From Clostridia bacterium (lineage in GTDB: Bacteria; Bacillota; Clostridia; UMGS1883; UMGS1540): a DNA stretch of 64,000 nucleotides. The notes under the pieces were generated by a model. The model saw only the letters and a list, made by a program, of their open reading frames with translations. It was not told the DNA's origin and made no database searches. The position numbers were made by a program, and so were the translations under genes. Shown here piece by piece: positions 1 to 64,000 of this stretch; position 1 is the first letter of the stretch, and the number at the start of each line of letters is the position of its first letter. The stretch lies in NCBI GenBank assembly GCA_017436645.1, contig JAFSCR010000023.1:62001-126000 (forward strand). Direction: 5' to 3'.

Positions 1-329
1 TTTTAAACATTGCACTCAGTTATGGTGCCAGACAGGAAATTGTACATGCCACAAAATCTTTGGCAAAGCGTGTTGAAAACGGCGAAATGAAAGCCGATGA
101 GATAACAACTGAGATGCTGAATGAATGCCTATATACCGGCGACCAGCCTGACCCTGATTTAATCATTCGTCCCAGTGGAGAAAAACGAATCAGTAATTTT
201 ATGCTCTGGCAGGCTGCATATTCCGAATTTTGGTATTCCAATGTACTATGGCCTTCATTTAAACCGGAACATCTTCTGGATGCAATTGCCGAATATCAGG
301 GAAGAAACAGAAGGTTTGGCGGTGTTTGA
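1..329 (+). CDS. uppS: Isoprenyl transferase (undecaprenyl diphosphate synthase), C-terminal part
   Basis: This is the 3' end of a cis-prenyltransferase gene whose start lies before the window; the reading frame is open from base 3. The enzyme condenses isopentenyl diphosphate units onto farnesyl diphosphate to make the C55 lipid carrier for cell-wall synthesis. The visible 108 residues contain the family's C-terminal block: DPDLIIRPSGEKR, with the pyrophosphate-binding Arg/Ser-Gly-Glu/Arg set, then SNFMLWQAAYSEFW and the LWPSF motif. The gene is followed by cdsA and dxr, the usual bacterial order. The family assignment is firm; only the N-terminal half is missing. Confidence 0.96.
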   Translation, partial: LNIALSYGARQEIVHATKSLAKRVENGEMKADEITTEMLNECLYTGDQPDPDLIIRPSGEKRISNFMLWQAAYSEFWYSNVLWPSFKPEHLLDAIAEYQGRNRRFGGV

Positions 330-359
330 TTTAACTTTACGGAAGTGGAGGGATGAAAC

Positions 360-1139
360 GTGAAAACGAGAGTGATTTCAGGGTGTTTGGGAGCCGTCCT
401 TTTGATTTTAGTTTTATTGTGCGGTGTTACGGTTCTTCGCATCGCTGTTGGTCTTGTGTCCATGCTTATGATAGCTGAACTGTTTCGTGCAGTAAGGCTT
501 CGTAATTGGATTATCATTCCTGCAGCAATATTTGCAGCACTTTTAGCGGCAAATGTTTTTTCCGCAGAAATCCTATTTCCGGCATTTTGTGTTTATTTAC
601 TTATCATGCTTTCCATTATGTTGTTTTGTTATAAGTCATTACATATGCAAGATGTTGCCGTTGCAACGCTATTCTCTTTATTCATCGGTCTATTCATGGG
701 ATGTCTTACCCGAATCCGCATGGCAGATGGCGGCGCATATTGGATCTGGCTCGTTTTTCTTGGCGCATGGGGATGTGATGTATTTGCTTATTTTACAGGT
801 TGCCAATTCGGCACAAAAAAACTCATGCCGGATGTAAGTCCAAAGAAAACGGTTGAAGGAGCAGTAGGCGGTACGCTGGGTGCATCGATTTGTTTCCTTC
901 TTTTCGGCCTTATCATTGGCGGCCTCGGAAACATTCATCCCATTCCTCTGTTTTTTGCAGGCGCCCTCGCTGCACTTTGCGGACAGATGGGGGATCTTAC
1001 TGCGTCTGTTATAAAACGACAGTGCGGCATTAAGGATTATGGAAAAATCATGCCGGGTCACGGCGGTGCTATGGACCGATTTGACAGTATTTTGTTTGTG
1101 GCTCCTGCAATTTACATTTGCATGTTATTTATTCAGTAA
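360..1139 (+). CDS. cdsA: Phosphatidate cytidylyltransferase (CDP-diglyceride synthase)
   Basis: This integral membrane enzyme makes CDP-diacylglycerol from phosphatidate and CTP, the branch point for phospholipid synthesis. The 259 residues are mostly hydrophobic, with about seven or eight membrane segments. The family signature lies at about residues 216-242, running from SVIKR through KDYG and PGHGGAMDRFD with its metal- and substrate-binding Asp residues. SPKKTVEGAVGG is a second typical block. The start is a GTG preceded by GGAGGG. It sits between uppS and dxr in the same transcription unit, so lipid-carrier, phospholipid and isoprenoid synthesis are probably co-expressed. Confidence 0.97.
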   Translation: MKTRVISGCLGAVLLILVLLCGVTVLRIAVGLVSMLMIAELFRAVRLRNWIIIPAAIFAALLAANVFSAEILFPAFCVYLLIMLSIMLFCYKSLHMQDVAVATLFSLFIGLFMGCLTRIRMADGGAYWIWLVFLGAWGCDVFAYFTGCQFGTKKLMPDVSPKKTVEGAVGGTLGASICFLLFGLIIGGLGNIHPIPLFFAGALAALCGQMGDLTASVIKRQCGIKDYGKIMPGHGGAMDRFDSILFVAPAIYICMLFIQ

Positions 1140-1166
1140 TTTACCCAAAAAGGATAGGTACTTGTA

Positions 1167-2321
1167 TTGAAAAAAGTTTGTATATTAGGCTCAACCGGGT
1201 CTATCGGAACCCAGTCACTTGAAGTAATTGATTATGGCGGCAATTATGAGGTTACGGGTCTTGCGGCCGGTAAGAATGTTGCGCTTTTAGAAGAACAAAT
1301 TCGAAAGTTTAACCCTAAAATGGCGGCTGTTTATGACGAAAAGAGCGCTGCTCTTTTGAAAAACAACGTTCGTGATACGAACACGAGGATACTTTCAGGC
1401 ATTGAAGGCGTCCGTGAAGTGGCAGCGAAAAGCGGTGCGGATGTAACGGTGACGGCCATGGTCGGCAGCGCCGGCATATATCCGACGCTGGATGCCATTG
1501 AAGCCGGCAGCGATATTGCACTTGCAAATAAAGAAACGATGGTTTGTGCCGGTGATATTGTAAAGGATGCCGCAAAACGGAAAAAGGTTCAGATTCTTCC
1601 GGTTGATAGTGAACATAGTGCTGTATTTCAGTGCATCGGCAATCGCAAGAAGGATGTAAACCGCATTTTTCTAACTGCTTCGGGAGGACCGTTTTTTGGC
1701 AAAACGAGGGATGCGCTTCGCACAGTAACAAAAGCACAGGCGTTGAAACATCCCAACTGGAGCATGGGCGCAAAAATAACGATTGACAGTGCCACTATGA
1801 TGAATAAAGGTCTTGAAGTCATTGAGGCCATGCAGCTTTTTGATGTTTCGGCTGAAAATATAGAGGTTGTAATCCATAAGCAAAGTATTGTTCACTCCAT
1901 GGTTGAATTTAAAGATAATTCTGTTCTTGGCCAAATGGGGTGGCCGGATATGCGTATTCCAATTGGATTTGCGCTGGCATATCCTGATGCTTTGCCTACG
2001 CCAACAAAGCCTCTTGATTTCTCCTCGCTTTTATCTCTTACGTTTGAAAAACCTGACTTTGAAACGTTTGGTTGTTTACGTCTTGGCTTTGAAGCTGCAA
2101 AAAAAGGCGGTTCACTTACTACGGTGTTCAGTAGTGCCGGCGAAGCTGCCGTAGATTTGTTTTTAAATGATAAATGCACATTTTTGGATATTGAAAGTTA
2201 TGTCGAAAAAACAATGCAGGCACATAAATTAGTTATAAATCCCACCCTTTCGTGTATAATAGAAACGGATCAATGGGCAAGAGATTATGTAAATTCGCTT
2301 TGGGAAGGGAATGGCAGATGA
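1167..2321 (+). CDS. dxr: 1-deoxy-D-xylulose 5-phosphate reductoisomerase
   Basis: This enzyme catalyses the NADPH-dependent rearrangement of DXP to 2-C-methyl-erythritol 4-phosphate, the first committed step of the MEP isoprenoid pathway. The 384-residue length is normal. The N-terminal GSTGSIG (about residues 8-14) is the NADPH-binding turn. VDSEHSA carries the metal-binding Asp/Glu pair, and SATMMNKGLEVIEA is the family's catalytic block. The start codon is TTG after AGGA. Its stop overlaps the rseP start by four bases (ATGA), implying translational coupling. The MEP genes dxs and ispG, often nearby, are absent from this window. Confidence 0.97.
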   Translation: MKKVCILGSTGSIGTQSLEVIDYGGNYEVTGLAAGKNVALLEEQIRKFNPKMAAVYDEKSAALLKNNVRDTNTRILSGIEGVREVAAKSGADVTVTAMVGSAGIYPTLDAIEAGSDIALANKETMVCAGDIVKDAAKRKKVQILPVDSEHSAVFQCIGNRKKDVNRIFLTASGGPFFGKTRDALRTVTKAQALKHPNWSMGAKITIDSATMMNKGLEVIEAMQLFDVSAENIEVVIHKQSIVHSMVEFKDNSVLGQMGWPDMRIPIGFALAYPDALPTPTKPLDFSSLLSLTFEKPDFETFGCLRLGFEAAKKGGSLTTVFSSAGEAAVDLFLNDKCTFLDIESYVEKTMQAHKLVINPTLSCIIETDQWARDYVNSLWEGNGR

Positions 2322-3331
2322 CAATACTACTTGGCATTTTCATATTTGGTATGCTTATTTTCGTGCATGAACTCGGCCATTTTTTAGTAGCTCGTGCTTT
2401 TCATGTTCGGGTGCATGCATTTTCCATCGGAATGGGCCCTGCAATCTTTAAGAAAACCAAAGGTGAAGTGGAATACTCTCTTCGGCTTCTGCCCATTGGT
2501 GGATATGTAAAGCTGGAGGGTGAAGATACAGAATCTGATGATCCCAATGCATTTTGCAGAAAAAAACCCTTTGAGAGATTATGCGTTCTCCTTGCGGGGG
2601 GCGTAATGAATATCATTACAGGCTTTTTGATTTTTCTGATTTTATTTTCTTCTGTTTCCGCCATTCGTGTACCGGTGGTTGATTCCGTTGTAGAAAATAC
2701 GCCTGCGGCATCAGCCGGAATCATGGCGGGAGACAGGATTATTCGTATCAACAATAAATCGATTCACATTCAAAATGACGTGTCTCTTGCCATGCTGAAA
2801 AATGGTGCCAAAGAGCTTGAAATTACGGTGCTGCGAAACGGCGAGAAAATCACAAAAAATCTTACGCCAAAATCGGATGACGCATCCGGAAGTTATATTA
2901 TCGGTTTTTATTCCAAGATGCAGGAAATGACCCCGGGACTTGCAATTAAAACTGCATTTTACAACACTGCGTTTTCTGCAGAGGTAGTATATTATTCTGT
3001 CGGCCAGATGCTGACGGGTGGGGTAAAGCTTAAGGATATGTCCGGCCCTGTCGGAATTGTTGACGAAATGAATAACGTTGCGAAATCAGAAATGCCCGTT
3101 TTAAACATGCTGAACTTTATGGCAATGATTGCCGTAAATCTTGGAATTATGAATCTTTTACCCATTCCTGCGCTGGATGGGGGCAGAATATTCTTTATTT
3201 TGTTTGAAATGATCAGAAGAAAACCAATAAAACCGGAGCACGAAGGACTGGTGCATTTTATCGGTCTTGCCCTGCTTTTATTATTAATGGTTGTGATTAC
3301 GTTTTCGGATATTACTAAATTATTTGCATAG
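2318..3331 (+). CDS. rseP: Site-2 intramembrane zinc metalloprotease RseP/RasP
   Basis: This membrane protease cleaves transmembrane segments of anti-sigma factors and remnant signal peptides. I place the start at the ATG overlapping the dxr stop, giving 337 residues beginning MTILLGIF. HELGH at residues 17-21 inside the first membrane helix is the HExxH zinc site. A PDZ domain follows at about residues 125-195. NLLPIPALDGGR near residue 280 holds the third zinc ligand (NxxPxPxLDGG). Three or four membrane helices are visible. Its position after dxr is conserved in many bacteria; ispG, often next, is replaced here by nusB. Confidence 0.96.
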   Translation: MTILLGIFIFGMLIFVHELGHFLVARAFHVRVHAFSIGMGPAIFKKTKGEVEYSLRLLPIGGYVKLEGEDTESDDPNAFCRKKPFERLCVLLAGGVMNIITGFLIFLILFSSVSAIRVPVVDSVVENTPAASAGIMAGDRIIRINNKSIHIQNDVSLAMLKNGAKELEITVLRNGEKITKNLTPKSDDASGSYIIGFYSKMQEMTPGLAIKTAFYNTAFSAEVVYYSVGQMLTGGVKLKDMSGPVGIVDEMNNVAKSEMPVLNMLNFMAMIAVNLGIMNLLPIPALDGGRIFFILFEMIRRKPIKPEHEGLVHFIGLALLLLLMVVITFSDITKLFA

Positions 3332-3343
3332 AGAGGAAATACG

Positions 3344-3778
3344 ATGAGAAAAAATGCAAGAGAAGATGCCTTCAGAATTTTATTTGAACAGCACGTTAAT
3401 CCTGAAGAAGCAGCTGAAAAATTAGAAAGATATTTTTCCACTGCAAAAGAAGAGTCAAAAAAAGAGGAGCCCTTTTATGTAAACCGTCCTTCCGAAGCTG
3501 ATGTGACATACACACGCACGGTTGTGGAAGGTGTGCAGACACATCTTGAAGAGATTGATAAAAAAATTGAAGAAAATCTCAAGGATTGGGAAATGGATCG
3601 TGTGTCAAAAATCAGTATTGCGGTTTTACGACTTGCAATTTTTGAAATTTTATATATGAACGATATTCCAGCCGAAGTATCTGCAAGTGAGGCGGTTACC
3701 ATTGCAAAAAAGTATGACAGCCCCACCGCCGGTTCGTTTGTAAACGGTGTTCTTGGGAATATTATTAAGGAAAAATAA
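3344..3778 (+). CDS. nusB: Transcription antitermination factor NusB
   Basis: NusB is an all-helical RNA-binding protein that joins NusE (S10) on boxA RNA for rRNA antitermination. At 144 residues it has the family's usual length. It opens with MRKNAREDAFRILFEQ. Its C-terminal half carries the characteristic run VLRLAIFEILYMND, then VSASEAVTIAKKY and SFVNGVLGNI. It begins 13 bases after rseP with AGAGG as the ribosome-binding site, and its stop overlaps the xseA start by one base (TAATG). Co-transcription with xseA-xseB-ispA is common in Clostridia. Confidence 0.97.
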   Translation: MRKNAREDAFRILFEQHVNPEEAAEKLERYFSTAKEESKKEEPFYVNRPSEADVTYTRTVVEGVQTHLEEIDKKIEENLKDWEMDRVSKISIAVLRLAIFEILYMNDIPAEVSASEAVTIAKKYDSPTAGSFVNGVLGNIIKEK

Positions 3779-4983
3779 TGGAACGAAGAATTGTTTCTGT
3801 AAGCCAGATTAATGCTTACATAAAAAATGCATTTGACAGTGATTTTCTTTTGCAGAATATATGGATAAAAGGGGAAATCTCTAATTTCAAATTGCATTAT
3901 TCCGGACATATGTATATGAGCCTTAAGGATGCAGACGGTGTCATCCGTGCTGTTATGTTTAAAGGTGCCGGTGCATCACTTCGATTTGTTCCTGAAAACG
4001 GGATGCAGGTGTTGGCAAGAGGGCGAATTTCAGTTTATCCTCGTGACGGCGCCTATCAGCTTTATATTGAAGAAATGGAGCCTGAGGGAGCCGGTGCTTT
4101 ATATATTGCCTTTGAACAGCTTAAAGCAAAGCTGGAAAAAGAGGGTCTATTTGATCCGGCAAGAAAAAAAGCATTACCTCGATATCCCGGCTGCATTGGC
4201 GTGATCACAAGTGCAACAGGTGCGGCACTTCGTGATATTATGAATATAATAAATCGTCGCTGGCGACTATCTGATGTTACTGTCTATCCTGTTTTAGTAC
4301 AAGGCGAGGGGGCAGCGGCGGAAATTGCAGCGGCGGTTTCTTATTTTAACCGAGAAAAAGCGGCTGATGTTTTAATTGTTGGTCGTGGCGGTGGCTCGCA
4401 GGAAGATTTATGGGCCTTTAATGAAGAAATCGTAGCTCGTGCTGTAGCAGATTCCCACATTCCCGTCATTTCTGCCGTGGGACATGAAACAGATTTTACA
4501 ATTTGTGATTTTGTTTCGGACCTTCGTGCACCGACGCCGTCTGCGGCAGCAGAGCTTGTAGTGCCTGATGAAACCGAAATCCGTGCAATGCTTTCTGGGG
4601 TTGAAAAAAGACTTTCAGCGCATTTGTCCATGTCTGTCAGTAAGTCCCGTGAAAAAGTCAACTCTGTTTCCACTCGTCTATCAAATTATAAAAGACAAGT
4701 TGAAGATTTAGAGTATGAACTGGACAGCTTAACTTCTTCGCTTGCACAGGCGATGCAAACGGTTTTGCAGAAAGAACAGAATAAATTAATGCAGAATGCC
4801 GGAAAACTTGATGTGATGAGTCCGCTTAAAGTCTTGTCCCGAGGGTTTACTTATACCACTAAAAGCGGAGAGGCGGTAGCTTCTGTTTCTATGCTTGAAA
4901 CAGGGGATGAAATTGCAGTTCGTTTTCATGACGGCTTGGCAGACTGTGTGGTTAAAGATACAGAAAGGAGCGAAAGCATATGA
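3778..4983 (+). CDS. xseA: Exodeoxyribonuclease VII large subunit
   Basis: This is the catalytic large subunit of the bidirectional single-strand DNA exonuclease ExoVII, acting in repair and recombination. The 401 residues show an N-terminal OB-fold (about 1-100, including VSQINAYIKN and WIKGEISNF). The nuclease core follows, with VLIVGRGGGSQEDLWAFNEE and SAVGHETDFTICDFVSDLRAPTPSAAAE split over the catalytic region. A helical coiled-coil stalk and a C-terminal SPLKVLSRGFTYT block complete it. It is coupled by overlaps to nusB upstream and xseB downstream. Confidence 0.97.
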   Translation: MERRIVSVSQINAYIKNAFDSDFLLQNIWIKGEISNFKLHYSGHMYMSLKDADGVIRAVMFKGAGASLRFVPENGMQVLARGRISVYPRDGAYQLYIEEMEPEGAGALYIAFEQLKAKLEKEGLFDPARKKALPRYPGCIGVITSATGAALRDIMNIINRRWRLSDVTVYPVLVQGEGAAAEIAAAVSYFNREKAADVLIVGRGGGSQEDLWAFNEEIVARAVADSHIPVISAVGHETDFTICDFVSDLRAPTPSAAAELVVPDETEIRAMLSGVEKRLSAHLSMSVSKSREKVNSVSTRLSNYKRQVEDLEYELDSLTSSLAQAMQTVLQKEQNKLMQNAGKLDVMSPLKVLSRGFTYTTKSGEAVASVSMLETGDEIAVRFHDGLADCVVKDTERSESI

Positions 4984-5180
4984 GCTTTGAAGCGTCAATT
5001 CGTGAACTTGAAACAATTTTAAAAGAACTGGAATCCGGAGAATTGCCCCTTGAAAAGTCTATTGCGGCTTTTGAAAAGGGCGTTGCTCTTGTGAAAGAAT
5101 GCAAAAAACAGCTTGATACGGCGCAAGGCAAGGTTACGATGCTTTTGGAAGGGATACAGAATGAGAAAGAATCAAATTGA
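4980..5180 (+). CDS. xseB: Exodeoxyribonuclease VII small subunit
   Basis: This small helical subunit packs on the XseA stalk in multiple copies. The 66-residue protein has the family motifs SFEASIRELETILKELESGE and PLEKSIAAFEKGVALVKEC. Its ATG overlaps the xseA stop (ATGA), so stoichiometric translation is likely. The 3' end overlaps the ispA start by 20 bases. Confidence 0.96.
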   Translation: MSFEASIRELETILKELESGELPLEKSIAAFEKGVALVKECKKQLDTAQGKVTMLLEGIQNEKESN

Positions 5181-5988
5181 GGAATACTTAAAGTCAATTA
5201 TCAAAGAAGAAGGCCTTTTATATGATGCAATGCGATACAGCCTTCTCGGTGGTGGGAAGCGCCTTCGTGTCCAGCTTGCCATGATGGCATCAGCTGCACT
5301 TGGCGGCAAGGAAGAAGATGCACTTCCTTATGGAGCTGCCCTTGAATGTATACATACATATTCGCTGATTCATGATGATTTACCTTGTATGGACGACGAT
5401 GACCTTCGCCGTGGAAGGCCGACACTTCACAAGCAATTTGATGAGGCAACGGCTGTACTTGCTGGAGACGGGCTTTTAACGCTTGCATTCTCTATTGCGG
5501 CAAGGGCACCCTTGTCCCCGCAGCAGAATTTAGCTGCTGTAAAGGTTCTTTCCGATAGTGCCGGCGCATATGGTATGGTTGAAGGGCAAGTGCTCGATAT
5601 GACGCTAAGCGGAGCGTCGGAAGATGAAATTTTAGAAATGTATCGGTATAAAACCGGTGCACTTTTATGTGCCGCCGTTTCTCTTGGTGCAATTGCGGCA
5701 GGCGGAAAAGGCGATGAACTTCGAACCTTTGCCGAGAATCTCGGTGTGGCGTTTCAAATTCAGGATGATATTTTAGATATTATTGGTGATGAGGCGATTC
5801 TTGGGAAGCCTGTAAAGAGTGACCAGAAAAACGAAAAGAATACGGTTGTTTCTATCATTGGCATTGAAGAGGCTAAGAAACGTGTTCGCCTTTATACCGA
5901 AAAAGCAATTGATAGTCTTGCGCCTTTTATGCCTAATGCCCAGGCGCTTTCTGCGCTTGCGGAGAGTCTGATTGAAAGGAAAATGTGA
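5161..5988 (+). CDS. ispA: Geranyl/farnesyl diphosphate synthase (IspA-type polyprenyl synthase)
   Basis: This trans-prenyltransferase makes farnesyl diphosphate from IPP and DMAPP, supplying UppS. From the ATG at 5161 (GGAAGGGA upstream) it has 275 residues. The first Asp-rich motif is HDDLPCMDDDD (residues 71-81), and the second is FQIQDDILD. GGGKRLRVQ (about 30-38) is the IPP-binding block. A longer in-frame reading from 5113 would sit wholly within xseB and has no good ribosome-binding site. The usual downstream partner dxs is missing here. Confidence 0.95.
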   Translation: MRKNQIEEYLKSIIKEEGLLYDAMRYSLLGGGKRLRVQLAMMASAALGGKEEDALPYGAALECIHTYSLIHDDLPCMDDDDLRRGRPTLHKQFDEATAVLAGDGLLTLAFSIAARAPLSPQQNLAAVKVLSDSAGAYGMVEGQVLDMTLSGASEDEILEMYRYKTGALLCAAVSLGAIAAGGKGDELRTFAENLGVAFQIQDDILDIIGDEAILGKPVKSDQKNEKNTVVSIIGIEEAKKRVRLYTEKAIDSLAPFMPNAQALSALAESLIERKM

Positions 5989-5989
5989 T

Positions 5990-6559
5990 ATGTATGTTTT
6001 AGGGATTAACGGGAGTCCGAGCACGGATGGGAACACGGTCTATCTTTTAAACAGAATTTTAGAGAGATTAGACGGTGTGGAAAGAGAACTTGTTCACTTC
6101 TCGAAAGAAATCGAAAACCTGCAAAGACCCTTCTGCACAAATTGCTCCACGCCCTGCAGTAAAGTTTGTTTTTCCGGAACAGGCGTAGAAGAAATCTTTG
6201 AAAAAATGAAAAGAGCAGATGTTATTCTTTTTGGCAGTCCCGTCTATTTTGGAGGCCCTTCTGCACAGATCAAAGCACTGTTTGATAAGAGCCGTGCATA
6301 CCGTGGTGAAAAGGCTTTTGTCGGGAAATATGGCGCTGCTGTAGTTTCCGGGGCATCGAAATACGGTGGACAGGAAGCGACAGTGCGGAGCCTGCAGGAT
6401 TCCATGCTTGTGCATGGTATGACCATTATTGGCCCCGGCTCCAATGCATTTGATGCAGGGCACCTCGGCGTTTGCGCCCAGAAGCCTGCCTGTGAGGATG
6501 CATTTGCAAAAAGCCGCTGCGATTCCTTGGCGGCCAGAATTTTAGAACTCAAAATCTGA
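5990..6559 (+). CDS. Flavodoxin-family NAD(P)H-dependent oxidoreductase with N-terminal cysteine cluster
   Basis: The 189-residue protein has an N-terminal flavodoxin-like fold. GINGSPSTDGNT (residues 5-16) is the FMN phosphate-binding loop, and VILFGSPVYFGGPSAQIKAL is the second FMN-contact loop. Four cysteines at about residues 47-58 (FCTNCSTPCSKVC) precede FSGTGVEEIFEKM, a spacing reminiscent of iron-sulfur flavoproteins of anaerobes. I infer a two-electron reductase for an unknown substrate, possibly with a cluster or disulfide. It starts one base after the ispA stop, using GAAAGGA inside ispA. A genuine link to isoprenoid synthesis is not shown. Confidence 0.85.
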   Translation: MYVLGINGSPSTDGNTVYLLNRILERLDGVERELVHFSKEIENLQRPFCTNCSTPCSKVCFSGTGVEEIFEKMKRADVILFGSPVYFGGPSAQIKALFDKSRAYRGEKAFVGKYGAAVVSGASKYGGQEATVRSLQDSMLVHGMTIIGPGSNAFDAGHLGVCAQKPACEDAFAKSRCDSLAARILELKI

Positions 6560-6579
6560 AACGAAAGAGGCGATGATTT

Positions 6580-7572
6580 ATGAATATTCGCCAGATGCAT
6601 GAAGAAACGGAACATAGAATTTTATCCCCCCTTGCAACCTTTTCTGATGAATCGAAGGGTAGGCTGGAACCTTCTGTCCCTTGCGATTTTCGTACGGAAT
6701 TTCAAAAAGACCGGGATAAAATCATTCATTCCAAAGCGTTCCGCAGATTAAAGCATAAAACGCAGGTGTTTATAACACCTGAAGGGGACCACTATCGAAC
6801 ACGTCTTACTCACACACTTGAGGTTTCACAAATTGGTCGAACCATCGCAAGGGGGTTAAGACTGAACGAGGACCTGACGGAAGCGATTGCTTTGGGGCAT
6901 GACCTTGGTCATACGCCTTTTGGCCATGAAGGGGAACGTGCGCTTGACAAACTCAGTTCCAACGGTTTTCGGCATAATGAACACAGCCTTCGGGTGGTAG
7001 ATGTACTGGAAGGCGGAGGGGGCCTTAATCTTACAGAAGAGGTTCGTGACGGCATTCTTTGCCATTCCGGTGATAAAGAACCTTCTACTCTCGAGGGGGC
7101 CATTATTCGTCTTGCCGACAGAATTGCATATATAAACCATGATATTGACGATGCCATTCGTGGTGGCATTATTCGAGGGGACTCTATTCCTAAAGAGTGT
7201 GTTCGCATTTTGGGTAATAGCCACAGCGAACGTATTGATACGATGGTTCGTGATGTAATTGCCAATAGCTTTGATAAGCCTTTTGTTAAAATGAGCAAAG
7301 ATATCCATGCGGCTATGATGGACCTTCGTGCTTTTATGTTCGATACGGTTTACGTCGGTTCAGAAGCGAAAACCGAGGAGAAAAAGGCGGGCGGCATGAT
7401 TTGTTCACTATTCGCTTATTTTACTGAAAACTTTGATGCCCTTCCGGGCGGCGTGCCGGGAACTGATGCGAAAAAGGAACAGCAGATTATAGATTATATT
7501 GCCGGCATGACGGATACGTATGCAACCTATGTGTTTAAAAATCATTTCATTCCGAAGGGATGGTACAGATAA
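6580..7572 (+). CDS. dgt: Deoxyguanosinetriphosphate triphosphohydrolase-like HD protein
   Basis: This HD-domain dNTP triphosphohydrolase releases triphosphate from deoxynucleotides and helps to control the dNTP pool. In its 330 residues, RTRLTHTLEVSQIGR provides His78, and ALGHDLGHTPFGHEGE provides His107-Asp108. RLADRIAYINHDIDD (about 178-191) supplies the final Asp ligand. The N-terminal RRLKHKTQVF block is typical. The order dgt-dnaG-rpoD is conserved in Clostridia, but here a hairpin terminator separates dgt from dnaG. Confidence 0.93.
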   Translation: MNIRQMHEETEHRILSPLATFSDESKGRLEPSVPCDFRTEFQKDRDKIIHSKAFRRLKHKTQVFITPEGDHYRTRLTHTLEVSQIGRTIARGLRLNEDLTEAIALGHDLGHTPFGHEGERALDKLSSNGFRHNEHSLRVVDVLEGGGGLNLTEEVRDGILCHSGDKEPSTLEGAIIRLADRIAYINHDIDDAIRGGIIRGDSIPKECVRILGNSHSERIDTMVRDVIANSFDKPFVKMSKDIHAAMMDLRAFMFDTVYVGSEAKTEEKKAGGMICSLFAYFTENFDALPGGVPGTDAKKEQQIIDYIAGMTDTYATYVFKNHFIPKGWYR

Positions 7573-7610
7573 ACCGTTTTTTGCATAATATTGTAAATTT
7601 TGGTCAAACT

Positions 7611-7652
7611 AACACACTGTCGAAGGATATCTTTTGACGGTGTGTTTTCTTT
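7611..7652 (+). terminator. Intrinsic terminator after dgt
   Basis: ACACACTGTC (7612-7621) pairs with GACGGTGTGT (7636-7645), with one G-T pair, over a 14-base loop. A T-rich run follows. It closes the uppS-to-dgt transcription unit. Confidence 0.85.
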
Positions 7653-7681
7653 TTGACGAAATTGATAAAAAACAATACAAA
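7653..7681 (+). promoter_or_regulatory. Sigma-A promoter for dnaG-rpoD
   Basis: The -35 is TTGACG (7653-7658) and the -10 is TACAAA (7676-7681), with 17 bases between them. It lies just after the dgt terminator and about 85 bases before dnaG. The -10 is not perfect, so this is a candidate only. Confidence 0.5.
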
Positions 7682-7766
7682 GTTTGTAAAAAAAGAAGGA
7701 TTTGCATACCGAATGTCGAAATAGAAGAGGAATCAATTTTTTGATGTAATGAAAGAGGGCACAGGC

Positions 7767-9473
7767 ATGGCAGGACGCATTCCTGAACAGTTAATTCAAG
7801 ATATTATTGCGGCAAATGATATTGTGGCGCTTGTCAGCCAATACGTGCCGCTGAAACGAAGCGGCATCTCCTATGTCGGTCTTTGTCCATTTCATAAGGA
7901 AAAGACGCCTTCTTTTCATGTCACGGCGGACCGACAGCTTTATTATTGCTTTGGCTGCGGAACGGGCGGCAACATTGTAGATTTTGTTAAAAATATTGAA
8001 CATCTTGATTTTATAGAAGCTGTTCGGTTTCTTGCAGAACGGGCAGGGATTCAGATTGACAGTCTTGCTTTTTCAGCAGAGGATAAAAAACAGTACGAGC
8101 GTAAACAACGTTTTTTGGAAATGAACAAGGTTGCAGCCAGATTTTTCCGGGACAAGCTGTTTTCGCCGGAGGGAAAAGGAGCTCAGGAATATATCCAGAA
8201 GCGGAAACTTACAGGCGAAACCGTTAAAGCCTACGGCATGGGTTTTGCGCCGGATGAATGGGATTCACTTGTAAAGCATCTTCTGCAAAATGGGTATGCG
8301 AGAGATGAAATTGTTCAGGTCGGGCTTGCAACGTTTACGAAAACCGGCAAGGTGATTGACCGTTTTCGTGGAAGATTGATGTTTCCCATTATTGATGTGA
8401 GGGGAAATGTAATCGGTTTTGGCGGCAGAATTATGGGGGAAGGAAACGTAAAGTATCTAAACTCTCCCGAAACGCCTGTTTTTAATAAAGGACAGAATCT
8501 TTTTTCTCTCCAGCTCGCAAAGAAAAGTAATGAGCTGATTTTAGTTGAAGGGTATATGGACGTTATTTCTCTTTATCAGGCCGGCGTCCAGAACGCTGTG
8601 GCATCGCTGGGGACTGCACTTACTGCCGAGCAGGCAAGGCTTGCCGCAAAGTTTGCAGAGAAAATTACAATTTGCTACGATACGGACGGCGCAGGCATAA
8701 AAGCCGCACTCCGTGCCATTGAAATATTTGATGGAATAGATGTAAAACTTCGAATATTATCGCTCCCTGAAGGGAAAGACCCGGATGAGTTTATCAAAGC
8801 GAACGGTGCTGCAAAATTTACCGAGCTTTTGCAAAATGCCGATACGCCTGCAGGGTTTCAAATCCGTCTTTTGCGTAAAAAGTTTAACTTAAAGGACCAG
8901 GCGCAAAAGATAGAATATGTTGAGGCGTGCACAAAGGTAATCAGTAAAGTAAAGAGCAGCGTTGAAAGAGAAGTCCTTCGGGAAAAACTTGCAAATGAAA
9001 CGGGCATTCGGGGCTCGGCCATTGAAAATGAAGTCGAAAAAAACAGAGGCAAGGCAAAGAAAAGGGAAGAATGGAATATCCGTCCGCCAAAGCCTGCATC
9101 CATGCAAATGCAAAAAAGCAAAACGGGGGATAAGATTATTTCCGTTTGCCTTAAAGATAAGCGGGTTTTTAAACTATATAAAGATACGCTTATGGAGATT
9201 ATCGAGGATCCGGTTCATCGTGAAATTTTAAATATTTTAGAAGAAACGGATGATGCGGCACAGATTCTCACACGTTTTTCTGATGAAGATGTGCCAAAGG
9301 CAGCTGCAGCACTTAACATGCCTGTTCAATATGAAAATAATGAAAAGGCTATAACGGAACTTATAGAAGCGCTGAAAAAAGAGGCCCACGATGCTACTGT
9401 GAAAGCGGCAATAGAATCGGGAGACCTTGCGCTATTGAATACATTGCTAATGAAAAAGGATGGAAACGAATAA
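7767..9473 (+). CDS. dnaG: DNA primase
   Basis: Primase makes RNA primers for lagging-strand synthesis with the DnaB helicase. From the ATG at 7767 there are 569 residues; AAAGAGG ten bases upstream favours this over the ATG at 7749. The zinc-binding domain has Cys40, His43, Cys61 and Cys64 (CPFH, CFGC). The TOPRIM core shows LVEGYMDV and YDTDGAG at about residues 260-320. The C-terminal part is less conserved and should bind helicase. It is followed 13 bases later by rpoD, the classic macromolecular-synthesis pairing. Confidence 0.97.
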
Positions 9474-9486
9474 GGAGGCTATCAAA

Positions 9487-10563
9487 ATGTCAGATGCGGC
9501 AAGTAAAAAGGCAATCATAAAAGAATTGGTGGAAAAAGGCCGGAAGAAGGGAATGCTCACCTATAAGGAAATCAATGAATCCCTTGAAGAAATGGAAATT
9601 GAGCCTGAACAAATAGAAAAAATCTATGAATCCATCGAAAATATGGGCATTGAAGTTATTGAGGATATGGATGAGGCTTTGAAGCAAATCGATACGAACG
9701 AAGAAGAAATCGATTTAAGTCTTCCGGAAGGCATTAACGTAGATGACCATGTTCGTATGTACCTGAAAGAAATCGGCAAGGTTCCGCTTTTGAGCCCTGA
9801 AGAAGAAGTTACCCTTGCACAAAAAATGGTTGACGGAGACGAGGAAGCCAAAATGCGTCTTACGGAAGCAAACCTTCGTCTTGTTGTAAGTATTGCAAAG
9901 CGATATGTCGGCCGTGGTATGTTGTTCCTTGATCTTATACAGGAGGGTAACCTCGGTCTTATTAAGGCGGTTGAAAAGTTTGACTATTCAAAAGGCTTTA
10001 AGTTTAGTACTTATGCCACTTGGTGGATTCGCCAAGCGATTACTCGCGCAATTGCTGACCAGGCGAGAACGATTCGTGTTCCCGTGCATATGGTGGAAAC
10101 CATTAACAAACTGATTCGTGTATCCCGTCAGCTTCTGCAAGAACTTGGCCGTGACCCGCTTCCCGAAGAAATTGCCCGGGAAATGAATATGTCCATTGAT
10201 AAAGTTCGTGAAATCATGAAAATCGCACAAGAACCTGTTTCGCTTGAAACACCTATTGGTGAAGAAGAAGATAGTCATCTTGGTGACTTTATCCCTGATG
10301 ACGATGCTCCTGCACCGAGTGAAATGGCTTCCTTTACACTTCTCAAAGAACAGCTTATGGATGTTCTTGACACGCTGACCTCCCGTGAAGAAAAGGTTCT
10401 TCGTCTCAGATTCGGTCTTGATGACGGTAGACCCAGAACACTTGAGGAAGTAGGCAAAGTGTTTGATGTTACTCGTGAACGTATCCGTCAGATTGAAGCA
10501 AAAGCACTTAGAAAATTACGTCATCCCAGCCGTAGCAAGAAACTGAAGGATTTTCTTGAATAG
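9487..10563 (+). CDS. rpoD: RNA polymerase primary sigma factor (sigma-A)
   Basis: This is the housekeeping sigma factor, which directs core polymerase to TTGACA/TATAAT promoters of the type seen throughout this window. The ATG at 9487 follows AAGGAGG with ideal spacing and gives 358 residues. Region 1.2 is at about residues 85-115. Region 2 includes [20 protein letters not shown] and [20 protein letters not shown] (polymerase and -10 recognition). Region 3 follows, and region 4.2 is [17 protein letters not shown] (-35 recognition). A short acidic region 1.1 is present, as in Bacillus SigA. The upstream gene is dnaG, and trmK overlaps its end. Confidence 0.97.
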
Positions 10564-11221
10564 TATTTTAACGCCGCGCCTTTTAAAGATTGCGGAAATG
10601 GTTCCTGCAGGTTCTAAAGTGATTGATGTCGGCTCTGACCATGCCTATGTACCGATTTATCTTGCTTTGGAAAAGAAGATTCTGTGTGCACTGGCGACGG
10701 ATGTGCATGAAGGACCTTTGCGGCGTGCGACGGAAAACATTTTGTGTTACGGCCTTTCGGATGTGATCGGCACCCGGAAAGCCGATGGGCTTTCGGGCGT
10801 TGATACGACGGGATTTGACACAGTGATTATTGCCGGCATGGGAGGGGTTTTAATTTCGGATATTCTTTCTGCAGCCGGGGAAACAGACGGAAAAACGTTT
10901 ATCTTGCAGCCTATGACGGGTATCAGGGAACTCAGGGAATATCTGACATGTAATAATTATATTATAACTGAAGAAGGAATTGTGCAGGAAGAAGAAAAAC
11001 TGTATACCGTGATAAAGGCCGAAAAAGGGAAGGATATACCGTATACAGAAGCTGAGCTTGTTTTGGGACGAAAAAACAAAAGTGAACCTTTATATCCTTT
11101 GCTTCGTGCACAGATTCTAAAGAAACTTATAAAAAAACTTTCGGGAAAACAAAAGGCGAAAAATCAAGACGCTGATGAGATTCAAGCAATTAAAAATCTG
11201 ATTGAGGAGATGGAAAAATGA
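10556..11221 (+). CDS. trmK: tRNA (adenine(22)-N(1))-methyltransferase TrmK
   Basis: This SAM-dependent enzyme methylates N1 of A22 in tRNA (B. subtilis YqfN family). The 221 residues begin at a TTG inside the last codons of rpoD (eight-base overlap). [16 protein letters not shown] is SAM motif I, and [15 protein letters not shown] is the family's motif IV region. [16 protein letters not shown] follows. Its usual partner nif3 (yqfO) is not next to it but lies at 27441. The stop overlaps the nagA start (ATGA). Confidence 0.9.
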
Positions 11222-12390
11222 CAATTAAAATCATTAACGGTCGAATTATTACCGACAAAGTAGAAACGGACAAAGCTTTGTATATCCGTGACGGGAAGAT
11301 TCTTGATGTTACTGCGGATGATATTGCAGCTGACAAAGTAATTGATGCAGAAAATGCATATGTAAGCCCCGGCTTTGTGGATTTACATACGCATGGTGCT
11401 GGTGGCACAGACTTTATGGACGGAACACCAGAGGATGTTCGTATTGCCCTTCGTGCGCATGCACTCCACGGCACAACTTCTATCATGCCTACCGCTACAA
11501 CAGCAAATCCCGAATCCTTTAGAAAAAGCATTGAAGATATCGGGCTTGTTATGAAGGAGAATGACCCGAACCTTCCTTCCATTCTTGGCGCACATCTGGA
11601 AGGCCCGTATTTTGCTTTGTCGCAGGCAGGAGCACAAGCCCCTGAATTTATTACAGACCCTATTAAAGAAGACTATGAGGCACTCTTACAAGAATATAAA
11701 GGTATTATTAAGCGCTGGAGTTTTGCACCGGAAAGAGACGGTGCGGTTGCGTTTTGTGAAACCCTTATTAAAAACGACGTTGTTCCTTCAATCGGTCACA
11801 CGGATGCAACCTATGCAGAGATTTTGCCTGTATACGAAGCAGGATGCCGCCTTATGACACATTTTTACTCCGGCATGTCCTCACTTACCAGAAAGGGCGG
11901 TTTCCGTGTTCTTGGCGCGGTTGAAACCGGATATCTTCTTGACGATATGTATGTAGAAACTATTGCGGACGGCAAACACCTTCCGCCGGAGCTTCTTCGT
12001 TTGATTTACAAAGTCAAAGGGTCAGATCACATCTGTATGGTTACGGATTCTATGCGTGGCGCAGGTATAGAAGGTTTAAAAGAAATGATTTTAGGTCCCA
12101 TTGCTGATAATCGCATAGCAATAATTGAAGACGGCGTTGCAAAAATGCCCGACAGAACATGTTTTGCCGGCAGTATTGCCACAACCGATCGTCTTGTTCG
12201 TGTTATGCATAAAGAAGCAGGTGTAAATATTGTGGAATCGGTTAAAATGATGACAGAGATTCCGGCTCGTTCGGTTGGTGCAAAGAACATTGGTTCCATC
12301 CGTCCGGGTTATGATGCTGATATTGTTTTGTTTAATGACAATATAGAAATTCAAAAAGTGTTGCTGAAAGGCAAAGAAAGGGAGATTTAA
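11218..12390 (+). CDS. nagA: N-acetylglucosamine-6-phosphate deacetylase
   Basis: This amidohydrolase-superfamily enzyme removes acetate from GlcNAc-6-P during amino-sugar recycling. In its 390 residues, FVDLHTHGAGGTDFMDG is the first metal-site strand, AHLEGPY gives the catalytic-site Glu, and IGHTDATY plus MTHFYSGM supply the His ligands. VTDSMRGAG carries the catalytic Asp. AGSIATTDRLVR and GYDADIVLF are typical C-terminal blocks. No nagB or PTS gene is adjacent. Instead it is translationally coupled to trmK, so it probably serves peptidoglycan amino-sugar recycling as a housekeeping gene; that role is inference. Confidence 0.93.
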   Translation: MTIKIINGRIITDKVETDKALYIRDGKILDVTADDIAADKVIDAENAYVSPGFVDLHTHGAGGTDFMDGTPEDVRIALRAHALHGTTSIMPTATTANPESFRKSIEDIGLVMKENDPNLPSILGAHLEGPYFALSQAGAQAPEFITDPIKEDYEALLQEYKGIIKRWSFAPERDGAVAFCETLIKNDVVPSIGHTDATYAEILPVYEAGCRLMTHFYSGMSSLTRKGGFRVLGAVETGYLLDDMYVETIADGKHLPPELLRLIYKVKGSDHICMVTDSMRGAGIEGLKEMILGPIADNRIAIIEDGVAKMPDRTCFAGSIATTDRLVRVMHKEAGVNIVESVKMMTEIPARSVGAKNIGSIRPGYDADIVLFNDNIEIQKVLLKGKEREI

Positions 12391-12391
12391 A

Positions 12392-12595
12392 ATGGCAAAA
12401 GTAACAAAAGACACAATTATCGCAGACGTTCTTCGCATGGATCCGGGAACTGCACCGTTTTTCCTTGAAATCGGTATGCATTGCCTCGGTTGCCCCTCCG
12501 CAAGCGGCGAAAGCGTAGAAGCAGCATGCATGGTTCACGGTGTTGATGCTGATGAACTGATTGCAAAAATTAATGCTTATCTGGAATCTAAATAA
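12392..12595 (+). CDS. DUF1858 small redox-disulfide domain protein
   Basis: This 67-residue protein matches the DUF1858 family, also called the hybrid-cluster-protein-associated redox disulfide domain. It has an N-terminal helix-forming segment, then FFLEIGMHCLGCPSASGE with a CxxC pair at about residues 31-34, then a helical C-terminus ending in INAYLESK. The cysteine pair is the likely redox or metal-binding site. It starts one base after the nagA stop and is the last gene before a terminator. Its biochemical role is not established for the family. Confidence 0.88.
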   Translation: MAKVTKDTIIADVLRMDPGTAPFFLEIGMHCLGCPSASGESVEAACMVHGVDADELIAKINAYLESK

Positions 12596-12612
12596 GATTT
12601 TCACGGTAAAAC

Positions 12613-12648
12613 AGAAGGCAGTCTTTTGAGGCTGCCTTTTGTTTTTTG
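12613..12648 (+). terminator. Intrinsic terminator after the DUF1858 gene
   Basis: AAGGCAG (12615-12621) pairs with CTGCCTT (12632-12638) and is followed by TTGTTTTTTG. It ends the dnaG-to-DUF1858 unit. Confidence 0.88.
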
Positions 12649-12700
12649 TTTAATACAAAAGTATGAAAATTATTACAGAAATATTTTTTTCAAAATCATA

Positions 12701-12729
12701 TTTACTAACCTGAAAATTCCTGTTATAAT
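12701..12729 (+). promoter_or_regulatory. Sigma-A promoter for the vanW-family gene
   Basis: TTTACT (12701-12706), a 17-base spacer and a perfect TATAAT (12724-12729). The coding start is about 55 bases downstream of the expected transcription start. Confidence 0.75.
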
Positions 12730-12789
12730 ATATACGAAACTGTAATATACAAATACTACAACCGATAAAATTTTTTGGGGGTATACATC

Positions 12790-14523
12790 TTGAGATTAAA
12801 TAGAAGAAGGCCTTTTATTATTTTTGCCTGTGTCGGACTTTTAATTGTTATCTTATTAGGTATTTCCGTTGTCCGTGCATACGGAAGTACGAATAAAATC
12901 TGTGCCGGCATTACTGCGGGCGGTGTTTCTATCGGAAATCTTACAACTGAGGAGGCGGCAGAAAAACTTCGTAATCAGCTCGCCAATACAGCTTTCGATA
13001 AACCTATCTATATTGTTTTAGGTGATGTTGAGAAAAAAATAGTCCCCGCAGATTTTCTTGCATCCTTTGAATATGAAAAGACAGCGAAAGCGGCACTGCA
13101 GTATGGTAAAAAAGGAAACTTCTTTTCAAGAATCGGCCAGACGCTTTTGACGGTGTTTAGTAAACGTGATATTCCTATGGAAGTTTCCGTTGATGATCTA
13201 GCATACGAAGAGGCTCTGAATTTCATTATGGACGGTGTTACTGAAAAAGTACAGGAGCACAAATGGGAAATCAGCGACAATAAGCTGATAGTTACTACAG
13301 GTCACCCCGGCCTTTTGCCTGACAAAATGGCTGTTTCTGAGGCTGTTTTAAACACCATTCGCAAAGGAACCTACGATAAAAAGATTGTTTTCGGTTATGA
13401 AGAACGTAAACCTTCTGCACTTTCTGCGGAATACCTTTATGATAAGGTTGCTTCTGAAGCAAAGGATGCTTATTATGCACTGGAAGACGGCAAGGTTGTA
13501 ATTTATGAACATAGCCTTGGTGTGGCGTTTGATAAATCGGTTGCACAGAAAGAAATTGATACACATAAAGGGAATGGGGTTACCTTTGAAATTCCCCTCA
13601 CAATTTCCAGCCCCCGTGTTACAACAGAAGATGTTGAAAGTCAACTTTTTGGTGACACCTTAGGCGAGCATGAAACAAAGTTTAATACAGGAGATGTTGG
13701 CAGAAGCAAAAACATTGCCCTTGCAGCACATAAAATTAATGGCACAATCCTTGCTCCAGGCGAAGTCTTTTCTTATAACGGCGTGGTAGGGGAAAGGAGT
13801 TATAGTGAAGGCTTTGAAACTGCTCATGTTTATGTAAATGGGGAAACGGTAGACGGTGTCGGCGGCGGTATTTGTCAGGTTTCTTCGACGCTTTTCAATG
13901 CAGTTGTTTATGCTAACCTTGAAATTGTAGAAAGAGTAAATCATCAGCTTACGGTTTCATATGTGCCTTTAGGCCGTGATGCAACGGTTGATTATGGTAA
14001 TATTGACTTCCGCTTTAAAAATACAACCGGTCATCCTTTAAAAATTGTTTGCACCGCTGAAAACGGCGTTATGTATACAGGGCTTTTTGGTAAAAAGGAA
14101 GATAAGAGCCTTGAGGTTTCTTTTGAAACCACTGTGATTCGTGAGCTTGATCCGCCGGAACGTAAAAAAGATGATCCCACACTTCCAAAGGGTGAAGAAA
14201 AGGTTGAAAAGCCCGGCTCTTCCGGCTATGTTGTAGACACGTATAAAATTGTAAAAAGAGATGGAAAGGAAACGGAGAGAACATACCTTTGCCGAAGCAC
14301 TTATAATGGTACTTTCCGTGAGATTTTAGTGGGAACAGGGGAAGAAGTTCCTGAAGTGATTCCCGGTGAAGAGAATCCTGAAGAAGGCGGAGAAACGCCT
14401 TCGCCCACAGAATCCTCTGTGCCCACCGAGTCGCCTTCGACTTCTACGCCTAAACCCACACCCTCGGAGGAACCTTCCGAAACAAATGAACCGGATGATG
14501 ACACGTCTGATACAGGTCTCTGA
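12790..14523 (+). CDS. Membrane-anchored VanW-family protein
   Basis: The 577-residue protein starts at a TTG preceded by a G-run ribosome-binding site. Residues about 9-31 form an N-terminal membrane anchor. The outer part has a putative peptidoglycan-binding PG_binding_4-like region (about 45-260) with GVSIGNLTTEEA, then the VanW domain (about 290-430) with NIALAAHKINGTILAPGE and GGGICQVSSTLFNAVVYANL. A short beta region at about 440-510, possibly G5-like, follows, and a Pro/Ser/Thr/Glu-rich tail ends the protein. VanW domains occur in glycopeptide-resistance clusters and many clostridial envelope proteins, but their activity is not settled. No van genes accompany it, so a cell-wall role is likelier than resistance. 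It is followed closely by another exported protein. Confidence 0.9.
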   Translation: MRLNRRRPFIIFACVGLLIVILLGISVVRAYGSTNKICAGITAGGVSIGNLTTEEAAEKLRNQLANTAFDKPIYIVLGDVEKKIVPADFLASFEYEKTAKAALQYGKKGNFFSRIGQTLLTVFSKRDIPMEVSVDDLAYEEALNFIMDGVTEKVQEHKWEISDNKLIVTTGHPGLLPDKMAVSEAVLNTIRKGTYDKKIVFGYEERKPSALSAEYLYDKVASEAKDAYYALEDGKVVIYEHSLGVAFDKSVAQKEIDTHKGNGVTFEIPLTISSPRVTTEDVESQLFGDTLGEHETKFNTGDVGRSKNIALAAHKINGTILAPGEVFSYNGVVGERSYSEGFETAHVYVNGETVDGVGGGICQVSSTLFNAVVYANLEIVERVNHQLTVSYVPLGRDATVDYGNIDFRFKNTTGHPLKIVCTAENGVMYTGLFGKKEDKSLEVSFETTVIRELDPPERKKDDPTLPKGEEKVEKPGSSGYVVDTYKIVKRDGKETERTYLCRSTYNGTFREILVGTGEEVPEVIPGEENPEEGGETPSPTESSVPTESPSTSTPKPTPSEEPSETNEPDDDTSDTGL

Positions 14524-14549
14524 TATGAATACAAAGGAGGTAGCGTGCG

Positions 14550-15437
14550 ATGAAAAAAACAATTTGCTTAATTCTTATCATTTGCAGTCTTTTTTCGTCA
14601 GCAAATGCTGAGATTATCGGCGCAGGCTACGCTACCGATATCAGTGCTTATATTGATGGCGTTTGGATTCCATCCTATAACATTGACGGCTATACAGCAG
14701 TTGTAGTTCGTGACCTTGAAAATTATGGCTTTGAAGTTAAGTGGGATGCGGAAACGGAAACGGTACATTTTTACCGTGACTTTGCAAAACCGTCATCACC
14801 CGTAATTCCTACAGTTGAACTCAGGCCTGTTGGTTCAAAGGTTTTTGATGTTTACAGAACGAACATCCGCACATTTTTTAAGGACAAAGAAATTCCATCT
14901 TATAATATTGGCGGAAAAACTGCGGTTCGTCTTCGTGATATTGCACTCTTTGGGGAGGCGGAATATGACGAGAAATATAGAAGCGCCAACATTTATTGCA
15001 GGGAAATAGAACTTTTTGACAGCGAAATACAGTATATTAAAGGCTTGTTTTATCCTGATATGATGCTTTTGTCCCGTGCTGACATGGCGCTTTCTCCGGT
15101 TGTGGACATGCTGTCAAGAGGGCAGTACGATTTTGAGGTGGTCCGCACATATAAAACCTTTTTTGAAGAATTTACCATGACGATGGACACCTTAAAAACA
15201 TACAAGGAACCTTATGGCTTTGATAAATCTGTACAGGAACTTTGGTGGGCCATGGTCAATATGCGCCTTGCAGGTGAGACGGCACTTTCTATGTGTGATA
15301 TGCTTAAAAACGGAAAAGATTATAGCCTTAAAATGGGAGAATATGAGCAGTATCGCATAGACAGTCTTGAACAAAGACGGATTGCACTTAAGATTTTAGA
15401 TGAAGAAATTCAAATTTTGGCATTTTTCTGGGAATAA
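14550..15437 (+). CDS. Exported protein with two copper-amine-oxidase-N-like stalk domains
   Basis: The ATG follows AAAGGAGG with good spacing. The 295 residues begin with a signal peptide (MKKTICLILIICSLFSSANA). Two repeats of about 45 residues follow, each with the pattern PSYN-[ID/IG]-G-[YK]-TAV-x-x-RD: IPSYNIDGYTAVVVRDL and IPSYNIGGKTAVRLRDI. This matches the stalk or Cu_amine_oxidN1-like domains common in surface proteins of Clostridia. Residues about 155-295 are helical, acidic and of no family I recognise. It lies 26 bases after the vanW gene, so both probably act at the cell surface. No catalytic residues are evident. Confidence 0.72.
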   Translation: MKKTICLILIICSLFSSANAEIIGAGYATDISAYIDGVWIPSYNIDGYTAVVVRDLENYGFEVKWDAETETVHFYRDFAKPSSPVIPTVELRPVGSKVFDVYRTNIRTFFKDKEIPSYNIGGKTAVRLRDIALFGEAEYDEKYRSANIYCREIELFDSEIQYIKGLFYPDMMLLSRADMALSPVVDMLSRGQYDFEVVRTYKTFFEEFTMTMDTLKTYKEPYGFDKSVQELWWAMVNMRLAGETALSMCDMLKNGKDYSLKMGEYEQYRIDSLEQRRIALKILDEEIQILAFFWE

Positions 15438-15466
15438 AATCACGGAAAATACCAATAAAGAAACCA

Positions 15467-15506
15467 AACACACCAATGACTTTTTCTCGTTGGTGTGTTA
15501 TTTTAT
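15467..15506 (+). terminator. Strong hairpin terminator before the four-gene cassette
   Basis: AACACACCAA (15467-15476) pairs perfectly with TTGGTGTGTT (15490-15499) and is followed by ATTTTATAATT. It should end the vanW unit. Its T-tract also contains a TATAAT that may serve the next operon. Confidence 0.85.
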
Positions 15507-15509
15507 AAT
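15481..15509 (+). promoter_or_regulatory. Possible promoter of the cassette, embedded in the terminator tract
   Basis: A perfect TATAAT lies at 15504-15509. The only -35 at 17-base spacing is the poor TTTTTC at 15481-15486, inside the terminator loop. Only 26 bases separate the TATAAT from the first ATG of the cassette. No better promoter is visible in this 98-base gap. Confidence 0.3.
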
Positions 15510-15535
15510 TAGGTGATTTTGAAAGGAGTAGTAAC

Positions 15536-16318
15536 ATGAAATTAAAAGATAAACTTTGGCTGTGGGGTCAGACGGAAGGTTCTCACCATATAGACGATGC
15601 ATTTGGTCTTCCTGCAAAGAGTCGCATGTCTCCTATGGAAGGGGCATATTATTTCGGCATCAAAAATATGTGTCGTGTTGTTATGCGCGGACTTCCTGCT
15701 CTTCCTTTCGATCAGGACGCCATGGTTCTTGACACGATGGATAATGTTGTCTGGTCCATTGTGGGGGACAGCTCCTGCGGCCTCGTGGATTATACAAGAG
15801 AAATTGCCCGTCTTGCAAAGATTTACACGAATATTTCCGGGGCAATAATGGACGATGTTTTCAGAGATAGCCGTCTTGCACATTTTACGCCCGAAGTTAT
15901 TTCGGGTTACAAAAAGACCCTCAAGGAAAGAGCCGGAAGAGAGCTCCCTGTCTGGGCTGTTGTATATACAAATGAACTTCTCGAAAATCGTAGGCCATAC
16001 CTTGCTGCTTGTGACACTTTGGTGATGTGGACATGGAAGTCTGAAGATCTTGTAAAGCTCGAAGACAATCTTGCAAAGCTTAAAGCATTGGCCCCGGACA
16101 AAAAGATTTATGTCGGCTGTTATATGTGGGACTATGGTAACAAATGTGAAATGTCTGAGGAGAAGATGCAACTTCAGCTTGATACATACTATAAATGGCT
16201 TAAAGAAGAAAAGGTTGAAGGCATCGTTTTTGGTTCCAACTGCTGTGCTGACCTCGGCCTTAAAGCTTCCGACATGGTTCGTGACTTTGTTCGCATCCAT
16301 GGCGATGAAGAAATTTGA
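15536..16318 (+). CDS. Uncharacterised protein, paralogue A of the cassette (possible TIM-barrel enzyme)
   Basis: I do not recognise the family. The 260-residue soluble protein has no signal peptide or membrane segment. It is about half identical to the gene at 17381, with near-complete identity in WLWGQ, GSHH, EGAYYFGI, NMCRVVM, LPFDQDAMV, RRPYLA, GCYMWDY, the SNC-ADLGL region and a C-terminal HGDEEI. Strand-like segments end in polar pairs: AIMDD (Asp106-Asp107), VVYTNE, VMWTW, YVGCYMWDY and IVFGSNC. This is the rhythm of a TIM barrel, so a hydrolase or isomerase is a guess. GAAAGGAG precedes the ATG. It is followed by a phosphotriesterase-family gene after 12 bases. Confidence 0.6.
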   Translation: MKLKDKLWLWGQTEGSHHIDDAFGLPAKSRMSPMEGAYYFGIKNMCRVVMRGLPALPFDQDAMVLDTMDNVVWSIVGDSSCGLVDYTREIARLAKIYTNISGAIMDDVFRDSRLAHFTPEVISGYKKTLKERAGRELPVWAVVYTNELLENRRPYLAACDTLVMWTWKSEDLVKLEDNLAKLKALAPDKKIYVGCYMWDYGNKCEMSEEKMQLQLDTYYKWLKEEKVEGIVFGSNCCADLGLKASDMVRDFVRIHGDEEI

Positions 16319-16330
16319 GGAGGAATACAG

Positions 16331-17368
16331 ATGATTCAAACTGTTCTTGGCCAGATTCGAAAAGAGGATGTTGGGATTACCACAACACATGAACATATAT
16401 TTATTGACCTTACCGGTTTTTTTGCAGAACATCCTGTTCGAGGAATTGATGATCCTGCAACAGCAAAAGTAGCTATGGAAAACCTGGGCATTTTAAATCG
16501 TGACCCTTATGCACTGAAAGATAACTTGCTTATGATGGACCCTAAGGTGCAGAAAAAGGAACTTATGCACTTTAAAAATGCAGGAGGCAGGACGGTCGTA
16601 GATGCCACCACCATCGGCATTCACCGTAGTCCGCTTCTTTTAAAACAGATGGCAATAGAATGTGGGCTAAATGTTATTGCGGGCGCAGGCTATTATGTTG
16701 GAGGGACACATTCGGAAGCGGTGCGAAACATGAGTGCTGATGGCCTTTGTGACAAAATGGTTGAAGACCTCACCAAGGGGATGGATGGAACAGACATAAA
16801 GGCAGGTATAATCGGTGAAATTGGTATAAGCGAGATTTTTGACGATTCGGAACGTAATGTCCTTCGTGGCGCTGCCCGTGCCCAGAAGAAAACAGGGGCG
16901 CCGCTTATGATTCACATAAATCCATGGACTACAAACGGCCTGGAAGCTGCATCTATTGTGTTTTCCGAAGGTGTTTCTCCAGATAGAGTTGCAATTTGCC
17001 ACATAGACGTTGAAAATCGTGAAGATTACATTTTCCGTCTTCTCGACATGGGGCTTTATGTGGAGTTTGATAATTTCGGCAAAGAATATTATGTAGACAG
17101 GGATGTTCGAAATTCCGGTTACGGCCTTTTTGTCCGTGATACGGACAGAGTACGTCTTCTTAAGAAAATGATTGACAGTGGCTATAAAAAACAGATTCTT
17201 TTAAGCTGTGACGTATGCCTTAAAACTTGTCTTCACACCTATGGCGGCTGGGGATATGACCATTTGCTTACAAATGTTGTTCCCATGATGGATGAAGAAG
17301 GTATTTCCATGCAGGATATCAATGATATTCTAGTTAAAAATGCAGGGGAATATTTAGACTGGAAATAA
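16331..17368 (+). CDS. Phosphotriesterase-family metal-dependent hydrolase
   Basis: This 345-residue protein belongs to the phosphotriesterase branch of the amidohydrolase superfamily (COG1735). The binuclear-site residues are all visible: His20 and His22 in TTTHEHIF, Glu163 in GIIGEIG (the bridging position, Lys in phosphotriesterase itself, Glu in several relatives), His195 in MIHINPW, His224 in ICHIDVEN and Asp294 in LLSCDV. TYGGWGYDHLLTNVVPMM is the typical C-terminal block. Relatives hydrolyse phosphotriesters, lactones or sugar lactones, so the substrate is open. It lies between the two paralogues and shares their operon (gaps of 12 bases). Confidence 0.88.
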   Translation: MIQTVLGQIRKEDVGITTTHEHIFIDLTGFFAEHPVRGIDDPATAKVAMENLGILNRDPYALKDNLLMMDPKVQKKELMHFKNAGGRTVVDATTIGIHRSPLLLKQMAIECGLNVIAGAGYYVGGTHSEAVRNMSADGLCDKMVEDLTKGMDGTDIKAGIIGEIGISEIFDDSERNVLRGAARAQKKTGAPLMIHINPWTTNGLEAASIVFSEGVSPDRVAICHIDVENREDYIFRLLDMGLYVEFDNFGKEYYVDRDVRNSGYGLFVRDTDRVRLLKKMIDSGYKKQILLSCDVCLKTCLHTYGGWGYDHLLTNVVPMMDEEGISMQDINDILVKNAGEYLDWK

Positions 17369-17380
17369 GGAGAGATGAAA

Positions 17381-18178
17381 ATGAAATTACGTGATAAATT
17401 TTGGCTTTGGGGGCAGGACGCTGGTTCCCACCACACACCGGGAAATACCTTTAAGCTTCCCGGCAGAAGTCGTATGACGCCTCTTGAAGGCGCATATTAT
17501 TTCGGTATTCCCAATATGTGCCGTGTTGTTATGGTTGGTAAACCCGAACTTCCCTTCGATCAGGATGCCATGGTTTATGACACCATGCAGAACGTAGCCT
17601 GGTCTATTATTGGTGACGGCAGCAGCGGCAGCGTGGAATATATTGACGAAGTTTTGAAACAGGCGAGAAAATACCCCAATATTATGGCAGGCATTTTAGA
17701 TGACTTTTTAAGCGAAGGCAGAATGAAGATTTTCACGCCTGAAAGAGTCCGCGGCTACAGAGAACGCCTTCATAATGAACTGGACAGGAAGTTGGAACTT
17801 TGGACGGTTGTATATTCCTCTGAGCTTACCGAAGAAAGAAGACCCTATCTTGCAGAATGTGATGTTTTAACTCTCTGGCCACGTTTTGAAAGGGATGTTC
17901 TGACTCTGGAAGAAGATTTCGCAAAACTTTATGACCTTTCCGACGGCAAGAAGAAAATCATGGCAGGGTGTTATATGTGGGATTACCACGACAAAAATGC
18001 CGTTTCCGTTTCTCTCATGGAAATGAAACTGGAACAGTACAGAAAATGGCTTCACGAAGGCTATATTGAAGGCATCATTTTCTGTTCAAACTGCATTGCA
18101 GATTTAGGACTTGCTGCAGTTGACTATACTCGTGAATGGATTCGTCAGCATGGCGACGAAGAAATCATTGAGAAATAA
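17381..18178 (+). CDS. Uncharacterised protein, paralogue B of the cassette (possible TIM-barrel enzyme)
   Basis: This 265-residue protein is clearly a paralogue of the gene at 15536, sharing WLWGQDAGSHH-type, EGAYYFGI, NMCRVVM, LPFDQDAMV, AGCYMWDY and HGDEEI segments. I chose the ATG at 17381 because AAGGAGAG lies about seven bases upstream; the ATG at 17375 abuts that site. It shares the Asp-Asp pair (ILDD) after the central strand and the hydrophobic-strand rhythm of a TIM barrel. Conservation is highest in the first 80 residues and the last 80, suggesting a shared active site with diverged substrate contacts. The family is unknown to me. Confidence 0.6.
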   Translation: MKLRDKFWLWGQDAGSHHTPGNTFKLPGRSRMTPLEGAYYFGIPNMCRVVMVGKPELPFDQDAMVYDTMQNVAWSIIGDGSSGSVEYIDEVLKQARKYPNIMAGILDDFLSEGRMKIFTPERVRGYRERLHNELDRKLELWTVVYSSELTEERRPYLAECDVLTLWPRFERDVLTLEEDFAKLYDLSDGKKKIMAGCYMWDYHDKNAVSVSLMEMKLEQYRKWLHEGYIEGIIFCSNCIADLGLAAVDYTREWIRQHGDEEIIEK

Positions 18179-18193
18179 CAGGAGGTACATGAT

Positions 18194-19357
18194 ATGGGTT
18201 TTATTCCCGATATAGAATTTAAGGAACGTATTACAAAACTTCAGGCCATCATGGCAAAAGAGGGCTATGATATTATGATGGCTTACGGCAACGAAGCAGA
18301 ACCCCAGTTTGTCCGTTATCTATCCGATTACTGGCCGTCTTTTGAAACAGCAGGTGTTCTGGTACCCGTCGAGGGCGAACCGCTTCTTTTAATTGGACCT
18401 GAAAGCTACACTTATGCCGCCGATCGCTCCAGAATCCCCGAAATTCGTCTTCTGAAAGCATTTCGTGAATCTTCTGAACCGGAATACCCCGGCAAAAAAC
18501 TTTCCACATTCAACGAGGTTTTTGACGAAGTGCTGAAAGGAAGAAAGTTTACAAAGTTTGGTGTGGCAGGGCTTCCGCTTGTAACCATCGGTGTTTATGA
18601 TGCATTGAAAGAGGCGCTTGGTGACATACCTATTGTAAAGGCGGACGATCTTGTTTCTCAGCTCCGCATGATTAAAACGGAAAATGAGCTTGTTTGTATG
18701 CGTGAAGCGGCTGAAATTACGAGAAAATCTTTTGACTATGTTCTCGAAAATATCCGCCCCGGAATGACGGAAACACAAGTTGTTGGACTTGCACTTTCCA
18801 AAATGCACGAACTCGGCGCAGAACGTGAAAGCTATCCGCACTGGGTACTTACGGGCGAAGGGAGTAATCAGGCAATCAGCCGTCCTCGTCAAAAAGTAAT
18901 TCGGCCCGGTGATATGACCATGATTCAGATTGGTGCCCGTGTTGCAGGTTATGCATCTTCCATTGGTCGTCCCGTTGTTTTCGGGAAGGCAACGGCTGAG
19001 CAGAAAGCAATTATTGAAGCAGGGTATGTAGGGCAGAACGCTGTTCTTGGATTTATGAAGGCAGGACTTTGCGCGGGGGATGTTGCCCGTCACTATGAAA
19101 AGGTTCTTTCCGACATCGGCTTTGGTGACCATCTTCTTTATGGCCCTTGCCACGGTAACGGCATGATGGAAGGAGAGGCACCGTGGATTGAAAATAATTC
19201 CACATGGATTCTTAAAGAAAACATGACGTTCTGCCTTGACGTTTTCCTGGGAAATAATAAGACGAAGACAGGCCTTCGCATGGAAGATGTTATCCGCATT
19301 ACAAAAGACGGCACAGAAAATCTGACCCACTATCCGCAAAAACTTTTTGAACTTTAA
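18194..19357 (+). CDS. Creatinase/M24-fold protein lacking most metal ligands
   Basis: The 387 residues show a creatinase-type N-terminal domain (about 1-155) and a pita-bread M24 domain (about 160-380). The usual five metal ligands Asp-Asp-His-Glu-Glu appear as Gln245 (MIQIGA), Ser256 (ASSIGR), His320 (PCHGNG), Asp349 (FCLDVF) and Glu364 (LRMEDV). The second His of the HGxGxxxHE pattern is Gly327. Metal-dependent aminopeptidase P or prolidase activity is therefore unlikely. Creatinase itself has this fold without metals, so C-N hydrolysis of a small molecule is a reasonable inference. It is the last gene of the cassette, 15 bases after paralogue B, with AGGAGG upstream. Confidence 0.82.
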   Translation: MGFIPDIEFKERITKLQAIMAKEGYDIMMAYGNEAEPQFVRYLSDYWPSFETAGVLVPVEGEPLLLIGPESYTYAADRSRIPEIRLLKAFRESSEPEYPGKKLSTFNEVFDEVLKGRKFTKFGVAGLPLVTIGVYDALKEALGDIPIVKADDLVSQLRMIKTENELVCMREAAEITRKSFDYVLENIRPGMTETQVVGLALSKMHELGAERESYPHWVLTGEGSNQAISRPRQKVIRPGDMTMIQIGARVAGYASSIGRPVVFGKATAEQKAIIEAGYVGQNAVLGFMKAGLCAGDVARHYEKVLSDIGFGDHLLYGPCHGNGMMEGEAPWIENNSTWILKENMTFCLDVFLGNNKTKTGLRMEDVIRITKDGTENLTHYPQKLFEL

Positions 19358-19360
19358 TTG

Positions 19361-19380
19361 GAATATAGATAAATATATTC
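19361..19380. repeat. AT-rich dyad upstream of the infC promoter
   Basis: GAATATA (19361-19367) and TATATTC (19374-19380) form a perfect inverted repeat with a six-base spacer. It has no T-run, so it is a poor terminator. No better terminator follows the M24 gene, so some read-through into infC is possible. Confidence 0.45.
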
Positions 19381-19400
19381 TAAAAATATTTAAAAAACAC

Positions 19401-19429
19401 TTGACAAAACAAGTGATGTGTGTTATTAT
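19401..19429 (+). promoter_or_regulatory. infC: Sigma-A promoter of infC-rpmI-rplT
   Basis: A consensus TTGACA (19401-19406), a 17-base spacer and TATTAT (19424-19429). One of the strongest promoters in the window, as expected for translation genes. Confidence 0.9.
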
Positions 19430-19435
19430 ACTCGA

Positions 19436-19558
19436 GTAGCAAGCAGGGCAACGCCCTCACCGTATCGTCTTGATACGCATACGGTTGATATTTTTACCGG
19501 TTTATAAGGCGGTATTGCTTGCGCAATGCCGCTTTAATTTTTTTTGGAGGTGCTGTAT
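19436..19558 (+). promoter_or_regulatory. Structured 5' leader of infC (L20-leader-like)
   Basis: The roughly 120-base untranslated leader contains a small hairpin AGGGC/GCCCT (about 19446-19458). A longer helix has ACCGTAT (from about 19460) pairing with ATACGGT (ending near 19486). A terminator hairpin follows at 19506-19535. In Bacillus, L20 binds an equivalent leader and causes premature termination of infC-rpmI-rplT. The gene order and hairpin position here fit the same autogenous control. I have not matched it to a covariance model. Confidence 0.7.
19506..19545 (+). terminator. Attenuator terminator in the infC leader
   Basis: A 13-pair stem (19506-19518 with 19523-19535, two G-T pairs) with a four-base loop TTGC, followed by AATTTTTTTT. 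The T-run ends directly at the infC ribosome-binding site, the geometry of a conditional terminator. Confidence 0.85.
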
Positions 19559-20068
19559 ATCAGTAAGGAAGTTATGATCAATGAGGAAATCCGTGATAAG
19601 GAGGTTCGTCTCATTGACAGCGACGGAACGCAGCTTGGCATTGTAGATGCCAAAGAGGCACAAAGAATTGCATACGAAAAGAATTTGGATTTAGTCAAAA
19701 TTGCACCCCAGGCAAAACCGCCGGTTTGCAAAATTATGGACTATGGTAAGTACAAGTTCGAGGCTGCCAAGAAAGAGAAGGAAGCCAGAAAGAACCAGAA
19801 GGTCGTTGCGATTAAAGAGGTTCGCTTGTCTCCGTCTATTGATGACCATGATTTTCAGACCAAAGCCAGAAATGCTATTAAGTTTTTATCTTCCGGCGAC
19901 AAGGTTAAGGTCAGCGTGCGTTTTCGTGGCAGAGAATTACATCACGCTTCTTTGGGCGAAGAAATCCTGAAGCGTTTTGCAGAAACTGTCAGCGAAGTCG
20001 GCACGGTCGACAAGCTTCCTAAACTGGAAGGCAGAAGTATGACGATGTTCATCGTACCCAAAAACTGA
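19559..20068 (+). CDS. infC: Translation initiation factor IF-3, with AUC start codon
   Basis: IF-3 binds the 30S subunit, prevents premature 50S joining and rejects non-canonical start codons. I assign the start to ATC at 19559: GGAGG lies eight bases upstream, and the residues after it (SKEVMINEEIRDKEVRLID) align with B. subtilis IF-3, which starts at AUU followed by SKDFIINE. The next ATG (19574) is 23 bases from the site and would remove conserved residues. The 169 residues include LVKIAPQAKPPVCKIMDYGK (N-domain and linker) and KVSVRFRGRE. An AUC start implies self-repression by IF-3, as known for the AUU start in E. coli. rpmI and rplT follow. Confidence 0.95.
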   Translation: MSKEVMINEEIRDKEVRLIDSDGTQLGIVDAKEAQRIAYEKNLDLVKIAPQAKPPVCKIMDYGKYKFEAAKKEKEARKNQKVVAIKEVRLSPSIDDHDFQTKARNAIKFLSSGDKVKVSVRFRGRELHHASLGEEILKRFAETVSEVGTVDKLPKLEGRSMTMFIVPKN

Positions 20069-20120
20069 TTGAAAGCCAAAAAAGGCTTTGAATATATCAC
20101 TTAGAAAAGGAGAGATTAAC

Positions 20121-20318
20121 ATGCCGAAATTAAAGACGCACAGAGGTGCGGCAAAGCGTTTTAGCCTTACAAAGTCCGGCAAGGTAAAGAGAGGTAAGGC
20201 ATTCAAAAGCCATATTTTGAACAAGAAGTCCACAAAGCGTAAGAGAAGACTTCGCAAGACGGCATATGCATCAATTCCCAATGCCGTAACAATCAAGAAG
20301 CTTATACCGTATAAATAA
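20121..20318 (+). CDS. rpmI: 50S ribosomal protein L35
   Basis: This 65-residue, very basic protein has the L35 pattern: [20 protein letters not shown], a Lys/Arg-rich centre with [12 protein letters not shown], and a C-terminal KLIPYK. The ATG at 20121 is preceded by AAAGGAGAG. It lies between infC and rplT in the conserved order and should be controlled by the infC leader. Confidence 0.98.
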
Positions 20319-20333
20319 TAGGAGGAATAGGAA

Positions 20334-20687
20334 ATGGCACGCGTAAAAGGCGCTTTAAGCACAAGAAAAAGACGTAAAAAGATTTTAAAGCTGGCAAAGG
20401 GCTACAGAGGTCATAAGTCTAAGAACTTCCGTGTAGCTAACCAAGCCGTTATGAAGAGTCTGGTTTATGCCTATGTTGGCAGAAAACAGAAAAAACGTGA
20501 TTTTAGAAGACTTTGGATTACCCGTATTTCTGCAGCTGCAAAAATGAACGGAATCAACTATTCTCAGTTCATGAACGGCCTTAAGAAGGCAGGTATTGAA
20601 GTAAACCGTAAAATGCTTTCTGAAATCGCAATTCACGATGCAGAAGCTTTCAAGGCTCTGGTAGAAAAGGCGAAAGCAAGCTTATAA
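20334..20687 (+). CDS. rplT: 50S ribosomal protein L20
   Basis: This 117-residue early-assembly protein binds 23S rRNA and is the likely autoregulator of the operon through the infC leader. [20 protein letters not shown] is the rRNA-binding N-terminus. [15 protein letters not shown] and [19 protein letters not shown] are the conserved C-terminal blocks, which in Bacillus bind the leader. GGAGG precedes the ATG. Confidence 0.98.
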
Positions 20688-20690
20688 AAT

Positions 20691-20740
20691 CAAAGCTGCT
20701 GCGAAGAAATGAGATACTCATGCTTTGCGGCGGCTTTTTT
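20691..20740 (+). terminator. Terminator after rplT
   Basis: AAAGCTGCTGCGAAG (20692-20706) pairs with CTTTGCGGCGGCTTT (from 20723), followed by a T-run. G-T pairs occur within the stem. Confidence 0.85.
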
Positions 20741-20755
20741 GTTTGAGGTTAAAAA

Positions 20756-22105
20756 ATGGTGAAGCGAAATTATTGGCATGCAGTTCGAAAAGTCAGCCCG
20801 GTGCAGATTATAGCTCTTGGGTTTTTGATTGTTATTTTCCTTGGGACGGCGCTGCTATCTTTACCGATTGCATTTGAAGGGGATAGAATCAGCACCCTTG
20901 ACACAATGTTTACAGCAACATCTGCCACTTGTGTGACCGGACTGATTACAACGGATACAGCAACCCATTGGTCTTTTTTCGGCGAAGTGGTCATACTGAT
21001 TTTGATCCAAATCGGCGGGCTTGGATTTATGACGATTCTAACGCTTTTGTCATTTATGACCAGGCGAAAGATAACGCTTAAAGAAAGAATGATACTTAGC
21101 GAATCTCTAAGCGGAGCGGAGCTGGGCGGAATTGTAAAACTAATACGCCGTGTCTTATTGGGAACGGTATTTTTTGAGCTTTTGGGTGCATCTTTATTGG
21201 CGTTTGTATTTATTCCCGATTTTGGTGTGGGAAAAGGAATATGGAAAAGCATATTTATTTCTGTTTCTGCCTTTTGTAATGCCGGCTTTGATGTGATGGG
21301 AGATACATATGGCGCTTTTTCGGGATTAGAGCCTTATGTCCATAATGTAACAGTAAATTTAACCGTTTGCTTTTTAATTATTATGGGTGGCATCGGCTTT
21401 CTTGTTTGGGGTCGTCCTCGCCAAAAATATATGCCCTTACACACAAAAATAGTATTACTTGTAACCGGCCTCTTATTGGCGGGCGGAACGGTTTTGTTTT
21501 ATGTGTTTGAGTATAATAATCCGGCAACAATTGGAAGCTTTTCGTTTGGTGAAAAGGTACTTGCATCCTTTTTTCAATCGGTAACAACAAGAACTGCCGG
21601 GTTTAATACAATACCGAACGCTGAACTTTCTATTCCATCAAAACTAATTTCAATGCTATTAATGTTCATAGGCGGTTCCCCGGGTTCTACTGCAGGCGGG
21701 ATTAAAACAGTAACGTTTGCGATTGTATTATGGGGTGCATTTTCCTCTATACGTGGACAAGGGGATGTTGCCATCTTCAGACGGAGAATTCCAAAGCAAA
21801 TCGTATTTCGTGCCATGTCTGTTTTTATTTCTGCACTTTTAATAGTTTTTGTTTCTGCAATCATACTGCTTTGTTTTGGCGGCGGACCGGCTATTGATTT
21901 GATTTTTGAGGTTTTTTCTGCGCTTGGAACAGTAGGACTTGGAACAGGCATAACGCCCGGCCTTCCGTCTGTTTCAAAAATTTTAATTATGATTCTTATG
22001 TATATTGGGAGAGTGGGCATTATTACTCTATCTGTGGCTGTTCTCTTAAAAGACGAGAAAATTAACAATGTTCGTTACCCTGAAGAAAAAATATTATTGG
22101 GTTAG
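20756..22105 (+). CDS. ktrB: Potassium uptake channel subunit, TrkH/KtrB family
   Basis: This membrane subunit of a Na+- or H+-coupled K+ uptake system has 449 residues, with four repeated M1-P-M2 units. The pore selectivity regions are readable: TSATCVTGLI, SAFCNAGFDVMGD, TTRTAGFNT and SALGTVGLGTG. GGSPGSTAGGIKT is the family's conserved loop. The next gene encodes its RCK-domain regulatory subunit. The length and pairing resemble KtrAB of Bacillus rather than proteobacterial TrkH. No promoter is visible between the rplT terminator and the gene. Confidence 0.94.
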   Translation: MVKRNYWHAVRKVSPVQIIALGFLIVIFLGTALLSLPIAFEGDRISTLDTMFTATSATCVTGLITTDTATHWSFFGEVVILILIQIGGLGFMTILTLLSFMTRRKITLKERMILSESLSGAELGGIVKLIRRVLLGTVFFELLGASLLAFVFIPDFGVGKGIWKSIFISVSAFCNAGFDVMGDTYGAFSGLEPYVHNVTVNLTVCFLIIMGGIGFLVWGRPRQKYMPLHTKIVLLVTGLLLAGGTVLFYVFEYNNPATIGSFSFGEKVLASFFQSVTTRTAGFNTIPNAELSIPSKLISMLLMFIGGSPGSTAGGIKTVTFAIVLWGAFSSIRGQGDVAIFRRRIPKQIVFRAMSVFISALLIVFVSAIILLCFGGGPAIDLIFEVFSALGTVGLGTGITPGLPSVSKILIMILMYIGRVGIITLSVAVLLKDEKINNVRYPEEKILLG

Positions 22106-22116
22106 GAGAGTATTAG

Positions 22117-22761
22117 ATGAAAAAATTTTTGGTAATTGGACTTGGCCGCTTCGGACAAAGCGTTGCACATTCTCTGGCCAATCAAAAATGTGAAGTTATG
22201 ATACTTGATAAAGAGGAAGCAAGGCTTCAGGACGTTCGGGATGAAGTGACATATGCACTTATCGGTGATGCAACGGACAGAAATGTTCTTGAAAAAATAG
22301 GCGTCAAAAATTTTGATACAATCATTGTATGCATAGGTGACTCTCTTGAAGCAAGCGTTATGGTAACAGTTCTTTCTAAAGAACTTGGTGCATCCAGAGT
22401 AATCGTAAAAGCACAAAATGAAATGCACGCCAAAGTGCTTAATCTGGTTGGTGCAGATAAGGTTGTTTTGCCGGAACGTGATATGGGTGCAAGGCTTGCC
22501 AAAAGCCTTACTACAGAAACATTTATGGATTATATAGAGCTTTCTGACTCCCACAGTATTATTGAGATGGAAGTGCCAAAGAGCTGGACGGGCAAAACGA
22601 TTTTGGAACTTGATGTCAGAAAGAAATTCGGCATTAATATTCTTGCGATCAAAAAAGGCGACGGACTTGTTAATGCAGCACCTGGTGGTGGCGCAACCAT
22701 AGAGCCTGATGATATAATTGTCGTTTTGGGTGAAAAGAAGAGTTTGGAGAAATTATGTTAG
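22117..22761 (+). CDS. ktrA: Potassium uptake regulatory subunit, TrkA/KtrA (RCK) family
   Basis: This cytoplasmic ring-forming regulator gates KtrB in response to nucleotides. In its 214 residues, the N-terminal RCK domain (about 1-125) has the Rossmann loop VIGLGRFGQSVA, with acidic LDKEEA at strand 2 and the GDATDRNVLEKIGV turn. The RCK_C domain (about 135-214) contains KFGINILAIKKGD and EPDDIIVVLGEKKSLEKL. In B. subtilis, RCK_C domains bind c-di-AMP. A c-di-AMP phosphodiesterase, GdpP, is encoded at 57478, so such control is plausible here. Confidence 0.95.
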   Translation: MKKFLVIGLGRFGQSVAHSLANQKCEVMILDKEEARLQDVRDEVTYALIGDATDRNVLEKIGVKNFDTIIVCIGDSLEASVMVTVLSKELGASRVIVKAQNEMHAKVLNLVGADKVVLPERDMGARLAKSLTTETFMDYIELSDSHSIIEMEVPKSWTGKTILELDVRKKFGINILAIKKGDGLVNAAPGGGATIEPDDIIVVLGEKKSLEKLC

Positions 22762-23507
22762 AAATTACAAGTACAGAAAACCAACTGATAAAACACATTC
22801 GAAAACTTTCCCTGCATACATATCGGAAAAAATGCGGGGAGACTGTTTTGGAAGGGGAACGCCTTGTAAACGACTGCATTCGTTTCGGGGGTGAAATTAT
22901 AACCGTTCTCGTAAGAGAAGGTTACACAGGGCGTATACCTACGGCAAATAAAGTTTATGTAACTTCGCCTAAAATTTTCGATTCTCTTTGCGAAACCACA
23001 ACGCCACAAGGCATATTGGCAATCGCTTCTGCAAAAATGAATAAAGTGGCAGATATTGCAAAAGGGGGCCTTGTGATTATATGCGACCGTGTGCAGGACC
23101 CGGGTAATCTCGGCACAATTTTCCGCACAGCGCATGCAGTCGGTGCAGATGGCGTGATTTTGCTAAAAGGTTCTGCGGACCCGTTCTCTTTAAAAACGGT
23201 GCGCTCGTCCATGGGATCGTGCTTTGCACTTTCTTTGGCGGAAACCGATGAGATGCCGGCGATTTCCGGTTATACTGCATTTTGCGGGACGCTTTCTGAA
23301 AAAACCGTTTCTTTATATGAAACTGATTTTCCAAACAAAACAATGCTTGTCCTTGGGAATGAGGCGAACGGTGCCTCGGAGAAGGTCATATCTGCATGTG
23401 AAAAACACATAAAAATTCCAATGCCGGGTGGCGCAGAGTCGTTAAACGTTGCGGCGGCGGGAGCTATAATGATGTATGAATATTTCAGGCAGGTGCATTA
23501 TGTATAA
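22755..23507 (+). CDS. SpoU/TrmH-family RNA 2'-O-ribose methyltransferase
   Basis: This SPOUT-class enzyme methylates a ribose 2'-OH in rRNA or tRNA. The 250 residues have an N-terminal substrate-binding domain (VLEGERLVNDCIRFGG). The knotted catalytic domain carries the three SpoU motifs: DRVQDPGNLGTIFRTAHAVG (motif 1, Asn and Arg), LVLGNEANGAS (motif 2) and IPMPGGAESLNVAAAGAIMM (motif 3). The closest Firmicutes types are the YsgA/RlmB-like proteins, but the exact nucleotide target cannot be read. It overlaps ktrA by seven bases. Confidence 0.9.
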   Translation: MLEITSTENQLIKHIRKLSLHTYRKKCGETVLEGERLVNDCIRFGGEIITVLVREGYTGRIPTANKVYVTSPKIFDSLCETTTPQGILAIASAKMNKVADIAKGGLVIICDRVQDPGNLGTIFRTAHAVGADGVILLKGSADPFSLKTVRSSMGSCFALSLAETDEMPAISGYTAFCGTLSEKTVSLYETDFPNKTMLVLGNEANGASEKVISACEKHIKIPMPGGAESLNVAAAGAIMMYEYFRQVHYV

Positions 23508-24219
23508 CGATTTTGCAAATATTTATGATCTTGTCATGCGGGATACGCCGTATGACGACTGGGTAGAATATTATTGTTCTGTTTTTAAGAAATTTAATAA
23601 AGAGCCAAAGCTCATTTTGGATATGGGATGCGGCACGGGAAACATTACGGAAAGAATGCAAAACAAAGGCTTTGACATGATTGGACTTGATGCTTCGGCC
23701 GAAATGCTTTCTCACGCAAAAGAAAAGAACAGCGATATTTTATATCTTCTTATGGACATGACCGATTTTGAGCTTTACGGCACGGTTGATGCTATCGTAA
23801 GTTCTCTTGACTGCATGAATTATGTAACGGAAAACATTGACAAGGTCTTCAGGCTGGTATATAATTATTTAAATCCCGGCGGATTATTTATTTTTGATAT
23901 TAACAGCGCATACAAGCTTCGCCATGTTTTTGGCAACGAAACCATTGTGTGCGATGAAGAAGATATATTTTACACATGGGAAAACGAAATAGACGATAAC
24001 CTATGTCATTTTTATATTACGTTTTTTGTTAAAAATGAAAAAGGAAATTACGAAAGATGCGATGAGTATCAAACCCAGAGAATTTACACGGTGGAAGAAT
24101 TGACTTTAGCCGCTGAAAAGGCAGGCCTTTGTGTTCATGGGGTGTTCGATGATTTATCGTTTGAAAGCCCCAAAGAGAACAGTGAACGTTTATTATTTGT
24201 TGTAGGTAAGGAGAAATGA
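23500..24219 (+). CDS. Class I SAM-dependent methyltransferase
   Basis: The ATG at 23500 overlaps the previous stop by eight bases and gives 239 residues. LDMGCGTGNITERM (about 40-53) is SAM motif I, and MIGLDASAEMLSHAKEK is the acidic post-I region. MDMTDFELYGTVDAIVSSLD is motif II/post-II, and LNPGGLFIFDINS is motif III. The best match is the YqeM-like methyltransferase group of Firmicutes. The substrate is unknown. It is co-transcribed with the RNA methyltransferase upstream. Confidence 0.87.
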   Translation: MYNDFANIYDLVMRDTPYDDWVEYYCSVFKKFNKEPKLILDMGCGTGNITERMQNKGFDMIGLDASAEMLSHAKEKNSDILYLLMDMTDFELYGTVDAIVSSLDCMNYVTENIDKVFRLVYNYLNPGGLFIFDINSAYKLRHVFGNETIVCDEEDIFYTWENEIDDNLCHFYITFFVKNEKGNYERCDEYQTQRIYTVEELTLAAEKAGLCVHGVFDDLSFESPKENSERLLFVVGKEK

Positions 24220-24220
24220 G

Positions 24221-25444
24221 TTGCAGGTAATTGTAATTGGCGGCGGCCCTGCAGGCGTGATGGCAGCAGGTGTGGCAGCTTCATATGGTGCAAATGTTTG
24301 TCTTGTTGAAAAGAATAGTCATTTAGGCCGTAAGCTTCGCATAACCGGTAAAGGTCGCTGCAACCTCACGAATGCATGCAGTCATGAAGAACTGATATCT
24401 AACGTGATTGTCAATTCTTCTTTTATGCACAGTGCATTCAGAGGTTTCTCAAATTATGATTTAATGGCGTTTATGGAAGAGGCGGGCGTAAAACTTAAAG
24501 TAGAACGAGGCAACCGTGTTTTTCCTGAAAGCGATGATGCCAGAGATATAGTGAGCGCACTGAAAAAGTGGATTTTATCCTGTGGTGTCAAAATTGTGGA
24601 GGCAAAAGCAGACCGTATACTTTCAAAAGACGGGAAAGTTTATGGTGTATTGTTCGGGGAAAAGGGCATTAAGGCCGACGCTGTAGTTTTGGCAACCGGA
24701 GGCATCAGTTATCCGCAGACCGGTTCTACGGGCGACGGGTATGTGATGGCAGAAAAGATTGGGCATACGATAATAGAGCCAAAGCCTTCGCTTGTACCGC
24801 TCGTTTGTGCAGAACAATATGATCTTCAAGGCTTGAGCCTTAAAAATGTTGAATTATCTGTTTTTACAGGCGAACAGCTTGTTTTTAAAGAATTCGGGGA
24901 AATGCTATTTACCCATGACGGTATATCCGGCCCGATCGTTCTTTCTGCAAGTGCACATATGCGAGAAAACAAGTCATACAGAGCAGAAATTGATCTTAAG
25001 CCTGCGCTTTCGGATGAAATGCTTGATAAACGGCTTGTCCGTGACTTTGAGAAGTACGCCAAAAAAGATTTTGTGCATGCGCTGGATGACTTGCTTCCCA
25101 AACGGCTTATAGATACACTGATTGAAAAAACAGGGATTTCTCCTCGTAAAAAAACAGGCTTGTTGACAAAAGAGGAAAGGCAAAGAGTCTTAGACGTTTT
25201 TAAGCATTTTTCCCTTCACATAGAAGGGTTTCGGCCTGTGGCGGAGGCAATTGTAACTTCCGGTGGCATTAAAACGTCTGAAATAAACCCCAAAACCATG
25301 GAAAGCAAACTTTGCGAAGGATTATACTTCGCAGGTGAAATTATAGATGTTGACGCTTATACGGGCGGATTTAATCTGCAGATTGCTTTTTCAACCGGCC
25401 ATGCCGCCGGTCGTGCAATCGGGTCCTGCCACACAGCGATTTAA
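24221..25444 (+). CDS. HI0933-family FAD-dependent oxidoreductase (BaiN/YhiN-like)
   Basis: The 407-residue flavoprotein starts at TTG, one base after the preceding stop, with AAGGAGA upstream. VIVIGGGPAGVMAAGVAASY (about 3-22) is the FAD Rossmann fingerprint. GRKLRITGKGRCNLTNA is the family-diagnostic segment. TGGISYPQTGSTGDGY is the second FAD block, and DVDAYTGGFNLQIAFSTGHAAG closes the FAD site. Relatives are annotated as aminoacetone oxidases or BaiN-type flavoproteins. The physiological substrate is not established. Confidence 0.9.
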   Translation: MQVIVIGGGPAGVMAAGVAASYGANVCLVEKNSHLGRKLRITGKGRCNLTNACSHEELISNVIVNSSFMHSAFRGFSNYDLMAFMEEAGVKLKVERGNRVFPESDDARDIVSALKKWILSCGVKIVEAKADRILSKDGKVYGVLFGEKGIKADAVVLATGGISYPQTGSTGDGYVMAEKIGHTIIEPKPSLVPLVCAEQYDLQGLSLKNVELSVFTGEQLVFKEFGEMLFTHDGISGPIVLSASAHMRENKSYRAEIDLKPALSDEMLDKRLVRDFEKYAKKDFVHALDDLLPKRLIDTLIEKTGISPRKKTGLLTKEERQRVLDVFKHFSLHIEGFRPVAEAIVTSGGIKTSEINPKTMESKLCEGLYFAGEIIDVDAYTGGFNLQIAFSTGHAAGRAIGSCHTAI

Positions 25445-25454
25445 GGAGGAAATT

Positions 25455-26330
25455 ATGGGAGATTATATTATTCGTGCAGTAACCTCGGATGGAGCTGTTC
25501 GTGCTTCTTGTGCAATTACAACTTCTCTTGTTAATGCTGCACAGGAAATTCATAAAACTTCACCGACGGCAACCGCTGCACTCGGAAGACTTTTAACAGC
25601 TTGCGCAATCATGAGCGACATGATGAAAGGGGACAAGGATAGCCTCACCTTACAGGTGGATGGCGGTGGTCCAATCGGAAAGCTTATTGCAGTAGGGGAT
25701 AGCAACGCAAACGTCAAAGGGTATGTTGCAAATCCTTTGGTAGATTTACCGCTTAAAAACGGCAAACTGGATGTTGGTGGTGCAGTTGGCAAGGACGGCA
25801 CGCTAGGTATTATTCGGGATTTTGGCCTGAAAGAACCTTACATGGGACATGTTAAACTTTGTACCGGTGAAATAGGCGATGATATTGCACTATATTATGC
25901 AAGAAGCGAGCAGATTCCGTCAGTGGTTGCGCTGGGGGTATTAGTTGATCGTGATTACTCCGTAAAAGCGGCAGGCGGTATGATATTACAGGTTATGCCC
26001 GAAGCTACGGATGAACAGATTACAAAGCTTGAAGCGATGGTTCGCGAAATGCCTGCAATCAGCACAATGCTTGAGGAAGGTCAAACACCTGAAGATATTC
26101 TTGCATTTGCACTTCGGGATTTTGCATCATATACGTTTGAAACGTCGGAGACAGCTTATAAGTGTGACTGTTCAAGAGAAAGAATTGAACGGGCTGTCAA
26201 GAGCCTTGGAAAAGCAGAAATTCAGGATATAATTGATACACAAATTAATGCAGAACTCACTTGTCATTTTTGTAATCAAAAATATGTTGTGACCAAATCG
26301 GAACTGGAAGAGATGCTGAAAGAAGAATAG
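25455..26330 (+). CDS. hslO: Redox-regulated chaperone Hsp33
   Basis: Hsp33 is a holdase activated by oxidation. From the ATG at 25455 (AAGGAGG upstream) it has 291 residues, the normal length. The N-terminal core includes LTLQVDGGGPIGKLIAVGD and VKLCTGEIGDDIALYYARSE. The C-terminal switch has CDC at about 237-239 and CHFC at about 270-273, the four cysteines that bind zinc when reduced. It fits the anaerobic lifestyle suggested by other genes as an oxidative-stress safeguard. Confidence 0.96.
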   Translation: MGDYIIRAVTSDGAVRASCAITTSLVNAAQEIHKTSPTATAALGRLLTACAIMSDMMKGDKDSLTLQVDGGGPIGKLIAVGDSNANVKGYVANPLVDLPLKNGKLDVGGAVGKDGTLGIIRDFGLKEPYMGHVKLCTGEIGDDIALYYARSEQIPSVVALGVLVDRDYSVKAAGGMILQVMPEATDEQITKLEAMVREMPAISTMLEEGQTPEDILAFALRDFASYTFETSETAYKCDCSRERIERAVKSLGKAEIQDIIDTQINAELTCHFCNQKYVVTKSELEEMLKEE

Positions 26331-26387
26331 GACAGGCACGTTCTTTGCACATTTCCTATACTTTAATAGTTGAAAGGAGATGTGTAT

Positions 26388-27434
26388 ATGAAAGAAAAGC
26401 ACCTTTTTGCAGGCGTAAATTCCCCAAAAGGTTTTTATTCGTGCTTTGATGAAATTATGAAAGAAGCACCGGGAGCCAGAAAGATATATATTAAAGGCGG
26501 TCCGGGCATGGGGAAGTCGTCTCTTATGAAAAAAATAATTCACAGGGCGACTGAGGAAGGTCTATCCTCTGAAGTTTTTCATTGCTCTTCAGACCCTTCT
26601 TCGGTTGATGGCGTTCATATTCCTGCGCTTGAAACTGCAATTATTGATGCCACAGCACCGCATAATGCTGATCCCGCACTTCCTTGTGTGTGCGGCGAAA
26701 TCTTTGATGTTTCTGTTTGCGCAAGCAATGCGTCTTTGGATTTCCATGCAGGAGATATTCTACAGTTATCAGAGTGCAAAAAGAAATATTTCCAAAAAGG
26801 GTATCACTATCTTGAAGCTACAGTTCCGCTTTTAAAGCAGATTGAAAATGAATATCTGGAAAACACAGACGTGCAAGGCATTTATTTAGAAGCCGAAAAA
26901 CTTGCCAAAAGACTTTTGGGAACATGGGGCAGAAAAGAAAACGGAACAAAACGAAAACTTTTTTTAAGTGCAATTACGCCTGAAGGTTTTGTCAGTTATG
27001 CGGACACTTATTTTAAAGACACATTTTGCATTGCTGTTAAAGGCGATTATGCTGCAAGTTTGTTTTTAAAACGAATTGCCGATGTTTTATCTTGCGCCGG
27101 GTTTTCCTTGAGTTTATTCTATTGTCCTATGCAACCGGACGAAAAGATTGAACACATTTACATCCCTGCACTTCGTGTTTCATTATCAACTTATAATTTT
27201 TACACACATGTTTCTGCAGCAGAGACAATAGATCTTTGTGAGTTGTCTTATCTCTCCGAGGGAAACGGAGAAAGTTTTGGTCTGTCAGGAACGCTGATGC
27301 AAAGGGCTATAGATGCTTTTGGAAAGGCCAGAGAGGCCCATGCTGGGCTTGAAGATATTTATATTCCGTCTATGAATTTCGAAAAGCTTGACCTTATGGT
27401 CAATTCTTTAATTCATTCAATATTTACAAGGTGA
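26388..27434 (+). CDS. Duplicated P-loop ATPase-like protein of unknown function
   Basis: The 348-residue protein starts at the ATG at 26388, after GAAAGGAG. The N-half has a Walker A loop (GGPGMGKSS, residues 37-45). The C-half repeats the layout: IYIKGGPGMGKSSLMKKI around residue 40 aligns with AVKGDYAASLFLKRI around 224, FHCSSDP-SSVDGVHIPAL aligns with FYCPMQPDEKIEHIYIPAL, and both continue into AI-or-SLS strands. The second P-loop has lost its Gly-Lys-Ser/Thr. It resembles the uncharacterised PRK06851-type ATPase family of Firmicutes. I can give no function. It shares an operon with nif3 downstream (six-base gap). Confidence 0.72.
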   Translation: MKEKHLFAGVNSPKGFYSCFDEIMKEAPGARKIYIKGGPGMGKSSLMKKIIHRATEEGLSSEVFHCSSDPSSVDGVHIPALETAIIDATAPHNADPALPCVCGEIFDVSVCASNASLDFHAGDILQLSECKKKYFQKGYHYLEATVPLLKQIENEYLENTDVQGIYLEAEKLAKRLLGTWGRKENGTKRKLFLSAITPEGFVSYADTYFKDTFCIAVKGDYAASLFLKRIADVLSCAGFSLSLFYCPMQPDEKIEHIYIPALRVSLSTYNFYTHVSAAETIDLCELSYLSEGNGESFGLSGTLMQRAIDAFGKAREAHAGLEDIYIPSMNFEKLDLMVNSLIHSIFTR

Positions 27435-27440
27435 TTTTAC

Positions 27441-28220
27441 ATGCGAATTTTTGAAATTACAAATGCAATAGAAAAGTATGCGCCGAAAGAACTGGCATCT
27501 TCTTATGATAATGTTGGATTGATGCTTGGAGATTCAAATGCTGAAGTTTCGGCTGTGCTTTTGACACTTGATGTTGATCTTGCCGTTGCCATGGAAGCGA
27601 AAGCGGTCGGGGCAGAGCTTATTATCAGCCATCATCCCCTTATTTTTAATCCTGTTAAAAACATAACAGCAGATACACCTGAGGGGAAATGCCTGTTATA
27701 TCTTATTGAGAATCACATTGCGGTTTATTCTGCACATACGAATCTGGACAGCACGCTGGGCGGCCTCAATGACCTTGCTGCACAATTTTTGTCCCTTTCA
27801 TCTACGGTACCCCTTGAGGTAAATGGTGAAGCGGGTATTGGTAGAATCGGTGTGCTGCCGGTTCCCATGAAGCTTTCACAGCTTGCAGAAGAGATTAAAA
27901 AGATTTATCATGTACCGCATTTGCGCTTCGTTGGAAATGGTGAGCGCATGGTTTCAAAGGTGGCGCTTTGCACAGGCAGCGGGGGAGACCTGACGCTTCT
28001 TGCAAAAGATAAAGGTGCGGATGTTTATATTACAGGCGATGTTAAGTATAATGTTGCAAGGGAAGCGGATGCAAACAATATAGGTCTTATCGAGCTTGGA
28101 CATTACGAAAGTGAATTTATTGCCGTAGACCTTCTCGAAAAAATAATAACTCATTATGGCGGCATATCTGTTAATATTTTCAAATCGCACGCCAATAGGA
28201 ATGTGTTCTCTTATATTTAG
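27441..28220 (+). CDS. Nif3-like dinuclear metal-centre protein
   Basis: The 259 residues match the NIF3/YqfO family, often annotated GTP cyclohydrolase 1 type 2, though that activity is doubtful. ELASSYDNVGLMLGD is the N-terminal hallmark. ELIISHHPLIFNPVKNI gives the His-His metal ligands, and AVYSAHTNLDS gives His and Asp. Near the C-terminus LIELGHYESEFIAVDLL supplies the last His and Glu. It is the short form without the central PII-like insert of B. subtilis YqfO. Its usual partner trmK is 16 kb away here. Confidence 0.92.
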   Translation: MRIFEITNAIEKYAPKELASSYDNVGLMLGDSNAEVSAVLLTLDVDLAVAMEAKAVGAELIISHHPLIFNPVKNITADTPEGKCLLYLIENHIAVYSAHTNLDSTLGGLNDLAAQFLSLSSTVPLEVNGEAGIGRIGVLPVPMKLSQLAEEIKKIYHVPHLRFVGNGERMVSKVALCTGSGGDLTLLAKDKGADVYITGDVKYNVAREADANNIGLIELGHYESEFIAVDLLEKIITHYGGISVNIFKSHANRNVFSYI

Positions 28221-28228
28221 CGCATATA

Positions 28229-28265
28229 GAAAGCCTCATATACAGGAAGTATGTGGGGCTTTTTG
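28229..28265 (+). terminator. Terminator after nif3
   Basis: AAAGCCTCATATAC (28230-28243) pairs with GTATGTGGGGCTTT (from 28249, with G-T pairs) over a five-base loop and is followed by T residues. Confidence 0.85.
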
Positions 28266-28306
28266 ATAAATGTCGGCATAAAAATGCATTTTTTTTACCA
28301 AAAATC

Positions 28307-28335
28307 TTGACATCAAAAAAAATATGTATTATAAT
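28307..28335 (+). promoter_or_regulatory. gdhA: Consensus sigma-A promoter of gdhA
   Basis: A perfect TTGACA (28307-28312), 17-base spacer and perfect TATAAT (28330-28335), preceded by A/T-rich tracts that may act as an UP element. Very strong expression of gdhA is expected. Confidence 0.92.
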
Positions 28336-28368
28336 TTTTTATTATTAATTTTACAGGAGGGAACCTGA

Positions 28369-29700
<1,332 letters not shown>

Positions 29701-29713
29701 TTCAAACTAAATG

Positions 29714-29747
29714 AAAAGAGTTCGACATCGAGTCGAACTCTTTTTTT
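29714..29747. terminator. Bidirectional terminator between gdhA and clpC
   Basis: AAAAGAGTTCGAC (29714-29726) and GTCGAACTCTTTT (29732-29744) form a perfect 13-pair stem with a five-base loop and T-runs on both strands. It serves the convergent gdhA and clpC genes. Confidence 0.93.
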
Positions 29748-29748
29748 A

Positions 29749-32214
29749 TTATGCATTCTTTGTTATTGAGAATACATTGTCTTTATAGTCCACCGTAACG
29801 CTGTCACCCGCAGCAATTTTGCCGTCAAGCATTTCTTCCGCAAATAAATCTTCGAGCTTTGACTGAATGGCTCTGCGGAGTGGTCTTGCACCGTAAACAG
29901 CATCAAATCCTTCTTTTGCAAGAGCCGAAACGGTTGCATCGGTAAATTCGGCGGTGATTTCATTTTGTGCAAGACGTGTTTTCAACGTTTCAAGCATTAG
30001 TCTTGCAATTTTTTGAATATCTTCTTCCAGAAGGGGATGGAACACGATTATGTCATCAATTCTGTTTAAAAATTCAGGACGGAATGATCTTCGAAGCTCT
30101 CCCATTACATTGCTGCGAATGTTCTCGTAATCCTTCTGTGCCTGCTCATCAGAGTTGCCAAAACCAAGCTGTTTCCGTTCTGTGATTTGTCTTGCACCAA
30201 CATTGGACGTCATAATAATGATTGTGTTTCTGAAATCAACTCGTCTGCCTTGTGAGTCGGTCAGAATACCGTCTTCAAGAATCTGTAAAAGAATATTGAA
30301 TACATCGGGGTGTGCTTTTTCGATTTCATCAAACAGAACAACAGAATAAGGCTTGCGACGAACTTTTTCAGTAAGCTGTCCACCTTCGTCATATCCGACA
30401 TATCCCGGAGGAGACCCTACAAGTCTGGAAACGGCATGCTTTTCCATATATTCCGACATATCTACACGAATAATAGCATCTTCTTCGCCGAAAATAGATT
30501 CGGCAATGGCTTTGGAAAGCTCTGTTTTGCCAACACCGGTCGGACCCAAAAAGATGAATGAACCAATGGGGCGTTTGGGGTCTTTGAGGCCCACTCTTCC
30601 ACGGCGAATTGCACGAGCGGCGGCGCGGACGGCCTCGTCCTGACCGATAACACGCTTATGAAGGATTTCTTCCATATTTTTCAGGCGCTGTCCCTCTTCT
30701 TCTGCAAGTCGTTTTACCGGAATGCCCGTCCAATCCGAAACGATTGCGGCAATGTCCTCATCTGTGACGGTATCGGTCTTTATTGCATTTGATTTTTGCC
30801 ATTCTTCTCTTTGTTTTTGAAGTGCTTCTGTAAGCTCCTTCTCTTTATCACGAAGGGAAGCGGCTTTTTCAAACTCCTGGTTTTTAACAGCCTCCTCTTT
30901 TTCGGCTTTAACGGCCGAAAGCTCAGATTCAAGTGTTTTTAAGGCAGAGGGGGCAGTTAGCGTTGTAAGCTTTGTTCTGGACGAAGCTTCATCCATAAGG
31001 TCTATGGCTTTGTCCGGAAGAAATCTATCGGTTATATATCTCGAAGAAAGCTTTGCGGCGGCTTCGAGTGCTTCATCTGTAATTTTAACACCATGGTGCG
31101 CTTCATACTTATCCCGAATTCCCTTCAGAATTTCAATTGTTTCTTCTATTGTGGGTTCGCCCACAGTGACCGGCTGAAATCTTCTTTCGAGCGCTGCGTC
31201 CTTTTCAACATATTTTCTGTATTCATTCAAGGTTGTTGCGCCAATTAACTGCAGTTCTCCACGGGAAAGGGAAGGCTTCAATATGTTTGAAGCGTCAATC
31301 GCCCCTTCTGCGGCACCTGCACCGATCAGTGTATGCATTTCGTCGATAAATAAAATTACGTTTCCGGCATTTTGGATTTCGTCCATGGCTTTTTTAAGAC
31401 GTTCCTCAAATTCCCCCCGGTATTTAGCGCCGGCTATCATGGAGGAAAGGTCAAGGGTGAAAACTCGCTTATTTTTGAGTATCTCCGGAATATTACCGTT
31501 TACAATTCGCTGTGCAAGGCCTTCTGCAATTGCAGTTTTTCCGACACCCGGCTCACCAATAAGGCACGGATTGTTTTTTGTTCTGCGAGAAAGAATTTGC
31601 ACAACTCTTTCAATCTCTTTATCTCTGCCTACGACAGGATCAAACTTTCCATCTCGAGCAAGCTGTGTAAGATCTCTGCCAAACTGATTTAATGTAGGTG
31701 TTTTGGCATCGCCCTTTGCCTTTGGGCTTTTTGAGGATTGTGTTGCATAAGAGGATGCGGCAGCGTCTTCCTCCAAACTTGTTTTTGAAAGATCAGCATA
31801 TAATGCTTGCGGCTGGACATTCAGCTCCGCAAGAATGTTAAATGCAACGTTGCTGCCTTCTCTCAGGAGTGCCATTAAAATATGCTCTGTACCGATAAAA
31901 CGCTCACCAAGACGAGCGGATTCAGCATAGCTGAGTTCCAGGATTTTTTTAGTTCTTGGCGTGAAACCCATGAACTGTACTTGTTTTCCCGGATATGTGT
32001 CAATCATTTCTGTGAGCACATGAAGAACAGCATCTTCCGAAACTCCATGCTCGCCAAGCGTTGAAGCTGCGACGCCTGTTCCTTCACGCAGAAGCCCAAG
32101 TAGAATATGTTCACTTCCTAAATAATTGTGGCCCAGTTCCTTAGCGGCTTCCTGTGCAAGTTGTAAAGACTTTTTGGCCTTGGAAGTAAAGCGGTCGTTA
32201 TAATTGTTCATCAT
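29749..32214 (-). CDS. clpC: ATP-dependent Clp protease ATPase subunit ClpC
   Basis: This AAA+ unfoldase feeds substrates, including arginine-phosphorylated proteins, to ClpP. The 821 residues include two Clp_N repeats ([29 protein letters not shown]). D1 has [16 protein letters not shown] and [14 protein letters not shown] middle UVR-type region ([15 protein letters not shown]) is present, and D2 has [16 protein letters not shown] and [24 protein letters not shown] is the sensor-2 Arg motif. Two ATGs are adjacent (32214 and 32211), with AAGGAG upstream. It overlaps mcsB by 17 bases and ends the CtsR operon. Confidence 0.97.
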
Positions 32215-33220
32215 GGAAAATCAACTCCTTTACTAATTTTGCTCTTTTAATATCTCGTTGTTCGGCGGTTAAAGATGAATTGTTTCCCGTAATATTTGCG
32301 GGCATGGTAAGAACCATTAGAGAATTAAGCTTTTCAAATGGTATTTTCTTTAGTATACCCAAATATATGCCGGTTCGAACATCGCTTACAAGATTTATCA
32401 GTTCTTTGCCGCTCATCATAAAGGCGTGGCGCATGTTTCCGTAACTTCTGAATATACGGTCAGTAAGTTTTGCGGGGACATCGGCGGCAAGTTGTTTGCG
32501 AAGTGAGTTTTCTACTTCACAGACGGCAGATACAATTTTATTGAACCGTTCTATCAGCTCTTCTTCGGCATATCCAAGAGTAATCTGGTTTGAAATTTGA
32601 TAGAAATTACCCTGAGCATCTGTGCCTTCTCCGTATAGACCTCGAACGGTCATGCCTGATTTTACAGCTTGCGATAAAAGCCCTGTCATACGGCCTGATA
32701 CTGCAATGGCAGGAAGGTGGACCATGGCAGAAACCCGGAGACCGGTACCTGTGTTTGTCGGGCAGCTTGTGAGAAATCCGAATTTTTCATGAAAAGCATA
32801 GTTTAATGTTTCACCGAGGAGATCGTCAATTTTGCTTGCCATATTCCATGCTTCATCAGGTTGGAATCCGGGATAAAGGCACTGGATTCGAATGTGGTCC
32901 TCTTCGTTTACCATAATGGATACGCTTTCATCACGGTTTATAATGGCGGCTCTTGGAAAATTTCCGCCCGTAAGATCCGGGCTGATTAAATGTTTCTCTA
33001 TAAGTGCCTGCTGTTTAACGGGGGATAGCTTATGAATTTTTATAAGTGAAAAATCATTTGCTATAGGTTTTAGCGCTTCCCATACAAGATTTATAATTTT
33101 TTCCGCATCTTCTTCTGAAAGTTTTGCAGCGAATGGAAAGTCTGCCAGATTTCTTGCAATTCGCACACGGGTACTGATGATCATATCGCTTTTAGGTCCT
33201 TGTTCTTTATACCAGGTCAT
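32198..33220 (-). CDS. mcsB: Protein arginine kinase McsB
   Basis: McsB phosphorylates arginines on damaged proteins and on CtsR, marking them for ClpCP. The 340 residues belong to the ATP:guanido phosphotransferase family. [15 protein letters not shown] is the N-terminal nucleotide-site motif. [14 protein letters not shown] holds the flexible loop Glu. [21 protein letters not shown] contains the active-site Cys region typical of guanido kinases. [20 protein letters not shown] is the bacterial-specific segment, including the Arg that is part of the phosphoarginine-binding pocket. It overlaps mcsA by four bases and clpC by 17. Confidence 0.96.
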
Positions 33221-33693
33221 TTCTCATCACCTCCGTTAATTTCTCTGATTTGATCCCGAAGCTTTGCGGCTTTTTCAAATTCTTCGTTTAAAATAGCTTC
33301 CTGCAAAAGTCTACGAAGCCGTTCAGCCTCTCGTTTTGCTTTCAGTGCAGCATTTGCTTTTTTAGGAAGCTTTCCTGCATGCACTGCACTTCCATGTACT
33401 TTTTTAAGCACCGGCTCTAAAAAGCTTGCAAAATGCGTATAACACTGTTTACAGCCAATTCTTTTTGTTGCTTTATATTCGTCATATGTTTCTCCACAGC
33501 CCGGGCAACGTGCGTGGCCTGCAATATTAGGCGTGAGTAGATTAAAAAAGTCAGTACTGAACAGATTGTCGGCACTTAGGTATCCCATTTGTGCGGCGCA
33601 GCTGTGACAAACGTGCATTTCTGTTTTTTTGCCATTTATATTCTGCGAAAGATGTAAGTTTGCAAGATTCATACCGCATTTTTCACATAACAT
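33217..33693 (-). CDS. mcsA: McsA, zinc-binding activator of McsB
   Basis: This adaptor stimulates McsB kinase and affects CtsR function. The 158 residues hold four CxxC-like knuckles: CEKC near the N-terminus, CHSC at about 33-36, CPGC at about 63-66 and CKQC at about 80-83. A C-terminal UVR motif follows (ILNEEFEKAAKLRDQIREIN). It is slightly shorter than B. subtilis McsA. The ATG lies 13 bases after the ctsR stop with GGAG upstream. Confidence 0.95.
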   Translation of the reverse strand: MLCEKCGMNLANLHLSQNINGKKTEMHVCHSCAAQMGYLSADNLFSTDFFNLLTPNIAGHARCPGCGETYDEYKATKRIGCKQCYTHFASFLEPVLKKVHGSAVHAGKLPKKANAALKAKREAERLRRLLQEAILNEEFEKAAKLRDQIREINGGDEK

Positions 33694-33706
33694 AATAAAT
33701 TCTCCT

Positions 33707-34162
33707 TTACATCATAGTACTAATTAACATGTTTTTTAGAAGTGTGGCCCGAACGGTATCGCGCATAGGAAGGGGAAGGGGGAGCTTGTTATCTCCCAGC
33801 CCCGAGAGAATAATTTTGCCTTCCCTTGGGGTGAGATATTCGTTATCCACCATGTTTTTTACAAAGACAGTTGCTGTCTGAAAGCTTATAGAACTACCAA
33901 TCGCATTTACAACATGCATAAAATAGTTGTTCTGTTTTTGCGGTGCAACTCGGCTTATACGAAGGTACCCGCCGCCGCCTCGCTTGCTTTCAACAACATA
34001 GCCTCTTTCGCAAGTAAATCTCGTTCTGATAACATAGTTTATTTGTGAAGGAACACACCCGAATTGGTCTGCAATGGTTTTTCTTTGGATTTCAAGCGTA
34101 CCGTCTGATTCCTGCATCATTTTATGCAAAAATTGTTCTATTACATCACTTATACCTAGCAT
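33707..34162 (-). CDS. ctsR: Class III stress gene repressor CtsR
   Basis: CtsR represses clp genes at normal temperature by binding tandem heptads. The 151 residues show the N-terminal winged helix (ISDVIEQFLHKMM, QFGCVPSQINYVIRTRF) and the glycine-rich wing ESKRGGGGYLRI, the thermosensing and DNA-contacting loop. The C-terminal domain contains YLTPREGKIIL, the region recognised by McsB. GGAGGTG precedes the ATG. A CtsR box overlaps its promoter, so the operon is autoregulated. Confidence 0.97.
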   Translation of the reverse strand: MLGISDVIEQFLHKMMQESDGTLEIQRKTIADQFGCVPSQINYVIRTRFTCERGYVVESKRGGGGYLRISRVAPQKQNNYFMHVVNAIGSSISFQTATVFVKNMVDNEYLTPREGKIILSGLGDNKLPLPLPMRDTVRATLLKNMLISTMM

Positions 34163-34179
34163 GTCGTCACCTCCGTGTT

Positions 34180-34202
34180 TTTGACTTTGACTAACTTTGA
34201 CC
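34180..34202 (-). promoter_or_regulatory. CtsR operator of the ctsR-mcsA-mcsB-clpC operon
   Basis: On the minus strand GGTCAAA-GTT-AGTCAAA (34202 to 34186) is a perfect pair of CtsR heptads with the required three-base spacing. A third heptad AGTCAAA (34186 to 34180) abuts it, sharing one base. The site begins eight bases after the -10, over the transcription start. Confidence 0.93.
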
Positions 34203-34210
34203 TTTATTAA

Positions 34211-34239
34211 AGTATAGCACCTGATTTTTGCTGTGTCAA
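34211..34239 (-). promoter_or_regulatory. ctsR: Sigma-A promoter of the ctsR operon
   Basis: On the minus strand, TTGACA (34239-34234), a 17-base spacer and TATACT (34216-34211). Confidence 0.9.
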
Positions 34240-34261
34240 TACTTTTTTATAAAAATTCCCA

Positions 34262-34287
34262 AAAAAACCGTATCAGTGTTTGATACG
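34262..34287 (-). terminator. Terminator after birA
   Basis: AAACCGTATCA and TTGATACGGTTT form a stem with a short GTGT-centred loop. On the minus strand the stem is followed by a T-run, just past the birA stop. The + strand also has T residues, so it may work in both directions. Confidence 0.9.
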
Positions 34288-34291
34288 GTTT

Positions 34292-35260
34292 TTATCTTAA
34301 CTTTACGCTCACTTCACCTGTAGATAGGTTTTGTATTGTTCCGTCTGAAAGCTTTATTTGAAGAGAGAAATCATCATTAATATCTAATACGGTGGCGGGG
34401 TAGATGGTAGAAAATGTGTTAACCGAAACTTCTTTTCCCGTCAGCATGCATCTATTCTTGTAAGGCAAGAAAAATTCTTTTTTATCAAGTGCGCCATAAT
34501 ATTTGTATATGTTTTTTAAAAGAATGGCGGTAAATTTACTTCTTGCTTCGGGAAAAGAATCTGAGAAAACAGCGCCGGCAATGCTCTTGATTTCTCTTGG
34601 GAAATGAGATTTTGGTTCAAATAGGTTTACACCAATTCCTAATATAATATAATCAACGGTAAGATTTTTTGGATTTAATGCAGATTCTGCCAAAATTCCG
34701 CAAACTTTTTTACCTTTGAAATAAACATCGTTGACCCATTTGATTTGGGCGGATTCACCTGTGAATTCTTCAATGGTTTCCGCTACGGCCACGGCGGATA
34801 AAGCGGTAATTTGAAGTGCATCGGCGGGAGCAATCCTCGGGCGCAAAATGATGCTCATGTATAGTCCTGTTTTCTCCGGGGAATAAAACTTTCGTTCCAT
34901 TCGACCTCGTCCGTTTGTTTGCGTTTCTGCGATGCAAACAGTGCCTTCCGGTGCACCAAGGGAAGCCATTTCTTTTGCTGTTAAATTTGTTGAAGGAAGT
35001 GAAGAAAATATGCGGATTTTTTCAGCATCCATTGGATAGAATTTTGAAATGGATTCAGCTGTAAACACGTCATCTGCTGACGAAAGACGATACCCTCGAT
35101 TCGTTTGTCCGTCGATATTGTATCCTTCTAATCTTAGCGCTTGAATATGCTTATAGACTTTATTTTTCTCAATTCCCAATTTTCTGGAGAATGTTTCAGC
35201 GGTTATATAATCACCGGAATAAAAGAACAGAAGTTTCAAAACAGACTCTTTTTCTGACAT
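34292..35260 (-). CDS. birA: BirA bifunctional biotin-protein ligase and biotin repressor
   Basis: BirA attaches biotin to carboxylase carrier domains and, through its DNA-binding domain, represses biotin genes. From the ATG at 35260 (GAGGTG upstream) it has 322 residues. The N-terminal winged helix is at about 5-65 (TAETFSRKLGIEKNKVYKHI). The ligase core has ETQTNGRGRMERKFYSPE, with the biotin-adenylate loop GRGRxxR, then IKWVNDVYFKGKKVCGILAE containing the catalytic Lys. A C-terminal SH3-like domain follows. No biotin-synthesis genes lie nearby. It is a single-gene unit. Confidence 0.95.
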   Translation of the reverse strand: MSEKESVLKLLFFYSGDYITAETFSRKLGIEKNKVYKHIQALRLEGYNIDGQTNRGYRLSSADDVFTAESISKFYPMDAEKIRIFSSLPSTNLTAKEMASLGAPEGTVCIAETQTNGRGRMERKFYSPEKTGLYMSIILRPRIAPADALQITALSAVAVAETIEEFTGESAQIKWVNDVYFKGKKVCGILAESALNPKNLTVDYIILGIGVNLFEPKSHFPREIKSIAGAVFSDSFPEARSKFTAILLKNIYKYYGALDKKEFFLPYKNRCMLTGKEVSVNTFSTIYPATVLDINDDFSLQIKLSDGTIQNLSTGEVSVKLR

Positions 35261-35281
35261 AGCTTTCACCTCGTTTGAAAC

Positions 35282-35311
35282 AGTATACCAAAAATTGACA
35301 TTATTGTCAAT
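35282..35311 (-). promoter_or_regulatory. birA promoter with overlapping palindrome
   Basis: On the minus strand, TTGACA (35310-35305), a 17-base spacer and TATACT (35287-35282). A perfect palindrome ATTGACA-N4-TGTCAAT (35294-35311) covers the -35 and part of the spacer, making it a candidate operator for BirA or another regulator. It does not match the published long-spaced BirA consensus. Confidence 0.8.
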
Positions 35312-35337
35312 GGAAACAAATTCTTGAAAAACTATAT

Positions 35338-35372
35338 AAATTGCGGAAAAACTATTGACAAATTGCGTAAAA
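35338..35372 (+). repeat. 22-base-phased direct repeats at the pot operon promoter
   Basis: AAATTGCGGAAAA (35338-35350) and AAATTGCGTAAAA (35360-35372) match at 12 of 13 positions and start exactly 22 bases apart, about two helical turns. They flank the -35 hexamer, so a dimeric regulator could bind one DNA face here. The cupin/XRE protein encoded next is the obvious candidate. Confidence 0.75.
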
Positions 35373-35383
35373 TATGCTTTAAT
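35355..35383 (+). promoter_or_regulatory. Sigma-A promoter of the regulator-pot operon
   Basis: TTGACA (35355-35360), a 17-base spacer and TTTAAT (35378-35383). The -35 lies between the two direct repeats. Confidence 0.75.
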
Positions 35384-35390
35384 TATATGC

Positions 35391-35407
35391 GTTTACAACC
35401 AGTAAAC
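35391..35407. repeat. GTTTAC-N5-GTAAAC palindrome at the pot transcription start
   Basis: GTTTAC (35391-35396) and GTAAAC (35402-35407) form a perfect inverted repeat at about +1 to +17 of the predicted transcript. It is suitable as an operator. Confidence 0.65.
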
Positions 35408-35447
35408 AAAAAGTATATTTTTTTTAAATTTAAATGAAACGAATGTG

Positions 35448-36002
35448 ATGCCCCATATGATGAAAATTGGCGATAAAATCAGGAATCTACGGCTAAAAAA
35501 CAATCTTACGCAATCAGAACTCGGAAATCGGTGCGATTTAACCAAAGGATTTATTTCCCAGTTGGAGTCTGATCAAACTTCACCATCACTTTCTACTTTG
35601 GAAGATATCCTTCGATGTCTTGGAACCAGTTTTCAGGAGTTTTTCAGTGATGAAAAGAAGGAAAAGATCGTTTATAAAAAAGAAGATGTAATCATTAAGG
35701 ACTTTGGAGATCTTCGTGTTTTTTGGCTTGTTTCAGATGCGCAAAAAAATGAAATGGAGCCGGTAATGGTTGAACTGGAAAGCGGAATGTCTACGGATGA
35801 AGAAGCACCGCATGAAGGGGAAGAATTCGGCTATGTGTTAAATGGGACAATCAGTTTGGTTCTTGATGACACGATTTATAAAATTAAAAAAGGTGAGAGT
35901 TTCTATTTTCAGGCAAGAACACCGCATTACATAAAAAACACAGGTAAAGTACAGGCAAAAATTTTGTGGATTACGTCTCCGCCTTATTTTTCGTTTGGAT
36001 AA
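35448..36002 (+). CDS. XRE-cupin transcriptional regulator (PuuR-like)
   Basis: The protein of about 184 residues has an XRE helix-turn-helix at about 5-60 (LRLKNNLTQSELGNRCDLTK, then FISQLESDQTSPSLSTLEDI). A C-terminal cupin follows at about 105-180 (EAPHEGEEFGYVLNGTISL, then KKGESFYFQARTPHYIKN). This architecture is common in regulators next to polyamine transport genes. The start is uncertain: GTG 35445 and ATGs at 35448, 35457 and 35460 are all in frame, and no strong ribosome-binding site picks one. The operon promoter carries direct repeats and a palindrome that it may bind. Polyamine sensing is inferred. Confidence 0.88.
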   Translation: MPHMMKIGDKIRNLRLKNNLTQSELGNRCDLTKGFISQLESDQTSPSLSTLEDILRCLGTSFQEFFSDEKKEKIVYKKEDVIIKDFGDLRVFWLVSDAQKNEMEPVMVELESGMSTDEEAPHEGEEFGYVLNGTISLVLDDTIYKIKKGESFYFQARTPHYIKNTGKVQAKILWITSPPYFSFG

Positions 36003-36014
36003 GAAAGGACAAAA

Positions 36015-36842
36015 ATGAAGAAGAATAATTTGCTTCGTGCAGTTGCACTTTTTCCGTTTTTAATATGGATTATTCTGCTTATTGTCGTGCCGGTAATACT
36101 GATTGCATATTACGGACTTACAAATGCAGACGGCGTTTTTTCTTTGGATAATTTTCGCCAATTTTTTCAGCCGAATTACCTTCGTGTTTTTGGCAGAAGC
36201 TTATATTTGGCACTTTTGGCAACGGTTATTTGTCTTTTGGTCGGATATCCGATTGCCATGATTCTGGCGGGAAACACTTTTAAAAGGAAAACGCTATTAG
36301 TTGTTCTTTTAATTGCGCCCATGTGGATGAACTTTCTTCTCCGTACGTATGCATGGCTTACGCTTCTTGAAGGCAATGGTGTTTTTAATACGATTTTACA
36401 GTCTCTCGGTCTTCCGAAACAAGCGTTTTTAGGGAATGTGAATGCCGTTGTTTTTGGCATGGTATACAATTTTTTGCCATACATGATTTTCCCTATTTAT
36501 ACATCCATCAGCAAAATACCTAAAAATATAATTGAAGCTGCAAAAGACCTTGGCGGTGGTAATGTAATATGCTTTTTCCGTATTATTCTTCCGCTCAGCG
36601 TTCCCGGCATTCTTTCGGGCGTCACCATGGTTTTCGTTCCCGGTGTTACAACATTCGTTATTTCACAGTTTTTGGGAAGCGGAAAAATCACTTTAATCGG
36701 TGACATTATTGAACAACAATTTATGCATGCCGGAAACTGGGGCTTTGGTGCGGCCATTTCAATTATTGTCATGATAGCAGTTGTGCTTTGCATGTGGCTG
36801 GTCAACCGATTCTCAGATGATTCGGAGGTAATAATGCCATGA
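36015..36842 (+). CDS. potB: Spermidine/putrescine ABC transporter permease PotB
   Basis: The 275-residue permease has six membrane segments and the BPD_transp_1 EAA loop: EAAKDLGGGNVICFFRIILP (about 175-194) with the conserved Glu-Ala-Ala and Gly. The N-terminus LFPFLIWIILLIVVPVILI is the first membrane helix. It forms a heterodimer with PotC. Its ATG follows AAGGAC 12 bases after the regulator, and its stop overlaps potC (ATGA). Confidence 0.93.
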   Translation: MKKNNLLRAVALFPFLIWIILLIVVPVILIAYYGLTNADGVFSLDNFRQFFQPNYLRVFGRSLYLALLATVICLLVGYPIAMILAGNTFKRKTLLVVLLIAPMWMNFLLRTYAWLTLLEGNGVFNTILQSLGLPKQAFLGNVNAVVFGMVYNFLPYMIFPIYTSISKIPKNIIEAAKDLGGGNVICFFRIILPLSVPGILSGVTMVFVPGVTTFVISQFLGSGKITLIGDIIEQQFMHAGNWGFGAAISIIVMIAVVLCMWLVNRFSDDSEVIMP

Positions 36843-37618
36843 TGAAATTTTTTAAAAAGATTTATTTTTATTTAATTTTATTATTTCTTTATGCACCGAT
36901 TCTGACGCTTGTTGTTTTTTCCTTCAACGAAGCAAAGTCCAGAGGGAAATGGGGAGGTTTTTCGCTTCGCTGGTATAAAGAACTTTTTCAAAACGCTGAA
37001 ATTATGGATGCACTTCTTTCGACGGTGCTTGTTGCCTTACTTGCCGCATTGATTTCCACGGTAATCGGCACAATTTCTGCTTTGGCTCTTCATAAAAGCG
37101 GCACTTTTTTTCGAAAGACCATGATTAATTTGACGTATCTTCCCATGATGAATTCGGACATTGTAACCGGCGTTTCACTTATGCTTTTATTTTCCTTTTT
37201 GCATTTCGAGCTGGGGTTTGTAACGCTTCTTCTCTCGCATATTACGTTTTGTATTCCATATGTTATTCTTTCTGTCATGCCAAAGTTGTACGGTTTAAAC
37301 CCAAGCGTTTACGAGGCGGCACTTGATCTTGGTGCCAGTCCCTTGCAGGCTTACAGGAAAATTGTTCTGCCTGACATTTTGCCCGGTATCATATCCGGCT
37401 TTTTGATTTCCATAACATTATCGATTGATGATTTTGTAATCAGTTTTTTCAACACAGGAAATGGTGTTAAAAATATTTCCATTTTGGTTTATACATCCAA
37501 AACCGGTGTAAAACCTGAAAACTATGCACTATCTTCCATTATGTTTGGTGCGGTTTTGATTTTACTTTTAATTATTAACATAAAAGAAAAAAAGAAAGCT
37601 ACGGAGGGGAATTATTAA
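36839..37618 (+). CDS. potC: Spermidine/putrescine ABC transporter permease PotC
   Basis: This is the second permease subunit, 259 residues with six membrane segments. SLRWYKELFQNAEIMDAL and VYEAALDLGASPLQAYRKIV (EAA loop) match PotC, as does SITLSIDDFVISFF in the fifth and sixth helices. Two adjacent ATGs (36839, 36842) follow GGAGG. Its stop overlaps the potD start by one base (TAATG). Confidence 0.94.
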   Translation: MMKFFKKIYFYLILLFLYAPILTLVVFSFNEAKSRGKWGGFSLRWYKELFQNAEIMDALLSTVLVALLAALISTVIGTISALALHKSGTFFRKTMINLTYLPMMNSDIVTGVSLMLLFSFLHFELGFVTLLLSHITFCIPYVILSVMPKLYGLNPSVYEAALDLGASPLQAYRKIVLPDILPGIISGFLISITLSIDDFVISFFNTGNGVKNISILVYTSKTGVKPENYALSSIMFGAVLILLLIINIKEKKKATEGNY

Positions 37619-38658
37619 TGAAAAAAATTGCTTTACTGCTTTGTCTGGTACTTTGTTTCTCGGTGTTTTCCGGTTGCTCTAATAGCGGAAAAACCGTTCT
37701 TCGTGTTTACAACTGGGGCGAATACATCGATGAAAGCGTTATTAAAGAATTCGAAAAACGATTTCCCGATATTCGTGTACAATACGAAACGTATACAGAC
37801 AATGAAATTATGTATACGAAAATAACAAACAGCAGCACAAAGTATGATGTTTTAATTCCATCTGATTATATGATAGAGCGTTTAATCGGTGAAAACATGC
37901 TGGCACCGCTGAATTTTGATAACATCCCCAACTATAGCTTGATCGATAATAAATATAAAAATCTTGATTTCGATCCGGAAAACAAATATTCTGTCCCTTA
38001 TATGTGGGGGACGCTCGGCATCCTTTATGATAAAACGAAAGTACATGAAGAGCATTTTACTTGGGAAATGCTTTTTGACGGCAAATATGCAAATTCAATT
38101 CTTATGAAAAAAGACATGAGAGATGCACTTGGCGTTTCACTGAAAAGCCTCGGTTATTCCTTCAACAGCGTAGATGCCGGAGAGCTGAATGCAGCAAAAG
38201 ACAGACTTAGCGCCCAGAAAAACAATGTTTTAGCTTATGTGAATGACGACGGTATGGACAAAATGATTGCCGGCGAAGCCCCCATGGCACTTATGTATTC
38301 CGGTGATGCAGCATATTGCATCTCTGAAAATGACAATCTTGCTTTTGCAATTCCGGAAGATGGAAGCAACTTGTTCTTCGATTCGATGGTCATTCCTGCA
38401 AATAGTGAGCATAAGGATGCAGCTGAAAAGTTTATAAACTTTATGTGCGAAAAGGAAATTGCAGAAAAGAATGCGAATGAAATCGGATATTCAACGCCGC
38501 ATACCGGTGTTTACGAAGCTTTGCCCGCAGAAGTAAAGAATTCCTTTGCTTATCCTGAAACCGACATTCTGGAAAAAGCTGAAATTTACAAGTATCTTGG
38601 CGAAGAAATTACATCAATGTACGAAAGGGTTTGGAGTGAGTTTCAGGCTTCACTGTAA
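37618..38658 (+). CDS. potD: Spermidine/putrescine-binding lipoprotein PotD
   Basis: This is the extracellular substrate-binding component. The 346 residues begin with a lipoprotein signal peptide ending [11 protein letters not shown], with Cys20 at the lipobox. [20 protein letters not shown] is the PotD/PotF-family N-terminus. [16 protein letters not shown] and [14 protein letters not shown] contain aromatic and acidic residues typical of polyamine pockets. [17 protein letters not shown] is a conserved C-terminal block. Polyamine specificity is inferred from family and operon. Confidence 0.94.
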
Positions 38659-38678
38659 AACCGGAGAGGAAGATAGAT

Positions 38679-39719
38679 TTGGGTAACCACATCATTGATT
38701 TACAGGGAATCTGCAAATCCTTTGGTGACACAAAGGTATTAAAGGATTTTAATCTTTATATTCGTGAAAACGAGTTCATCACATTACTTGGTCCGAGCGG
38801 CTGCGGCAAGACAACGATTCTTCGCATTATCGGCGGTTTTGAACAGCCTGATGAAGGAAGGGTTTTATATCGCGGTGAAGATATTGTAAACGTTCCGCCG
38901 AATAAGCGAAATTTCAACACAGTATTTCAAAAATACTCTCTGTTTCCGCATATGAATATTTTTGAAAATGTTGCATTTGGACTTCGAATTCAAAAAATGC
39001 AAGAATCTGAAATTCGAAAGAAAGTTATGCATGCACTTGAAATTGTAAATTTACCGGGATTTGAAAAAAGATACCCTGATTCTCTTTCCGGCGGACAGCA
39101 ACAGCGAATCGCTATTGCTCGTGCGATTGTTTGCGAGCCGGAAGTGCTTTTGTTTGATGAACCTCTGGGAGCACTTGATTTAAAACTTCGTCAGGGCATG
39201 CAACACGAACTGAAAAAACTTAGGGAAGAACTTGGCATTACATTTATTTATGTAACACACGATCAGGAAGAAGCGCTGACCATGAGCGATACGATTGTGG
39301 TTATGAGTAACGGTGAAATTCAGCAGATAGGAAACCCTGTTGATATATATAACGAACCGCAAAACCGATTTGTTGCCAGATTTATTGGGGAGAGCAACAT
39401 TGTGGATGGTATCATGCACGAAGACTTCCGCGTTCGTTTCTCTGAACACGAGTTTACCTGTGTTGATGGTGGATTCGCCAAAGAAGAGGAAGTTGACGTT
39501 GTTATTCGTCCGGAAGACATTAAAATTGTATCTCCTGAAGATGGCATGCTCCGAGGGGTTGTTAAAAATGTGTATTTCAAGGGTGTTCACTATGAAATGG
39601 TGGTTTCATCCGGAAACACGGACTGGCTCGTCCAAAGCACCCTTATGGAAGAAAAAGGGAAGACGGTTGGCCTTTCTATATATCCGAACGATATTCATAT
39701 AATGAAAAAATGTAATTAA
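38679..39719 (+). CDS. potA: Spermidine/putrescine ABC transporter ATPase PotA
   Basis: The 346 residues start at a TTG after GGAGAGGAAG. The nucleotide-binding domain has [17 protein letters not shown] (Walker A), [15 protein letters not shown] (signature), [15 protein letters not shown] (Walker B and D-loop) and [13 protein letters not shown] (switch His). A C-terminal TOBE domain at about 270-346 carries [12 protein letters not shown]. PotA is last in this operon, after potB-C-D, whereas the familiar E. coli order is A-B-C-D. Confidence 0.95.
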
Positions 39720-39738
39720 AAACTTTTTTAATAAATTC

Positions 39739-39767
39739 TTGACGTGAGCATTTAAATATGATATATT
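39739..39767 (+). promoter_or_regulatory. Sigma-A promoter of the SLH-protein gene
   Basis: TTGACG (39739-39744), a 17-base spacer and TATATT (39762-39767). The inverted repeat TTAAATAT-GAT-ATATTTAA (39752-39770) spans the spacer and -10. Confidence 0.78.
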
Positions 39768-39816
39768 TAATATATATGTTTTAGGAGGTAATGAAATGAA
39801 AAAATCTATTTAAGCA

Positions 39817-41511
39817 ATGGTTTTAAGCGCTATTATGTTTTTTTCCATTCCGGTTTATGCAACTCCTGTTTCTGACTTTTTCGCCGGATATGACATCCCT
39901 TCTTCTGTTAATATACCAGTAGAAGCGGATGTGCAGGTGAAAAAAGCATCCTCATCTGAATTTATTGATGGTCCAATTAACGTTACGAAAAAGAGTAGCG
40001 AGGAATGGCCGACATTTGATTTCAGAGCAACAATTTATATGGAATCCGTTCGCGAGGCGTTCAGACAGTATTCCGCTGTTTCCAGATTTTTAATTGCGGA
40101 TGATGCAACCCTTAGAGAGCAGTTTGCCAATACTCCCATTTATGGTGAATTCGTTGTTTCTGCCAAGTATCCTTCTTCGCTTTCCGTTCCCAGAAGGTTT
40201 TTGAATGCGGGCGAAATGACCGGCTTTAATGATGAAGCCAAAGTTGTTTTTCGTGAACTTGGCCGCAGTGAACGAACACAAGGAAGTTGGAAGACGTTAG
40301 AAATCAGGCTGTCTGTTAAAAACCCCGCCGGCCTTGGCGATTACATTACTCAGGGCGATTTAGAAGCAAATCTTGACACTTATTTCCCTGACTTTACTTT
40401 AACATGTCAAGATGTTGAAACATCCGCTCCTGGCACTTTCCCTGTTTATGGTGAGATGGTAGGTACAACATATATTGGCGGAAGAACAGCAGAAGAAGGT
40501 ATGTTTACACAAATCAACTATTCTGCCGTGCAGAAAGAAATTCCCGAAGCATCTTCTGATGATTTGAGCGCTACAGTTTCTGTTGTGAACAAATCTTCGT
40601 CCTCAATCGGTGGCGGTTCAACGACTCCTATTGATGAAGTAATTCTTTCTTTCTCTGTCAGCGGTGACACCACACTTGTTGCCCCTGTTAGCGGACACAA
40701 GAAGGTTTCTGTAAATATTAGTGCAGTAGCAGCGCCCAAAAGAGAAGGTTTCGTTTTTGATGGCTGGTATGCTGAGGCAGCATGCAAGACAAAACTTGCA
40801 GGTCTCGTTACATTTACAAAGGATACGATTGTATATGCGAAGTGGATTAATGTAACTGTTCCTGAAATGTTTGATGCAACCTCGCATTATGCATATCTTA
40901 ACGGTTATGAGGATGGAAAAATTTATCCTGAAAAACCCATTTCTCGTGAAGAAGTTTCCGCTGTTTTACACAGACTTTTAACCGCTGATTTCAAATCCAC
41001 ATTAAATGCAACACCGGCATTCAGTGACGTTAGCGCTGATCGCTGGTCCGCAGAAGCCATATTTGCTATGGCGGACGGTGATTTCCTTAAGGGTTATCCG
41101 GATGGAACATTTGATCCTTCGAAACCTGTAACTCGTGCTGAGTTTGCAACAATTATCAGCCGTTTCTATTCTGATATTCTGAAGGCAAACCACATTGGCT
41201 TTAAAGATATCGGTGGACATTGGGCTGAGGAATATATTAAGGATGCATCGGCTCTGGCTCTTATTGAAGGCTATGAAGACGGTACATTTAAGCCGGATGC
41301 CTATGTTTCTCGTGCAGAAGCTGTAACAATTATCAACAGAATTCTTGTTCGTTACGTTGATGGTGCAGGTCTTTGCGAAGGCGTGAAAATGTGGCCGGAC
41401 AACAGTCCCTCAGCTTGGTATTATTATCAAATTATAGAAGCGTCAAATGCACATGCTTATACTCGTCGTGAAGACGGTGTTTATGAAACCTGGACGGCTT
41501 TAACGAAGTAA
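39817..41511 (+). CDS. S-layer homology (SLH) domain protein with a stop codon in its signal peptide
   Basis: The natural start is the ATG at 39796, seven bases after AGGAGG. Its frame reads MKKSI and then TAA (39811-39813) before continuing in the same frame as AMVLSAIMFFSIPVYAT, a signal peptide core. Only initiation at 39817 gives the 564-residue product, which lacks the charged n-region. The N-terminal 270 residues match no family I know. About 285-345 is a Listeria-Bacteroides-type repeat (REGFVFDGWYAE, VYAKW). Three SLH modules follow at about 350-540 (GYEDGKIYPEKPISREE, GYPDGTFDPSKPVTRAEF, GYEDGTFKPDAYVSRAEA), which anchor proteins to secondary wall polymer. It may be a recent pseudogene, translated by reinitiation, or a sequencing error. 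Confidence 0.8.
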   Translation: MVLSAIMFFSIPVYATPVSDFFAGYDIPSSVNIPVEADVQVKKASSSEFIDGPINVTKKSSEEWPTFDFRATIYMESVREAFRQYSAVSRFLIADDATLREQFANTPIYGEFVVSAKYPSSLSVPRRFLNAGEMTGFNDEAKVVFRELGRSERTQGSWKTLEIRLSVKNPAGLGDYITQGDLEANLDTYFPDFTLTCQDVETSAPGTFPVYGEMVGTTYIGGRTAEEGMFTQINYSAVQKEIPEASSDDLSATVSVVNKSSSSIGGGSTTPIDEVILSFSVSGDTTLVAPVSGHKKVSVNISAVAAPKREGFVFDGWYAEAACKTKLAGLVTFTKDTIVYAKWINVTVPEMFDATSHYAYLNGYEDGKIYPEKPISREEVSAVLHRLLTADFKSTLNATPAFSDVSADRWSAEAIFAMADGDFLKGYPDGTFDPSKPVTRAEFATIISRFYSDILKANHIGFKDIGGHWAEEYIKDASALALIEGYEDGTFKPDAYVSRAEAVTIINRILVRYVDGAGLCEGVKMWPDNSPSAWYYYQIIEASNAHAYTRREDGVYETWTALTK

Positions 41512-41514
41512 TTT

Positions 41515-41550
41515 TAAGCGTACGGCGGTTTGTCTGCCGTACGCTTTTTA
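41515..41550 (+). terminator. Terminator after the SLH gene
   Basis: AAGCGTACGGC (41516-41526) pairs perfectly with GCCGTACGCTT (41535-41545), followed by TTTAATTTTT. Confidence 0.92.
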
Positions 41551-41582
41551 ATTTTTCACTGCTCCTAATTTGAGGTGATACT

Positions 41583-42215
41583 ATGGACGAAATACAGAGA
41601 CTTTTGGAAATGCGGAAATATGAATCCGCACTTATAGCACATGGTTATAACATAATTGCCGGTGTTGATGAGGCGGGGAGAGGACCGCTTGCAGGCGATG
41701 TGTTTGCTGCAGCGGTTATTTTGCCGGAAGATTTCCTGCCGGAAGGTTTGAATGATTCTAAAAAGATTTCTGAGAAGAAAAGAGAAAAGCTTTTTGATGA
41801 AATTACGAAAAATGCAATCTCTTATGCTGTGGGACGAGCTTCAGCTGACGAGATTGACAATATCAATATTCTGCAGGCAACGTATGAAGCTATGCGACGT
41901 GCGGTAAAAGGGCTCCGTGTTAAGCCGGACTATGTGTTGATTGACGGTAATCCTGTAACTGACATGCCTTTTCTTCATGCATCAATCGTAAAAGGGGATA
42001 GCCTTTCCTTGTCAATTGCTGCGGCGTCTATTATAGCCAAAGTTTCCCGTGATCGCTATATGCTGGAAATGGATTCGATTTACCCCGGGTATGGTTTTGC
42101 CGTGCATAAAGGGTATGGCACAAAGGCACATAAAGATGCCGTTTGGGAACTTGGCCCATGTCCAATTCACAGACGCTCTTTCTTGAAAAAATGGTACAAG
42201 GAGAGCGACAGATGA
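41583..42215 (+). CDS. rnhB: Ribonuclease HII
   Basis: This enzyme removes RNA, including single ribonucleotides, from RNA-DNA hybrids. The 210 residues show the type 2 RNase H motifs: [20 protein letters not shown] (first Asp-Glu pair), YVLIDGNP (third acid) and [15 protein letters not shown] (fourth acid region). [20 protein letters not shown] is the conserved C-terminal block. TTGAGGTG precedes the ATG. Its stop overlaps yraN (ATGA). Confidence 0.97.
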
Positions 42216-42547
42216 ATGATCGTGGCAAATATGCCGAAGATGTTGCGGTCCGGTTATTAAAAAAGAATGGCTATAAAATATTGGAACGGAATTTTCACTG
42301 TTATTTTGGCGAAATTGATATTATAGCGAAAGAACAAGAGTATCTCGTTTTTGTTGAAGTAAAATTTCGAAAACGAGAGGATTTTGGCGGAGCAGTCGGA
42401 GCAGTTACGCCTTTAAAACAGGCAAAGATAAAAAAGACGGCGCAGGTTTACTTGCAAAAAAACAGAATTGAACCTGCAGTTCGATTTGATGTTGTACTTC
42501 TTTCCGGCGAAATTGACAGATTTAAAAGGTTAACTTTGAAATTATAA
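42212..42547 (+). CDS. YraN/UPF0102 family nuclease-like protein
   Basis: This 111-residue protein begins at the ATG overlapping the rnhB stop. [20 protein letters not shown] is the family N-terminus. [20 protein letters not shown] has the Asp and Glu-Val-Lys of the PD-(D/E)XK nuclease fold. [18 protein letters not shown] follows. The rnhB-yraN pairing is widespread; biochemical function is largely inferred from the fold. Confidence 0.92.
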
Positions 42548-42589
42548 AAGATGCATTCCGATAAAAATTTACTTTTTTTAAAAAAAGAC

Positions 42590-42618
42590 TTGCAATTACC
42601 CAAAATATGTAGTATAAT
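42590..42618 (+). promoter_or_regulatory. rpsB: Sigma-A promoter of rpsB-tsf
   Basis: TTGCAA (42590-42595), a 17-base spacer and a perfect TATAAT (42613-42618). Confidence 0.85.
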
Positions 42619-42624
42619 ATTTTA

Positions 42625-42722
42625 GATTCAAAATACGCACGCCGTGCCGAGGCGGTGCAGTTCCGTAAGGTGCAGCGCTGTAGAAGCCGGCGGAGGTATA
42701 AACATTTTATGGAGGTGCTGAC
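42625..42722 (+). promoter_or_regulatory. Structured rpsB leader, possible S2 autoregulatory element
   Basis: This leader of about 100 bases is G/C-rich unlike its surroundings. GCACGCC (from about 42638) pairs with GGCGGTGC (to about 42659) over a seven-base loop with one bulge. A second possible pairing joins CAG near 42658 with the CGCTG segment near 42677. GGAGG occurs twice, near 42692 and 42713, with the second serving rpsB. Ribosomal protein leaders of this kind often bind the encoded protein; S2 binding is inferred only. Confidence 0.5.
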
Positions 42723-43448
42723 ATGTCAGTAGTCGCAATGAAACAATTATTGGAAGCAGGTGTTCACTTTGGTCACCAGACCAGAAGATGGAACCCCAAA
42801 ATGGCCGAGTATATTTTTACCGAAAGAAACGGTATCTATATCATCGACCTGCAGAAGACCGTAAAGAAGATTGAAGAAGCCTATGCATTTGTTCGTGATG
42901 TTGCAGCAGCAGGTGAAGAAATCCTGTTTGTAGGCACAAAGAAACAGGCACAGGAATCCATCAAAGAAGAAGCCGAACGTGTAGGCATGCATTTTGTTAA
43001 TGCAAGATGGCTCGGCGGTATGATGACCAACTTCAAAACAATCAAAAAGAGAATCGAACGTCTTTATCAGCTTCAGAAAATGGAAGAAGACGGCACATTT
43101 GATCTTCTGACGAAAAAAGAAGTTATGAAGCTTCGTGGCGAAATGGAAAAGCTCGAAAAATACCTTGGCGGTATTAAAGATATGAAGAAGCTTCCCGGCG
43201 CACTGTTTGTAGTTGATCCCAAGAAGGAAAAAATTGCAATTGCAGAAGCTAAGAAGCTGAACATTCCCGTTGTTGCTATTGTTGATACCAACTGCGATCC
43301 TGAAGAAGTAGATTATGCAATCCCCGGCAATGATGATGCAATCCGTGCCGTTAAGCTGATTGCTTCTGTTATGTCCAATGCCATTTTAGAAGGCAGACAG
43401 GGCGAGCAGATGGCTAAAGCTGAAGAAGAAGTAGAAGCAGAAGCATAA
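42723..43448 (+). CDS. rpsB: 30S ribosomal protein S2
   Basis: The 241 residues have the S2 motifs [37 protein letters not shown] and [21 protein letters not shown]. The C-terminus is acidic with a run of Glu/Ala. GGAGGTG lies upstream of the ATG. It is co-transcribed with tsf. In this genome the pair is not next to pyrH-frr-uppS, at least in the region shown. Confidence 0.98.
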
Positions 43449-43479
43449 TAGGCTTTGTAATGAAAGGAAGAACAGAGTT

Positions 43480-44370
43480 ATGATTAGTGCAAGCGATGTA
43501 AAAGAATTAAGAGAAAGAACCGGTTGTGGCATGATGGACTGCAAAAAGGCCCTCACAGCTACAGATGGTGATATGGATAAGGCTATTGAATTCCTGCGTG
43601 AAAAGGGCCTTGCAGCTGCTGTTAAGAAGGCAGGCCGTATTGCTTCCGAAGGTCTTGTTGACATTCTGGTGGACGGCAATATTGGTGCAATGGTTGAAGT
43701 TAACTCCGAAACTGACTTTGTTGCTAAGAACGCAGAATTCCAGCAGTTTGTTAAGGATGTAGCAAAGCAGGTTATTGCAAGTAATCCCCAGGATGTGGAA
43801 GCTCTCCTTGATTCCAAGTTTGTTTCCGGCAGCAATACTATTCGTGAAATGCTCACAGAAAAGATTGCTACCATCGGCGAAAATATGAATGTAAGACGTT
43901 TTGAACGTTTTGAAGGCAATGTTATCGGTTACGTTCATGGTGGCGGCCGTATTGGCGTTATGGTAGCTGTTGAAGGCGACATTTCCAATCCTGCAGCATA
44001 CGAAGCTGCAAGAGATGCAGCAATGCAAATTGCAGCCATTAATCCCTTATATCTTGACAAGGAAGTCGTTCCCGCAGAAGATATCGAAAAAGAAAAGAAC
44101 ATCATTATTGCGCAGATTAAGGAAGATCCGAAGAATGCGAATAAGCCTGAAAACATCATTGAAAAAATGGTTGGCGGCAAAATCAACAAATTCTTTGAAC
44201 AGAACTGCCTTCTCCAGCAGGCATTCGTTAAGGATGATAGCGTAAGTGTTGGCAAGTATCTGGAAGCTAATGGTGTTAAGCTCCTGAAGTACACTCGTTT
44301 TGAAAAAGGCGAAGGCCTTGAAAAGAAAGTTGACGATTTCGCTAGTGAAGTAGCAGGAATGGTTAAATAA
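43480..44370 (+). CDS. tsf: Translation elongation factor Ts
   Basis: EF-Ts exchanges GDP for GTP on EF-Tu. The 296 residues include the N-terminal UBA-like domain (VKELRERTGCGMMDCKKAL), the core motif MVEVNSETDFVAKNAEFQ that contacts the EF-Tu nucleotide site, and a C-terminal half with LLQQAFVKDDSVSVGKYLEA. The length is typical. GAAAGGAAG precedes the ATG. Confidence 0.98.
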   Translation: MISASDVKELRERTGCGMMDCKKALTATDGDMDKAIEFLREKGLAAAVKKAGRIASEGLVDILVDGNIGAMVEVNSETDFVAKNAEFQQFVKDVAKQVIASNPQDVEALLDSKFVSGSNTIREMLTEKIATIGENMNVRRFERFEGNVIGYVHGGGRIGVMVAVEGDISNPAAYEAARDAAMQIAAINPLYLDKEVVPAEDIEKEKNIIIAQIKEDPKNANKPENIIEKMVGGKINKFFEQNCLLQQAFVKDDSVSVGKYLEANGVKLLKYTRFEKGEGLEKKVDDFASEVAGMVK

Positions 44371-44382
44371 TTTAGGCAAAAT

Positions 44383-44417
44383 AAAAGCCGGAAGTTTTTA
44401 AGACTTCCGGCTTTTTT
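44383..44417. terminator. Bidirectional terminator between tsf and the IMPase gene
   Basis: AAAAGCCGGAAGT (44383-44395) pairs perfectly with ACTTCCGGCTTTT (44403-44415), with T-runs in both directions. It serves tsf and the convergent gene at 44422. Confidence 0.93.
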
Positions 44418-44421
44418 GTGT

Positions 44422-45186
44422 TTACATATGTAATACAGAATGGAGTTCGTTATGAATTTTTCCATTTGAAGCAATAATATCATCAGGCGTTTCAAAAGAA
44501 ACAGGCCCAAGAGAATAGTTTGTAATCTTACCGCCGGCCTCATTTAAAATTGCAGCCCCTGCAGCATAATCCCAAGGCTTTAAGTTTCGTTCAAAAAAGC
44601 CATCCGTACGCCCCGCAGCAAGATAGCAAAGCTCCAGTGCTGCCGCACCAAACCGACGAATATCTTCACATCTTTCATAAACCTTACGGGCAGAAGAAAA
44701 AACATCTTCTGAAAGTGTTTTTTTATAAGGGGCGGTCCCCAAACTAATAAGACTATGTTTTAGAGAAGGTGTTTGCGAAACAGAAATTTTTTCTCCATTA
44801 AAATAAGCGCCTTTTCCTTTTTCAGCGTAAAACAGCTCATCTGTAAACGGATTATAAACAACACCGAGAACAGGTTCATAATTTGTAACAAGCCCCAAAG
44901 AGACTGCGCTTTGATTTAAATTGTGGATTAAGTTTGCAGTGCCATCTATTGGGTCAAGAATCCATACCGATGCATTTTCAAAGTCAACAAAAGAAGTCTC
45001 TTCTTCGCCCATAAATTGAATGGAAGGGAAGAGGGCGAACAACTGTTCTTTCAAATAAGATTGAACTTCAAAATCGACCTGTGTGACATAGTTTCCGTAA
45101 CCTTTGACGGTAACGTCATTTTTCTTATTAATGTCCAAAATGATGCTTTTTGTTCGTTTTACAATATCAATAATGTTTTCTAACAT
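44422..45186 (-). CDS. Inositol monophosphatase family protein
   Basis: This is a Mg2+-dependent sugar- or polyol-phosphatase of about 254 residues. FMGEEETSF gives the first metal-binding Glu, WILDPIDGTANLIHNL is the IMPase motif 1 (Asp-Pro-x-Asp-Gly-Thr), and KPWDYAAGAAILNEAGGKI is motif 2. Relatives act on inositol 1-phosphate, 3'-phosphoadenosine 5'-phosphate or fructose bisphosphate, so the substrate is open. The start at 45186 is a choice; an ATG at 45195 is also in frame but only two bases from the G-run. It is a monocistronic unit with its own promoter. Confidence 0.9.
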   Translation of the reverse strand: MLENIIDIVKRTKSIILDINKKNDVTVKGYGNYVTQVDFEVQSYLKEQLFALFPSIQFMGEEETSFVDFENASVWILDPIDGTANLIHNLNQSAVSLGLVTNYEPVLGVVYNPFTDELFYAEKGKGAYFNGEKISVSQTPSLKHSLISLGTAPYKKTLSEDVFSSARKVYERCEDIRRFGAAALELCYLAAGRTDGFFERNLKPWDYAAGAAILNEAGGKITNYSLGPVSFETPDDIIASNGKIHNELHSVLHM

Positions 45187-45263
45187 ATTAATCATTACCC
45201 CTATATAAAATATTGAAAATATAAAAATGAAATATTAAGATAAAACGTTTCTTATTTTCTAAT

Positions 45264-45292
45264 ATTATACTATATTAGAACAATAAAAGCAA
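45264..45292 (-). promoter_or_regulatory. Sigma-A promoter of the IMPase gene
   Basis: On the minus strand, TTGCTT (45292-45287), a 17-base spacer and TATAAT (45269-45264). Confidence 0.72.
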
Positions 45293-45304
45293 ATGTTTTG
45301 CTTT
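45286..45304. repeat. AAAGCAAA-TGT-TTTGCTTT palindrome between the IMPase gene and spoVT
   Basis: A perfect eight-base inverted repeat with a three-base centre. It covers the -35 of the minus-strand promoter and lies about 100 bases upstream of spoVT. It has operator geometry; the binding protein is unknown. Confidence 0.65.
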
Positions 45305-45337
45305 AAAAAATAAGTTAAAACTTTCCTAACATTTTTT

Positions 45338-45367
45338 TACATAAAAATTCCCTTGTTGCAGATAATA
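45338..45367 (+). promoter_or_regulatory. Possible forespore (sigma-F/G type) promoter of spoVT
   Basis: TACATA (45338-45343), a 17-base spacer and GATAATA (45361-45367) approximate the sigma-G pattern GHATR / CATWMTA, with one mismatch in each element. In B. subtilis spoVT is transcribed by sigma-G. No sigma-A promoter is evident in this gap. Confidence 0.3.
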
Positions 45368-45403
45368 GGTTTGTAAAAACAAACAAAAGGAGTAAATTTG
45401 TAT

Positions 45404-45943
45404 ATGAAAGCAACAGGGATTGTAAGAAGAATAGACGATTTGGGCAGAGTGGTTATTCCCAAAGAAATCAGGCGTACAATGAGAATTCGGGAAGGTGATC
45501 CTTTAGAAATTTTTACAAATCGAGATGGCGAAGTAATCTTTAAAAAATATTCACCAATAGGAGAACTTGGAGATTTTGCCTTGCAATATGCAGAAGCGCT
45601 TGCCAAAACCGCAGGCCGTCCGGTTTGTATAACTGATAAAGATAACGTCATTGCTGTTTCCGGCGCTCCTAAAAAGGAACTGCACGAAAAAAGAGTGAGT
45701 CATGACCTGGAAAGGATAATGAACGAAAAAACCACTTTTTTGAGCCGAGGAAATGCAAATAGTATTCATATTGCAGATGGTGCAGAACGTTTTCAAGCAG
45801 GGGTCGTTGTGCCAATTATTTCAGAAGGGGATCCTATTGGCAGCGTAGTTATGATGACAAGCGAAGGGGATTCGCAGATGGGAGAAGTTGAAGAAAAATT
45901 AGCACAATCGGCGGCAGGGTTTTTAGGAAGACAAATGGAATAA
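45404..45943 (+). CDS. spoVT: Stage V sporulation protein T
   Basis: SpoVT is a forespore transcription factor that tunes sigma-G genes and spore coat and germination properties. From the ATG at 45404 the 179 residues comprise an AbrB-type swapped-hairpin DNA-binding domain at about 1-50 (MKATGIVRRIDDLGRVVIPK, RIREGDPLEIF) and a GAF domain at about 55-178. GDPIGSVVMMTSE and a C-terminal AAGFLGRQME match B. subtilis closely. A TTG at 45398 is in frame, but the ATG matches the known N-terminus. Its presence is the main evidence for an endospore-forming lineage. Confidence 0.95.
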   Translation: MKATGIVRRIDDLGRVVIPKEIRRTMRIREGDPLEIFTNRDGEVIFKKYSPIGELGDFALQYAEALAKTAGRPVCITDKDNVIAVSGAPKKELHEKRVSHDLERIMNEKTTFLSRGNANSIHIADGAERFQAGVVVPIISEGDPIGSVVMMTSEGDSQMGEVEEKLAQSAAGFLGRQME

Positions 45944-45977
45944 AAAAAGAATCCGGATGATTCCGGATTCTTTTTTT
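45942..45977. terminator. Bidirectional terminator between spoVT and the membrane protein gene
   Basis: AAAAAAAGAATCCGGA (45942-45957) and TCCGGATTCTTTTTTT (45962-45977) form a perfect stem with a four-base loop. T-runs occur on both strands. Confidence 0.93.
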
Positions 45978-45978
45978 A

Positions 45979-46737
45979 TTAATATCTTTCTCTATTTTCC
46001 CAAGCATACTTGCACATAGGAATGGAATATAAGAAAATGTAAAGAATAGAAAGAACTAAAACAACTGCACTAATAATTGTTAATACAAGAACCGAAGACG
46101 GAACAAACAAGTTGTAAACAGGAGAAGTAAGTAAACCTAATAACGTTCCAACACTCCAGATTACAGGAAAACCAATATTCCAGAAGAACTTTAAAAGTAA
46201 AACGGTAACAGCTGCACCTATGATAGCTAAAAGGAAAGAAAACAGCGGGAAACCAATTGTAGAAGTGATGTTATACTTTCCGGGAAGCTTTGCATCAGCC
46301 CAGATATTCGGAAATACATCACGAGCCAAATCGGGGTAATTATAGCAGAACCACAAATATTCATTTAAAGAAAGTGTTACGTCACCGGCCGAAAATTCTT
46401 TAAGATTTAAGGTATATGTACCATTTTCACCGGACCAGTCAGCCTTAAACTTCTCGACGCCATTAAGTTCATTCTTTAAAGTGTTAACTTCTGCCGTAAG
46501 AGTTTCTGCTTTTGCAGGGTCAGCCTTGATTTCCTTTTCTAAATCAGAAATTGAAAGCTTTATGTCTGAAATTTTCTGATCAATTTCAGCATTTGCATTG
46601 CTCAGCTTTTTGCTGTCAATCTGTGTGTATGTAAAAAACGGCATTGAGCAACATACGACATAGGCAAGCATAAGAACGGCAATTACTGCGGCAAAAACAT
46701 TGCGAATTTTGGTGCTTTTTAATCCTGTTGTTTCCAT
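45979..46737 (-). CDS. Membrane protein with an external coiled-coil segment, unknown family
   Basis: I do not recognise this 252-residue protein. Residues about 11-35 form a membrane helix. Residues about 45-100 are a heptad-like, Lys/Glu-rich coiled coil (EIDQKISDIKLSISDLEKEI). A polar segment with an aromatic patch (LNEYLWFCYNYPDLARDVFP) follows. Three hydrophobic helices at about 160-245 end in a short basic tail. The probable topology is a loop of about 110 residues outside the cell between helix 1 and the rest. It has its own strong promoter and stands next to spoVT and a secreted-type esterase. A sensor or envelope role is only a guess. Confidence 0.6.
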   Translation of the reverse strand: METTGLKSTKIRNVFAAVIAVLMLAYVVCCSMPFFTYTQIDSKKLSNANAEIDQKISDIKLSISDLEKEIKADPAKAETLTAEVNTLKNELNGVEKFKADWSGENGTYTLNLKEFSAGDVTLSLNEYLWFCYNYPDLARDVFPNIWADAKLPGKYNITSTIGFPLFSFLLAIIGAAVTVLLLKFFWNIGFPVIWSVGTLLGLLTSPVYNLFVPSSVLVLTIISAVVLVLSILYIFLYSIPMCKYAWENRERY

Positions 46738-46775
46738 GAAAAATCATCCTTCCAAGTATAATTAAATTTAATATA

Positions 46776-46804
46776 ATAATATCATATTTGAAAAAATTTG
46801 TCAA
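46776..46804 (-). promoter_or_regulatory. Sigma-A promoter of the coiled-coil membrane protein
   Basis: On the minus strand, a perfect TTGACA (46804-46799), a 17-base spacer and TATTAT (46781-46776). Confidence 0.85.
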
Positions 46805-46824
46805 GTAAAAGACAAAAGAATAAT

Positions 46825-47565
46825 TTATTTTGTATCAAAGAAAAATTTTATTGCTTTTTGAATTTGTGCATCCCAAAATTTCCAATCATGAACACCCGGC
46901 GCAGGATCAAATTGAAACGAAATAGATGTTTCAGATAGTGCACTAACAAAACTAAGATTGTTTTGAAAGAGAAAATCATCTTGCCCGCACGTTATATACA
47001 ATCGTGGAGACGGGGAAGAAAAAGGTTCTTTAATGATATGAAACAAATCATCATTGGAATTTGTCACATCGATTTGATCGCCAAACACTAATTTCCTGAT
47101 TTCCGCCCAACGAGGGTCGCGTGATAATCTGTTTGAAATATCAACAGCACCGGATAAACATGCAGCAGCGCCAAAAACAGAGGGATTAAGAAGAGCAATC
47201 TTCAATGCACCGTAACCGCCCATCGATACGCCGGCAATATATGTTTTTTCTTTATCTGTACTAAATGAAAATAACCTTGAAACATAGGGGAACAGTTCGT
47301 TTGTAAAAAACGAGTAATAAGCTCCACCGTAAGCCATGTCGCGGTAGAAACTACGAGCGGCATCCGGCATAATAACGGCAATACCTGCTTCATTTGCGTA
47401 TCGTTCAATGGAGGTAAACCGCGACCATGATGTAAAATCATCCTTAAGGCCGTGTAATAAATATAATACGGGCGCTCCCGTCTCACGGCCTTCAGGAATA
47501 ATGGCATTAAACTGTGTGGATTTTTGTAAAACATTTGAAAAAAAACTACAAGTTATAAAAGCCAT
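46825..47565 (-). CDS. Alpha/beta-hydrolase esterase (tributyrin esterase/esterase D type)
   Basis: The 246 residues form a compact serine esterase. VLYLLHGLKDDFTSW holds the oxyanion-hole HGL segment. YIAGVSMGGYGALKIAL is the nucleophile elbow (Ser in GVSMGG). ITCGQDDFLF contributes the acid, and GVHDWKFWD the catalytic His. Relatives include EstA-type tributyrin esterases, feruloyl or acetyl-xylan esterases and S-formylglutathione hydrolases, so the substrate is unclear. There is no signal peptide. GAAGAGG precedes the ATG, only 11 bases after the clpX stop, so it may be transcribed with tig-clpP-clpX. Confidence 0.87.
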   Translation of the reverse strand: MAFITCSFFSNVLQKSTQFNAIIPEGRETGAPVLYLLHGLKDDFTSWSRFTSIERYANEAGIAVIMPDAARSFYRDMAYGGAYYSFFTNELFPYVSRLFSFSTDKEKTYIAGVSMGGYGALKIALLNPSVFGAAACLSGAVDISNRLSRDPRWAEIRKLVFGDQIDVTNSNDDLFHIIKEPFSSPSPRLYITCGQDDFLFQNNLSFVSALSETSISFQFDPAPGVHDWKFWDAQIQKAIKFFFDTK

Positions 47566-47576
47566 GTTGAACCTCT

Positions 47577-48884
47577 TCAGGATGCTGATTCCCGTTTTTT
47601 TGTTGTGCTTTTCACAGTTTTACGGAGAGAGGGGCGACTGGGAGAATATTTAATCTCCGGGCATCCCGATTCTATTGTTTCGCCCGTTATAATAACTCGC
47701 TCAATTGTGGGGTCAGAGGGAATCGTAAACATTATCTCTGTTAAAACTTCCTCAAAAATAGCCCGCAGGCCTCGAGCACCTGTTTTTCTGTTGTACGCTT
47801 TTTGGGCAATTTTGTCCAATGCATCCTCATTTACTTCCAGTGTAACATCATCAAATGCAAAAAGCTCCTGGTATTGTTTTAAAATTGCATTTTTGGGTTC
47901 TTTAATAATTTGTTTTAAAGCCGCAACGTCCAAAGAATGCAGTGTGACAACTACAGGCAATCTTCCGATAAATTCAGGAATTAATCCATATTTAATAAGA
48001 TCCTGCGGTTCAACTTGTGATAAAATCGCATCCATGTCTTCCGTGTTTGCACGGGTGATTTCCGAACCAAAACCCATGGATTTTTTACCAATTCTTTTTT
48101 GGATAACTTTATCAAGACTTTCAAAAGCACCGCCAACAATAAAAAGAATATTGGACGTATCAATTTGAATAAATTCCTGGTGCGGATGCTTTCTGCCGCC
48201 TTGTGGCGGAACAGAGGCTACTGTACCTTCCAGAATCTTCAAAAGCGCTTGTTGTACACCCTCGCCGCTAACATCTCTTGTGATAGAGGGGTTTTCGCTT
48301 TTTTTGGAAATTTTATCAATTTCATCTATATATATAATTCCCCGTGAAGCACGTTCAATATCATAGTCAGCAGCCTGAATAAGTTTCAAAAGAATATTTT
48401 CTACATCTTCGCCTACATAACCGGCCTCTGTTAAAGAGGTGGCATCTGCAATCGCAAAGGGAACGTCTAAAATTTTGGCAAGGGTCTGTGCAAGCAGGGT
48501 CTTTCCCGAACCCGTAGGACCTAAAAGTAAAATATTACTTTTTTGCAGTTCAACTTCATCATTTAAAATTGTTTCATTACCAATTCTTTTGTAATGATTG
48601 TAAACTGCAACTGACAGACTCTTTTTTGCTTTATCCTGCCCAATTATATAATTATCCAGTGATTCCTTAATTTCAATGGGTTTGGGCACTGATGTTGTCT
48701 CTTTTTTTTCGGACATAGATGAAGAAGCTTTCAAAGAAGCTTCTTCATCTATAATTTCAAAACATAATTCAATGCACTCGTCGCAAATATAAACACCGGG
48801 ACCTGCGACTAATCGTCCAACCTGATCTTGTGTTTTGTCGCAAAAAGAGCAACGTAACATATTGGGATCATCATATTTTGACAT
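47577..48884 (-). CDS. clpX: ATP-dependent Clp protease ATPase subunit ClpX
   Basis: ClpX is an AAA+ unfoldase that partners ClpP. The 435 residues include an N-terminal zinc-binding domain (CSFC at about 12-15, CDEC at about 34-37). [16 protein letters not shown] is Walker A and [10 protein letters not shown] is Walker [15 protein letters not shown] is the pore/ISS region, [14 protein letters not shown] includes the ClpP-facing IGF-like loop, and [10 protein letters not shown] is the sensor-2 motif. The extreme C-terminus is Lys/Ser/Thr-rich. It follows clpP by 27 bases. Confidence 0.97.
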
Positions 48885-48911
48885 AAAATAACCTACGCTT
48901 TCTAAAAGAAT

Positions 48912-49493
48912 TTAGCGTTTTTCAATCACTTTATCAATGAGCCCATATTCCTGAGCCATAGGTGCAGTCATGAAATTGTCACGTTCTGTGTCTCTTTGAA
49001 TAACTTCAAGCGGTTGTCCTGTGTTCTGGCTTAAAATACGGTTCATGCGATCTTTAATGTTGAGAATATGATCAGTATGAATTTTAATATCGGTCGCTTG
49101 CCCTTGCATACCGCCAAGAGGTTGGTGGATCATGATTTCACTATTGGGGAGGGCAAGGCGCTTTCCCTTTGCGCCAGCAGAGAGAAGAAAAGCACCCATG
49201 CTTGCTGCCATACCGATGCAAATGGTTGAAACATCGCATTTAATGTAATTCATTGTGTCATAGATTGCCATACCGGCAGAAATAGAACCGCCGGGACTGT
49301 TAATGTACAAATGAATGTCTTTATCCGGATCTTCGCTTTCGAGAAACAAAAGCTGTGCAACCACAAGACTGGCTGTAACATCGTTTACTTCTTCGCCAAG
49401 AAAAATAATACGATCTTTTAAAAGGCGAGAGTAAATATCATAAGAACGTTCGCCGTGATTTGTTTGATCAACGACCATAGGTACCAGACTCAT
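48912..49493 (-). CDS. clpP: ATP-dependent Clp protease proteolytic subunit ClpP
   Basis: ClpP is a tetradecameric serine protease serving both ClpX and ClpC in this genome. The 193 residues include [59 protein letters not shown] (Ser98-type nucleophile) and [16 protein letters not shown] (catalytic His), with an Asp in ERDNFMTA. No CtsR box is visible upstream, so only the clpC operon appears under direct CtsR control here. Confidence 0.98.
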
Positions 49494-49530
49494 CGTAAAA
49501 CCTCCATGTTATGCTATAAAAAAATTATAA

Positions 49531-50994
49531 TTATGCTTCGGCGTCATCCTTTTTAGTTGTTTTCTTGGTTGTTGTAGTTTTTTTGGCTGTTGTGCTCTTT
49601 GTCGAAGCAGATTTAGTTGTAGTTGTTTTCTTTGCTGCAGGTTTTTTTGCAGGTGCAGCTTCGTCTGCTGTTTCAGCGTCTGTAGCTTTGGGAGCTGCTT
49701 TTTTGCGAGGTTTCTTTACTTCAGCGTTTTCTACCAAGAAGGCAAGCGTCTTATTGGTTGTCAAATCTGCAGCAATGCCGTCGAGGTTTTCTCCCATAAT
49801 CTTTTTAATCTTGTCGAGATCCATTTTATATGCATCAGCCATTTTCTGCAGTTCTTCATCAATTTCTTCATCAGTAGCTTTAATGTTTTCGATTGCAGCA
49901 ATCTTTTCAAGAATTAAGCTGCCTTTTACTGCACGGCCTGCATTTTCTTCATACTGTGCACGAACATCTTCCATCTTCATGCCGGTGTACTGGACGTACT
50001 GCTCGAGTGTAAGGCCCTGAGAAGAGAGGCGATAGCGTAAATCATCGAGCATTCTGTCGATCTGTGTTTCAATCATGGGGCGGGGAATATCAATTTCTGT
50101 TGCTTTAGATACAGCTTCCATGATTTTATCTTCAGTTTCACGAAGTGCACGGGTTTCGCCGGCTTTTGTAAGTTTGTCATTAATATCTGCTTTAAGAGCA
50201 TCTAATGTATCAAATTCACTGATGTCTTTTGCAAATTCGTCATCAAGAACGGGAAGTTCCTTTTTCTTGATGGCATGAATTGTAACTTTAAACATTGCTG
50301 CCTTTCCCTTTAAATCTTCAGCATGGTATTCTTCCGGGAAAGTAACATTCACTTCGCATTCCGAACCTTTTTCTTTACCGATAAGCTGATCTTCAAAGCC
50401 GGGAATGAACTGACCGGAGCCAATGGTAAGATCGTGGTTTTTGTCAGCACCGCCGGCAAAAGCTACACCATCCACAAAGCCCTCATAATCAATCGTTACA
50501 ATGTCCCCGTTTTCAACAGGACGATCTTCAACAGTCACAAGACGTGCATTTTGTTCCTGCATGCGAGCGAGCTCGTTGTTAACATCTTCCTCAGTAGGAA
50601 TATATTCTATTTTATCCACCTTAATTCCCTTGTATTCACCAAGTTCAAATTCAGGCTTAACTGTAACAACAGCTTTGAAAATAAAAGTCTGCCCTTCACC
50701 GATTTGAACAATGTCAATTTCAGGCTGTGCAACAGGGGAAATCTGATTTTCTTCAATCGCTTTATCATATGCATCAGGGCATACAAAGTTTATTGCATCT
50801 TCATAAAATACAGCTTCGCCGTAATATTTTTCAATAAACTTTCTGGGAGCATGACCTTTTCTAAAGCCGGGGAGTGCAATGCTTTTTACATTTTTGCGAT
50901 AAGCTTTTTCCAGGCCTTCTTCAAATTTTTCCTTGTCCACTTCGATTTCAAGTGTGACGATGTTTTTGTCTGTTTTTTCAACCTTTACGTTCAT
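49531..50994 (-). CDS. tig: Trigger factor with a histone-H1-like C-terminal tail
   Basis: This ribosome-bound chaperone and prolyl isomerase greets nascent chains at the exit tunnel. The 487 residues include the N-terminal ribosome-binding domain with the signature near GFRKGHAPRKFIEK. The FKBP domain is at about 155-245 (VENGDIVTIDYEGFVDG, IGSGQFIPGFEDQL). The helical chaperone domain extends to about 425. The last 61 residues (coding bases 49534-49716) are almost only Lys, Ala, Thr, Ser and Pro, with repeats such as TTTTK and AKKTT, then DDAEA. Typical trigger factors stop near 430-450 residues. The tail could bind rRNA or other nucleic acid. The order tig-clpP-clpX is canonical. Confidence 0.96.
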   Translation of the reverse strand: MNVKVEKTDKNIVTLEIEVDKEKFEEGLEKAYRKNVKSIALPGFRKGHAPRKFIEKYYGEAVFYEDAINFVCPDAYDKAIEENQISPVAQPEIDIVQIGEGQTFIFKAVVTVKPEFELGEYKGIKVDKIEYIPTEEDVNNELARMQEQNARLVTVEDRPVENGDIVTIDYEGFVDGVAFAGGADKNHDLTIGSGQFIPGFEDQLIGKEKGSECEVNVTFPEEYHAEDLKGKAAMFKVTIHAIKKKELPVLDDEFAKDISEFDTLDALKADINDKLTKAGETRALRETEDKIMEAVSKATEIDIPRPMIETQIDRMLDDLRYRLSSQGLTLEQYVQYTGMKMEDVRAQYEENAGRAVKGSLILEKIAAIENIKATDEEIDEELQKMADAYKMDLDKIKKIMGENLDGIAADLTTNKTLAFLVENAEVKKPRKKAAPKATDAETADEAAPAKKPAAKKTTTTKSASTKSTTAKKTTTTKKTTKKDDAEA

Positions 50995-51035
50995 TTGTTT
51001 ACCTCCAGAAATAAATTAACTTCTTCAATCAATTA

Positions 51036-51063
51036 ATTATACCATATATTTCTTTTTTTGCAA
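51036..51063 (-). promoter_or_regulatory. tig: Sigma-A promoter of tig-clpP-clpX
   Basis: On the minus strand, TTGCAA (51063-51058), a 16-base spacer and TATAAT (51041-51036). Confidence 0.72.
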
Positions 51064-51092
51064 GCCTTTTTTGAAAAATCCTTTCAAAAAAT

Positions 51093-51122
51093 AAAAGTGT
51101 CGAAGGAGATCGACACTTTAAA
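51093..51122 (-). terminator. Terminator after the large SLH gene
   Basis: AAAGTGTCGA (51094-51103) and TCGACACTTT (51110-51119) form a perfect stem with a six-base loop. On the minus strand it is followed by T-rich sequence, directly after the stop at 51140. Confidence 0.88.
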
Positions 51123-51139
51123 AAACAAAACAACTTGAC

Positions 51140-54109
51140 TTATTTGCCGGATAATTTGTTTAGCATACGATAGATTATAGTGGCGGCTTCCGCACGGGTT
51201 GCATTTGCTTTTGGAGCAAAATTTCCGTCCGGCATCCCATGTAAAAGGCCAAGAGAACCCGATTCCAATATATCAGATACAGCCCAGGGGCTCATTGATG
51301 AAACATCTAAATAGGATACGGCTTTTAAGCCGGATTCTCCACCTGCTTTTTTATAAGCTCGCATAATCATTGTAGCCATTTCTTCGCGCGTAATCGGAAG
51401 ATTCGGAGAGAAAGTATATGCACTTGTGCCTTGTGTTATGCCATACTTAGTTATAACAGCAACTGCACCTGCATACCAGTCCGAATTACGTACATCCGAA
51501 TAGGTATTCTCATAATAAATTGGTGCCAGTTGAAATGCTCTGGCTAATATTGCGGAAAATTCAGCACGGGTAATAGGTGCTTCCGGTTCAAAAAGACCGT
51601 TGCCTCGTCCCTGTACAATATTGGAGGCGGTTAAAACTGAGATTTCATTTGCAGCCCAATGGTTCATTAAGTCGTAAAACAGTACTTTGTGTTCTGAAGA
51701 TAAATACTGCGTTATGTTCATGGCATGAAGTTCAGATTTTGCCTGTGTTGTTTCTTCGGGAGAGTTGGGCGCAGAAGGAACTTGTGGCGTTATTTGAGGA
51801 GCGATAGGCTTGGTTTGTGCTGCGGAATTTGGTTCGCCGACAAATATCATGCCGGAAGATACACTTTCTCCAATAACAGGACCTGTGGGAGAAACGGGCG
51901 TAACTTCGAATTTAATATATTTATTCATCATGTCTTTTGTAATGGAGAGCACATTATCTTTTTCTCCGGGAATTGGCACAAATATACTGTTGGGAGATTC
52001 AGAAATCAACCATCTGTATGTACTTGCATCAACAGCGTTGAAATTGGAAGAGAACCGATAGTTTCCAATGATATTTTTATCCAAGAATGGGGAACCGCTG
52101 ATAACAACACTAGATGCATACACGGCGGCCACGGAGGTTTTAACGGCGTCCATAAAAATGATTTGCTGATCATGCTCTTCATATGTATTAAAAGCGATCA
52201 TAATACGGCCGGTAACAGCTTGAGAAGGTGTAAATAAATGACAGATATGCTTTTCGGTTTTTGAAAGCGTAAACTGACCAATTACCAGATTATCGTCAAA
52301 CGAATCACTAAATGCATCGTCCACAAGCACCGTTACAACCGTTTCAATATCCGGTGCATGCATAGACATATCGGCCTCAAAGATATAGCTGGTTCCGCTT
52401 CTGAAATAGTTGACTGAGTCAGACATAACCATTGAAACCGACCCGTTCATTGTCAGCCTTGCAAGATGACCGCCTTCTGAGGGATAAATATCTTTATAGG
52501 TAGTAACATAACTTAAATCAGAAGGTTCTGCAGTCATCCAAGCTTGTCCCGGTTCCGTGCTTTCAAAACTGCCGTCCAGAACAGATTTGTCTGAAACAAT
52601 TATTGTACGTCTTGCTTGTACGGAAGTGTTATCATTTAAATAAGCAACAATGGCATATTCCATGCATTCGGCATAGGGCGAAACAGTAAGCAACCCGGAG
52701 GAAACATATACATGGGGGTTTTCGGGCTCGACGGAAAATGAAACAGCAGCGCTTTGCGGCAGGAAAAACTGATTAACTACAAGCGGACTCAGCGGAATCG
52801 TGATTGCCTCGTTTTCCGGTCTAGTTACATGCATTGGAGAATCAAAATATATAGATAAAGGTTCATGGTTCTCCGGCCGGATAACAACATTGTCAACATG
52901 TACTGTATCACAGTATGGCGAATGCAAATCCAGACAAACACTGTAAACGCCGTCACTTGGGACACGGAAAGCGACTGCAGCTTCGTTCCATTGATTTCCA
53001 CATATGTTGGCAATCTGAATACGAATTAAATTGTCATCATTTGGCCCTAAAACCTGTGTTGCCATGTTTCTTGCAGTATAGGATGATTCAGTACGAACCT
53101 TAGCTCGAAAAACATATAAATTTTCAGCGTATAAAACCATTGAATGGGCAGGAGAGAGAGAACCAATATATTTTCCGTCAGAAACATAATTGGTTGGAAC
53201 AGCGGCAAAAAAACCGTAATCATCTATTTGCAGATTATATTGATCCGGACTCCAGCCGATATTTATCGGAAGATCATCAAACGTACCGTTTTCGATGACG
53301 TTTCTTGTTAGTTTTACGGGGACGGAGACAGTCTTTTGTGAAACCGTTCCGGGAACGGAACAAATGAGGAGTAAAGAAGAATCCGGACGGGCATTTGAAG
53401 ACACAGAAAGCAATCCTGTGTCACTATTGAATGTAACGCCTTCCGGAAGGGGGACTTCCGGTGTTATAATACCATTATGTATTTCTATAGAGTTATTCTC
53501 TTTATCCACAACACAAGGCTTATAAGTGTAAGTGGAAGTGCCTATATCAGGTACCGAAACAGTTCGTGGTCCGTTTAAGGAAATGCCAACAGGAACGAAA
53601 TCAATTTCGGAAAATGCAATTTCGTCAACAAAAAAAGTTGTATTTTCAGTGTTCAGACGAGTTTCTATAGAAAATGTATAGTAATCTGTCTTATCAACAA
53701 GAAACACTGCAGAAACTTTTTGCCAAGATAAAGATGCATTTAACACTTCCAAACGAACATGTTTATCTTCCGCTGAAACAAAGGATTTACAGGAAGGGGT
53801 GAATGAGTTTAATATAGAGTCCGTTCTTATGTAAAAGCTGATTTCATAAACGTTATTTCGAGTTAATAAAACCGTTTTTTGATATTCTGTAATAAATAAT
53901 GGGTATTCGCCCGGCTCAGTAGGCGAAGGCAAGACAGACAAGCATTTTTCACCGGCATAAGGGTAAATATCTGAATAATTCGATTTTGTCCACAAAAAAA
54001 GTTCAGATTCGAAAGAAGCATTTTCAATGCAAATGTCATCAGCCAAAACAAGTGCCGGACAAAACGTGAAAACAAATATGAAAGCTAAAATGAGAGCAAT
54101 AGTTTTCAT
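51140..54109 (-). CDS. Large S-layer homology protein with three carbohydrate-binding-like modules
   Basis: From the ATG at 54109 the 989 residues begin with a signal peptide (MKTIALILAFIFVFTFCPA). Three related beta-sandwich modules of about 150 residues resemble CBM4/9-type domains, each opening with an ENASFES/NGTFDD/DGSFEST-like turn and ending in FFVDEIAF, VHVDNVVI or IFMDAVKT. Linkers between them look like Ig-like or cadherin-like segments. Three SLH modules occupy about the last 180 residues (LMNHWAANEISVL, GNGLFEPEAPITRAEF, FSPNLPITREEMAT, MPDGNFAPKANATRAEA). The protein is predicted to be displayed on the wall and bind glycan. No enzyme domain is visible. AAGGGA lies about ten bases upstream, and galE is encoded before it. 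Confidence 0.88.
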   Translation of the reverse strand: MKTIALILAFIFVFTFCPALVLADDICIENASFESELFLWTKSNYSDIYPYAGEKCLSVLPSPTEPGEYPLFITEYQKTVLLTRNNVYEISFYIRTDSILNSFTPSCKSFVSAEDKHVRLEVLNASLSWQKVSAVFLVDKTDYYTFSIETRLNTENTTFFVDEIAFSEIDFVPVGISLNGPRTVSVPDIGTSTYTYKPCVVDKENNSIEIHNGIITPEVPLPEGVTFNSDTGLLSVSSNARPDSSLLLICSVPGTVSQKTVSVPVKLTRNVIENGTFDDLPINIGWSPDQYNLQIDDYGFFAAVPTNYVSDGKYIGSLSPAHSMVLYAENLYVFRAKVRTESSYTARNMATQVLGPNDDNLIRIQIANICGNQWNEAAVAFRVPSDGVYSVCLDLHSPYCDTVHVDNVVIRPENHEPLSIYFDSPMHVTRPENEAITIPLSPLVVNQFFLPQSAAVSFSVEPENPHVYVSSGLLTVSPYAECMEYAIVAYLNDNTSVQARRTIIVSDKSVLDGSFESTEPGQAWMTAEPSDLSYVTTYKDIYPSEGGHLARLTMNGSVSMVMSDSVNYFRSGTSYIFEADMSMHAPDIETVVTVLVDDAFSDSFDDNLVIGQFTLSKTEKHICHLFTPSQAVTGRIMIAFNTYEEHDQQIIFMDAVKTSVAAVYASSVVISGSPFLDKNIIGNYRFSSNFNAVDASTYRWLISESPNSIFVPIPGEKDNVLSITKDMMNKYIKFEVTPVSPTGPVIGESVSSGMIFVGEPNSAAQTKPIAPQITPQVPSAPNSPEETTQAKSELHAMNITQYLSSEHKVLFYDLMNHWAANEISVLTASNIVQGRGNGLFEPEAPITRAEFSAILARAFQLAPIYYENTYSDVRNSDWYAGAVAVITKYGITQGTSAYTFSPNLPITREEMATMIMRAYKKAGGESGLKAVSYLDVSSMSPWAVSDILESGSLGLLHGMPDGNFAPKANATRAEAATIIYRMLNKLSGK

Positions 54110-54133
54110 AATTACAGTATCCCTTCGTATTTC

Positions 54134-54148
54134 GATAATCGAATTATC
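54134..54148. repeat. GATAAT-CGA-ATTATC dyad upstream of the large SLH gene
   Basis: A perfect six-base inverted repeat with a three-base centre sits 25 bases before the start codon. It overlaps the only -10-like sequence in the 88-base gap. A TTTACA about 19 bases upstream on the minus strand might be a -35. Operator or promoter function is tentative. Confidence 0.35.
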
Positions 54149-54197
54149 AACCCCGAGTGTATTCTCTTGTAAAATCAAAAAACAAATGACAATTCAT

Positions 54198-55208
54198 TTA
54201 TTTCAGACCCAACTTGTTTTCTACATAACGCCATGTGTCCTTACACATGTCAGAAATATCGTATTTAGCCGTCCAGCCTAATTCTTCTCTTGCTTTCTCA
54301 GGGTTTGCAAAGCATGCAGCAATGTCTCCGGGGCGGCGAGGTGTGATTTTATAATTGATTTTTCTGCCGGTGGCCTTTTCAAATGCCTGAACAATTTGAA
54401 GGACGCTGTAGCCGTTTCCGGTTCCTAAATTATATGTATATACACCATTTTCATCTTTGATTTTTTCCAGAGATTTAACATGTCCAAGACTCAAATCAAC
54501 AACATGTATATAATCACGGACACCGGTGCCGTCGCAAGTGGGATAATCATTCCCAAATACACTTAAAGAAGGAAGTTCTCCGGATGCCACTTTAGCAATA
54601 TAGGGAAGAAGGTTATTGGGAATACCGTTTGGATCTTCTCCGATTTTTCCACTCTTGTGTGCACCAATGGGGTTAAAATAGCGAAGGATGACAATTCCCC
54701 AATCAGGATCGGAAGCACAAAGATCTCTTAATATTTGTTCAATCATAAGTTTCGTTGTGCCGTACGGATTTGTTGTATGAAGCGGGAAATCTTCGGAGAT
54801 GGGCACGGTGTGCGGATCTCCGTATACTGTGGCAGAAGAACTGAAAACGAGTTTCTTTACATTCTTTTCTGCCATAACTTCCAAAAGCGTTAAAGTGCTT
54901 ACGAGATTGTTGTCATAATATGAAAGCGGTTTGGCAACGGACTCTCCAACAGCTTTTAATCCTGCAAAATGAATAACAGATGAAATGTCATTTTCTTCAA
55001 ATATACGAATTAAAGCATTTCTGTCACGAACATCCGCTTGATAAAAAGGGAAGTCTTTTTTGCAAATGTCTTTTATGTTATCTATGGCATCCTTTTTGGC
55101 ATTACATAAATTATCAATTACAACAATATCAAATCCGGCATTTAAAAGTTCAACCGAGGTATGGCTGCCGATATATCCGGCACCACCCGTAACTAAAATT
55201 TTTCCCAA
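54198..55208 (-). CDS. galE: UDP-glucose 4-epimerase
   Basis: GalE interconverts UDP-glucose and UDP-galactose and supplies galactose for surface polymers. The 336 residues form an extended short-chain dehydrogenase. VTGGAGYIGSHTSVELL is the NAD+ loop. SSSATVYGDP gives the catalytic Ser/Thr, and NPYGTTKLMIEQIL the Tyr-x-x-x-Lys pair. RYFNPIGAHKSGKIGEDP and GTGVRDYIHVVDL are GalE-specific. AGAGAGGTG precedes the ATG. No galK or galT is nearby, so envelope-polysaccharide synthesis is likelier than galactose catabolism. Confidence 0.96.
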   Translation of the reverse strand: MGKILVTGGAGYIGSHTSVELLNAGFDIVVIDNLCNAKKDAIDNIKDICKKDFPFYQADVRDRNALIRIFEENDISSVIHFAGLKAVGESVAKPLSYYDNNLVSTLTLLEVMAEKNVKKLVFSSSATVYGDPHTVPISEDFPLHTTNPYGTTKLMIEQILRDLCASDPDWGIVILRYFNPIGAHKSGKIGEDPNGIPNNLLPYIAKVASGELPSLSVFGNDYPTCDGTGVRDYIHVVDLSLGHVKSLEKIKDENGVYTYNLGTGNGYSVLQIVQAFEKATGRKINYKITPRRPGDIAACFANPEKAREELGWTAKYDISDMCKDTWRYVENKLGLK

Positions 55209-55320
55209 AACTATACACCTCTCTTTTATTAGTAATTATATTCTACAACATTCTACGAAAAAAGTAAAGAAAATAATTGTTTTTTAATAAGCTAACATGT
55301 TTATATTTTAATGAAAATAC

Positions 55321-55349
55321 TTTACATTTTTATAAAATTATGATAACAT
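55321..55349 (+). promoter_or_regulatory. Sigma-A promoter of dprA
   Basis: TTTACA (55321-55326), a 17-base spacer and TAACAT (55344-55349), about 20 bases before the coding start. Confidence 0.6.
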
Positions 55350-55370
55350 AACCAAGATGAGGTGAATAAA

Positions 55371-56501
55371 ATGGAAACACTGATTTATCTTATGTGGTTA
55401 CACCTAAAATTCAAGTCCGTTCCTCTTGAAAGTGCAAAACTTCTTTCATATTTTCATTCCGCTGAAGCTGTTTATAAAGCTAAACGTGAAGACTATGAAT
55501 CTTTTGGCATAACAAACAAATTTTTATTAAAAGAGCTTGGAGACAAAAGTCTTGCTAAGGTCAACCAAGAGTTTAAATTAGCCAAGGAAAATAATGTTAC
55601 TATTTTGGGTTATGGAACAGATGCTTACCCATCAATTTTAAATGAAATTTCCGATCCGCCATTAATTTTGTATGTTAAAGGTGATGCTTCGGTTTTACAT
55701 AGAAGAAATATTTTCTGCATCGTTGGCACAAGAAAATGCACAGCATATGGCATGAGTGCTGCGCTTGGCATCTCAGAACAACTGGCGAGATGCGGTATGG
55801 TAATCTTAAGTGGGGTTGCGCTGGGAATTGATAGCGGTGCACATCGTGGTGCTGTTCGAGCAGGAGGCAAAACAATTGGCGTTATGGGCTGCGGATTAGA
55901 TGTTGATTATCCTGCCGGTAATCATGATGTAAAAAACGATATTATTAGTCATGGCGCTTTAATCAGCGAATTTCCGTTTGGGACACAACCGCTTCCCGGC
56001 AATTTCCCTTTACGAAACAGAATTCTCAGTGCTTTTTCTCTTGGTGTAGCTGTTATGGAAGCAGGAGAGAAGAGCGGCGCATTAATCACTGCAAGATATG
56101 CCGCTGAACAGGGGAGAGACGTGTTTGCTTTACCCGGTAACATTTCAAATCCAATGTCTTCGGGAACCAATTCTTTAATCAGAGATGGAGCCTCTCTCAT
56201 TTTAAGTGCAGATGATATCCTTTGTGAATATATTTTAAGATATCCGGAATATTTTGACCTTAAGACTTCTGATGACGAACCTGAAATACAACAGATAGAA
56301 ACCGCAACGGAAACCTTAAAATCACCATCGGTATACGGCGATGAAAAACTAATTTATGCGCACCTCAAAAATGAACCTATTCATATCAATGCGCTCTGCA
56401 GAGAGTCAGGGCTTGACATATCCAAAGTGCAAACGCTTATTACCATGCTGCAAATTAAAGGGAAGATAAAAGAACATCCGGGAAATTATTATAGTCTTTA
56501 A
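55371..56501 (+). CDS. dprA: DNA-processing protein DprA/Smf
   Basis: DprA binds incoming single-stranded DNA and loads RecA during natural transformation; it is also widely conserved in non-competent bacteria. From the ATG at 55371 (GAGGTG upstream) it has 376 residues. An N-terminal SAM-like helical region is followed by the Rossmann-like core: VGTRKCTAYGMSAALGISEQ, LSGVALGIDSGAHRGAVRAG, GNFPLRNRILSAFSLGVAVME and FALPGNISNPMSSGTNSLIR. A C-terminal winged helix is at about 310-375. The common neighbours topA and xerC are missing. Confidence 0.95.
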   Translation: METLIYLMWLHLKFKSVPLESAKLLSYFHSAEAVYKAKREDYESFGITNKFLLKELGDKSLAKVNQEFKLAKENNVTILGYGTDAYPSILNEISDPPLILYVKGDASVLHRRNIFCIVGTRKCTAYGMSAALGISEQLARCGMVILSGVALGIDSGAHRGAVRAGGKTIGVMGCGLDVDYPAGNHDVKNDIISHGALISEFPFGTQPLPGNFPLRNRILSAFSLGVAVMEAGEKSGALITARYAAEQGRDVFALPGNISNPMSSGTNSLIRDGASLILSADDILCEYILRYPEYFDLKTSDDEPEIQQIETATETLKSPSVYGDEKLIYAHLKNEPIHINALCRESGLDISKVQTLITMLQIKGKIKEHPGNYYSL

Positions 56502-56510
56502 TGTGCATAT

Positions 56511-56539
56511 TTGACAGCCGGAAATTTATATGTTATAAT
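56511..56539 (+). promoter_or_regulatory. Consensus sigma-A promoter of yybS-gdpP-rplI-dnaB
   Basis: A perfect TTGACA (56511-56516), 17-base spacer and perfect TATAAT (56534-56539), starting ten bases after the dprA stop. Confidence 0.92.
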
Positions 56540-56572
56540 ATTATGATAAATCAATTTGTTAATGAGGTTCAA

Positions 56573-57469
56573 ATGAAAAACCATTCTAAATTCTTGTTTT
56601 ATCCCATACTTCTTTTTTGTGGCTTTTTGCTTTTTGTGGAGAAAACGGTGCCGGCAATTTTATTGTTAAATATATCTACAGCTTTTTTTACTGCAAAGTT
56701 TAGTTTTAAGCATACGCTTTTCGGCATTCTTTGTATTCTTGCGTTTTCTGCATACTGTTTTGGCATGGAACCTTCGCTGTTTACGGGGCTTTTTATTCTC
56801 CCTGCTTTCATTCTGGGATTGAATTTAAATCTGAGGACCAGCTTTTCTGCATTGTTAATTACTTCAACAATTGCAGAAGTTTCAGCGTTAACATTGTATA
56901 CTCGACATATTTCATCTGTATTAAACATGAAACCTGTTGATTTACTTTTTGGAAGCACACTTGATATGGTTGGTCAATCCTTTTCTACGGAGGGAATGCT
57001 TCCGCCGGAATTGGGCTCGGATGTGACATTCTTTGTTCGTCAAATCTCAAATATTCTTCAAACAATGTTGCCTGCTTTTTATATTTTGTTTTCAATTTTC
57101 TGTGTATATCTTTTGTTTTCTCTTGTACGTTTTCTTTTGGAGAAAACCGGTCATACTTTAGATTTGCCTCGTTTTCATGAGCTTTCTTTCCCAAGAAGCA
57201 TCAGCACAATTTTTATTTTGATTTATTTAATTTCCATGTTCGCAAATTCTCCCATTTTATCAAATGTGGCTTCCGTTATGTTTGCTTTGCATGTTGTTTG
57301 TGGTCTTTCGCTTGTTGATTTCTTTTTTGTCGAGAAAAAAATCCCCAAAGCTGCACGCAGAATAATACTGGCAATTATCATCATAATTTCGTCTTTTTTG
57401 GGCGGATTAACAACAACTTTGCTTTGCTGTTTCGGTATGAATAATTCAATTCGCTCTTTTCGAAAGTAG
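56573..57469 (+). CDS. YybS-like DUF2232 membrane protein
   Basis: The ATG at 56573 follows GAGG, giving 298 residues. About eight hydrophobic segments cover most of the chain, starting FLFYPILLFCGFLLFVEK. The family is DUF2232 (YybS), whose role is unknown; the fold resembles small-molecule or ECF-type membrane components. Its place directly before gdpP-rplI-dnaB is conserved in Firmicutes and supports the assignment. Sequence similarity within the family is low. Confidence 0.82.
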   Translation: MKNHSKFLFYPILLFCGFLLFVEKTVPAILLLNISTAFFTAKFSFKHTLFGILCILAFSAYCFGMEPSLFTGLFILPAFILGLNLNLRTSFSALLITSTIAEVSALTLYTRHISSVLNMKPVDLLFGSTLDMVGQSFSTEGMLPPELGSDVTFFVRQISNILQTMLPAFYILFSIFCVYLLFSLVRFLLEKTGHTLDLPRFHELSFPRSISTIFILIYLISMFANSPILSNVASVMFALHVVCGLSLVDFFFVEKKIPKAARRIILAIIIIISSFLGGLTTTLLCCFGMNNSIRSFRK

Positions 57470-57477
57470 GTGCTTAT

Positions 57478-59454
57478 ATGAAGTCAAAAGATGTATTTCC
57501 CAAAATACGCTTTGGAGATTTATATCCTCAAATTATATTATTGATTGCATTTTTACTGAGCTTGTTTTTTAAGCTTTGGTCTTTTGCTGTTTTCTTTATT
57601 TGCGCGCTTATACTTTCGTTTCTTTTTACCCATTTTTCTTCTCGCAAAAGCGCATTAAAGATAAAACATTATCTTGAAAATGCTGCTTTACATGTTGGAA
57701 TGTCCGAATCAATGCCAGGATTTCCTTTTCCTGCCGTTTCTGTAAATACAGCAGGAAAAATCACTTGGTATAACAGTTCCATGGACAAACTTATGGAGGG
57801 AGACCTTCTTTTTCAGAAAGACATTACGGAGCTTGTTAAATGTTTTGATATTAAACATGTCACCGAAGATGGAAAATATCCTGTTTGGAAAACAGAGCTG
57901 AAAAATGGAACATATTCCGCTTTTTCGCACAGAATTACCACCAAAAATCCCGATGATGATTTAATCATGGTTTACTTCTTAAACATTACTGAGCAAGAAC
58001 AGGCAGAAAAGAGTTTTAGAGATTCTCGTTTTGTTTCTATGGCAGTTGCTTTTGATAATTATGAAGAAGTTATGCAAGGCCTTAGTGATGAAGCCCGCAA
58101 TTCTGTTCAGTCATCCATAGAACGAAATTTGCAGGGGATGACGTCCGAAGCTGACGGGATTTTTAAAAAAACAGAGCGTGACAGATATTCGATTTATTTG
58201 TCAAACCAGGCACTACAATCACTCATTAATAAAAAATTCCCTATTTTAGATGCTGCGAGAGAAATACAAAATGGAAATTCTATTGCACCAACCTTAAGTA
58301 TTGGCATTGGTGTTGAGGGCGACAGCTTTAATGAGACAGATATGTTTGCACGAGCAGCGCTCGATATGGCACTTGGGCGTGGTGGCGACCAGGTTGTAAT
58401 TAAAGACAAGAATCAAATTCTCTATTTTGGTGGTAAGACTCGAGAGGTAGAGAAGAGAACGAAGGTTAAATCCCGTGTTATTGCTGTTGCGCTTCGTGAA
58501 CTGATTTTGCAGTCAGACAACGTCATTATTACCGGGCACAAAAATGCTGACATTGACTGCATCGGTGCGGCTATGGGAATTGTTTCTATTGCAAGATTCC
58601 TTGGAAAGAAGGCATATATCATTCAAAACGAATGTGATGATACTGCCAAAGAGGTTGTTAAAAAAGCAATAGAAGATGATGTATATAAAAATGTTTTCTT
58701 AAAACGAGCTTCCTTGGAAGATGTACTTCTTCCGAAATCGGTTCTGATTATAGTTGACACAAATTCACCTTCCTATATGGAACTAAATGATTTATTAGGC
58801 CTTACGGAACAAATCGTACTAATTGACCATCATCGCAGAAGTGCTGATTTTATAGAAAATCCAACACTGCAGTATCACGAGCCGTATGCTTCATCAACGT
58901 GCGAAATGATTACCGAAATGCTTCCTTATATTTGTGATAAGAACATTTTAATTAAAGTGGAAGCAGAGGCTCTGTATTCAGGAATTTATTTAGATACAAA
59001 GTGTTTTACCTTTAAAACAGGGGTAAGAACATTAGAGGCTGCAGCATATTTGCGCCGTGCCGGTATTGACCCCATTACGGTTAAACAATATTTTAAAAGC
59101 AATCTCGAAACATTTACTATGCGTGCCGGGCTAATTCAAGGCGCAAAGGTCGTTAAAGATCATATCGCGATTTCTGTAGCCGACGAGGTCAGAACCCCGT
59201 CAGTAATTGCGCAAGCCGCAGACGAGCTTTTAAATATCTCCGGCATCGACACCTCGTTTGTTATTGCAAAGCATGAAAATGCATGTGTCATAAGCGGGCG
59301 TTCCACAGGCACTATAAACGTGCAAGTTATTCTCGAACATCTTGGCGGTGGAGGGCATTTTTCTGTTGCAGGTGCACAAGTTCGTGATTCTTCGCCGGCT
59401 GAGGTGGAAAATCAACTTATGGAAATCATAGAAACGTATTTAAATGAGCAGTAA
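57478..59454 (+). CDS. gdpP: Cyclic-di-AMP phosphodiesterase GdpP
   Basis: GdpP hydrolyses c-di-AMP and so influences potassium transport and wall homeostasis. The 658 residues have two N-terminal membrane helices (about 18-50), a PAS-like domain (about 65-165) and a degenerate GGDEF domain (about 170-310). The GGDEF domain carries the family's GRGGDQVVI in place of an active GGDEF. The DHH domain (about 340-500) has GHKNADIDCIGAAMG, LIIVDTN and IDHHRRS. The C-terminal DHHA1 domain contains GGGGHFSVAGAQ. All DHH metal residues appear present. The KtrAB genes at 20756-22761 are plausible c-di-AMP targets in the same genome. Confidence 0.96.
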   Translation: MKSKDVFPKIRFGDLYPQIILLIAFLLSLFFKLWSFAVFFICALILSFLFTHFSSRKSALKIKHYLENAALHVGMSESMPGFPFPAVSVNTAGKITWYNSSMDKLMEGDLLFQKDITELVKCFDIKHVTEDGKYPVWKTELKNGTYSAFSHRITTKNPDDDLIMVYFLNITEQEQAEKSFRDSRFVSMAVAFDNYEEVMQGLSDEARNSVQSSIERNLQGMTSEADGIFKKTERDRYSIYLSNQALQSLINKKFPILDAAREIQNGNSIAPTLSIGIGVEGDSFNETDMFARAALDMALGRGGDQVVIKDKNQILYFGGKTREVEKRTKVKSRVIAVALRELILQSDNVIITGHKNADIDCIGAAMGIVSIARFLGKKAYIIQNECDDTAKEVVKKAIEDDVYKNVFLKRASLEDVLLPKSVLIIVDTNSPSYMELNDLLGLTEQIVLIDHHRRSADFIENPTLQYHEPYASSTCEMITEMLPYICDKNILIKVEAEALYSGIYLDTKCFTFKTGVRTLEAAAYLRRAGIDPITVKQYFKSNLETFTMRAGLIQGAKVVKDHIAISVADEVRTPSVIAQAADELLNISGIDTSFVIAKHENACVISGRSTGTINVQVILEHLGGGGHFSVAGAQVRDSSPAEVENQLMEIIETYLNEQ

Positions 59455-59466
59455 AGGAGAATTAAT

Positions 59467-59913
59467 ATGAAAGTTATTTTACTCAGCGATGTAAAAGGCA
59501 AGGGTAAAAAAGGTCAAATGGTAGAAGTGAGCGACGGATACGCAAGAAACTTTCTTTTGCCGAAAGGACTTGCACAGGAAGCAACGAAAACCGCAATGAA
59601 TGATTATGCCGGAAAGGTAGATTCTGCACGATATCATAAAGAACAGGAAGTTCTTGCTGCAAAAGAAACACAGGCAAAGCTGGAAGGGAAAACAGTTGTT
59701 CTTCGGGCCAAAGCCGGTGACAACGGAAAGCTTTTCGGTTCAATTACAGGTCAGGCAGTTGCGGATGCTATCAAAATGCAGTTGCATGTTGTTGTTGACA
59801 AACGCAAAGTTGTAGTTGGTGACAGTCTTAAGAATATTGGGACTTCTACGGTAGAAATTAAAGTGTACCCCGAAATTAGTGCAAAAATCAATGTACGTAT
59901 AGAAGAAGAGTAG
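59467..59913 (+). CDS. rplI: 50S ribosomal protein L9
   Basis: The 148-residue two-domain ribosomal protein starts [20 protein letters not shown], followed by [16 protein letters not shown], the L9 signature. A long connecting helix and a C-terminal domain ([20 protein letters not shown]) follow. AAAGGAG precedes the ATG. It stands between gdpP and dnaB as in B. subtilis. Confidence 0.98.
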
Positions 59914-59926
59914 AGGAGTGTCTTTT

Positions 59927-61249
59927 GTGGACGAACAGACAACCAAAAATGTACCCTATAGTTTAGAGGCTGAGCAGGCTGTCTTGGGGAGTATGATAAA
60001 AAGCGGTTCCGCTCTTTCTCGTGTTATGGAACTTCAGCTCCATACAAACGATTTCTTTTTCGAGCAGCACAAAGTAATTTATGATGCCATAAGCCATCTG
60101 TTCCTTGAGAATGTTCCTATCGATTTAATTGTTTTATCGGGGGAACTGAAAGATAAGCTCGAAAAGGTCGGCGGCGTTTCTTATCTTGCTTCGGTCATTG
60201 ATAGTGTTGATACAACGGAAAATATCAAATATTATATTGATATTATCAAAGAAAAGGCTGTTCTCAGAAGATTGATTGGCGCAGCAAATGATATTGCCGA
60301 TATGTGTTACACAGCCGATGAGGATATTTCTAAAATTTTAGACAGTGCCGAACAAAAAATCTTTAGCATATTACAGGGTAGAGATTTAAAAGGGTTTTCT
60401 CATATTCGAGATGTCATGCCGGACGTAATCAAAAACATTGAGGATATTCGTGCAACAGGCGGAAAAATGGGGGGACTTCCAACGGGTTTCAAACAGCTTG
60501 ATGCAATAACCTCCGGCCTTCAGAAAACAGATTTAATCATTTTGGCTGCACGTCCCGGTATCGGTAAAAGTAGTTTTGCATTAAATATTGCAGGCCACGT
60601 TGCAAAACAAACAAAGGAACCTGTTGCAATATTTACGCTTGAAATGTCAAAAGAACAGCTCGCCAATCGACTTTTATGGAGTGACGCCAAGATTGAGGGT
60701 GAAAAGTTCCGTACCGGTAACATTACCGGCGAAGACATGAAGAAAATTGCACACGCTTTAGGCGGACTTGTCAAGGCTCCGATTTATATTGATGATACGC
60801 CCAACATTCCTGTTTCTGAAATGCGTGCAAAATGCAGAAGGCTGAAACTTGAAAAAGGTCTCGGTATGATTGTAATTGACTATTTGCAGCTTATGCAGGG
60901 TGGAAAGAAAAGTGAAAGCCGCCAGCAAGAGGTTTCTGAGATTTCACGTTCTTTGAAAATCATGGCGAAAGAGCTTGACGTTCCTGTATTAACGCTTTCT
61001 CAGCTTTCTCGTGCTTCTGTAACACGTGATCAGCCTATTTTAAGTGACCTGAGAGAATCAGGTGCTATCGAACAGGATGCTGATATCGTTATGTTCTTAA
61101 ATCGTAAAACAGGAGATGACATTTCTCCTGAGGAACTAAATATGGCAGAATGTATTATAGCAAAACACAGAAATGGTTCAACCGGTAAAATTGATTTAAT
61201 TTGGCGTGGGGAATATACAACATTTATGGAACCGGACAGAACACATTAA
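59927..61249 (+). CDS. dnaB: Replicative DNA helicase DnaB
   Basis: This hexameric 5'-3' helicase (called DnaC in B. subtilis) works with the DnaG encoded at 7767. The start is probably the GTG at 59927, eight bases after AGAGGAG (440 residues). A GTG at 59918 is also in frame but lies in that site. The N-terminal domain starts PYSLEAEQAVLGSMI. The RecA-like core has ARPGIGKSSFALNIA (Walker A), TLEMSKEQLANRLL, MIVIDYLQLM (Walker B), LSQLSRASVTRDQPILSDLR and AKHRNGSTGKIDL. Confidence 0.96.
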   Translation: MDEQTTKNVPYSLEAEQAVLGSMIKSGSALSRVMELQLHTNDFFFEQHKVIYDAISHLFLENVPIDLIVLSGELKDKLEKVGGVSYLASVIDSVDTTENIKYYIDIIKEKAVLRRLIGAANDIADMCYTADEDISKILDSAEQKIFSILQGRDLKGFSHIRDVMPDVIKNIEDIRATGGKMGGLPTGFKQLDAITSGLQKTDLIILAARPGIGKSSFALNIAGHVAKQTKEPVAIFTLEMSKEQLANRLLWSDAKIEGEKFRTGNITGEDMKKIAHALGGLVKAPIYIDDTPNIPVSEMRAKCRRLKLEKGLGMIVIDYLQLMQGGKKSESRQQEVSEISRSLKIMAKELDVPVLTLSQLSRASVTRDQPILSDLRESGAIEQDADIVMFLNRKTGDDISPEELNMAECIIAKHRNGSTGKIDLIWRGEYTTFMEPDRTH

Positions 61250-61260
61250 AGGAGGAAATG

Positions 61261-62535
61261 GTGCTTTTTCCTAAGTTTTATAACGAGATTCAAAGCGATA
61301 ATTTTCTAAAAAGCGGCGACGAGGTTGTGGTCGCTGTTTCGGGCGGATCAGATTCAGTATGTTTGTTGGATTTAATGGTGCGTGTAAGAGAAAAAATGAA
61401 TTTAAAACTCACTTGTGCTCATGTAAATCATAACTTACGGCCCGAGGCGGACGACGATGAGGCGTTTGTTCGTGACTTATGCAAAAAACTTGGGGTTTCG
61501 TTTGTATCTCATAACGTGGATGTAGCAAAGTTTGCACAGCAGAATAAAATGTCTATCGAACTTGCAGGCAGGGAAGTGCGATATGCTTTTTTTACATCTT
61601 TAGGAAAAGATGCCATTTTAACGGCTCATACAAAAAATGATGCAGCGGAAACGGTTTTGCTGCATTTAACCAGAGGCTGCGGCCTTAAGGGCCTTTGCGG
61701 AATTCCGAGACTTCGAAATGGTAAGATTTATCGTCCGCTTCTCTCTTTTTCAAAAAAAGAAATTGAATCGTATTTGCAGTCCCATTCAATCTCTTGGCGT
61801 GAGGATTCTACAAATCAGGATTCGTTTTATGCACGAAATAAAATTCGGAATGAAATCCTGCCAAAACTATTGGAAATGAACCCTGCTTTTCTTGAATCCG
61901 TTGAAAAAATGACTGCTGTTTTACAAGCGGAGAATTGTTTTTTAGAAAATGCGCTAAGCGAATATGCGTGGAAAAAAGAAGTGGGAGACAATATACATAT
62001 TTCTATATCATCTGTATTAAATATGTCGCCTGCTCTTCAAACACGAGCGCTTTCAAAAGTATTCGATAGTCATGACGAGATTATGGATGTTCTATCACTC
62101 ATGTATAAAGAAAACGGGAAACGAATTTCAGTTTCGCATGGCAGAATTGCTGAAAAGGATTATAACTTTATTGTTGTTTTTCAAAAAACAAATGCTCGCC
62201 TTATGCCTATTAAACTTCCGCTTCATGGCGAAGTGATTTTCGGAAACTATATTATAAAAATCGGAGAAGAGGGAATAGCGCTTCCTAAAGATGAATACAC
62301 AGTAAGATGCAGACAAAATGGTGACTTCTTTTCTCCTGAAGGGATATCCGGACACAAAAAAATCAAAGATTTTTTGAGTGAAAAGAAAATCCCATTAAGA
62401 CTTCGGGATGAAATTCCCATTATTACTCTGGGTGATAAGATTGTTTCTGTTTCGGATATGCGCCGAGATAATGCATTTGTTCCGAAAGACAACAATGTTA
62501 TTCATATAAATATTCAACCATTAAGACATGTGTAA
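61261..62535 (+). CDS. tilS: tRNA(Ile)-lysidine synthetase TilS
   Basis: TilS adds lysine to C34 of the AUA-decoding tRNA-Ile. The start is taken as GTG 61261, five bases after AAAGGAGG; the ATG at 61258 is only two bases away from that site. This gives 424 residues. VVVAVSGGSDSVCLLDL is the PP-loop. HVNHNLRPEADDDEAFV, LTAHTKNDAAETVLLHLTRG and RPLLSFSKKEIESYL follow. The C-terminal TilS domain (about 350-420) contains RRQNGDFFSPEGI-like substrate-binding residues. Its order tilS-hpt-ftsH is conserved across Firmicutes. Confidence 0.95.
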   Translation: MLFPKFYNEIQSDNFLKSGDEVVVAVSGGSDSVCLLDLMVRVREKMNLKLTCAHVNHNLRPEADDDEAFVRDLCKKLGVSFVSHNVDVAKFAQQNKMSIELAGREVRYAFFTSLGKDAILTAHTKNDAAETVLLHLTRGCGLKGLCGIPRLRNGKIYRPLLSFSKKEIESYLQSHSISWREDSTNQDSFYARNKIRNEILPKLLEMNPAFLESVEKMTAVLQAENCFLENALSEYAWKKEVGDNIHISISSVLNMSPALQTRALSKVFDSHDEIMDVLSLMYKENGKRISVSHGRIAEKDYNFIVVFQKTNARLMPIKLPLHGEVIFGNYIIKIGEEGIALPKDEYTVRCRQNGDFFSPEGISGHKKIKDFLSEKKIPLRLRDEIPIITLGDKIVSVSDMRRDNAFVPKDNNVIHINIQPLRHV

Positions 62536-62559
62536 GAAATAAGAAAGAAGGATATACTT

Positions 62560-63096
62560 ATGATAAATGACATTGAAAGGGTCTTAATTTCTGAAGAAAC
62601 ATTAAATCATAAGGTTGCTGAATTGGCAAAACAGATTTCAGCAGATTATGAAGGCAGAGATTTACTCTTTATTACCGTTCTAAAAGGAAGCTTTGTTTTT
62701 GCTTCAGATTTATTCAGACGTATTACAATTCCTGCAAAGGTGGATTTTATATCTGTATCAAGCTATGGTTCATCTACAAAAACGAGCGGCGTTGTAAAAA
62801 TAATTAAAGATTTGGATAAACCCATAGAAGGTCTTGATGTAATCATTGTTGAAGATATCCTTGACAGTGGTGTAACGCTAAACTATTTGTCGCAGATTCT
62901 TAAGCAAAGAGGCCCCAGAAGCCTTAAGATTTGCACAATTTTAAATAAACCTGATCGTCGCATTGCGCCAATTACTGCAGACTATGTCGGCTTTGACATT
63001 CCTGATGAGTTTGTTGTTGGATATGGTTTGGATTATGATGAGAAATACAGAAATTTGCCTTTTGTCGGCGTTTTAAAACGTTCTGTATATGAATAA
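62560..63096 (+). CDS. hpt: Hypoxanthine phosphoribosyltransferase
   Basis: This purine-salvage enzyme forms IMP and GMP from hypoxanthine or guanine and PRPP. The 178 residues include LLFITVLKGSFVFASDLFRR, FISVSSYGSSTKTSGVVK (flexible loop) and VIIVEDILDSGVTLNYL, the PRPP-binding motif. DYVGFDIPDEFVVGYGLDYD is the family C-terminus. GAAAGAAGGA precedes the ATG. Confidence 0.97.
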   Translation: MINDIERVLISEETLNHKVAELAKQISADYEGRDLLFITVLKGSFVFASDLFRRITIPAKVDFISVSSYGSSTKTSGVVKIIKDLDKPIEGLDVIIVEDILDSGVTLNYLSQILKQRGPRSLKICTILNKPDRRIAPITADYVGFDIPDEFVVGYGLDYDEKYRNLPFVGVLKRSVYE

Positions 63097-63124
63097 TCTT
63101 TGTATAAAAAAGTAATGTAAATAG

Positions 63125-64000
<876 letters not shown>

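Follow-up and report, generated by a model that had tools for sequence, protein, structure and literature searches.

A four-gene cassette of a Clostridia bacterium joining two predicted TIM-barrel paralogues, a phosphotriesterase-family hydrolase and a metal-stripped M24 protein

Among proteins of the M24 (pita-bread) fold, DoeA is similar to creatinase and works with the deacetylase DoeB in ectoine degradation (PMC3187862). The mammalian phosphotriesterase (PTE) relative PTER is an amidohydrolase in which E169 is the bridging residue and R204, R233 and H300 make up the N-acetyltaurine site (PMC11374699), and the ASRT proteins (PF07100) have been proposed to be intracellular allosteric sugar sensors or sugar binders (PMC2739507). 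In the open-licence papers searched, a set that leaves most subscription journals outside, none was found that joins ASRT with M24 or PTE proteins. The locus described here brings relatives of these proteins together.

The window is a stretch of 64,000 nucleotides from a Clostridia bacterium, and four co-directional genes fill positions 15536-19357 of its + strand. These genes, their borders and one upstream gene are as follows.

11218..12390, + strand: nagA (GlcNAc-6-phosphate deacetylase); TIGR00221 234.3 bits, cut-off 225.65
15467..15499, + strand: terminator-like hairpin (13 pairs, T-rich tail) that closes the preceding unit; upstream border of the cassette
15536..16318, + strand: TIM-barrel paralogue 1 (TIMX-P1), 260 aa; no Pfam family above cut-off; keeps the Asp-Asp pair
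16331..17368, + strand: PTE-family hydrolase, 345 aa; PF02126 E 1.2e-72; bridging-Glu subgroup
17375..18178, + strand: TIM-barrel paralogue 2 (TIMX-P2), 267 aa; 55% identity to P1; keeps the Asp-Asp pair
18194..19357, + strand: metal-stripped M24 (pita-bread) protein, 387 aa; Peptidase_M24 (PF00557 E 3.5e-36) and Creatinase_N
19401..19429, + strand: sigma-70-like infC promoter (11/12 consensus bases); downstream border of the cassette

The intergenic gaps are 12, 6 and 15 bases, the middle one becoming 12 if translation of the third gene starts at its second in-frame ATG, and AGGAG-type sites precede every start codon. No terminator-like site is listed on the + strand between the last stop codon of the cassette and the infC promoter. 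A preliminary description had proposed a one-strand cassette with good ribosome-binding sites, bordered by a terminator and the infC promoter and made up of a phosphotriesterase-family hydrolase, a "metal-stripped" M24 protein and two paralogues of no recognised family, and all of this was found. All four genes are maintained by purifying selection, because pN (0.09-0.22) is far below pS (0.73-0.83) in comparison with the same-genus orthologs at L032, which stand in the same order.

The flanks of the cassette have features of their own. In the infC leader (19401-19544), the strong sigma-70-like promoter is followed by an attenuator-like 14-pair hairpin with a T-run, which stops 8 bases 5' of the listed infC ORF; an Rfam search of the 64-kb window, this leader included, returned no family at gathering score. 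Upstream, a gene for a VanW/G5/peptidoglycan-binding protein (12775-14523) is syntenic within the genus. The nagA gene lies 3.1 kb upstream of the cassette on the same strand, a synteny kept in two same-genus genomes, and a functional link between nagA and the cassette is possible.

TIMX-P1 and TIMX-P2 are 55% identical across 262 aligned residues (E 2e-107). Neither has a Pfam match above cut-off or an NCBIfam match of any weight, and a PDB sequence search with TIMX-P1, the one paralogue queried, gave no match. An alignment of 46 members gave nothing below E 0.1 against PDB profiles and only scattered weak matches against Pfam, so that by sequence TIMX is a family described in none of the libraries searched. 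The AlphaFold model of P2, built on an alignment, is a TIM barrel with a pLDDT of 93.9, for which Foldseek found generic TIM barrels only, with glycoside hydrolases among the best; the lowest E (5.6e-6) belongs to a GH17 enzyme, and the top TM-score among the matches listed (0.63) to 4h41. Two more specific identities were considered and rejected: homology of a GH84-like kind, suggested by the GH84 FDD motif and a weak GH85 match (19.8 bits), gave no significant profile match, with only 1 of the 46 members matching GH85, and membership of DUF4434, suggested by 4h41 as the closest structure, gave a non-significant profile E of 0.06.

Active sites of TIM barrels lie where the strands end on their C-terminal side, and residues that at least 85% of TIMX members conserve are enriched there (16/33 vs 64/267, p 9e-4). 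An Asp109-Asp110 pair after strand 4 is invariant in all 46 aligned homologues. As regards glycoside hydrolase membership, the TIM barrel and the invariant acidic pair are seen together with no family match; from the fold and the gene context, TIMX may act on the sugar part of a substrate, probably as an acid-base, glycosidase-like enzyme. TIMX-P2 carries non-consensus residues at three positions that are highly conserved in the family (W170R, G205H and Q218K) and TIMX-P1 at three others, and this deviation at different positions suggests divided roles. In the tree, the two paralogues fall in sister groups older than the split between the window and L032. Two tandem copies in other genomes (L040:2588-3361 and L037:9147-10004) lack the Asp-Asp motif, each beside an intact copy, and may be pseudoenzyme partners. 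A separate Acidobacteriota member (L061:9842-10804) has a twin-arginine-like N-terminus, from which some TIMX relatives may be exported.

The M24 protein was compared with E. coli aminopeptidase P, whose metal ligands served as the reference (PMC5774706). At the five ligand positions of the metallopeptidases (D, D, H, E, E) it carries Q245, S256, H320, D349 and E364: His320 and Glu364 are kept, and D260, D271 and E383 of the reference are replaced by Q245, S256 and D349. The relay histidines of the E. coli enzyme (H243, H350 and H361) are likewise replaced, by S229, Y316 and G327. Both aspartate ligands are lost in 23 of 23 ASRT- or TIMX-linked M24 proteins aligned with two prolidases, and in 22 of 22 in a second alignment; the other two M24 proteins of the window's genome, which are housekeeping proteins, keep all metal ligands. 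The AlphaFold model (pLDDT 93.1) places the protein in the pita-bread fold superfamily, matching prolidases most closely (TM to target about 0.9, up to 0.92), followed by creatinase and DoeA (0.80-0.83); by sequence and modelled fold it is closer to prolidases than to either of these. A protein without these metal ligands and relay histidines could also be non-catalytic. However, H320, E326, E328, D349, R362 and E364 are invariant in all 22 members of the second alignment, a constancy that speaks for an active site.

The cassette PTE has the PF02126 domain and a complete two-metal site (H20, H22, E163, H195, H224 and D294), a ligand set kept in 9 of 9 cassette- or ASRT-linked PTEs. Its closest solved structure is 3k2g, and its bridging glutamate (E163) replaces the carboxylated lysine as E169 does in PTER, so that it belongs to the same bridging-Glu subgroup. 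Unlike in PTER, the positions of R204, R233 and H300 are taken by P198, V227 and C293, as read from an alignment with a PTE-related protein in which positions were transferred at a fixed distance from the metal ligands. The PTER substrate residues are absent from the cassette PTE, which points to a different substrate, and N-acetyltaurine hydrolysis was rejected.

A genome scan for TIMX found 43 loci in 37 genomes from nine or so phyla, a breadth that is a lower bound since the two motif patterns used favour close relatives; the hosts include Clostridia metagenome-assembled genomes (MAGs), Lentisphaerota, Latescibacterota, Omnitrophota, Armatimonadota, Acidobacteriota, Poribacteria, Zixibacteria and others. 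The relatives are MAGs in nearly every case, and their contigs are often short. In profile searches of 46 TIMX neighbourhoods, M24 was present in 12, ASRT in 10, PTE in 8 and Amidohydro_2 in 5; M24 of the cassette type is absent from the stretch covered in 34 of 46 TIMX loci outside the window, an absence that comes partly from short contigs. In 12 of the 37 other TIMX genomes, cassette-type M24 lies no more than 10 kb from TIMX, whereas among 397 other sampled genomes of the phylum a single one has it anywhere (Fisher p 3e-13, uncorrected for phylogeny); with the window's own genome included, the count for the phylum is 2 of 398 at E at most 1e-60. Among the 60 nearest genomes, this type of M24 is found in 7 of 9 with TIMX, one of these nine TIMX matches being a 48-residue contig-edge fragment, vs 4 of 51 without (p 3e-5, uncorrected for shared ancestry). 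ASRT is present in 7 of 7 TIMX genomes tested vs 12 of 298 others (p 1e-9, again with shared ancestry uncorrected); in two of the seven (G029 and G037) it is of a high-scoring type that adjoins a sugar-kinase-like gene, with no M24.

A stronger argument than these p-values is that the linkage occurs in two phyla with two different metallo-hydrolases. In 11 of 12 loci exactly one of PTE and Amidohydro_2 accompanies M24 (the exception is L041), and never both; the partner is PTE in Clostridia and Amidohydro_2 in Lentisphaerota, usually with ASRT as well. The gene orders are as follows.

Window and L032: P1-PTE-P2-M24
L033/L073 (contig tips overlap almost exactly): P1-PTE-M24
L040: PTE-M24-TIMX-TIMX
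L036: M24-PTE-TIMX-ASRT
L048: TIMX-ASRT-PTE-M24
L050: TIMX-TIMX-ASRT-PTE-M24
L047 (first three reading frames overlap by 4 bases): M24-Amidohydro_2-ASRT-TIMX-TIMX

Co-occurrence is conserved, and the exact gene order is kept within the genus only. The recurrence of the gene set rejects the idea of chance neighbours. TIMX relatives were found neither on viral contigs nor on plasmids.

The window's genome has a single ASRT gene (C21:24954), which lies on another contig than the cassette and directly downstream of a second M24 gene. The product of the latter is 39% identical to the cassette M24 and is also stripped of its metal ligands, and the row at this place (L076:7602-10310, on contig C21 of G000, the window's own genome) consists of an M19 dipeptidase, the second M24 and ASRT. 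The M24-ASRT pair recurs at ASRT loci of related genomes, where no other pair around ASRT is found as often and where the hydrolases close by vary: polysaccharide deacetylase (L089), M81/MlrC (L096) and M19 (L076). Creatininase-family genes are found near related M24s at L097, L134, L161, L163 and L164, of which L163 and L164 have no local ASRT. The window cassette and L159 have M24 with PTE and likewise no local ASRT. Plasmid-borne ASRT genes stand in other sugar contexts with no M24 partner, and are uninformative for the cassette.

Neighbouring genes in relatives, called with custom ORF scripts, include galT/galK, GH78, GH43, GHL6/GH42, xylose-isomerase-like and enolase-superfamily genes, and further ones are a ROK kinase, DUF4432 and a ribose-type binding protein. 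At L049:10007-14305, a TIMX gene lies directly 5' of galT, a metallophosphatase gene and a galactokinase gene. The cluster at L164:566-6768 runs DUF4432, stripped M24, creatininase family, a second DUF4432-like gene, nagB-like gene and nagA. In one genome (G348), cassette-type M24 adjoins a creatininase-family gene and ABC genes of the ribose type (L134 and L142, where some identities, the LacI- and ABC-type ones, were read from sequence) and, at another place, a polysaccharide deacetylase, an FGGY kinase and zinc dehydrogenases (L147). In genomes other than the window's, LacI- or AraC-type regulators and ribose-type periplasmic-binding/ABC genes thus adjoin the same M24 subfamily.

These neighbourhoods bear on the preliminary description, which had read the locus as a dedicated pathway that degrades or modifies a small molecule, perhaps derived from a sugar or an amino acid, and suggested to be an internal metabolite. 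The dedicated pathway is supported: that the genes belong together is borne out by linkage recurring in Clostridia and Lentisphaerota, and the sugar-type setting by the sugar genes of relatives. The description would have dropped the idea of an undescribed system had the genes rarely co-occurred in other genomes or the paralogues belonged to a well-described enzyme family; in fact the genes co-occur in other genomes, with an order that does not extend beyond the genus, and the paralogues fall in no family described in the libraries searched. The internal metabolite is not upheld: M24 lies near importers and regulators in relatives, and uptake is therefore at least as likely. The description had also missed ASRT as the usual fifth partner, the exchange of PTE for Amidohydro_2 and the second stripped M24 beside ASRT.

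Our leading interpretation, a tentative one that comes close to an even chance, is that the cassette encodes cytosolic enzymes of a catabolic branch whose substrate is sugar-derived and contains a C-N bond (amide, amidine or N-acyl). A metallo-hydrolase would break one bond of this substrate, either C-N or C-O, the slot being taken by PTE in the window, by Amidohydro_2 in Lentisphaerota and, near related M24s, by proteins of the creatininase family or polysaccharide deacetylases. The M24 protein would hydrolyse another C-N bond without metal, like creatinase and the ectoine hydrolase DoeA; the TIMX barrels would work on the sugar part, and ASRT, encoded elsewhere in the window's genome, would bind a sugar ligand. 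The substrate would be of a sugar type, probably an amino-sugar type. Against this reading weigh the closeness of the M24 protein to prolidases, the occurrence of lactonases and esterases among PTE proteins, and the majority of TIMX loci in which no such M24 was seen in the stretch covered. The broader proposal, which is plausible but more doubtful, is of an undescribed module of gut Clostridia and Lentisphaerota with a core of metal-free M24 and ASRT, a swappable metallo-amidohydrolase slot, a new TIMX family with an Asp-Asp catalytic pair and an amino-sugar derivative as substrate.

It is also conceivable, although unlikely, that the genes serve sugar oxidation, with dehydrogenases forming a sugar or cyclitol lactone that PTE or Amidohydro_2 opens, TIMX isomerising or cleaving the product and M24 in a side role. 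The PTE and Amidohydro_2 superfamilies both contain sugar lactonases, which would explain the exchange of one for the other. Gfo/Idh-type and zinc dehydrogenases do occur near several loci, but they lie outside the cassette and are not constant. The PTE is partly similar to phospho-furanose lactonase (79.5 bits, cut-off 630), and IolN is partly matched by the creatininase-like partners (50-68 bits, cut-off 245), yet these scores are far under the cut-offs, and M24, the most constant partner, is left unexplained.

Rather improbable is a reading in which M24 joins ASRT in a complex without catalytic activity, a sensor or scaffold through which a sugar ligand tunes the linked hydrolases. It would accord with the missing metal ligands and relay histidines, with the sensor role proposed for ASRT (PMC2739507) and with the recurrence of the M24-ASRT pair; against it stand the constant H/E/E/D/R/E set of M24 and the retention of M24 and PTE without local ASRT in the window cassette and L159. 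That these are ordinary peptide or amino-acid salvage genes (a prolidase and an amidohydrolase) together by chance is very improbable, for all that M24 is nearest to prolidases and an M19 dipeptidase gene lies upstream of the second stripped M24 gene, since the metal site is destroyed and the linkage recurs in two phyla with sugar genes as neighbours.

For the catabolic branch that we favour, the identification of one substrate would give functions to TIMX, to ASRT outside rhodopsin-bearing cells and to the stripped M24 proteins, and would point to a sugar-derived compound degraded by herbivore gut bacteria. Annotation pipelines are likely to label such M24 proteins Xaa-Pro peptidases despite the lost metal site.

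Among known systems, the ASRT (ASRAH) operons of 2009 share an intracellular ASRT beside sugar genes, but the neighbourhoods given in the text (isomerase-aldolase-kinase, ABC, amylase and others) are without M24, PTE or TIMX (PMC2739507). TIM-barrel glycoside hydrolases (GH17, GH85, GH18-like; BT_0435) share with TIMX the fold and an acidic pair where strand 4 ends, whereas neither sequence nor profile comparison tied TIMX to Pfam families, GH84 or DUF4434. With creatinase the cassette M24 shares the pita-bread fold (1chm profile E 1.2e-32; 1kp0 TM 0.83), although the identity is 17% and the His243-equivalent base is a serine; creatininase-family genes stand beside or near related M24s (at the five loci given above), but these creatininase-like partners score under cut-off with creatininase models and have a sugar context. 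In the DoeA/DoeB pair, too, a single catabolic operon brings together an M24-fold C-N hydrolase and another hydrolase (PMC3187862). The cassette M24 scores far under the cut-off of the DoeA equivalog model (75.4 bits, cut-off 613) and, unlike DoeA, has PTE or Amidohydro_2 as its hydrolase partner, with TIMX and ASRT as additional members of the set.

Follow-up and report, generated by a model that had tools for sequence, protein, structure and literature searches.

What do two related proteins do on either side of a phosphotriesterase-family gene, and why does one genome retain both? We asked this of copies A and B in a 64,000-nt window, the whole stretch of Clostridia contig JAFSCR010000023.1 that was analysed, and found that A and B are members of a real, uncharacterised and scattered family whose fold is already known. 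The two are long-separated paralogs that would most likely act as small glycoside hydrolases. Coordinates are given in Table 1, where PTE denotes the phosphotriesterase-family amidohydrolase.

Table 1. Features of the window, and family members lacking the Asp pair at other loci (prefixed L).
Feature	Position	Strand	Description
Terminator-like hairpin	15467-15499	+	just upstream of the four-gene operon
Copy A	15536-16318	+	260 aa; TIM-barrel family protein; Asp pair D106-D107 after strand 4
PTE	16331-17368	+	345 aa; PF02126
Copy B	17375-18178	+	267 aa; TIM-barrel family protein; Asp pair D109-D110
M24-fold gene	18194-19357	+	387 aa; PF00557 and PF01321
infC	start 19544		after the M24-fold gene; recognised by eye from translation
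L069_8	L069:7198-7971		Asp-pair-less copy; beside a DD-bearing copy or PTE/M24 (see text)
L071_4	L071:6813-7586		Asp-pair-less copy; beside a DD-bearing copy or PTE/M24 (see text)
L067_4	L067:4454-5005		Asp-pair-less fragment

The gaps between A, PTE, B and the M24-fold gene measure only 12, 6 and 15 bases from their coordinates, and this spacing, together with the hairpin upstream of A, suggests a single transcription unit. The hydrolase between the copies had been called a phosphotriesterase, as its PF02126 match confirms (E = 1.2e-72), and B lies where the original prediction placed it, although the proposed start at 17381 is the second methionine, two codons inside the gene. A and B are the only family copies in their own genome (94% complete), which also carries nagA about 3 kb upstream of A (TIGR00221, 234.3 bits versus a cut-off of 225.65) and gave no GH20 or GH84 matches when searched for both. 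The 64-kb window yielded zero Rfam matches, including at a strong hairpin that resembles a terminator, carries a T run and lies in the leader immediately 5' of infC (19505-19536). Between 28001 and 64000, GC skew passes from about 0.13 to near-zero or variable values, and GC content is lower in places.

BLASTP alignment of A and B gave 144 identical residues out of 262 (55%, E = 2e-107 for one comparison, far beyond chance), in agreement with the predicted divergence to about half identity, and both proteins contain the shared blocks WLWGQ, EGAYYFGI, LPFDQDAMV, GCYMWDY and HGDEEI listed beforehand. Their closeness within one operon would fit a recent, redundant duplication, but a tree constrained to hold window A and B as one clade is worse by 113 log-likelihood units (p-AU 0.00024), and window B is 89% identical to the B of genome G002; this explanation is already refuted within our sample and we give it almost no credence. 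In our tree, which like the conservation counts below comprises 43 rows (omitting fragments L087_6, L014_3, L014_4, L067_1 and L067_4 and the identical row L072_7), window B groups with G002 B (support 100/100) and window A groups with A and the third paralog of G001 and G002 (99/98). The grouping of window A with that third paralog is weak (93/62), and a single clade of A orthologs is neither supported nor rejected (p-AU 0.21). As judged from this tree, A and B do not group by species and their split precedes species divergence within the genus. In both A and B, differences are far more frequent at third codon positions than at the other two, indicating that each is under purifying selection, and this selection bears out the view that both copies have been retained. 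Window A is 67-70% identical to relatives that are 88% identical to each other, and in the window lineage it has diverged much faster than the other genes of the operon, B (89%), M24 (86-90%) and PTE (78-79%).

Retention of both copies had been attributed to two related substrates or to a heteromer. An obligate A-B heteromer is not supported, because the congener G001 has A, PTE and M24 with a PTE-M24 gap of just about 20 bases at B's place, and no other B; this genome is 77% complete, with B's expected place itself sequenced. Because the A and PTE of G001 and G002 resemble one another more closely than they do those of the window, B was most simply lost in G001. The same gene order, the single copy found in many loci, and the Asp pair kept by both window proteins also speak against any A-B heteromer or a regulatory or specificity subunit role for B, which we consider very unlikely. 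B and its G002 ortholog depart from otherwise conserved positions at the barrel mouth (T166/W167 to P/R and G201/N202 to H/D), and from these sequences it is possible that A and B act on two related substrates.

We then compared the family with characterised ones. Against Pfam, copy A produced only a sub-threshold match to GH85 (PF03644, endo-beta-N-acetylglucosaminidase; residues 142-216, 19.8 bits, below the cut-off of 22.2), the sole GH85 trace among 16 members scanned, and B produced nothing meaningful. NCBIfam returned nothing meaningful for either copy, and PDB sequences returned no meaningful E-value for copy A or the family profile. The proposal of a new family is thus upheld with respect to Pfam, NCBIfam and PDB sequences; an earlier description may exist in CAZy/dbCAN or under a family name in the literature. 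Relatives were found at 15 loci from Clostridia, Lentisphaerota, Latescibacterota, Poribacteria, Zixiibacteriota and Armatimonadota, and, with the own genome counted each time, 9 of 60 genomes near that of the window and 16 of the 391 in its class carry the family, a patchy distribution. A viral origin was considered and rejected, as six candidate stretches in viral contigs held zero relatives. At L072:2288-3082 and 13625-14419, a whole gene set is present as identical inverted copies on one contig, which is probably an assembly palindrome. Although the Pfam and NCBIfam releases searched contain no model of it, the family is well conserved across gut Clostridia, Lentisphaerota and several little-cultured phyla, and assigning it would name one enzyme activity across all these groups.

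The AlphaFold2 model of A, built with 16 sequences, contains eight strands (residues 7-11, 44-47, 70-76, 100-105, 139-144, 161-165, 190-196 and 229-233; pLDDT 94.3, pTM 0.92), as does the model of B (pLDDT 93.0). A and B are accordingly modelled as TIM (beta/alpha)8 barrels, as hydrophobic-strand spacing had hinted, with the Asp-Asp pair immediately following strand 4, at the end of the hydrophobic strand where it had been noted. Among the best 50 VIA-align matches of each model, nearly all are glycosidases or glycosidase-like barrels (Z about 15-17, rmsd 3.0-4.0, 218-246 residues aligned), including GH2, GH18, GH113, GH164, GH5 and the putative fucosidase 4h41. Rows less than 1 apart in Z count as tied, so VIA-align singles out no family, and the absence of GH84 entries among the best 50 rows for A or B does not exclude a GH84 likeness. 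The best Foldseek matches of A and B are diffuse and include non-glycosidase barrels.

Conservation among the 43 aligned members is concentrated at Asp106 (41/43), Asp107 (40/43), Tyr144 (42/43), Asp160 (43/43) and Trp165 (41/43), followed by Tyr200 (39/43) and Asp199 (37/43); both residues of the Asp pair are kept in 40 members, and no Lys appears among columns at least 85% conserved. GH2, GH5, GH113 and GH164 are 4/7 retaining families. Their presence among the top VIA-align matches (best 50), along with the mostly conserved Asp199 after strand 7, would fit a glycosidase that works without neighbouring-group participation on sugars without a 2-acetamido group, using Asp107 as acid/base and Asp199 as nucleophile or base. 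However, position 199 is Asn, His or Tyr in 5 of the 40 members that keep both Asp. Such changes are hardly to be expected at a nucleophile and speak against that role for Asp199, and we judge this mechanism decidedly unlikely.

By analogy, the family's mechanism may instead be like that of GH84 (PF07555, O-GlcNAcase/beta-N-acetylglucosaminidase), which likewise has an adjacent Asp pair after strand 4, an aromatic-Asn/Asp-aromatic motif after strand 7 and Ser-Asn after strand 8. In hOGA, according to PMC10636738, the first residue of the pair D174/D175 sets the orientation of the acetamido group and the second acts as acid/base. We compared the family profile with a GH84 profile drawn from our genome sample, in which 18 GH84 loci supplied 12 rows of more than 100 aa for a first comparison and 11 re-extracted domains for a second (with GH18, GH20 and GH85 controls of 11, 8 and 2 rows). 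GH84 was the best of nine profiles, with weak scores of 36.0 (12 rows) and 30.7 (11 rows), Prob 11-32, and E-values of 0.0005-0.003 that represent a single, uncorrected comparison. The other profiles scored 27.2 (GH18), 24.0 (GH85), 24.0 (M24), 21.1 (PTE), 20.0 (GH3), 17.8 (GH5), 16.8 (GH20) and 14.8 (GHL6), so that the GH84 score is close to that of GH18 and even the non-TIM control M24 reaches 24.0. None of 150 column-shuffled (14.7 +/- 2.5) and none of 150 block-shuffled (18.6 +/- 3.2, maximum 29.1) GH84 profiles reached 30.7. The alignment is roughly in register, pairing DD with DD, strand-6 WTW with MTG and strand-7 MWDYG with WWNYP.

This profile resemblance is suggestive but below significance, and several features set the family apart from GH84. 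None of the 16 members scanned matched PF07555 (E up to 0.1), and three divergent members alone gave no GH84 signal (score 16.5). The family has no conserved counterpart of hOGA K98, the Lys that salt-bridges the first Asp (PMC10636738), it carries Asp199 where GH84 seems to carry Asn, and its protein is one short domain with no signal sequence seen by eye. We did not file the family under GH84 because of the low Prob values, the missing Lys and the lack of signal in divergent members. GH85 matched one member in 16 with a profile score equal to that of the non-TIM control, and GH18 chitinases, second-best by profile and represented by 3ian and 9i2p among the Foldseek matches, differ in that the family lacks both a Pfam match and DxxDxDxE, the GH18 motif. 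GHL13 (PgaB), a further Asp-Asp candidate, was left out with one sub-threshold sequence in 196 genomes.

We tentatively favour A and B as cytosolic glycosidases with an Asp-Asp pair that would function as in the GH84 O-GlcNAcases, a reading we consider plausible, if short of probable. In A, D106 would position or polarise the 2-acetamido group and D107 would serve as acid/base, with a sugar site presumably lined by Tyr144 (strand 5), Trp165 (strand 6), Trp198-Asp199-Tyr200 (after strand 7) and Ser234-Asn235 (strand 8). The operon's metal amidohydrolase and M24-fold protein would then act on the remainder of a small glycoconjugate taken up by the cell. We infer this activity and substrate class from the barrel with its conserved Asp pair, the glycosidases found by VIA-align, the GH84 profile, glycan-related neighbours at other loci, and nagA in a genome without GH20 or GH84 matches; the cytosolic location follows from the lack of a visible signal sequence. 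The weak profile, missing Lys, Asp199 in place of Asn and diffuse Foldseek matches weaken the case, as do the PTE and creatinase-like genes, which suit amide or ester chemistry as much as glycans.

The neighbouring genes bear on that last point. The two metal-binding Asp residues of metallo-M24 enzymes, which we take to lie in the DxG...SDxTR region, are absent from the window M24 protein and from 9 of the 10 cluster members; the exception, L069_4, is a separate gene and has both. On these assumed positions the M24 proteins other than L069_4 resemble creatinase or ectoine hydrolase rather than metallopeptidases, and by sequence the window protein is creatinase-like. The window PTE shares PF02126 and a visible HxH, Glu, His, His, Asp metal-ligand pattern with PTER and related proteins, its nearest solved sequences are 3k2g (a resiniferatoxin-binding, phosphotriesterase-related protein) and 9efa, and every NCBIfam equivalog score is far below cut-off. 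Mouse PTER hydrolyses N-acetyltaurine. The structure of a resiniferatoxin-binding protein served as guide for PTER in PMC11374699, which gives H26, H28 and E169 as metal ligands. Across 38 non-window loci, creatinase-like M24 genes accompany the family in 9, PTE in 6 and ASRT in 5; these counts are lower bounds because several loci end at contig ends. One locus is split over two contigs of the same genome, L086 and L087. The counts leave out a cluster of AraC neighbours (c1), as some members are antisense frames to the family gene and Pfam confirms only L013:7138-8004.

This core linkage to PTE, creatinase-like M24 and ASRT genes, the 3k2g/PTER relationship and the high Foldseek rank of non-glycosidase barrels would suit a barrel lyase, isomerase or amidohydrolase that joins the two hydrolases in the catabolism of a small nitrogen-containing or acylated metabolite. 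We regard such a role as somewhat unlikely, since the 43 aligned members conserve only an Asp pair, without the His/Lys cluster that metal or Schiff-base enzymes have, many family loci hold glycosidase genes, and ASRT proteins are predicted sugar binders (PMC2739507). Genes at other loci include GH3, GHL6, DUF4838 (GH163-type), heparinase-like, melibiase, GalT/GalK, sugar-isomerase-like and ASRT genes. DUF4838 is listed as GH163 in PMC9870897, and one GH163 strips LacNAc antennae from N-glycans according to PMC10154615.

Some family members lack the Asp pair altogether. The three such copies come from two genomes; two have a DD-bearing copy as neighbour and the third lies close to a contig end beside PTE and M24, and a separate member, L067_2, has Asp-Thr at the pair position. 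L069_8 and L071_4 form one clade (100/100) and come from genomes of two families, and L069_8 and L067_4, both in G161, differ with a dN/dS of about 0.28, so that this branch looks maintained. These copies speak for the subunit idea, and in the Asp-pair-less lineage, though not in the window, they may serve as subunit or pseudoenzyme. The copies that keep the pair and those without it offer a natural test of the importance of these residues. Combined with the preferred GH84-like reading, they would describe a new family of glycoside hydrolases that use an Asp-Asp pair for neighbouring-group catalysis, lie in a recurring PTE/creatinase-like operon and repeatedly duplicate into pairs, with one branch in which an active copy is accompanied by a conserved pseudoenzyme without the Asp pair; we consider this full picture rather unlikely as a whole. 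Separately, the third paralog of G002 (L063:1-14001) and G001 (L064:1-13001) lies among genes for large SLH/CBM proteins and for a GHL6 protein, possibly a cell-surface glycan locus.
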